The translations under genes and the position numbers were made by a program. DNA of 64,000 nt, from assembly GCA_036583965.1 (NCBI GenBank), contig JAZBQD010000019.1:17792085-17856084 (forward strand), given 5' to 3'. Shown piece by piece: positions 1 through 64,000 of the stretch. Below the pieces are notes generated by a model. It searched no databases, was not told the origin of the DNA, and saw only the letters and a program-made list of their open reading frames with translations. Numbering within the stretch: the first letter of the stretch is position 1; each line of letters opens with the position of its first letter. The stretch is from Prunella strophiata. Its lineage: Eukaryota > Chordata > Aves > Passeriformes > Prunellidae.

Positions 1-21878
<21,878 letters not shown>

Positions 21879-22659
21879 GAGAGACATGGAGACTTGCAAA
21901 GAGGAAACTGCATGAAGTACCAGGCATGAAACACCCAGGATTGCAATGTGACATTCTGCTGTGCCCTGCATGCGTAAGAAATGACCCAAGACACAGAGCA
22001 ATCTGTCTCTGAAAGACAGGACCTGGAGTCTGCCAGAAGGATGGACACACTGAGGCTGCTAGTTTTGCTTCAGTGTCAGATAATCTGGGTTTGTATTCCA
22101 CTCACTGCCAGATATTGAAAACAAAATATGTGGATGAAAGGAAAAAGTGAATTGTTAATCAATGTACAGTTTCACAGCAAGTTCATGGGGTTTTAATCAA
22201 AAGATGCTATTTCTGACCTAGTGCTGTACATTGATCTATTTTCAGCATGAATGTTTTTCCTTTAAGTTTTGAGATCTAAATAGCATAGATAAAAAGAGTA
22301 TTCCATATTTTATTACTGAGAGAGACCATATATTAACTCTTAAATATATAGTATTTTAATAAATGTTTAATTATTATAATAGAAATTATATTTCTATGGC
22401 TGGTCAAAAGGAAACATCATATCTGATGAAGCAGAAAATAATAGAGTTGATTCCTTATGACTGAAATATTTCTGTATTTAGAGGCCTGGGTCACAGTCAT
22501 GTCTGGTGAAAGCCGTTGGATATGCATGATCTTCATGGCTAATTTAGTGTTTTTGTTGCACTTAAACATTAAATTAGTTCTATGAGCAAAAATAGATTTG
22601 CTCACTTTGCGAGTGCCTTGCCCACTACCTAAAAGTCTAACTCCAATTTTTGCCTTGTG

Positions 22660-22665
22660 AATAAA
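22660..22665 (+). terminator. EML5: Proximal EML5 polyadenylation signal candidate
   Basis: Canonical AATAAA 782 nt after the stop codon, followed within 40 nt by TG/T-rich sequence (GCTGTGTTACTTG). Confidence 0.4.
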
Positions 22666-25600
22666 AGTATTCTCAGTGGAAGAGAGATTATTGCTGTGTT
22701 ACTTGACTGGGCTGTGAGCCTCTCTGCTGGAAATGAGGACCAGGGTGAGCATTTTGTAGTTGTCTTGTCGATAAAGTTTGGGATGTCAGCAGTGGCAAAA
22801 ATAGAATTTCAGAGCAATATGAATTGATTTTATTTTCTCAGCATCATAGGGAAGATTCAGAGAGAACTTTCCAAACATTATATTTTATACATTTGAACTT
22901 TTTAATAGAGTTAGGACTAGCTGGGAGATGTCTCTATTCAGATTTCTCTTCTGACTGTAAAAAATGTCCAATCATCTGCTTCTTTGAATGGACCTGCTGT
23001 CACCTCGAGCATTTTTTCTATCCTGCAATGTAACTGAGATTCTAAGTTGGAGAAACATTTCAGTGATAATAAAATCCTGAACAAAGCTGTGTTTTGGGTG
23101 CAAGTGAGGAGAGTTTAATCAGCTGTTTGTCTAAATCGTGCCATAGAGAAGCATTACAGACAGCTATTTTCATGCAATGTAGCAGGGATCAAAAATCACT
23201 AATTATCAGCACTGCTCTCTTTCTGCTGTGAACAGAAAGCTCTCTTTCTGTGTTAGCCAGCATTGCTTTGACAGTGGCACTTGTTTAGGTCAGTTGAGAG
23301 GCTTTGGTAGTTTTTCATCTCTTGCATTTTCTTATGCCAGATGAAAAAGAAATAAACCTCATCTCTTTTGTAATCATCTTGTGTGCATGTTGGTTACAGA
23401 GGGAATGGAAGGGCTTGCAGGTAGAAGAGAAGGAGGAGAAAAGTTACAGAGCCAAACTTTTGTGCTCTCCTTGTTATGTGCTATACAAAACTAGTTACCC
23501 AACTGTCTTAGCTAATATATTTTATATATCAATGTATAATGAATATTTATTTTAAAGAAGTTGATGAACTGAAAAGTTACCAGGTTTCTCAGCATGATGG
23601 TTCTTAGCAAAGTCTTGCCAGTCATGCAGCTGCTATTCTACAGGAGCAAAAACTCTGGGGATTTGGTCATGAGTGTACAGGGAGATTTTGGCAGTAATGT
23701 TTTTGAGTTTAGGTGAATTGATATGAGAATTGTGATTAGACCTGATGTATCTCATAACCTTGTTTCCTGTCTGTCTATTGTACATGAAAATTAGTCTCTG
23801 GTGTTTATATCTTCTCTTTACCAGAGAAATGGTTTGCAGTGTGCTCTTTTATGGCTGTGATTCTACCCCTTATTAAACACATCTGTGCAGGACTCTCACA
23901 CTTGAAGTAAGATTTGTCCTGCCTCTATTTTAAAGTTGCCTTTCGTTGGATCAAGATGGATGACTTTTAAGAGCTCACTCATAGTCTGTCCTACTCAGAC
24001 TGCCAGATCAAAGTCTATATTTTTCTGTCTCTGAGTTTTCTCCACAAAATCCTAGGCTCTGTGAGCTCTTCTGTAGGCCTTCACCCAGTGAAGGAGGTAT
24101 GTGGATCAAGAGGTTTTGCTCAAATCCCTGTCACTGATCCTCTTCTCTTCTCCTCCCTCCCCCTATGCCCGTCCTGAATGCTGTGCCTCTCCACTGATCA
24201 TTTGTCCATTGGTGCTTTTCCCCTGAGGAATCCCAAAGGCCACACCAGAGCTGAAGGATGAGCAGAAAGGGGTGGCAGGGACTGGGCTGAGGGCTGCAGC
24301 CTCCAGGTCTCCCTGCTTCTTCCCTCTCCTCCAAACCTCACTGCTGCTGTAAAGGGCTGGGATGGGAGCTGGAAGCTGAGGAGCTCTTTAAAAACTAAAC
24401 TGCCAGCATTGTTCCTCCTCCTGCAGCCTGCATTGGTAGCCAGTGTTTTCCCTGGTGAAACTGCTCTGTGGTTTGCCAGGTAAAAATGGGGGCAGCCAGC
24501 TGGGAATGCCCACAGATGTTGAGGAGAAGAGTGAGCAGAGCCTCAGTCACAGTTTGGAGCATAATGCAGCTGTGGTTCTCTGCTGAAGGGAAGAGCTGGC
24601 TGTCAGCATGGTCCAAGCCAGCAGCTTTATGGTGTTTTTAGGTCTTTTTGTCTGTGATGGTGCTTGCTACTGTGCCTCATTTGCTGTTTACATTAAATGC
24701 TACTGTAGTAACTTGCTAATTGTTGCCACCCATGCTTGAAGCATGTGTACATGAGAACAGGCTGCCTGTTCTGATGGGCAGTGGGAGCTCGAGGCTAGAT
24801 GCTCCACAGAGGAGTCAGAGGAGGACAGAACCCCATAGGATAGGTCAGGGAAGAAGCTGGAAAGTGGAGGAACTAGTGACAGCCTTTCATCTGGAAGAAT
24901 CAGAGAGAACTGAGAGCAGGAGGGCTTTGCCTGAAGCTGGAGAAAACCTCTTCTGGGGTTATACTGTACCAGGGAAAGGGAGGCAAAAGGTCTTTGTATA
25001 ATTTAATCACTTATAGTGGATGATTTTTTACTGTAGCTTGTCGTTTTGGTTAGCAGCTAACATACATCTTTGGGATCTTTAGTCAGCAATATTTTTGGTA
25101 ATAAAAGAAATTAACTGGAGAACTGAGTAAAAATAAAATAGCATTTCACTTAATAAAATAAATATGCCCTTGAAAGCTAATAAGTATACTTAGAAAACAG
25201 ATAATAAGGAGACTCCAGCTCCTAGGAGCAAGAAAATATAAAAAATAAACACATTTAGAACTGAAGGTTGCCATAGTGCAGGAACTGAGGAACACAGTTA
25301 GGAATTAGGTCAGAGAGGGCAAATTAGCCAAATACATAGAATCATTTAGACTTGAATTATTTTTTTTCATCTCAAGAAGGCAGTCAGCATATATGACTTT
25401 CTTATTTTGCCTAGGAAAGGAAGAAATGCTATGAAGCTAAAGGATAGGATTTCAGAAAATTAAGGCTATTTTATCACTTGGTGACAGCTGAGGAAAAGCA
25501 CACATTCACAGCAACTTCTGACTTTGCTCTGTGTCAGGTTAGCAAGATTCATTTCAGCATAACTGAACGTTCTACCAGTCAGGTTAATGCTAACCTGGAA

Positions 25601-28600
25601 CTGTGCCATCAGAAAGCAGGTCCAGCAGGTGAGACATCTCCTCAGCCTAAAACAAGACCAAAATAAAGGACTTCAGTACCAAGAGCAGGACTTTGATAGT
25701 ATTCAGGAGTGGCTTGGCTTAAAACCATGATCCAGCTCTCTCAGCTGCTGCCTGAAGCACCTGAGCCCCACTGTTTGAGCTGCCAGTTTGCCAAGAGACC
25801 CAGAGCCCTGGGCTGGATGTGCTGGGCACGGTGTAAGAGTGTCACAAGCAAAGGATCTTGGCTTCAAATACAGCATTTAATTGGGCAAGGTGACATGCTC
25901 CCTGTTTCATTATCAGTGTCAGAGATGCGACCAGCCTTAATCCTGAAAGTGTTTTTTTTTAAAAATTTGTTAAGATAAGCTATAGAGAGATGTCCTCTTG
26001 TCAATGTTTTGGACAAAGTGGAACATCCTGTAGACTCTACAGAAGGGAAGTAAGACTGCAAATCACAAAATGAATTGTCACATCAGTGATGTTAACACCC
26101 CTAGTTACATTGTATTTGTGTGCATTTTTGTTCTGTTTTTTTATGCTTCCTTGCAACTGGCTCTGTTTTTCTAAAATTTGTAGCAGCATTTGATTTCTCC
26201 TCATGTGGATAGATCCATGTGCTTGCCAAAGCCTGCTGTCATTCTTCATACCATTCACTGCTGGGTGATTACACCAAGCCCATTTATTTTGTTGGCCCTG
26301 GCTTTTGCCTTTACTTAACTTTGACTTTAGACTTAAACTCTACGTATCTCCTTTTAGAAATACAAACAGAATAGTTTTAGGTGTTTAATATGCATAAAAG
26401 CCACAATAGGTTTCCTTGCCAAAATCATTTGCATTAAGAAGTACTAGGTGCTTTTCTCAGTCTGTTTGATGCTAGAGCAGGTAAACACTCACCATCCTTT
26501 CCTCAGTTTACTATCAGCAACCAATCAAAACCTTGATACCTTGATCTGTTTTTCTGTTAACTGTGAGATCAGCAATCCAACCCATTCACTACTTCTTTAG
26601 AAAGGAAGTGGAAAAAAAGCATGGAATGGGTGTTCTCTTCTCCACCCCTCTGTTTAAAACAAAACAACAAAAGGTGTAAGGTCTTAGCATGATGACAGTA
26701 GGCAATTCTTCTAATTTCCATAATGCTTATAATTTCCTCTTCTTTTTGGAAGTATGGAACATAGGGTAGAAGAAGCAGTAACAGGAAACCAGTAAACAAA
26801 CATGGAGAAAAGACAGAAGAAAGGAAAGCAGAGAAAGGAACACTCAAAAATAGGCAAAGGCTATTTTTGACAGAAAATAGAAAGAAGTGACATGGGTGGT
26901 GGTGAGTGGCAAACATCTTGTTTCAAGTGAGAAGCATTCAGTGGCTGCTTGGGAAGTGTAAGGACTGGAGAGCAGCAGAGTGCTCAAGGAAAGTTGAGCA
27001 CTTTGGTTGCTCTGTTTTTGGGAAGATGCAGCCACTCCCACTCACTGCTGTCTCCACTCCTTGTACCTGTGGGACACCTGTTTAGAGCTGAGGTGCAGCA
27101 GCAAACAGCAGGTTACCCTCAGCTGCAGTGGATGCAGTGGAACAAAGAAAGTGCTATTAAGACAGAAGTGCTCTGCAGTACTGAGAGCTCAGGCAAAAGA
27201 GTTGAAGGATGTATTTTAAAAGGCTACTTATCTTTCCACCTTAACCAAACATGGATTGTTTTAATAGACCTCTTCTGAAAATGTTCTTCAAACAAAGAAT
27301 ACGAAACCAAAGAAATATTATACTTCAGAAAACTCTTCTTAACTGAGCTGTCACAATTACTGCCTCTCATTTCTTTCCTATTCAGCAGTTCTTGATTCTG
27401 TTCCCAGGCATTCACAACATTTAAGATGACAGACATGGAAGCTGTGAGCTCTTACATTTAACTCAAGCCAGAGGAATCTGCAGAGGGTGATTCAGATCCT
27501 ACTTGAGCCAGATTTTCCTTCAGCAGTTCCATGCCATGGGCTTTCAAATACATAGGAAGTCAGGTGAATGCAATTAGACCCAACAAATACATCTGAGTAT
27601 ATAAATCAGTATATATCAGAGAAATAAATCAGTATAAAGTTCTTTAGTAAACCATTACTAAAAAAGGAAATAATTATGGTAAACTTTATGTAAAAAACAA
27701 TCCAAATTCTTTGTAGGTGCTGGTTAGACAACTGGACTTGTAGCAATTCTGTAAGAAACACAAAATTTGTGCATAAATAGCAGGACTGATCCTTCTCCAC
27801 TTGCAAGAGGGCAGTTGAGTTTGGGACATGAGAGGCAGGATGTTCCTATTGCTTGATATGTTTGGATTTCTCTTCCAGAAGCTAAAATAGGTGTTTCCTT
27901 AGTTTCTGTTGCTGTTTGTGGGATACCTTCAAGATCCTACAAAATGATTTTGCCCTTAGCAGCACGTATCTCACTTAGTTTGGGCACTGATGTCATGTGA
28001 GAGCTCATTGAAAAACAGAAAGAAACCAAAACCTCAAATGTTTTTTGTTTTTTAATGGTATCCCCCAAAGTACTGTCATGTTTGTTCCAGTGATGTGAAG
28101 ATCCATATGACTCACACTGTTTATAGAGGAAAGCAGGTTGTATCCACTTAACTGCTAAGTGGCACCCACATAATGGGTGTGTTAAACCAGAGCATTAAGG
28201 CCAGTTGTGCTTTACCAGTTTTCTAGGATGAAGGGACAATTGCCACTGTCCCATTGTGTGTGGTGCTGCAGAGCTCATAAAGCTGGTGCTGCCTTCAGCT
28301 GCTCTCAGTGGGGCTGAGGAAGAAGATGAGGCCATAAGAATAAAATGTTGCATTGGTGGGTTCTGAAAAAGGGCTGTAGTAGAGGGGTGTTCTAGTTTCA
28401 GACCTCTGCAGGATTGTAAACCTTTAGGGTAAACAAAGACATGTTTATGTAATATCCTCCATTATTCCTTCATTAGCTTTGGCTCTTACTACTCTTCCTC
28501 CTTCCCACAGAAGCCCCTGTCCCAGCTCCCCACTCCCAGCCACCAAAGTTTATTTTTCCAATGTAGTGGCTGAGAGAGCCAACTTTAACCACAGATTTGC

Positions 28601-30104
28601 TGTTACTGTGGTCATTTGTAAAGCCAATCCCAAGCATTCTGTTGCTGAAAATTAATTTTCTATTAAGTGAATTGAAAATTCTTGAGATGGGGGAGAAGTG
28701 GGGGGGGGGGGAATCTTTCCATGCAATGGAGTTGGAAGTGGTACTGCCATAACATTGATTTTTTCAATCACCAGTTGCACCCAGGACATGTGTGACACTG
28801 TATTCTTTTGGAATCCAGTAAATATCCTTTCTAAAGGAACTCCAGGCATGAAGACAGACACACATTGCATGAAATAAAAATGGTTTCCTGTACTTTTGTG
28901 AACTGTTGGTGCTGTTGGGTAGTACTTAACACATTTCTGGTCTGTTTTTCCTTTTCTTGCTACTATGTACCCTGGTGTTGTGGTTTCAGGTGCAAAATAG
29001 CTTGATTTTTTTTTTTTAAGCAGTTATCTGGTAATTAGCTTAATTTCTGCTTTTTAGTTCAGTTATAGGTATACAGAATAAAGTAATGAAAAGCTGCATT
29101 ACTGATCTATGAAGCAAGCTAAGGCATTTTAAATGTAAAATTCCATATTAGAATACACTCAAGCCCAAAATGATAACTTGAAAATGTAACAAACTAACTA
29201 ATTGCATTAGAACCATTTCCTTTTTTAAAAAATGCAGTTTTAGCTTTTTAGCTTGGTTTGTTCACTGTTTTTAGCAGAGGAAAAGCTTTTCTCACGCTGA
29301 ACACTGCACTTGGTGACAGCCCAGCACAGCAGTGGAAATGCAGCAATGGAGATGGTCCTGGTCTTCTGCTGCCCTTACAAATTCTTGTCTCCTCATCTCA
29401 CATGGAAAATAGCTTCATGGTGGCAGCTATTTCTGCAAGGGACAGCTAATGAAGGCATTGGGAAATTCTGTAGAAAAATAATGTTCTTTGCAGTCTTTTA
29501 TCTGGAAACCCATTCCAGCAGTGCTCTGTGCAACACCAGAGCACATCCTCTCCTCTCCTCTTCTCTCCAGCCCCCTGTCAGGTCACCTTACAAAAATATT
29601 TTACTGTAGTTCTTTAAGCTTAAAATGCAGTTGTCTGTTCAGATTTGTTGTTTCATTATGGAGTGTGTCAGATAATCCCTCTTGCTTTAACAAGAAAAAA
29701 AGTAAAAAAAAGGTATTTTAAACTAGTCCAAAGGTATGGTCATATATTTATGGATCATGGGTTTAAGTGTACTCCATTTTGGTTTCCACCATGAACATCT
29801 AATTCCTGTAACAATGTTGTATGTTTATTTAAAGTATATATATATAAATTAAATGTCAGATTTTTTGCATTAATTAAGATTTTTTAAAATTTGAATATGA
29901 ACTTTGAGTACTTTATTTAAAAAAAAATTAAAAATACTTTTCCCAGAGTGTTAAGTTTCGGAATTCAAGACTATATTTGTCAAATTTAAGTTTAAAATAT
30001 GTAGCTATCATTGTTTTCTGATATTCGAATGTAAATATTTGTAAAAAGAAATTCTTTTGTATATTTTTGTGAAAATGTAGTTCCCCAAAATATAAAAAAG
30101 ATTT

Positions 30105-30110
30105 AATAAA
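30105..30110 (+). terminator. EML5: Distal EML5 polyadenylation signal candidate
   Basis: AATAAA followed by AAAAGTGCATTTATGTTACT, a GU/U-rich downstream context. It would make an 8.2 kb 3' UTR ending about 0.6 kb from the ZC3H14 3' end. Long 3' UTRs are common in neuronal genes, but usage here is inferred. Confidence 0.45.
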
Positions 30111-30748
30111 AAAGTGCATTTATGTTACTGTTCAACACTTTTCATCATTTTAATATCACTTAACTGTATTTATGGGCATGTGGGTGCATTACTTTTTTGC
30201 CATATAAGTCACAGGAACTTTCTTGAAGGAGAAAACCACAGTGTGCTCAGTAAGAAAAAACAATTCCTTCAAAGTTCAGTGGTACTTTCTTTCTTCTGGG
30301 TATAAATGGAGACATTCTCAGAGTATCTATTTTCAAGTGAAGTGGCAAGTCATAGGCTTTTTAAGTGGAGAATAGTATCAGTAATTCTTTAATTGTTCTG
30401 GCTGATGAAGCTAGCTTGTTTCCCTTGTCTTTTTGTCCCCATTTTAGAGAGCAGGACTTTGACAACCACTGCACTGGAACAACACCCAAAAGACAAAGCA
30501 TTTGTCTTTACCCAGTCCCTGGGTGCTGGGACAGCAGTGCAGCCATGTGCACTGTACCAAACACTTGGACAAAAAGCTACTTCCAGTATGATCCCAACAC
30601 AGGAATAAGCTTTCTAACTGCTTCTCCTGCCACACTTTATTCTTCAACACACCAACCCTTAAACAAGGAACACTACCCAAACAGAACACAAAATGTGCTT
30701 TGAAGGTTTTTAATGGAACTTAAAGTAAAATTTTTCTTACACAGATGT
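30111..30748. other. Convergent intergenic spacer EML5 / ZC3H14
   Basis: Short spacer between the two inferred 3' ends. ORFs at 30365-30703 overlap on both strands and resemble nothing known to me. A second TTTATT (AATAAA on the - strand) at about 30637-30642 could extend the ZC3H14 3' end. Confidence 0.5.
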
Positions 30749-30754
30749 TTTATT
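30749..30754 (-). terminator. ZC3H14: ZC3H14 polyadenylation signal
   Basis: AATAAA on the - strand (TTTATT on +), 219 nt after the stop codon. An alternative lies at about 30637-30642. Confidence 0.6.
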
Positions 30755-30972
30755 CTTACAGTGTAAAAAAAATGTAAAATTGTCCAAACTTACAAACTTG
30801 GAAAATTAGAGACATTTCAAGTATGCAATCAACCTCGTTTTATGAAAACAATGTATATTCAAAGTCCAAAATGTGTGAGTCTTTCCTAGCATCCTGTGTC
30901 CTGGTGGTTGATCTTCCTGTCCTCTGCTGTCCAGAGGAGGCAAAGCTCTCCAAGTCCCAGGTTGTATCATAT

Positions 30973-30979
30973 TCATTCA
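30973..30979 (-). CDS. ZC3H14: ZC3H14 terminal coding exon (last residues and stop)
   Basis: Acceptor ttcttcctcctcag at 30980 and above. T completes AGT (Ser), then GAA (Glu) and TGA (30975-30973). The conserved C-terminus -SE plus stop is reproduced, so only 7 nt are coding and the rest of the exon is 3' UTR. Confidence 0.9.
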
Positions 30980-33900
30980 CTGAGGAGGAAGAAAAAACCA
31001 ATTCCATAAGAAGCAATTCTACCCCTCTGTAAAGATGATTTGAGAACTTCTCTGTGCCCTACCCCTGTAATGGTTAAAACCTTTGCAGAGGGGATTGGAT
31101 CAGTAAATCACATGAGCCTTAAGGCAGGCCCATGGCTGCAGCTTTGGGAAGTCTGCTACTGGTTTATGAAATCACGGGTAGATGACAGGAAGGAGCTGCT
31201 CTGCCAGAAACACTCAAAGACAACAGCTGAACCTATTGTGAAAAGACAGCTTAGACACAAGATAAAACAATGGCAAAAGGATTTTCAGCTTCATTCAAAT
31301 ACAACAGAAAACACCACCTGTCCAGGTCAGGATTCCAGTGACTGCTCTATCTCAGCTGCAGGGCACTTGTTTATCAGGCTTGCATCACATCAGTTAATGT
31401 TTATACAACTTACTACCAAACAACAGCACAGATTTGTCTTTAAAAGAAAGCTGCTCATAAGGCCTGTCTTTCTTCATACATCTTTGTTGTTCCTCACACA
31501 CACATGACTTGAGTGAGTAAAACTACATTACTAATGTCACAACATACCTTTTAATTTTCTTGGTTAGGTTTAGAGTGTTTCTCACCTGGCTTGAGTTCGA
31601 GTCCATTTCAAGGCGTGGCGTGGAGGTACAGCAACAGTGGGATGGTAGAAAGTGCAGTCTGGTCTTGTACACTGTGTATTAAACCTACAATGCTAAAAAC
31701 AAAAGTATTTCAGAAGAGGCTGCTCAGTGCTGCCTGCCTGAACTCCTGAACATGCTGAGCTGCACTGTGACCCTGGTATTGCTGTGTGTGTGCATTACTT
31801 GACCTGGTATTGCTGTGACACATCTCACCTGCAACTGAGCAAACACCCACCTTCACCAGTGCAACCAGCTCAACCCAGTGACAGAAAAATCCTTTTTAAG
31901 AAGTACCAACTATGAATTTCATGCTCCAAAACTGCCACTGCACTGACTGGTGGAAGTTCCTTTGCTTGCAAGAGTTTACAGAGTTCAGCTTGAATTGATC
32001 TTTGTGTACAAGTTGGGAGCATGACACAGCATTACCTGAGGGGGGAGAAAAGCCAGAGTATCTGGCTAATAATATCTGAGCCATGGGTATTTTGGCATTA
32101 TTAGGGCTGGAAAAAGCACTTAACTTCCTGGGATTAGACACAGGGACACAATTCTACAGAAGTACCCAAGTAATAGACTCCTGTAGTATACAGATTACAT
32201 TAACAAATTGTAGGGTAACTGGGCAATCTTTGAAAGTTTTTGTATGTTGCAGCATATCTGAAGGAAGAGTCAAGAGTCTTGAGACATACTCCTTCCCAAA
32301 AGGCTCTTCTCTGCCCCCAGCATCCTGGCTGGGTATATTTTGAAGAGATATGGCCTGTTTGAAGCTCCCCAGCAGCACTTGGTAGAAAGATAACTTAAAA
32401 GTATAATTTTCTAAATTCCTTAATGTCACTACTTTTGTGTATTCTGCTTATAAGGCAAAGTTAAAATAGTGAACAGTAAAAGCAAGAAGTGTTAAATCCT
32501 AGTAACATTTCCTTGTCCCAAGGTAGCATGTTTCAAGTCTCTTTCTAGAAAGGAAGGAAGACAGGAGAGATATCTTACTTTTGGGTGGTAAAATGGACAC
32601 TCCATTTTCTTACAAGCTGGAAAAAACTTGCACAGAGGACTACTGGAGGGTATGGACAGTGTGGGCAGGGGTGCTAATAGTAGAAACAAAAAGAACAGGA
32701 AGTGAGTCTGGATCAGAATAAATTGCCTTTTTAAGACAGCTTTGCACAACCTTAAATATATCAATATTTCTGCTAGAAATTGCATTTCATAATACACCAA
32801 AATTCAGCAAGAAATACAGACAGCATTTCCCAATGCAGTTAGTAGATCCTGGAGTAAAACAAGGCTACCAGGTAATCATTTAACTTGGTTCTTCACCATT
32901 TCAGGACAGGACGTACCATGGTCAAGGCAAAACTTCCAACAAATTACACAGAGATTCTGGTAGGCAGAGAATCTCAAATGTTAAATTTAGCCAGCAGCAA
33001 GCCTGTTAGAGTTTCAACTGACCGGACTGAGAAGCGCAGGCACTGCACTTTCCAGGAATACGGAGGAGCTGCTGGAAATGATACAGGAGACAAGCACATT
33101 GTACTTGGTGTCTGGCAAGTTAACAAAACTGCACTGAACTTTCACTAGGGGCTAAATTACTTCCAAAAGATCATGCAGTAAAGGCCCTGCACTTCGGCAT
33201 GGTTCAAAGACTCAGCAACACCAACCCATATCAAACACAGCTAATGCCTTCTCCGAGTAACCTCACCCCAAAAGTCATCTCATCATTACACCACTTCACT
33301 CCTACACTGGCATTAAAGAAAAAAATGTTCAAAGGCAGAAGCCTCTCTTTTCACTGTGCATCACAAGCTGTTGGTACAACATGTGTCCAATTTAAGAAAA
33401 AAATCTGAGCAAAATTGCAGTGCTGGCTAATCCCTTCAGAGAAACAGACAACTTGTTCAAGTCACCACTTTGGCCTTACACAGCCTTCATATGGACTCCT
33501 GCGTAAGAGCATTGGAAGATTTTTCTGGTACCAGTTTTTTGCAGTAACACTGGATTATTATTCTTCATCTTGCATTAAGAGTTGTAAGAAAATTAGGTCA
33601 ACTTAAGCAAAAAAAAAATTTTTCATCAGTGTCAGTTTCCAAAAATACTGTCATCCCTTTAGCACTTTCATTTAAAGCTCAGAAAACAAGATGTGCTCAC
33701 CTGGTTTAGGAGATGGATGGGGGGTTCGTCGACTGGCGTGAGTGTAAGGACAGTCTGGCTTAGTGCACTTAGCATCATATTTACAGTTTGGATGGATGAA
33801 CAGACATTTATCAGCAAATTTGCAGTTAGGAAAAACTCTGAGGGAAAAGAAATTGAGTCAAATCTCATACCTGGAGCAAAATCCCCAAACACCTGTTGCA

Positions 33901-36900
33901 CACAAAAGCCAGAGTATCACAGAAAGCCAGAGGTGCAGCAGGGCTGGGGCACGTCTTGGTTCCCTCCCAAGTGGGGCATGCGGTGCAGTGCACGAGCTGT
34001 GCACCCACACACCTGCACTCAGCTGCCCTTCCTGCAGACCCTCCCTCCCTGCAGTGAACAACTGAACCACCTCACTCTCGGGGCAGTTTGGTCCCAAACT
34101 CCTTAGTGGAAGCCAGGACATGTCACTCTTAGTGTGTGGCACTGGAGTGGCAAAGGCAGTGTGAAATCAGGTCTTCCCCAGAGAGGGGTGCAGTGTTCCC
34201 TAGTAACATGGTTTTCTCTGAAGAGTTTCATTTTGAATTTAGTTACACCAGATTTTATAAGATAATTCAAATGTCCATGTAACTGAAGTTACCCAATCTG
34301 GTAAGGGTTACCTCAAAACAGACACTGTTTTCCTGGACTGTTCCTGCTTATGGAAGAGAAGTTAAAGGCACAGGGCTTGCTCAAGAGTTTGCCTTCTCTT
34401 TCAAATTTAAAACCCACAATCACTGCATAGTGGGTTACAAGAAGTAACAATAAGGTAACCATCAAAGGCACTGCAACAGCTGGCAGAAGAGGGCCTATTC
34501 TTTGAAGATGCTAATTCCTGCATCTTTAACAAACTCAGGAACACCAGCCTGTACTCTAAACTAAAGCTGTCTTCTGCAAGGGTGCAGCAGCCATCCCTGT
34601 GTTCTGACACTTGGGAGAGGGGCAGAAAACAGAAGGAGTAACAGTGTGATCATCTAGCTCTGATCCTGCCCTGACAGGTTTGTGCTGCAGGTTTGATCTG
34701 TTACTGACACAGAGCAGAAGTTTGCAGCACTGGAATGAAAATCAAAACAGCATGTCAAGTGAATGAGCTCTGTACTACTCACTTGCAAGGTAGTGTGGGG
34801 TGATGGTATACACATTCATCTCCATTTTTACAGGCAGGCCAGTACTTGCAGCGCTCCAGCACCTTCTCCTGCTTTTGTAGCATACTTAAGTCTTCCATTT
34901 CCACTGGATGGTAAGAAAGAAGAAGAAAAAAAAAAACAACCCCAAGCTGGGACCTTTAGGATTCTAAATGCAACTTGGTTTAAACAATCTAGCATAATCA
35001 AAATTCATTCTATTCTCTCTTAATCAAAACAGTCATGACAGTAAAAGTTTATGTATGTCATATTTTCTGAAGAAAACTTCCAAAACCATAAAGTGAAAAG
35101 CCGTAATACTGGACTGACAGCTGCCTTTTGGTGATAAAAGAACAAATTTGCACTGTTTACAAGCAAAATAAATCAGTTTTCTTTGAAAATCTGAATTGAT
35201 TTAAAGACTTGAACAGACAAGACAATGACTCCAACTGATCCTGAGTTATGACTGTTCTGCTGAGCCACTGAGTTAATTATAGCCACGTCTCCTTTCTCCA
35301 AGATAATTTTTGCTCTAGAAAATTATTTCAAGAGATGAAAGTTAAAAATATTTTTTTTCTGATAATCAGATTTATTATTATGGGGACATATACTGAAAAA
35401 GAACCTCTTTTATGTAATTTGTTCAGACACTTCAGTTACCTGAACTCAGACTCTAATCCAAAAAGTATTTTAAGAAATTCTAAGCTGAAACATTCCACAC
35501 CTTCCCTACCCTTACGTGAACATGGGACTTGGACTTTCTCCTATTTAACATTGCTTATAAAACCTTATTCTCCAAATTCAGACAACTGTACATATGCTGT
35601 TGTTGCTGTTGTCTTATTTTCCCAAATCTGCCTAAACCCTTGGCTTTTCAAAGTTTTGCAACACTGCCTAGACTCTCCTCTCTGACCCTACTAATGTTAT
35701 TCATAAGAAATACAGAAAGAGAATATAGAATACCTTCATGTAAAATCACACACTGTTAAGTTCTGCTTTCAGGTGCCAACCACTGGACTCTAACAACACC
35801 TTACACTAACAGGCTCCTTCTGGTGTCACAACCCTTGACAGAAACATTAATACCATCTGACATATTTTTAAAAGTTCAAGGCATGCCAATACATTAACTG
35901 TAACATCTCCTGTCCATCAGCACAGGGACAAATTATAACAGGTCAACCAGAAGGACAGATTTCTGGTAATGAAGACCGACTACATTTGCAAAAAAACCAA
36001 AACAACAACAAAACAACACAAACAAACAAAAAAAAAACCCCAAAACCCCCCAAAAAAACCCAAAACAAACAAACAAAAACCAACTAAAAAAACCCAACCA
36101 AATTTTACCAATACTGAGATGTGTGGAAAACTACCATGTGCCATATTGTTCTAGTATACCAAGACAAAGGCTTCTGAAGAGATGATCCCACTGAACTCTC
36201 ACATTTCATTTGCCTCAAGAATACTCTAATTTGAAGAATAAACATGACCAGCTTTGGTTTCTTAAGAAAGATACATCCAGGAGGTGTAGCCATATTAAGC
36301 AGCACAGCAAGGTTAGATCCTGTTGGGCAGTATAATTACCGTCACAGTCCTCCAGCTGCCTGGTTACAATTTGCATCTGCTGTGCTCGAAGACCTTTCAA
36401 TCCTTTGCCAACACACATGTGCTGGGTAAGTGGCTTTAATCCTTCCATGAGATACATATCTTCCTCTTCCTGATCAGAGAGGTATCCTGGTGGACTGGGC
36501 ACACCATCCAGTGTCACAATGAACTTGGGACTAGCAGGTTTCTCTGCAAGCTGGTCTCTATCAAACAAAGAAATGTAGTAAATTTACATTTTCTGACTAG
36601 AGATGTTTGAGTGAATGTGAGCTGTGGTAGTGAGTGAAAGTAGTACAAGCTAATCAATGGGGATTCAAGCAGTAACAGACCTCGTGTTAGCAATTACTGG
36701 TAATGCACTTAGCAGTTAAGACCTCTGGTCTCCCTGAGGCACTAATAAGAACTACAGCTCTCAGGTACAAGTTCAGTTTGTTGCATTCTGCTCAGCATAC
36801 AGATCCAAAAGCTCATTTACAAACAGTCAATCCTGTGGAATTTGCAGTTTTGAGGCAGAAAAAGAGAGCAAATACCATTCTTGGAATTACAAACCTTTTG

Positions 36901-39900
36901 ACACACAAAACATGTGTCTCCTCAAAATTACTGAAAAGCACATTATGAAACAGTGGTGTAAAAGTTTTTAGAACTAGGATGAGAGAACTGAAATACTGAT
37001 ACTAAGAACTTTGACACTCAGCCTGACTAAAAGGTCAGACACTAATAGCCTAGTGTCCTGTGTCTGACAGTAGTCAGCATGGATAAAAGGAGCATCAAAA
37101 CAGGGAACACACACATTTTCTCCAGCCTTTCACAATCCCACCCATTTCACCTGAGGGATTTCCTGAATGACAAATGATTCTAAGTATTTGGAGAATTGTG
37201 GAGTCCTCATCTTAGACAAACAGCAATGGGATAAACTTTGCTTCCCTATGAAGTGAGGCTAAAAGCAACTACACTGTAGAATGCCTTTAAGAGGACAGAA
37301 ACCAGAACATGAAAAACATCACGAGCTAGAACTTTCAGAAGCAGTCAGAAGCTGACCTATTCCCATGCAAAAATTTACCTCTCTCCTATAGCACAGTCAC
37401 AGCTTTCAACTGTGGTATTGCCAGGTTATCCTTTTGGGTTTGTTTGCTCAGTGTTTGTTTTATTTTCAATTAACACAGGCTGCTGAAAGCCACTCACAGA
37501 AAGGAAACACCAGCAGATTCTCAAGCACAGCAGCCCACGTGATGAAGTCCATCATGCTGTTCAGAGTGGCATTAACTTGTAACAGGTAGGACTATTTGTT
37601 ACCTGAACTCTGCTTGAAGCTGACATGAACTTTAAGCTTCTCCTGGTCAAACTCTCCAGTAAGGAGCCTTAAATCATTGTCCAGGATTCACCACACTCAA
37701 TACTATGTTAAAAGATGTTTCTTAAGAAATGTAATCCAAGGGTGAAATGGGTATAAAACGAAAGGCAATTTAAGCAAAATGATTACTTGACTAAGATTTC
37801 AGAAATCAGAACAGAAGAGCAGTACTTTTTAGCTCCTTCTTCTTCTTTCTTGCAAATCAAAGACACACTCGAGCTACAGCTGACCCTAGGATTATTTTCC
37901 TAGAGAAGGGTTCCTGTGAGGCTTTTTGCCCCTGCTTTTTTTCTTCTGCTATTCAAAGTCAGTCCATTTTGCATGATTTCACACCTCCTGACTGAACTGA
38001 CAAAGCACAAGTCTGACCAAATGGCTGCATCTAAACCACAAACAAGCAATTTGACTAGCAACTGGCCTAAATGAAGTAGCTTTTCACCGTGTCTGTATCA
38101 GACGTCCTGAGTGAACTCTCACTGCCTCTGCAGCCTTCTTGCCCAGTTGCTGATTCTGTGCTGCCATTTCCTCTGATAACCTGGGCTTCTTCAGGATAAA
38201 CGACCGAGTATCTGAGTGGACCAGAGACTCTGGGTCACAGTAATCTGCATCGGGAGAAAAATTACATAGAAGAGTAAAATAAGGTGGCAGTTGTATTCCT
38301 AATTTATAGCATATTTCTAGTATCAATTTACATGGAATAAGCTAATCTTACTTTGTTTTAATTTCTTCCTAGTAATTTCCAGTAAATGTTTCTACTTCCC
38401 TGTTAATTCCACAGAGGTGGATCAACAGAAGCCATAAGCCATATTAGGGTCAGATCAGGAAATTTTATAAGTGGAACTGGCTATGCTGAAACAGCATTGC
38501 AGGGGGTGCAACCTCCCTCCCCCTCCAAATCTCTCATCCTCTGAATAGCTACTAATGTAATGCATTCATTCCTTAGGGATGTAGAAACTACATAATTGTA
38601 GAAATCAGTATAATTAATTGAAAAGGAGTATCTTAACATTCACTGGCCAGTAATATTAGATTTGAAAATAAAAGATCACAAGACTTAACCCTGAGTCACT
38701 TGCAAGGCATCTTCAATCATAGGATCAATCTGAAGCCGACAAGAGAGCTCCTTTTGTTCAATTCCTAAAAAAACAGCAATAAGAAGCATATTTTACAGCA
38801 TGTCAACATGAAACTATAGATTAGAGAACTGAGGCACATTCTCGAATTCTTTTGATTAAAAAAATCAACAACAAAAGCATTCACACATTTAACACTTTCA
38901 AAAGCCATTCTCATTATTATGAACCCTTTACTCAATGTTTCAGGAACAATAACATGGCAAAATCTAAGTACTGTAGGACACTACTCGTTCCCATAATCGC
39001 TGCTCAGTACAAATGAGGTCTGTGGGCACAACAACTGATGAAGACCAAGTTTCCTCCTCCTCATTTGTAGAGCTGGCTATTCAGAGAACACACACAGAGG
39101 AAAGCAACTAACAAGGGACTACTGCACAGTCTTCTTAAAAGAGCTGAAGAAATCAGAGCAGCACTGTTCTACATTTGAGATATGGTTCAAAAAATTTATT
39201 TTTGCTTTCTGTACATTTCCTAAGCAAGCTATCATTTCCACTTCAATGGCAAAAGAATGAAAATATTTAGCATAATTATTTTCTGTGCATTAATTCAAAG
39301 GCTGTTAAAGCTTTTTCTCACATACTTTACAGATACAATTTCAACTACTTTAGGGTGGCAGAAAGATTCCAAATACATTTATATTAGGAATAAGCAACTG
39401 CAAAAATCTTTTTAAAATAATGAATGTTTACCATTCCTTTACAATGACCATAGGATGATGTAACAAAAATCTTACTCAAAACCAAATTTTATTCATTATC
39501 CAAATATCTAAGCACTTAGCAAGTATAAACTAAGTACTTGTTATAGAAATACTTTTTCTCCTGCCTTACTTCTATGATTCCTTGTGACTATCAAAGACAA
39601 TCCCCTATCCTCTATAAGAAAACCATGCTGAAAAGGCACTTTGACTGCCTTTAAATATTATTCCTTGAGGAGATTCAAAACAGAAGTGAAAACCAAAGCT
39701 GACACAGTTAGCCTGGTATCAGCTGTCCTGCAAGAGCAAATAAAGCATTCTTACATTTAAACTTAAAAATAAAACACTATAACCATTTGTGTGGAAACCA
39801 TGTGTTGAAAGAATCTTTTAATACTTCATATGCTGGAAAATTGTTCTAAATACTCTAGAGTATCTTCACTCTCACTTAAGCTTTGTGACAGAATTACTTC

Positions 39901-42900
39901 TACAAGATACTAAGGAAAATATGCAACGGATGGGGAAAAGCTATCCAAATGTAAGTGCTTATGCAAAATTATTCTTCAGTGACATGCCACAACGCTGTAA
40001 CATCCTTTGCTTACTGATTAATTCCTCTGAGGTAGTCTGTGCGTGTGTTTGGATACATGTATCTGACAGCCATGCTTTAGAAAGCTGCATGGTCTTCAGA
40101 GCAGTTCTGCATGCAACTTTTCATGCAGACTTAAAAATTAAAAGCATTCCTTTCCTTTTCTCTGCTGAGCTTGTAAAATGGTATCCCCTAGTAAGAATTC
40201 TTAAAGAATATTATCAGATGACCTTGAATTTCTTCAACTGTCTGCTCCTTTGACTCTTCTACTTGAAGCTGAGAACTCAGAATAGGCAGTCTGCTTTGCA
40301 CATGAATTACTTCTAACTGTGATTCTTCTGGGCTAATTCGAGTTCTTGGTGCAACTGGAACAGTCTGTTTCTGTGGAACTTTAAATAGAGAAACAATGGC
40401 AAATCATTTACATACTACCCAATCACACAACAGTACTGTTTTTAGATATATTGTGCTAAAATAACTCACAAATTCCTACACACACACACACACACACACA
40501 CAAACATCCCAAGCGTCTGTCTCCACAAAAAGCATCTTTAGCTACCTGTAAAACTCTTAGTGTTCAAGCATATTTGTGTATGTGCACAGAGCACCCTGAG
40601 CAGCACCTTGGAACACCTTCTTGTATGACAAAACAGCATGAGAAGGATTAGAGTGACAACAGCAAAGTACTCATTCATCCACTTCTACATATAATTATGT
40701 GGTAATTAACTTTCTGACAGTTTTGAAATCACTTTTCATTCCATCTTTCATATAAATTGTCATGGATCATCAATATGTCTCTTCATATGAAGCTAGCTAC
40801 CCTTTGCTGAAGTGCTTGCAAATAGAATACAAAACTGAAGGCAGCAGAATCACAGAATCACTAAGATTTGAAAAGACCCTTAAGATCACCAAATCCAGCT
40901 GTAACCTAGTCCACCACTGCCAAGTGCACCAGTAAACCATGTCCCTAAGTGCCACATCTACACCTCTTTTAAATACCTTCAGGGATGGTGACTCCACCAC
41001 TTCTCTGGACAGCCTGTTCAATGCCTGAGCACCCTCTCCATGAAGAACTTTTTCCTAATATGCAATCTTAACCTCCACCAGGACCACCTGAGGCCATTTC
41101 CCTTAGTCCTACCACTTGTTATTTGGGAAGAGATTGACCCTGACCAAACTACAACCTCCTTTCAGATATTTCTAAATCTCTGTACAGATAGTTGTGGCTT
41201 GGAATTTGGGGATAGCAGGACAACAGGCTGACTTCTGTACTTGGCTTCTGCTAAGACTGTCAGACCTGACTGTGAGAAGCTAAACTCTTCCCTTGGCTGA
41301 GTATCAGATCAGCATTCAACTTCTGACACAAACAACTAAAAGGTATCACTCAAGTACTGGATTAATTATCTATGAATTTTATCTATGTGTTTTAAATTAG
41401 CTTACTTCTATATTCCATTCAAAACACTTCAAAAATTATATTAAATATTACTTCTGAAATGAAAAAATCTGCATGATACTTCAGATAAAATTCACAAATC
41501 ACCTCCACATTAAACAACAAAGTGGTGCCTTTTGGTATCTTCATTGAAATATTCTCATACTGTTAAGTCAAACTCCAAGATCACCACTATTAAAAAGGTC
41601 AATAGTTTCAATTAATTTAGACTTTTCTAGCTATGTCTCATTTCCTGCCATACAGCTTTGTACACAAGGAAGAGCTTCCTGCATCACTTTGAAGTACTGT
41701 TTCTTACAGTTTGCAGAATTTGAGAGAGAGCAGGTGAGACTTCAGATATATAAAAGTCATGATTTAAATAGTTTAGTGAATGCTCCTTCCCTGGCAAGGT
41801 GCAATGTGTCCTGCTGACAATGTGTAGATTTATCAACACCCAGTGAAATGAAAGCAAGAGACAATAGCTGGATTTGCCCTTCTCCTAGCTAGGAGAACTG
41901 AATGCCTACACACAGACAACTGCTCAACTGCTGTGTCAACTGCAACTAGAATCACTGAACTGAAACTCAGCCTTGCTGTTAAAGGACAATATACATCATC
42001 ACACACATCCTGATACTGATCAACATACCCTGATATACATCAATAACATTGTTCCTCATTATTCTGCACTTCTAGTACCTATATCCAGTGCATTTTCATT
42101 TTTTTGCTGTTTGGCTTTTTTCTCCTCCCCTCTCAAAAGGAAGGAGGAGACTAAAGAAAGGGAAAAGAGATCAAGTAAATAGTTCAAACCACCTGGCTTA
42201 CTCTGATTGATTTCCCCTTGGCAACTATTGACTTCAGAATACCTTGGGCACTTCCATTTTGTATCTATACACTTCACAGACTTACTTATCTTGATTAATA
42301 TGCTTTAAATACTACTTCTCTCCCTTGTTTCTGTTTTCATAATTCATCACTGAACATCACTGTAATGAAACAGGACACAGTAAATCCCTCATGTATAAGT
42401 GACTTACTATTAGCATTATGTCTTATCTCTAAGTGCTTTCTTTAGCTTGGATTCATACAACAGAGTTTAGAAATACTACAGATTAACACAAGCAAAACCA
42501 GTGATAATTACCAGTGGAATAATTGGTTGTTTTTGTAACTGATTCCTGTGCTTCAGAGATTGCTTTCAGTATTAAATTCTTGTTGGCCTGTTTTGAAGGC
42601 GGCAATGAAGGTCTAAAGGAAATAAAAATAAAAATTAATTGTACATGGATTGCACAGCAACCGTATCCGTGTTAAAGACAGTTGTTTCAACAGGTTAACA
42701 AACGAATAATATTAACAGAAATCATCATCTACAATTATTTTATCCAAAACAGTTTTCAGTTAATCTGTTCTCTCAGTGGCTGGAGATCCACAAAATGCTC
42801 TAAAAAATGGAAGTCCAGACGTGTGATTTCACCTCTCAAGCTGCTGTAAAACCATGCTACAGTATGAAAGGCCATTAATTTCTTCTCACCTCTGCCCACC

Positions 42901-45900
42901 ACCTATCTCTTGCTATGTTTGTGCTGGCACCAATAATTATGCAGCCATCCTGAGAAATATGATCCATCTGCGTAATTAGACTGACTCTATCAAAAACATA
43001 TTATTTGTAAAAAAAGGCTTTCTGCTTGTCTTTAACATCAACAATAAGGAAGGCTTAAGTTAGACCAATGTGCTGTGGTACTGAAGATAAATTAAACATA
43101 GTGTATTAGCTTAAAATAAATCTTATACAAGCTAGCACTGTGGGTCAGTAGAACCATCTCTTCTCTAGTTTATATGTTCTTACTCTATTGTTAAAAATCA
43201 GATAAAAAGATATGTATTTTGACTAATGCCTGACACTTAGATACAATTAGGGAGCAGAAAAAAAGGAAAAACCTCAGAAGACTGTTTGAAAAGTTGAAAT
43301 CACCTTAAAGAACAAGTGATAACTGGTTTGAAAACAATTCCTGAAAATAAATCAAATTATTGAAAAATTATTTTACCACAATAAATACCTGATCTGAAAC
43401 ATGTCAACATTAATGTTTTTTTGCCAGTATGCTTCACCCAAATAATGTAAAAATTCACACTCCATTGCATTACATGCAATAATGAAAAGAGGTTATAAAA
43501 TCAAAGGCAAAAGGGTGGAATAAACAGGCATCTCATCCACAGAGTTGTAAGACAGCACAAAAAATATTAAAATGGCTTACTACATTTTGTCTGTCAATTT
43601 TTGAAAGCGCAAAGTGATTTTCCCCACTTCCAAAGTTTGTCATTCATTATATTAATTCTTGAAAACTCAGAAAGCACTGAGCTCTTCAGTACCTTCTTTC
43701 TGGCTTTGCAGGTACAGACACACTGCTGGAGATGCTTCCTGTTCGCAATCCATAGTCTTCCTCTTCCTCTTCATCTTCTCCATCATTACAGAACTTTTTC
43801 ACTTTGACTACCGAGCTTACAACAGGCAGCCGTCTCTTTCTGGAGCTTTCCTCCTACAAGGTACAGAGCAGGCAAAACAGCTCATTTAGCACAAACCACG
43901 TATCAGTAAGCCAGCAAAGAAAGCACTGCAATTCCACCTGGAGCCGGGAGATGGAGAACTTCCATTCCAGCTGGACAAGTGACTGCTCTGGATAATATGA
44001 AAATCAGACACACTTACACTGAAACATCTCACTGGAAATGCAACTGTAAACAACACTAAGGGAAAAAAAAAAGAAAAGAAGAACTCTCAAGTACAGAAAA
44101 ATTATCCAACAGTCTACCCTAGAAATCCAGGGTTTTCCAAAGAGATTTATAGTATTCTCCAAGATGAGTATGTTGAAAGATGGAGAGAGAAAAGTGAAAT
44201 CAGTAAAAATTACTTTCTTTCTCTGAATGAACTCTAATTTCAGATAGGTGTAAGGATTCATTTTAAGCAAGGAAATGACATATTCCACAGGAGGCTAATT
44301 GTTACACACAGTCAGGATTGTCCAGTTTAGATAGTGCAAGGTCCCTGCTGTCTCTTCTGGACATTATTCATGAAACAGTAACAGAAAAAAAGTATCACAA
44401 GACCTTTTTTGAACATTTCCAAGGAGAGATGTTCCTGACATTCATCAGTGATTTATGTACATGAAGAAAGTCACTATATTCTCATCTGCACTTCTTCCAT
44501 TCTCAAAAACTAAAACACCAGCATGTATCTTTGTAGAGCATTCTAGATTTCCAAGCAAAATTCATTATCCTTTATACACAATTAGACAGTGGCAAAGACA
44601 GAGAACTTTATGAGCAGCAATAAACATAGATGCACTTGCAATACAAGGTATGTAAAATACTTGCTTCGTTACAACATTAGGCAGCCATAACTATCTTCAT
44701 TCCTCTCAAAAAAGGCTCTTCATTCATATGGATAGTCTATCAGCTAGGACTACCACACTGCCTGGCTTAGCTTGGCCTTCCAAAGTACTTAGGGCAGCAA
44801 TCATCTTTTAGTTTGTCCTTGTCCAACATCCATTCCCAAAGAATTCTTAACTGACATGGTTCTAAATAGAATAGTAATAATAATCCTCATCATCATCAAT
44901 GTATCTGGACTAATAAACAGCATGCCAAAAATTCTGATTTACAGGACTGTGAAAAGCTGGAGGTATACCTAGCACTTAGAGAAAATCATGCTGATTCAAT
45001 GATCTTAAGATCAGAATTAAAATTTCTGATTCATCATATGCAGCTCACTAAATGTGCTAACCTGTTAGTCCAAGTCAATATGACATGAAGATGTACACGG
45101 TAATTAACTCTGAGATGCAGCAAGCTCTCAGATAATGATGACAAATTATGCAATCTGTTTTTACCAGTGGACTCAAAGAATGAAATCTCAAACCTGTTGG
45201 TATCAGTGATGAAAGTATTTTGATTTCTCTGAGGTCAAGATTTTACTGAAGCATACATAGCAATTTAGGTTCCTAACAAGAATAAACTTTTGCAATAGTT
45301 TAGGTCGTACCAACCTCACTGCCCGCTTTATCAGCACCGAGTTTGGAGGTGGGTCTGTGACCTTCTGCTAAGCTGCCAAATGCTTCTGGATTGCACAGCT
45401 GGCCTGTTTCCAAAGACCTGCAGCCTTGTGTGTCTAACTGGCGGTTCCCCTGCAGGCTGCCCTGTTGTGACAATCTGGGCACGTGCACGTTGCCATCTGC
45501 ACTCCTGACAGCTGGTGGCCGGTAGATCTCAGCTGAGGGACGAGAGGAACCGTAAGTTACAGTCACAATAGGTTTCTTCCGTGACAAAGGATTCTCCTGC
45601 ACAAAGTTTAGGTCTTCATCAATTAGATCATCTGGTTCAGGTTTGATGTCAATTACAGCTTCAGAAGGTGACAATTCCCTTAAAGGCTTGACCGTAGATG
45701 TTAAGCGGGATGCAGAACCATCTTCACAAGGCTGCCTGACAAAAAAAAGAAATCACCAACTGTTATCTGCAAGTCAAGTCCTGGAAAATGAGAATTGTCT
45801 TTTAATCAAAAGGAGGGAAGGGAAGGAAGAATCATTAAGGTATTACTGTTTATACAAATTTAACACACTGATATTTTCAGTTTGGTTAATTAATCTAAGC

Positions 45901-48900
45901 CCATATGTTGCTTAAAGAACTGAGTTCTGATTTAATGGTTTTTGTACAACAAATTGTAGCAACGCTTTACTCTTCAAAAGTACTTTAATCTTTCCAAGTG
46001 TCTGTACTCATTAGAATGTACTACACTCACTCACACTAGAGTGTATTATAATTAATTCTCAATATTAATTAGAATTAATATTCTAGTATTAGAATATACT
46101 ACACTCACACAACTACTGATGTCTGAAGGTGTGTTAGGAAGCAGCCAGCAGCCTTACCTGGAAGCAGTGCTCCTCTGCTCCTGTGAGCTGGTTGAAACTC
46201 TGGAGTCATTTCTTTCAGTCCGAGTGCTTGACACTGCAAGAGGTGGCAAGACATCCTCATGCCTCCTCTCATCACTCACACATGAACTGCTTTTGCTGGA
46301 AGGCAGGTTGCTCTCAAAGATATTAGATTCTGAAGATTTTACACTGGTTGGCTCTGTGGAGACAGGTATCTTTCACTTTTACATTAAACAACATAAACAA
46401 AAAAATTAACGCAACAGCCAAGATATTTTTGCAACTCAGACATATAACACTACACAGAAAAAATAAGCCTCCCTTCACTCAAAATTTAATTTTCCTACTT
46501 ACCAGTAGTCACAGATCGCAGCTTATCCAAAACACCATGAAGCCTGAAATAGACAGCAGACAGGGAAGGAAGCAAAAGAGAAAAAGGAGAAATAAAAAAC
46601 TTTAACTTACATTCGGATGAATAGAGATAGAGATATCTACCTAGAGATAGAGACTAACCATTTTTCAGAAACCCACCTCCTTTCCACCCTTAAGACTTCA
46701 CTTTCCATCAACCAGAGTATGATTAACCTCCAAAGGGAGGCTTACAGTACCTTGCCTCCAGTATGTCTTGCACATGCAGGCTGAGTATTCATCACATCAT
46801 CTACTTTTGGCAATTAGTTGGTTTACATAATCAGAGCAAATACTATTCACCTTTCACTACAATCAATGGAGTTAAGTAGCAAAAAGATTGATTCAAAAAA
46901 CCTAAGTTAGAAGCCTAAAGCACAGCCTAAAAATTTACTTTGCATGCGAAACGTTAATTACACAGTAAACATAATCGTACGTACAAACTCAAACAGTATA
47001 TAGCTCATAATAGGTAAGATTCTCAGGATTCTTCCAGCATGCTTTGTATATACCAACAATGCTCTGTGAGATGTGCTGGTGAGCAAAAATATCTCAGCCA
47101 AGTATCAAATCTGCCCTTTGCCTGTGAAAAAGGCACTAAGCTGAAGTAACACAGAAAATTATGTGGCTTTACTACAATAAGGCTGCTCAAAAATAAACAC
47201 ACATTACAGTAAGAAGAAAGAAAAAAAAAAACCCCAACACTTAAACTCATATCTTACTTGGAATTTAAACCTGATAATGGGCAAGACCATAATTTAGGCT
47301 GAATATTAGAAATGAGCTAAGGGACAAGAACATATTGAAAAGACTGCATGTGGGTATAATGAAGGTTTATACTTGCTCTCCTTGTGAGATTTCACTAGAA
47401 CACTTGTCAGCTGAGCTCTGATGCAGATCAGTTTTCACAGTGACCTCAGGATGACTGATCTGACACTTGGTTCAGAGTAAGAAGTGGTGGCCAACCAGCA
47501 GGATTGCCAGCTTTTTGTCACAATTGCTGCAAAACGTTTGCCAGAAGGCCCAAAATTACCAGCTACAGAGACAAACCAAGGAAGGCAGATCTGGCTGAGT
47601 ACTGTATTTAACCAACATTAAGGACCTATACATTCTGGGTTGTCTTTAGAAAAAGTAAAATTATATAAAACTCCCAGCTACAATGCCATGTAACACTTTT
47701 CCACCAGTCCCCTTACAGCTTATTCATAGGTTTCATCTTGTCTTCTTTTCCATCCTTCTTTCAACTAATACCTACTTTGGTACCTGATAAAGCACTCTTA
47801 ACACTGGGTTTGTACATATATATATCTAAATGAGAATACTGACTTAGGGTTAAAACAGTCACTATGTTTAAAATTTAAGCAGGTGTCAAAACCAGCTGGT
47901 GGTATAATATGTGCATATAGTCAATACATCATTTAAAAAATAAATATATAAAATGATCTTGATTTCTTTGCTGAAATTTGCTTTCTCTATTTTTTCAATA
48001 AAGTTTTCACTTCATTTACAAAGCCCTGAAAATGTTTTCTGATACACTATTTCTTACTGTGTATCAGGATTCAGTCAAAACCATAGTACAGGAGCTACAT
48101 CGTCATCCACTTGTAAACTTCACTGATTTGTCTGATTCCCAAAACTACTATGAGAAGGACAACTGCATGACTTCCTTATACACTGAAACCCGAAAGCTTC
48201 ATCTAGGCAGGCCGCAAGAGGAAGCAAAGAAATGCCTGTGCAGTTTTCAAAAAGAGGTCCACGCTTAATTGTACTCCTCTATTATATTTTTGACAAATGC
48301 CAGGAAAACAATGAAACCTGTGTAAGTGAAATCAAACTATATCCACACAAGTTACATTATCACCTGGAAATCCATCAGTTTAAATAGCTAATACAATCAA
48401 TTTTAATAGATGGAACTATTTTTCATTTTTTGTCAGTATTTATGATTTCATAACATAGCCAACTTCTAAAATTTTTCTCTCTGCTATTCAATAACAGAAA
48501 AGCTCCTAGGAAGTAATCACACGGAAGAAATATTGGAAGTGAATGTAAACTGCCAGTATGAAAATGTCAAAGAAAGCAAACTGAAAAAGGGAAAAAATGG
48601 TAGTATTTTTCTCATCTATACAAAACAAAATAATGTTCCTTAAAGCTCTATTAGATAGGAGATTCAGAAATAAGATTAACTTGAAAAAATACACAACTCT
48701 GAAAGCAACAAAATCTCTAGAGTCAAATGTCTGAAATGTGAATATACATACAGGTTTCTACTGTAAAATAAATTCAGTATTAGAAAATGCATGAGAAATA
48801 TAATGGCTAAATTTATCATGCAGCATGGAATAAATGAACCTACATTGTCAGGAGCTGACAGTAGAGTTGAAGTATTGCTAACTTGTCCTGCTCACAGTAA

Positions 48901-51900
48901 TTCTGAGGTTCTACTTTTGATTTTCAGAGTTGGGTGGTGGTAATAAATAAATAGCCTGAGAGGTGGGAATACCTAAGCATTTGGTGCTAAGCCTTGTCAA
49001 AGACAGTACACAGAATTAGATCCACTGCTCATGTGCCCTGATATAGTAATTCCCATGCACAGCAACCTGAAGCACTGTTAGCACTAAAAGCAAACAGATT
49101 GGTCCTTCACATGTAACTGCAGTGAACAATGCTCTCATGCTCACAGGGGCTTTTGCAGGAATAATTTTAAGTCAACGTACAGCCCTCACTTATCTGAGCA
49201 CTTTATTTACAAATCTGACTGGCTTATAAATAAATATGTCCTCCAGTCCTTTGCCATCTAACTATCACCACAAAAGCTTAACTGCTGATAGACTAAAACT
49301 AATTGACTTATTAGACATGCAAAGTAGAAAATTTTATTAATGCAAATTACATAATGGGAAGATAAATAACTTTTTTAAATGGAAGGTGTCACTTACAGAA
49401 AGCAGTTCTGCACTACTGATAAGAAGTGTGACAAGTAGCTTGCAAACATACCAGACAGTAAACCTGACAGTATTGTTTCCAAGGAAAAGGGAAAGGTCTT
49501 CTGTCATCTGCTCTTGACTCTTCTTATTGGCCACCATAACCATAATATAATCAGGGAGCTCTTCATCTAATAGAAAGAGAAATATGTTGTTTTAAAGTAT
49601 AATAAATCATGGAAGACATAGCAAACATCTTTAAACAAGTAACCTTTTTTTTTCTGTTTTACTAAAAAGACCTGCAGGCAGAGGATTAGGTAAGCAAATT
49701 AACAAGACTTCCATTTCATCTCTGGTTCAATACAAGTCTCATTTACAAGCAAGGAATAAAAGACCATCAACTCCACAAGAGCATAAGCTGAAGATCAGTG
49801 TATTTAAAAAGTGAGTAAACAGAAAGGAAAGAAGGACAAAATAAAAGAAAGCCACTCTGCTGCCTATATCCTTTTTCTTGAATACTAGCAAACATCTACA
49901 ATATTCATCACCTCAAATATTGCCAAATACAGCACCTTATCCTGTTAAATTTGTGAAATTTCCTTTAGCTACAAAAACAAAACAAATAAATATCCATTTC
50001 TGGTATGTGCATTGAACAAATCAAAACTGTATTAACTTCCAGATTTTCTACCTACAAAAATAAAGCAAATCTCAGCAACCTCAAGACTGAACTTCTATTC
50101 TGTAATGCATGCAATTTCATACACAGTGAGAAACCCATTCCCTTGCATAAAAGGCACTCCCACTCATCAGAATGCATAGGAAGGTGCTCAGTGCCCAACA
50201 TTACCACATCAAGGGTTTGGGGAGTTTGGTGTTTGGCATTTCACTTTGGCCTAGCTCTGGCCTCTGCTGAAGGACTGACTGCCACAATTGCTGCTCAAGG
50301 GCATTACTTGTGCTTCTTGAGCACCGACTTCAATTTAGTTTAATCAAACATCTCATACTCTCCAATTCCACTCCATGGCATGACATGAACATAACAATAG
50401 TAAGTGCAAACAGCTAGGAAATACTTCAAATTATTAATCTGAATCAAGGTACTGGTACAGCTGTGCTTATTTAATCAAGCTAAGACAGTACACAACACTA
50501 AAAAGACCTAAAAACGGAAAAATAGAAATCAAAATCCAAATGAAAGGAATTGCCTTTCTTCTATATCTATGTATGCTGCAAGTAATTAATCTCTCCCCTA
50601 GACTACAAAAATACCATTCACACATTGTACCTGCACTACCACTACTCAATTGGCCTAACATAACCCATTCCTAGCTTAAACCATCACTTCTTTTTGGTGG
50701 CTGTTGGTTTGTTTGGTTCGTTTCAGTTTTTATTGTTGCTGATTTGTGTTTGGGTTTCTTTTTCACTGCAAACTACAAGCTGTACAAGATGGATTGATGC
50801 TCAGACCTAGGACCTTAGAATAAATTTTATTTATTGGCCAAGCTACTTTTAAACATGATAAGCCCTTCAGGTGGTTCAACACATGATAAAGTAAAGAAGG
50901 TATTTTAAGTACAGACAAAAACATAAGTTAGCACAATTACCTGTAACAGTATGACTAGAAGAAGGAAACTTTCTTAGTAACTGTGTTGGCTTATGCCAAC
51001 CTAAACTGCATGTGGAACTACAGCCTTTTGAAAAATTTCCTAGCTGATGAATAATTAACTGACTTCATCTTGCTTCAAATATATGAATGTTTCCTTTGTA
51101 AGCTCTACACAATAAGTAAGTTTCAAAGTATCTTCTTGTAGAAGACTTTTCAAGAGAAAATAATTAACAGTTACAGAAAGAAACAAAAGCATGGTTCTTG
51201 TGCAGAGGCTAGAATAAGAGTGAACCAACTTTTTACTAGTTACCTGAAAGAAAAAACTGAGAGTTTTTTGAAAAAGATTACTTTAAAAGTTGTCCAAAAT
51301 ACTCTAGTCAAGAAAAGAAACCTGAAGATTTATAGAAATTTGGAAACAATGGTTTAAAAAGAAAAAATAGGCCAAGGCAAGACAGACTTAGCAATAAAGA
51401 ATACAAAGTTATTTAAAGAAGTTCAGAAGCTGACTGAGAAGAAACTGCAGACATTGTCTGCTGATCCTGGGAATACAGGAAACCTGTCCTCTGAATACAA
51501 GAGACAGAAGGCAAACAAAGAAAGAAGAGTCACAGCTGGAATCAAAGATGGCTTAGTATTCTACCAGCATCTCAGTATTAGAGACAAGAAAGACTTTCAT
51601 TTCAGAAATACAGGAGAAAGCAAATAATCAAGGACTGAGAAACTGAAACCTGGAATGATGGTAAAAACCCCAACCAACCAACCAAAAAATGAGTCACTTA
51701 AAAAGAAAGCTTTGGGATGGTGAAAAAGATGATTTTACAATTAAAAAGTTCTAAACACAGCTCCTAGGCACCAACTCAGTTCAGAATGTCAGCTCATAGG
51801 TAACTCCCTTCTATGGAGCCAATACATTTTTCTAGAAATACAATGCCTCCCTTGAAATAGGAAAGAAGATGAATTTGGGCTCAAACAAACTTTGAACTTG

Positions 51901-53649
51901 GCCCCTGCAACTCACAGGATCACTAAATTATGCTTTCAATTCCTTTTCTTCACCTGAAATCCAAGAAGCATCACAGACAACAACAATGCAGTTTCAGGAC
52001 TGAGGTATTTTGTTTCCAACAGAATGCTGTGTTAAGTTACCAACTTCTGCTGCTGAAAACAGCTGCTCTGAAGTGCAATATCCATTTCTTCCCCGATTCA
52101 GAAAAAACAAACAAACCTATAAGACCACAGATGTTCACAGTGCTCACCCCTCCTGTCACAAACCAAAATAAAATCCCCCCCTGCCTCTAAGATTCAAACA
52201 CATGTATTTCATCATCATTAGCTCAACGCAGCTCTTTCATTTTAAAGGTTTGTCCCACATAATGTTTCTGACCTGGCCTTTCAATTTCCTAAGGCACTCA
52301 CTCATATTTGTCCTCTCTCCTGATTTCAACAGATGCCTCACCCTGAATTCAAGAGCTGTTAAAAATATGCCTAAGAAAGTCTGAGTCCATCTCAGAGTGG
52401 CCACAGCTAACTGCTGCTGTATTTCCAAGGCTCTTGCTTTATATAATGTTTCTCCTAATGCTTCAAAGAAACTTCCTTAGATGTTCACATCATGGTTTGT
52501 CTTTCTTTCAAATCCCTTGCCACCATTTCTAAAGGAGAAGACTATTAGACTAACTTCTTAGTTATTTTCTTATAGTTCTTCATATGCTGATGTTCACATA
52601 CTGCTTCCTTTTATGCTTAGACTAATATTTTGTGAAGTATGCATCTTTCTTTCTTACTAGTCCAGCACTTCAGGTAAGTCTTCTCATGCTTAAGGCTTCT
52701 GTATGCAATAACACAGGTAATAAATAGTAAGTTCCACTAGCTAAGATTTTTTTTTCCTACATAACAAAAATTATCTAGAGAAGATTGCTGAACACATGGC
52801 AAAACTTACCAACATAAGCCCCCAGCTCCTGTAACTTTCCTTTTATAGCACCCTAAAAAATAATGAAATATTATTTAAGGGATGGATCAACAAAGTATTT
52901 CTAACTTCAAAGAGGTGGGAGGTTTAGCAAAGTTTCTCTCATTTACTGTTTGAACACATTGGTTTAACACGTTAAACTTTTCCTATTCTCTACTGCTCAG
53001 ACAGGAACGCTCTAACAGCGAGGGGCTGACAGCAAAGTAACGGAATCTCACTCTCTCTACCGCATTTTCCCATAGACCAGTTCCTGGCGCTACCATTCAA
53101 CCTCCAAGTCCCAGCTGTCCTTTTTTAAGCAGAGACCACCCGGACTCATAAGATGCAAAGAAAACTACCCTAAGATGCTCTGATAAAAGGTAACTCCCAG
53201 TTCAGCGGGGAAACACAAACCTGCCGGGATTTCCAAACTGTGACTGCCGAGTGGGAGCCTGCTGACAGGCCCTGCCGGTACCGGGGGCTCCCACCCGGCC
53301 AAGCTGCGCGCCCCCCGGGCAGCCCCGGGGCCGGGCGGGCTCTGCAGGGCGAGAGTGGCAGCCCCGGGACACAGACGGCACCCGGCAGCTGCCCGTCGGG
53401 GGACAGGGGTGCCCCGACTCCGCTTCCCACAACAACGACTCTCCTGCTCCCGCCCTCCCCCGGAGTCCCGAGGCCGAAGGACCCCGCCGCCGGCAGCTGT
53501 GACGGGGGAGCCGGCAGGAGCCCGGCGCCGCAGCCGCCGGCTGGGCCTGCCCCCACATGAGGGCCCGGCCTCCCGCCGCGGCGGAGGGAGCGACCCGGCT
53601 GCTTCTGTCTCACCCGGATCTTGCGGCTGATCTCGGTGCCGATCTCCAT
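30973..53649 (-). CDS. ZC3H14: ZC3H14, complete (17 coding exons, 728 aa)
   Basis: Nuclear poly(A)-RNA-binding CCCH zinc-finger protein (MSUT2, NAB2 homologue), which in other animals limits poly(A) tail length and acts in neurons. Coding exons in transcript order: 53649-53614, 52852-52810, 49566-49452, 46543-46503, 46353-46158, 45735-45315, 43853-43693, 42612-42512, 40378-40223, 38764-38690, 38244-38088, 36557-36340, 34903-34783, 33837-33701, 32673-32579, 31692-31586, 30979-30973. They total 2,187 nt with consistent phases: 728 residues plus TGA (human long isoform 736, from memory). Domain order: N-terminal PWI-like fold (MEIGTEISRKIR to FTVWLHGVLDKL, exons 1-4), a long low-complexity middle with a basic motif RKRR followed by an acidic EDEEEEED run (possible NLS), then five C-terminal CCCH fingers spaced CX5CX4-5CX3H. 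Start: GCGGCCATGGAG, a strong context. No frameshift or missing zinc ligand was seen. Confidence 0.97.
31586..31692 (-). CDS. ZC3H14: ZC3H14 coding exon 16: zinc finger 5
   Basis: Acceptor tttttag, donor GCCAG|gtgag. Encodes HCRFNTQCTRPDCTFYHPTV and PPRHALKWTRTQA. Finger 5 ligands are complete. ZC3H14 exon identity confirms the acceptor one codon group upstream of a decoy AG at TGTAGG. Confidence 0.94.
32579..32673 (-). CDS. ZC3H14: ZC3H14 coding exon 15: zinc finger 4
   Basis: Acceptor ctactattag, donor CAAAA|gtaag. Encodes a proline/serine linker and LCKFFPACKKMECPFYHPK, finger 4 (CX5CX4CX3H). Fingers 3-5 are the poly(A) adenosine-reading part in NAB2-type proteins. Confidence 0.95.
33701..33837 (-). 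CDS. ZC3H14: ZC3H14 coding exon 14: zinc fingers 2 and 3
   Basis: Acceptor ttccctcag, donor ACCAG|gtgag. Encodes VFPNCKFADKCLFIHPNCKY and DAKCTKPDCPYTH, completing finger 2 (CX5CX5CX3H) and all of finger 3 (CX5CX4CX3H), then the linker SRRTPHPSPKP. Confidence 0.96.
34783..34903 (-). CDS. ZC3H14: ZC3H14 coding exon 13: zinc finger 1
   Basis: Acceptor ccatccag, donor TGCAA|gtgag. Encodes EKVLERCKYWPACKNGDECV followed by YHHP. Finger 1 ligands C-X5-C-X5-C-X3-H are all present. The first Cys of finger 2 is at the exon end and the finger continues in the next exon. Confidence 0.96.
35985..36092. repeat. A/C-rich low-complexity tract
   Basis: Stretch of A runs interspersed with CAAA, CAAC and short C runs. 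On the transcribed (-) strand it is a T/G tract with G runs. Probably a decayed poly-A or CAAA repeat in ZC3H14 intron 12. Confidence 0.8.
36340..36557 (-). CDS. ZC3H14: ZC3H14 coding exon 12
   Basis: Acceptor tgtttgatag, donor TGACG|gtaat. Encodes KPASPKFIVTLDGVPSPPGY, LSDQEEEDMYLMEGLKPL and a segment ending RQLEDCD. Confidence 0.96.
38088..38244 (-). CDS. ZC3H14: ZC3H14 coding exon 11
   Basis: Acceptor cccgatgcag, donor ACACG|gtgaa. Encodes VHSDTRSFILKKPRLSEEMA and a segment ending SGRLIQT. Confidence 0.94.
38690..38764 (-). CDS. ZC3H14: ZC3H14 coding exon 10
   Basis: Frame-neutral 75-nt exon, acceptor gtttttttag, donor TCAGG|gttaag. Encodes QKELSCRLQIDPMIEDALQV. Being a multiple of three with matching phases, it can be skipped without a frameshift. 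Confidence 0.9.
40223..40378 (-). CDS. ZC3H14: ZC3H14 coding exon 9
   Basis: Acceptor tatttaaag, donor TTCAAG|gtcat. Encodes VPQKQTVPVAPRTRISPEES and a Glu/Gln-rich disordered segment. Phases fit the flanking exons (2 nt in, 1 nt out). Mammalian isoforms differ around these middle exons. Confidence 0.88.
40478..40502. repeat. (AC)n microsatellite
   Basis: About 12 AC units, 100 bp upstream (transcript sense) of ZC3H14 exon 9. Likely length-polymorphic. Confidence 0.9.
40845..41180 (-). mobile_element. CR1 LINE 3' fragment
   Basis: The + strand begins AATCACAGAATCACTAAGAT and continues through GACCCTTAAGATCACCAA, CCACTGCCAAGTGCACCA, AAATACCTTCAGGGATGGTG, CTGGACAGCCTGTTCAATGC and CTACAACCTCCTTTCAGATA. 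This is the classic reverse complement of the avian CR1 3' region. It is 5'-truncated at about 335 bp, as usual for CR1, and is the best preserved LINE copy in the window. It lies in ZC3H14 intron 8. Confidence 0.88.
42512..42612 (-). CDS. ZC3H14: ZC3H14 coding exon 8
   Basis: Acceptor tttcctttag, donor CACTG|gtaat. Encodes SKQANKNLILKAISEAQESV and TKTTNYST, strongly conserved with mammals as remembered. Confidence 0.94.
43693..43853 (-). CDS. ZC3H14: ZC3H14 coding exon 7: basic and acidic motifs
   Basis: Acceptor taccttgtag, donor AGAAG|gtact. Encodes SSRKRRLPVVSSVVKVKKFC, a likely nuclear-localisation stretch, followed by an acidic GEDEEEEEDYG run and a Ser-rich end. Confidence 0.94.
45315..45735 (-). 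CDS. ZC3H14: ZC3H14 coding exon 6 (largest)
   Basis: Acceptor tttttgtcag. Encodes the conserved block AVIDIKPEPDDLIDEDLNFV and SYG-type sequence TVTYGSSRPSAEIYRPPA, then a more divergent tail (SLQGNRQLDTQGCRSLETGQ). IKPEP resembles a SUMO acceptor motif (psi-K-x-E). The end is set at GAG|gttggt because only this site keeps the frame into exon 7; a stronger-looking gtacga four bases further breaks it. Confidence 0.88.
46011..46108. repeat. Direct repeat pair flanking an AT-rich inverted repeat
   Basis: Near-identical 20-mers at 46011-46030 and 46089-46108 (TTAGAATGTACTACACTCAC; one G/A difference). Between them a 9-bp inverted repeat ATTAATTCT (46051-46059) / AGAATTAAT (46071-46079). Origin unknown. 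Confidence 0.8.
46158..46353 (-). CDS. ZC3H14: ZC3H14 coding exon 5
   Basis: Acceptor gtctccacag, donor TCCAG|gtaag. Encodes a serine-rich disordered segment including SSESNIFESNLPSSKSSS and RNDSRVSTSSQE. Confidence 0.93.
46503..46543 (-). CDS. ZC3H14: ZC3H14 coding exon 4
   Basis: Short 41-nt exon, acceptor ctatttcag, donor ACTG|gtaag. Encodes LHGVLDKLRSVTT, the end of the N-terminal domain. Confidence 0.93.
49452..49566 (-). CDS. ZC3H14: ZC3H14 coding exon 3
   Basis: Acceptor tttctattag, donor TCTG|gtatg. Encodes DEELPDYIMVMVANKKSQEQ and EDLSLFLGNNTVRFTVW, the core of the PWI-like fold. Confidence 0.96.
52810..52852 (-). CDS. ZC3H14: ZC3H14 coding exon 2
   Basis: Acceptor attttttag, donor GTTG|gtaag. 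Encodes GAIKGKLQELGAYV of the PWI-like N-terminal domain. The first residue is Gly where I recall Ser in mammals. Confidence 0.93.
53614..53649 (-). CDS. ZC3H14: ZC3H14 coding exon 1
   Basis: Encodes MEIGTEISRKIR and ends CGG|gtgag in phase 0. It lies in the CpG island, 17 nt downstream of the GGGAC repeat and about 200 bp from the minisatellite. Start choice rests on the invariant vertebrate N-terminus and the GCCATGG context. Confidence 0.95.
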
Positions 53650-53665
53650 GGCCGCGCCGAGCCTG

Positions 53666-53700
53666 CCCCGTCCCGTCCCGTCCCGTCCCGTCCCGTCCCC
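53666..53700 (-). repeat. ZC3H14: (GGGAC)n in ZC3H14 5' UTR, G-quadruplex motif
   Basis: Six to seven pentamers, CCCGT on + and GGGAC in the sense of the ZC3H14 transcript, ending 17 nt before the start codon. Successive GGG runs with 2-nt loops satisfy the usual G3N1-7 quadruplex rule. Confidence 0.85.
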
Positions 53701-53846
53701 CGCGGCCCCGGGCCCGGCTCCCACCGCCGCCCGCGCGGGTACCGAGCGCCGCTCGGGCTCAGCGCGCGGCCTCCGCCGGCACCGCCCCCTGCCGGGCGGC
53801 GGCCGCACCGCGGCGGGACCCGGGGGTGGAGGGGAGAGCGGCGGGC

Positions 53847-55382
53847 GGAGCCATGGCTGAGGGGGGCGGAGCCATGGCTGAGGGGGGCGGGCGGAGCCAT
53901 GGCTGAGGGGGGCGGAGCCATGGCTGAGGGGGGCGGAGCCATGGCTGAGGGGGACGGAGCCATGGCTGAGGGGGGCGGAGCCATGGCTGAGGGGGGCGGG
54001 CGGAGCCATGGCTGAGGGGGACGGAGCCATGGCTGAGGGGGACGGAGCCATGGCTGAGGGGGACGGAGCCATGGCTGAGGGGGACGGAGCCATGGCTGAG
54101 GGGGGCGGAGCCATGGCTGAGGGGGACGGAGCCATGGCTGAGGGGGGCGGAGCCATGGCTGAGGGGGACGGAGCCATGGCTGAGGGGGGCGGGCGGAGCC
54201 ATGGCTGAGGGGGGCGGGCGGAGCCATGGCTGAGGGGGGCGGGCGGAGCCATGGCTGAGGGGGACGGAGCCATGGCTGAGGGGGACGGAGCCATGGCTGA
54301 GGGGGACGGAGCCATGGCTGAGGGGGGCGGGCGGAGCCATGGCTGAGGGGGACGGAGCCATGGCTGAGGGGGGCGGGCGGAGCCATGGCTGAGGGGGGCG
54401 GAGCCATGGCTGAGGGGGACGGAGCCATGGCTGAGGGGGACGGAGCCATGGCTGAGGGGGGCGGAGCCATGGCTGAGGGGGACGGAGCCATGGCTGAGGG
54501 GGGCGGGCGGAGCCATGGCTGAGGGGGGCGGAGCCATGGCTGAGGGGGACGGAGCCATGGCTGAGGGGGACGGAGCCATGGCTGAGGGGGGCGGGCGGAG
54601 CCATGGCTGAGGGGGGCGGGCGGAGCCATGGCTGAGGGGGACGGAGCCATGGCTGAGGGGGACGGAGCCATGGCTGAGGGGGGCGGGCGGAGCCATGGCT
54701 GAGGGGGGCGGAGCCATGGCTGAGGGGGGCGGAGCCATGGCTGAGGGGGACGGAGCCATGGCTGAGGGGGGCGGAGCCATGGCTGAGGGGGGCGGGCGGA
54801 GCCATGGCTGAGGGGGGCGGGCGGAGCCATGGCTGAGGGGGACGGAGCCATGGCTGAGGGGGACGGAGCCATGGCTGAGGGGGACGGAGCCATGGCTGAG
54901 GGGGGCGGGCGGAGCCATGGCTGAGGGGGGCGGGCGGAGCCATGGCTGAGGGGGACGGAGCCATGGCTGAGGGGGGCGGGCGGAGCCATGGCTGAGGGGG
55001 GCGGGCGGAGCCATGGCTGAGGGGGACGGAGCCATGGCTGAGGGGGGCGGAGCCATGGCTGAGGGGGGCGGGCGGAGCCATGGCTGAGGGGGGCGGAGCC
55101 ATGGCTGAGGGGGGCGGGCGGAGCCATGGCTGAGGGGGGCGGAGCCATGGCTGAGGGGGGCGGGCGGAGCCATGGCTGAGGGGGGCGGAGCCATGGCTGA
55201 GGGGTACGAGGGGAGCCATGGCTGAGGGGGGCGGGCGGAGCCATGGCTGAGGGGGGCGGGCGGAGCCATGGCTGAGGGGGGCGGGCGGAGCCATGGCTGA
55301 GGGGGACGGAGCCATGGCTGAGGGGGGCGGGCGGAGCCATGGCTGAGGGGTACGAGGGGAGCCATGGCTGAGGGGGGCGGGC
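53847..55382. repeat. GC-rich minisatellite, 68 units of 21 or 25 bp
   Basis: Tandem array of unit GGAGCCATGGCTGAGGGG plus a variable end. I counted 25 units ending GAC and 16 ending GGC (21 bp each), 25 ending GGCGGGC and 2 ending TACGAGG (25 bp each). 41 x 21 + 27 x 25 = 1,536, exactly the span. GAC units concentrate in the middle, 25-bp units towards the distal end, and the TACGAGG units are units 61 and 67. Each unit contains the palindrome CCATGG. GGC-type and 25-bp units contain a GC box (GGGGCGGAGC or GGGGCGGGC), which GAC units lose. There is no unique spacer, so it is not a CRISPR-like array. It lies about 200 bp upstream of the ZC3H14 start codon. Confidence 0.97.
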
Positions 55383-55446
55383 TGCGGGTCTTGCTCCTGA
55401 CCGCCCCGCCGGGAGCCGGCGTTGTTCTGTGACCGCTAGAACCACC

Positions 55447-58400
55447 ACTGCGGGGTTATTTCAATAGTAATGCTCTTTCTCGAGAACTACACAAATTGAA
55501 TATTATGTTGTCTGTTAAAAAACAAATAAATTATGGTATAGCCATACACAAAATATTCAAGTAACTTTTAATGTCACACTACAGCTATATAGGTATCCTG
55601 GTGCCCACCACAGCCTCTTTATCACCTCCTTTTCTCAGCAGGGCAGGAGAGAAAAAATGCAACAAAAAGCCTCGTGTTGAGAACAGGAACAGGAGACCTC
55701 ACTCACTGATTACTGTCATGCACAAAACAGAGGTGGGGAAATTAATTAATTAACAATCAAATCAGAATAGGATAACGAGAAATAAACCCAAATCTTAAAA
55801 CACCATTCCCTGCACCCCTTCCTTCTTCTTCGGTTTAATTTTACTCCTGATTCCCTCCATGTCTTCCCCCAACACCTAGGTAAGGGGAATGGGGCTTACA
55901 GTAAGTTCATACCTGTTTTCCCTGACACTGTTTCCTTCTCCCCTGCTCCCCTTAGAAACAGTACCACAAAGACTGCCTGCTACTGCTGCCATGTGGATCC
56001 TTTGCATGGGCTGCAGTTCCTCACAACCTGCCTCGCCACGGGTCCCTGCCATGGGCTGCAAGTCAGTCCTTCAGGAACAGGCGGCTCCATTGCACGTCCC
56101 CCACAGGGGCACTGCTCCAGCGTGGGCTCAGCTCTTCACAGGGCCACGGGTCCTGCCAGGAGCCAGCTTCCATGCATGGGCTTCCACACATCCACAGCCT
56201 CCAGGCATCCATGAGCTCCAGTAGAGGTGTTCCACAGGCTACAGGTGGATCTCTGCTCCCCTGCTGACCTCCACAGGTTGCAGGGGCGCAGCTGCCTCAC
56301 CATGGTCTTCACCACAGGGCTGCGGGGGAATCTCAGCTCCAGTGCCTGGAGCACCTCCTGCCCCTCCTTCTGCACTGACCTTGGTGTCTGCAGAGCTGTT
56401 CCTGTCACATATTCTTGTTCCTCTCCCTGGCTGAAATTTGCTTGTGCACAATAACTTTTTTACCCTTCTTAAAAATGTCATCCCAGAGGCGCTACCAGGG
56501 CCACTGATGGGCTTGGCCTTGGCCAGTGGAGGGTCTCTCCTGGAGCAGGCTGGCATTTTCCTTATCAGTCATGGAGGAAGCTTCCAGCAGCTTCTCACAG
56601 AAGTCACCCCTGTAGCCCCTCCACTACCAAAACTGGCCACACACACCCAGTACAAGCATCTACTGGTGTTACTGCTACAAGGGATTAGTTGCAGAGGGAG
56701 GAAGAATGATGTGGAGACAAGCCTACAAGGTAAGCATAATAGTAAGCACAAAAGAAGTAATGTTTGAGGCAAACAATTTATCTTTTGCACCAATGCCCTG
56801 GATTCACTTCAGCTGGTTTAAAGAGTAGTCATATTATAGAAAGCCCAGCCTACAGATAAAGGGTCTTTTACAAGTAATGCCACTGATTAAAATAAACTCC
56901 AGGCATTGTAGTTAACAGCTGTATTAATCCCTTTCTGCATCACTGTTCCTAATATAAATCAAACATCATACAGAGATAGCTTAGACTAATTATTGCTAAT
57001 GATCTGAGCTGTTTGCCTGGCTCCACTTATAATATATTGGTGTTACAGTGAGAGGGAACCAATAACAAATCAGTTTAATTACACCATTCCATTTTAACCT
57101 TTTAAGAGACACATTTTGCTTTCTTAAGATTTCAATTATGTTGTACTGTGTTGTAGTACTGGAAAAAGAAAAATAATTATTGCAGAACATAAACAAGAAT
57201 TAAGTGTATTTCATAAGTAAAGGATTTACTTTAGTAAAAGCTACTGTGTTTGAGAAAAGTTTCCTTTGCAAATAATAGCTGGAGCTCATTTCTTCAAGTC
57301 CAGCACTACAGTCTGTGTAGAAAAACTGCCTGTTTTCTTCTAATAGGAAAATTCTATAACGCTAATTAGTTACTTAGTAGAACATGTTCAACACTTTACA
57401 GTGCCTTGTAAGTAAAAATGAATCTTGTACACATGAAATTGCAGGCTTCAAGCATGTAATAAACATATAGTATGGTAATTTTTCTAGCACTCATCTCTAC
57501 TATCATCAAAAATATATAATGATGTATAAAGACCCAGCCATCTCTTGCTTTCTCGCAAATAAGAAATAGAATGAATGAAAAAACAGGAAGGCTTCAGAGC
57601 CAAAACATGACAAATAAAGTGAATTAGTTTAGAGAACAGCTTTCAGATTTAGAATTAGAGGTATTCTGACTTTTTCAGTTCATCATGTTACTATTTTGCA
57701 TAGTGTAAATTAAGATATTTTTCCACATGACTTCTTCATTGTTTCAGCACTGTGGGAAAACCCCTTTAACTAGCAGTTTCTGGGTTATCCTGCCTGTGTT
57801 TTTATCACAAATGGGTAACTCTCCACCAGGCTGAGGAGTATATACTTGCATACCACTTTTCTGCCTGGAGGGTGCCTGATTCTGCTTCCTGATTGGCTTG
57901 CTTCCAACTTTCTGTTTTACCTTTAGTCAATACAAAGACCAGATGCTGGGGAGTTCCTGTGGAATTGAAATAAAGTGAATATTTGCATCAGCTTCCACCT
58001 ATTGGCTGATACACTCAAACAGCAATCACATATTTGGACCAAGATGAAAAAAAAAACCAAACAAAAGGACCCTCCAAAAACCTGTCTCAGAAGGGAGGAT
58101 GTCTCCCTTTTTCTGAGAAAAAAAATAGGTTTATTCCTGTTCCACTATGGGCAGGCCATATTCAACCCAGTGGGCAGAAACTTCCCTGGTACCTTTAGAA
58201 CAAAGGGTGCACAATTCAGCTCTGGGGTATTATTCATTTCCTCACATAAACTTCAAAAACAGAATAAAGAGTATGGCAAAGATGAGGTCAAAAACCATGA
58301 ATGTTGTGAGTGCTGGCCAGGGCTTAAAGGGGGAAGCAGAAGCTCAGTACTGTGCCCTCAGGTAATCCCTCCACATCTTACTGATGTGTCTTTACCAGAG

Positions 58401-60340
58401 TCCATCACATGTTCATGGATGCCTTTGTCACTTTCCCTTTAGTTAGAGTTAATAGTTGGAGCAAAAGCAGGTAATATAGAGGTGGTGAGATAAAAAAAAA
58501 AAAAAAGAGGTGGGGCAATATGGAGAAAGTGTGGAAAACCACAAAGTTTGGACACAAGCTGGGGTTATAAGAAGGAAAATGCAGAAAAAAAAATATTGTG
58601 AATACTAATGTGATGAGCTTCAAAAGGAGGTGTAAGCTACAGAGGAACATATTGACAATGTCATAGCTGTCTCTTTTAAGATGAGGTGTTGTCTTTAATG
58701 TAAATGAAAAGAAGGAAAATGCAGAAGGAACTAACTATGGAAAGCAAGGAAAGTCTAATAAATGCAATTTCTAGGCAGGGAGTCAGACAGGAAAAGGGTG
58801 TGATGAAGAATTAGAATAGGAAATGTGACAGATAAGAGAATTCAGACTTTGTCTCCAGTATGAATTGTTTAGAAATAGGAGGGGTTGCCTCTGTAACCCT
58901 GAATTTTCATGGCTTGGATTTTTCCTACATTGTATCAGTCAGTTTTCTCCAGCAAGTAACTGCAGTTCTGTCCTTTAGCAGACACCTTTAGAAAAAGGTG
59001 TCTATTTAGGCTAGTTCAAGGTTAGTTTATTTTACTCAACCTAAGATTCCCCCAACTAATATTTTATATATTGCTTATGGACTGCTCATCATAATTATGG
59101 CTAATATATGGAGTGAAAAAAAAAAAAAAAGAGATACTCCTCTGATCCCAGGGAAGATGATTGTGTCTAGCAGGAATAACTCAGAAGAATTCATTCTGGT
59201 ACAAAATTACCTACATATTTCAGCTGAGATTAGTGTCCTCGTGAGCAACTTGCTATTTGCATAGTTGACCTGCAGGTTAGACCTGCTCAGACAGTAGCAT
59301 GTTTGTGCACTTCACATTACCAAAACACTTTCTAGGTTTTACAGTTATTAGTCAGCGTTCACATACTCACTTACCTTTTTCCTCATCCCTGACTGGTTCC
59401 AAGTTTGTATAAATTTTTGCCTGGTTCACTCAATGTGGAGAGCCAATAGTCCAAATTGCAACAATTGTTGATTTCACATGCACACAAACACACAGAGGTC
59501 TTCATATACTTGTGAGACTGGAGCACAGCCCCTGTTATGGTGTTTGAATTAGTTAAACACTATAAATAGTCCTGAATTTATATGCATTTAAAGCTTGCTA
59601 AGACAGTTGTTATTAAGGGTATAATTTCTACTGACACCTTTGGGAGTTTTTAAGTCCAGACAGGCTGAAAGATCAGCCTTTAGTCTGCATTTTTTTGCTG
59701 TGTATCTCACTAACAGCTGAAACTTTGCAAGGACATAAATGTATGTGCATAGGTCATTTGGTAAAACACACAGGGATTAAACCTTGAAAATATTTCCAGG
59801 CTGCATGAAAACAAGACCAACAGAATTTTGGTAAGACATTTGCCTTAATTGGAAAGGCTTAAAATAAATGATCATATGATTAAAAAAAGCAAGGATTGCC
59901 TGCTATTTGTTGTAACCCCTATTTCTGTAGTGCCCCTGTAGCCAGAGAAGCAGCTGTTCATTGCTGACATTCTCCCTGCCAGGCATTCCAACTCTCTGAG
60001 GTAATGGGCTACAAGCATACGGGCCTTCGCTTTAATTCTTTCAGCGTATCCTTCCGCATGGATAGAGCGAGGGGAACGCCTCCAGGAAAAGAAATTAAAT
60101 GCACACACACAGAGGCACACAGGGACGGCCGATTCGAAAATATTTCTGAGAACGCAATTTGCGCTCATGCGGCACAGTGTCACATGAAAGAGGCCGCTTG
60201 AAGAGCTGGCTGGCACAGGTTTATTTTGTTGTAGTATTTTCTTCCACCCCCCAGCTCTTTACCCAGTGGAATGATATCCAGAGCGAGTTTTTTGAGACAG
60301 GAAGTGAGGAATGTTTTCACTATGAGTGATCTGAGAAGAA
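55447..60340. other. Intergenic region ZC3H14 / PTPN21
   Basis: Contains the ERV LTR (above), poly-A tracts at about 58,490-58,505 and 59,118-59,132, a perfect 10-bp-arm hairpin at 58980-59003, and otherwise AT-rich unique sequence. From about 59,990 CpG frequency rises, approaching the probable PTPN21 promoter. No protein-coding exon recognised. Confidence 0.6.
55600..56660 (-). mobile_element. Avian endogenous retrovirus LTR (solo-LTR-like)
   Basis: Non-coding block of about 1.06 kb whose sequence I recognise as a dispersed bird ERV LTR-type repeat. Signature strings on + are GACCTCACTCACTGATTACT, CACTGACCTTGGTGTCTGCA, CAGAGGCGCTACCAGGGCCA, GGAAGCTTCCAGCAGCTTCT and CACCCCTGTAGCCCCTCCAC. 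Orientation is inferred as - (a TG-type end near 56,655). I see no gag, pol or env reading frame and no second LTR, so it is a solo LTR or fragment. Family name (ERVL-like) and exact ends are uncertain. Overlapping ORFs of 70-110 codons within it are not genes. Confidence 0.65.
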
Positions 60341-60509
60341 GGTGGGTTAGCCGAGATAGCAGCTGTTTCGGACGAGAGGAGCACAGTAAGTCAGTTCCCG
60401 AGGAATACAGATGAGATGGCTCCGGGAGAAGAAGCCTTGGAGCGCTGGGGATTTTTTTCGGCTACACGTATGTGAAAGGAGACCCGGTGTCTTTGGATCC
60501 CTGTGCAAG
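60000..60509 (+). promoter_or_regulatory. PTPN21: Probable PTPN21 promoter and untranslated first exon
   Basis: CpG-enriched sequence ends in a strong splice donor (GTGCAAG|gtaagg at 60,509). The exon start is not determinable; about 60,345 is a guess. Vertebrate synteny places PTPN21 (a FERM-domain tyrosine phosphatase) here, divergent from ZC3H14, with a non-coding first exon. No PTPN21 protein sequence is present. Two upstream ATGs occur: 60416-60475 is a closed 19-residue ORF, and the ATG at 60411 stays open to the donor in phase 0. Confidence 0.45.
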
Positions 60510-63500
60510 GTAAGGGGAAAACAGCGGGCACAGTAAAAACATAGCGGGTGATCTTCTCTGCTGTGTACTGTAAGGCTGAAGAGTTTCAACCACTTACTTT
60601 TGAAAAGTAAAAGGTTGAAGTGGTTGTGGGACTGTGCTTCTGTGGGTGGGCGAAGTTTGAGATATGCACTTACTGCTGCTCTCTCAGTCCGAGAGTCATG
60701 TCAAAGATTAACTGGTAAAACAAGGAGAGGGTGGAGTATTTTGATTACTTTTTTGGCTGCCCAAATATCTCTGAAATAAAAGTATATGTACTTAAAGAAT
60801 GTGAAGTAATAGAAACCCTTTATCACCATGATATATTGCTGTTTTATTTTGATTACTGTCATTTATGCAGGCTATTAAAAAAAATTGTAAAGTCAAATGC
60901 TAAGTAATTGAGGGGGGAGTAGGAGGTGAAGGTAAAGGAGAAAGATACCACAGTGCTCACTAATCACACATTAGTCATGGCCATGTTGCTGAAATTCTAA
61001 CATAGCATTTTTGAAGCTGCAGGTTTCTGTTGAAGTATAAAGGTACAAAGTTTGGCCACTAAAGACATTGTTAGCTGTTGCACGAAAATTCCAGGCTTGG
61101 TAAATAAAGGCTTGTTATTGTAAAGGTCATCAGCTGGATTTGTAACTCCTGGCAGTATGTAGCCATGAGGTTTTTGCTAAAGTAGCTTAAAACAGTGCAG
61201 GTAGGTCTGAATTTAAAGTCATGCAGCAGGCAAATTTGAGAGCACCCAGGACTGCAGAATGCACAGCTGCTGAATAAAACTAGTACAGCTATGTTTGCAA
61301 GAACTACACATGGCCAGCAGTAGAAGATACTGAATGATACCCTGGTGTTATTCCGCAAACTTGCCTTAATATTTATTATATGTTAGGAATCTTTTTTTAG
61401 TTGGTCTTTTGTGATGTGGTCTGAAAGTTAATTACTTGAGTTTTTCTTGTTATAGATTGGTTTCAGAAGTCATGAAGATTATGTCAGGCATACAAAAATG
61501 AAGTAATTTAGGGTAAATGCTCAGTGCACCATTCAGTGTAAACAACATATAATAACCTGGAGAATGTTCCTGGCTGGCACATTCTGAAAATTCTGCTCTA
61601 AACTTCCTTCCTATGTTTGCATTGCTACCTGTTTGCATAGTGAAGTAACTGAAAGTCTGAGGCTGCCTCATGTCAGCATTACATGGTTTGGAAATTTCAC
61701 CTGTCAGGTTAGCCTCTGGTTAGTGATTTTTTTTTCCCCCCATGCTCTTAGAATATTTTTCTAACCCTTGATATGGACATAAAAGATTGAAAGTCTTTCA
61801 CACTCAGTGGTACTCCATAAAACCCGAGATTTTCTGCTCTTCTGCATTTCTGACTGTAGCTTTCAGAGAGGAGTAAATTGGTTTCTCTCATTGCTGTAGC
61901 ACCAAAGAAGACACCTAACTGTGCAAAGAATGTATTGGAAAATGGGCCTTGGGGACGAGAGCTAAGGTCAGCCAGCTAAGTTAGTCTGTCAGGAATAAAC
62001 CCAGTGCAAGATTCTGCTGGCAGTGGACAGGGGACTAAAAGCTTCTGTCTGTAGAGCATTCCCTGCATGCTGTTCAAGCAGGGCTGGATTTGGAGGATCA
62101 AAGTGCAGAGGGAGTAATAACGTGAGGATTCCCTCTTTATCCCTAAATTTTTCAGGGAAACCTGTTGCTATCTGTTGTTACTTATTCTACAGGTATACCC
62201 AAAACCAAATTTAGTTGGTGTTTGGGTGAGGATTGTTTTTTCATTCAGCTAAGATTTTAGGTGGTATCTGTTGAGGATGGTGATAGTGTAGAGTGGTAGA
62301 ACTGCTTCAAGATTATCACAAACGAGGTAATGAAATGTGCTTCTGGTCATTCTTTGGAGTAGGGTTGCAAAGATGTCATTGAGAAAAAATGTTGTGCTGC
62401 CTCCTTTTCCTCCCCATTGTAGGCTCTTAGTGTCTTTCCACCTTCCTTTCTTCTTTGCGGTGCTGCTCACTGGGGAGCAGGGAGTCTGATACGGGTTTTT
62501 TAGCCTGAAGAGTTTGTGGTTGTGTTGGATAAGTTTCTAGGTGGGTATATCAGTGTCCGAGGAGAACGTGGTATCTGCTTGTTTACAGCTATACCTTTGA
62601 GTTTAAAGGCAGGTGTGCTAGGAAGAATGCTTCTTCCGGTTCCTCCATTCCAAAGAAACGCATATCCTCACGTTCCTCCTGCCTGGTCATCCCAAGAGTC
62701 CTCCGAAATCAAACTGTGCCTTTTAATATGTGCTACTAATACTGTGCCAGCCTGGAAAAAAAAAATTGCAAAAAGAAAAGTAGGCGTTTGTTTTCTTTCC
62801 CCTTCGGTGGGGGCGGCCCTGCCGCTAGAGGTGCAGGGGCAGAGCTGCTGTCCGGGCAGCGGGGGCCGGGCGGTGCTGCCCGGCCCGGGGGCGCTCCCTC
62901 CGCCGCCCCGCACTGCCCAGCCCAGCCCGGAGCCACCTCACCGAGGGAATGGCATCCCTTACCCAGGGCAGCGGCGTGCTACGGGGAGATCTCTAAGGAG
63001 CCTTCCAGCCCCGACCCTTCCGTGACGCTGTGACAGATTTCACAGACTGGGGTGCGTGCGCTAAGAAAACACTTGGAAAAGAGGAAGGCAAAGCATGGAA
63101 TAGAGTTGACAGGAGAAAAGGCGTGAAGGTGTTTGCAAAAAGTGGGGAGATGGATGGCTACCTGTAGGCTGGGTAAGAGTATGTTTTTCAAGGAAAAATT
63201 AGAAAATAAATGGTTCTCAGAATTCATTACTCTCTTGGTGAGGCAAAGCATGATCTGAAGCATCATACAGCAGTTTAGCATAAGGAATAATGGTACAATT
63301 TGCTGTAATCCATGGAAGATTAAAGGAATTGCACTTTAATTATCTGGTAGGAAATGGCTAAGGTGTGAGTTTTAAGGCCTCCCTTGCCTTTCTTTTTTTC
63401 CCCTTTATCATTTATGGGGCTTGGTTTTGTGTTTAATCCAACAGCAGATAGTGGCTGAGGCTGCACAATGCTCTGAAAAACAAGCCAGGTTGCTGGATTT

Positions 63501-63870
63501 GCTCTTAAAGAAAACGTCTTTGTTTGGTATTACAAATACTTTAGGCAACTCAGATTTCATAGGCATATTTAATTTAAATACCAATTCAGTTTATAAATAC
63601 TTATTTTAAGACACTGCAGTCACACATGGTTAAGATTCATTATTCACTTGTGAGTTTTAAAAAAAGAGATCAGCTTGCCAAAACCCAATGTCATTTGTGG
63701 AAAAACCAGAAACTCTGGTACTTATTTCTTTATTTGAATACATAACATAAAGGTAGACTGATTATTTAGATTTAGAAAAAAATATACATGTTATTTTTCC
63801 CATGTTACCATTCCCTTTTCAGTCAAAGTATTTCTTATTCTTGTATTTATTCTCTTTTGTTCCTTACTAG
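60510..63870 (+). other. PTPN21: Probable PTPN21 5' intron
   Basis: Mostly AT-rich. Contains an inverted-repeat cluster at 60587-60626 and the CpG island at about 62,800-63,040. The ORF at 62516-63025 crosses into the island and is composition-driven. Confidence 0.45.
62800..63040. promoter_or_regulatory. Small CpG island, possible alternative promoter
   Basis: Abrupt block of about 240 bp with dense CpG and GC boxes (GGGGGCGGCC, GGGGGCCGGGCGG, GCCCGGCCCGGGGGCG) inside the probable PTPN21 intron. No TATA box or clear splice donor singled out. It could start a PTPN21 isoform or a non-coding RNA, or be an exapted GC-rich fragment. Confidence 0.45.
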
Positions 63871-64000
63871 GACTCCAGTGGATGTCTCTTCTCCTTGTCT
63901 CTTGGTGGAAAACTTGCTTGGCTTTAATGGATACTGCTGCTGCTGGTTGATCTCTGGAGACTTTACAGCTCCTTACCTTTTGAGAGGAGGTGCCTTCTTG
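63871..64000 (+). other. PTPN21: Probable PTPN21 second exon, 5' part (runs off window)
   Basis: Very strong acceptor (long T-rich tract, then ttactag) at 63,870. The 130 bp that follow show no splice donor and no FERM-domain reading frame, consistent with 5' UTR just upstream of the PTPN21 start codon beyond the window. It contains a short upstream ORF, 63882-63950 (22 codons plus TGA). The assignment rests on synteny and the acceptor, not on protein similarity. Confidence 0.4.

What the first reader, a model, noticed from the sequence alone, without database searches (positions are those of the whole stretch)
53847..55382. 68-unit GC-box minisatellite expanded inside the ZC3H14 promoter
Seen: an uninterrupted 1,536-bp array of 21- and 25-bp units sits within a CpG island, about 200 bp upstream of the ZC3H14 ATG. 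Some 41 units carry a GC box and 25 have lost it by a single G-to-A change. Known: GC boxes bind Sp1-family factors. Inference: the array is a tunable promoter element whose copy number and GAC/GGC/25-bp composition could set ZC3H14 output. Birds lack PRDM9 and recombine at promoters, which would help such an array turn over.
Basis: partly seen in the sequence, partly recalled or inferred. Interest (0 to 1): 0.75.

Follow-up and report, generated by a model that had tools for sequence, protein, structure and literature searches.

The report
Scrambled minisatellite upstream of ZC3H14
A 1.5-kilobase run of 68 nearly identical 21- and 25-base repeats lies just upstream of the start of a gene that looks like ZC3H14; it resembles the fast-changing repeat arrays known from other animals, and whether it affects the gene is untested.

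Summary
The array is real: 53843-55380, 68.3 copies. It has 68 exact AGCCATGGCTGAGG anchors and 67 complete units: 25 GAC (21 bp), 16 GGC (21 bp), 24 of 25 bp, 2 divergent 25-bp units. No other base varies among units. It starts 194 bp from the A of the ZC3H14 ATG (53649, minus strand).

New here: the order of unit types looks random. Plain duplication seldom gives this in simulation; adding long-range unit exchange, or recurrent type switching, usually raises the fit. Interspersed variants are described for autosomal human minisatellites (PMC2599865). Neighbouring units can pair by a 10-bp palindrome. All 68 units carry an ATG on the gene's strand, 30 in ZC3H14's frame without a stop before its ATG.

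Best reading: a young, exchange-shuffled minisatellite beside a promoter; a tuning function is plausible but unshown. Reads, population variation, relatives, species and other copies in the genome could not be checked.

The parts
53843..55380 (.). Minisatellite array, 68 units of 21 or 25 bp
   Evidence: TRF; unit parsing; anchor search
55189..55213 (+). First divergent 25-bp unit (TACGAGGGG tail)
   Evidence: (type D) with anchor positions; sequence
55335..55359 (+). Second divergent 25-bp unit, the last complete unit of the array
   Evidence: (type D) with anchor positions; sequence
53650..53842 (-). 193 bp between array and ZC3H14 ATG, presumed core promoter and 5' UTR (GC 0.87, CpG o/e 1.03)
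   Evidence: promoter role inferred
53614..53649 (-). Presumed first coding exon of ZC3H14, MEIGTEISRKIR, followed by GTGAG as in a splice donor
   Evidence: gene name from recall plus the zinc fingers
53170..55455 (-). Stop-free reading frame through the whole array, in frame with the ZC3H14 ATG
   Evidence: 30 of 68 array ATGs lie in this frame

Best explanation
The feature is a young minisatellite, of the kind known from human autosomes, just upstream of the ZC3H14 start and in its presumed promoter. Its GC-rich unit has a palindromic core (AGCCATGGCT). It turns over by unit-level exchange between copies, most likely meiotic gene conversion between alleles or sister arrays, which keeps the units identical while mixing the three main unit types into random order. 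Shown: the array, its homogeneity, the random order, the absence of a unit with both the A and the 4-bp insert, the pairing potential. Inferred: meiotic exchange, youth, copy-number polymorphism, and at most a modest effect on ZC3H14 through Sp/KLF-type factors or spacing. (The first two rivals below concern function and can hold together with this.)
For: 68 of 68 anchors are exact and all variation lies in the 5-9 bp tail of the unit. The 65 non-divergent units (1,461 bp, arithmetic) hold no private substitution; at a recalled bird rate near 2e-9 per site per year this bounds a star-like age at about 1 million years (own arithmetic). Unit order: longest repeated word 6 against a mean of 6.18 in 5000 shuffles, identical neighbours 20 against 20.9; gapped self-alignment p 0.41, 300 shuffles; runs p 0.48 for 21/25 and 0.49 for GAC/GGC. 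Duplication without exchange gave orders like this in at most 2.6% of kept runs over the 23 of 24 settings that kept any, and 0 to 9.1% over 5 settings with another criterion. With 5 global unit exchanges per duplication: 12 to 60% over the same 5 settings. PMC2599865 (abstract and passages) describes the structures of many autosomal minisatellites as highly interspersed, against blocks at the haploid MSY1, whose 25-bp unit is predicted to form a hairpin. Neighbouring units pair by 10 bp on either strand, z -3.9 and -5.8, 0 of 200 shuffles as good for each. PMC4878770 (abstract and passages): flycatcher crossovers are densest in promoters and CpG islands.
Against: Recurrent switching between types fits the order about as well as global exchange: 25 to 47% at rate 5. 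In one search global exchange gave only 0 to 35% over 18 settings (three of them 0, with few kept runs), 100% in one with a single kept run, and 5 settings kept no run. Exchange with units within 3 places does not scramble: 0 to 4.7% at rate 5, at most 9.4% at any rate. The weak-base unit GAC is the commonest (25 of 65), not what strong GC-biased conversion predicts. One haplotype only; no reads, alleles or relatives seen. The simulations are simple, conditioned on three types surviving, and some settings kept few runs.
Confidence: 0.6

Rival explanations
1. Tunable promoter element: copy number and the GAC/GGC/25-bp mix set ZC3H14 output through Sp1-family binding.
For: 65 GGGCGG cores in the array, which lies 194 to 1731 bp from the ATG. 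A one-unit change in a 61-bp human promoter repeat that binds Sp1 and AP2 in vitro changes expression (PMC3899988, passages).
Against: Only 16 decamer sites; no helical phasing beyond shuffles; 25 of 67 units box-less by one base and a random order give no sign of selection on composition (inference). No expression or binding data.
Confidence: 0.25
2. Passenger array without effect on the gene; the core promoter is the CpG-dense 193 bp next to the ATG.
For: That stretch has CpG o/e 1.03 at GC 0.87, the highest of the six stretches measured (next 1.02 in the 58 bp at 55383-55440). Homogeneity and random order need only turnover.
Against: The array adjoins the presumed promoter and carries GC-box cores, so complete neutrality is not assured.
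Confidence: 0.45
3. Assembly or base-calling artefact.
For: No reads could be inspected; G-runs beside CpG are error-prone contexts (recalled).
Against: A context error G-to-A should also strike 25-bp units: found in 25 of 41 short units and 0 of 24 long ones (2 divergent units left out, nominal p 1.7e-7, units not independent). A 4-bp difference beside 68 exact anchors is hard to get by error (inference).
Confidence: 0.07
4. A source of upstream start codons: transcripts starting in the array would carry strong-context ATGs, giving N-terminally extended ZC3H14 or blocking uORFs.
For: 68 of 68 ATGs on the gene's strand between 55460 and the ZC3H14 ATG read TCAGCCATGG; 30 are in the ZC3H14 frame with no stop before its ATG, 24 overlap that ATG and end at 53612, 14 end at 53761 (unspliced reading).
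Against: No evidence that any transcript starts in the array. The ATG is part of the palindrome, so it follows from the unit. A protein search with the in-frame reading gave nothing at E <= 0.001 among the 7980 candidates scored, though the query is repetitive and the search sees close relatives only.
Confidence: 0.06

Closest known systems
Human autosomal minisatellites with interallelic exchange
   Same: Unit size class and interspersed variant units (PMC2599865, passages)
   Different: No mutation or allele data here; the array lies in a presumed promoter
MSY1 (human Y-chromosome minisatellite)
   Same: 25-bp unit with predicted hairpin, about 70 copies (PMC2599865, passages)
   Different: MSY1 variants lie in blocks and units of other lengths are never seen; here the order is random and units are 21 or 25 bp
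CSTB promoter dodecamer repeat (EPM1)
   Same: GC-rich tandem repeat in a promoter (PMC10814315, passages)
   Different: 12-bp unit, two or three copies in health, expansion gives loss of function; no effect is known here
SV40 21-bp repeats (recalled; no paper seen)
   Same: 21-bp units with GC boxes upstream of a start
   Different: Few copies in a virus; here 68 units of two lengths without helical phasing

Membership tests
Minisatellite | Head-to-tail units longer than 10 bp | tested here: met
   68.3 copies, period 21; definition in PMC3899988
Minisatellite with interallelic exchange | Variant units interspersed, not in blocks | tested here: met
   Order like random shuffles
Minisatellite with interallelic exchange | High germline length mutation and allele diversity | not testable with these tools
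   One haplotype; no reads or population data
Sp1-bound promoter repeat | GC boxes in the units | tested here: met
   GGGCGG core in 40 of 67 complete units; decamer at 16 sites
Sp1-bound promoter repeat | Factor binding and effect of copy number on expression | not testable with these tools
   No binding or expression data
SV40-like phased GC boxes | Boxes on one face of the helix | tested here: not met
   No phasing beyond shuffles in 9 tests, smallest p 0.054
G-quadruplex-forming repeat | Four G3+ runs with loops up to 7, or high G4Hunter score | tested here: inconclusive
   0 motifs with loops <= 7 on either strand; on the plus strand 1 with loops <= 12, 15 with loops <= 15, 24 two-tetrad motifs; G4Hunter mean 1.31, maximum 1.76 per 25 bp, above the usual 1.2 (threshold recalled)
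CpG island | GC above 0.55 and CpG o/e above 0.6 | tested here: inconclusive
   Array GC 0.76, o/e 0.55; only parts pass in 200-bp windows

The most novel reading that the evidence does not exclude
A meiotically shuffled promoter minisatellite whose units each carry a GC-box slot and a strong-context start codon, so that copy number and order tune both transcription and the N-terminus or translation of ZC3H14 differently in each individual.
Probability: 0.05. Interest if true: 0.75.

Novelty: new member of a known kind. Interest (0 to 1): 0.36.

Why it matters
If the array is polymorphic and shuffled in meiosis, it is a ready marker for exchange at a promoter in a lineage thought to lack PRDM9, and a test of whether promoter repeats tune a gene for a poly(A)-RNA-binding protein (gene role recalled). 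If not, it is an ordinary GC-rich repeat.

Tried and rejected
Rejected: helical phasing of GC boxes; higher-order repeat structure (a match excess at shift 14, 26 of 53, is not significant over 20 shifts by my own estimate, and no call tested it); exchange between close neighbours as the scrambler. Not settled: G-quadruplexes. Rfam gave no match at the gathering thresholds.

Led nowhere: viral contigs for a 19-base piece of the unit, 0 matches; protein search with the in-frame array reading, none; papers on ZC3H14 with promoter and tandem repeat, 3 listed, judged off topic from titles and abstract starts; papers on bird promoter minisatellites, GC-box 21-bp repeats, PRDM9 and hotspots and bird assemblies: listings, no title about this array. 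PMC11946086 was searched for SV40 and '21 bp' and holds neither. PMC4878770 was searched for a mutation rate and gave none, so the rate used is recalled. The most wanted test, the unit elsewhere in the same genome, did not complete.

Full report
TRF reports one array at 53843-55380, period 21, 68.3 copies; its rows with periods 46 and 67 describe the same array. Parsing on the exact anchor AGCCATGGCTGAGG gives 68 anchors and 67 complete units, 41 of 21 bp and 26 of 25 bp, with only four sequences: 25 end in GACGG, 24 in GGCGGGCGG, 16 in GGCGG and 2 in TACGAGGGG. The first 16 bases are the same in 67 of 67. With up to 2 mismatches the anchor occurs nowhere else in the window.

The setting. MEIGTEISRKIR begins at 53649 on the minus strand and is followed by GTGAG. 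I recall it as the ZC3H14 N-terminus. Of three minus-strand segments tested further along, two match Nab2-type CCCH fingers (PF14608, E 1e-9 and 4.2e-6, both above the cut-off) and one matches nothing; a plus-strand segment matches the EML propeller (E 3.1e-11, but 43.7 bits against a cut-off of 88.2). One finger segment finds four PDB chains, all Nab2, weakly (E 0.021 to 0.077). I did not reconstruct the gene. Two CR1-like stretches (14830-14842 and 40846-40858, recognised from recall) would fit a bird or other sauropsid, but the pattern count itself, 4, is no more than chance (mean 3.09).

Composition. The 193 bp between array and ATG have GC 0.87 and CpG o/e 1.03; the array has 0.76 and 0.55. 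The array is G-rich on the plus strand, so C-rich on the strand that reads like the ZC3H14 mRNA (GC skew 0.485 in 54001-55000). R-loops would then be expected mainly from transcription away from the gene (inference).

Order of units. The string of 67 types behaves like a shuffle in each controlled test: repeated words of 3 to 8 units, longest repeat, identical neighbours, gapped self-alignment, runs of 21/25 and of GAC/GGC. Uncontrolled: 25-bp GGC units rise from 6 to 7 to 11 over the three thirds of the array, GAC units fall from 10 to 9 to 6, and both divergent units are in the last third.

Simulations. Duplication without exchange, from 5 to 40 founders, looked like the array in at most 2.6% of kept runs over 23 settings, a 24th keeping none (criterion z at most 0.3 above observed, although the printed heading says 0.5). 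With 5 global exchanges per step in that call: 0 to 35% over 18 settings (0 in three with few kept runs), 100% in one setting with a single kept run, and 5 settings keeping none. In one search, with another criterion and 5 settings: no exchange 9.1, 0, 3.0, 0 and 0%; global exchange at rate 5, 12 to 60%; type switching at rate 5, 25 to 47%; exchange within 3 units at rate 5, 0 to 4.7%, and at most 9.4% at any rate. So long-range reassortment or recurrent switching is favoured over plain duplication; the two are not separated by order. Independent recurrent G-to-A is unlikely, because the A is found in 25 of 41 short units and 0 of 24 long ones, the 2 divergent units left out; the p value is nominal since units share descent.

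Literature. PMC2599865 (abstract and passages) sets the blocks at the haploid Y minisatellite MSY1 against highly interspersed structures at many autosomal loci and ascribes most human minisatellite mutation to interallelic processes; it also says that hairpins could give slippage but do not easily explain changes without change of length. PMC10781513 (abstract and passages) states that birds lack PRDM9 and ties recombination to regulatory regions and CpG islands. PMC4878770 (abstract and passages) finds crossovers densest in promoters and CpG islands and a 59% transmission of G/C alleles at non-crossovers. Against a strong bias at this array, the unit with A is the commonest (25 of 65).

Structure. 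In single strands the palindrome AGCCATGGCT of one unit pairs with that of the next, on either strand, with lower energy than all 200 shuffles. This could promote slippage (inference). There is no G-quadruplex motif with short loops, but 24 two-tetrad motifs and a G4Hunter mean of 1.31 leave the point open.

Start codons. Each unit has an ATG on the gene's strand in the context TCAGCCATGG: 68 of 68, of which 30 are in the ZC3H14 frame, 24 overlap the start in another frame and 14 end before it. The frame 53170-55455 is open through the array into the presumed first exon. This follows from the unit sequence and would matter only if transcripts start in the array, which is unknown.

Judgement. 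A real, probably young, homogenised and scrambled minisatellite beside a promoter. Nothing is claimed about absence from print beyond the searches, of which I saw the listings.

Noticed in passing
53667-53699: A perfect CCCGT pentanucleotide repeat (6.6 copies) lies between the array and the ZC3H14 ATG, in the presumed 5' UTR.
   Followed up: no
62671-63150: A second CpG-island-like stretch, perhaps the promoter of the divergent neighbour (PTPN21 by recalled synteny; not verified).
   Followed up: no
55900-56700: GC-richer stretch beyond the array that looks like a dispersed repeat of uncertain class; not identified with a tool.
   Followed up: no
40846-40858 and 14830-14842: CR1-like 3' ends on the minus strand (recognised from recall; the pattern count is at chance level).
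   Followed up: partly
53843-55380: All variation among units lies in the 5-9 bp tail; the 16-bp palindrome-bearing part is invariant in 67 of 67. With few independent changes this may be chance.
   Followed up: partly
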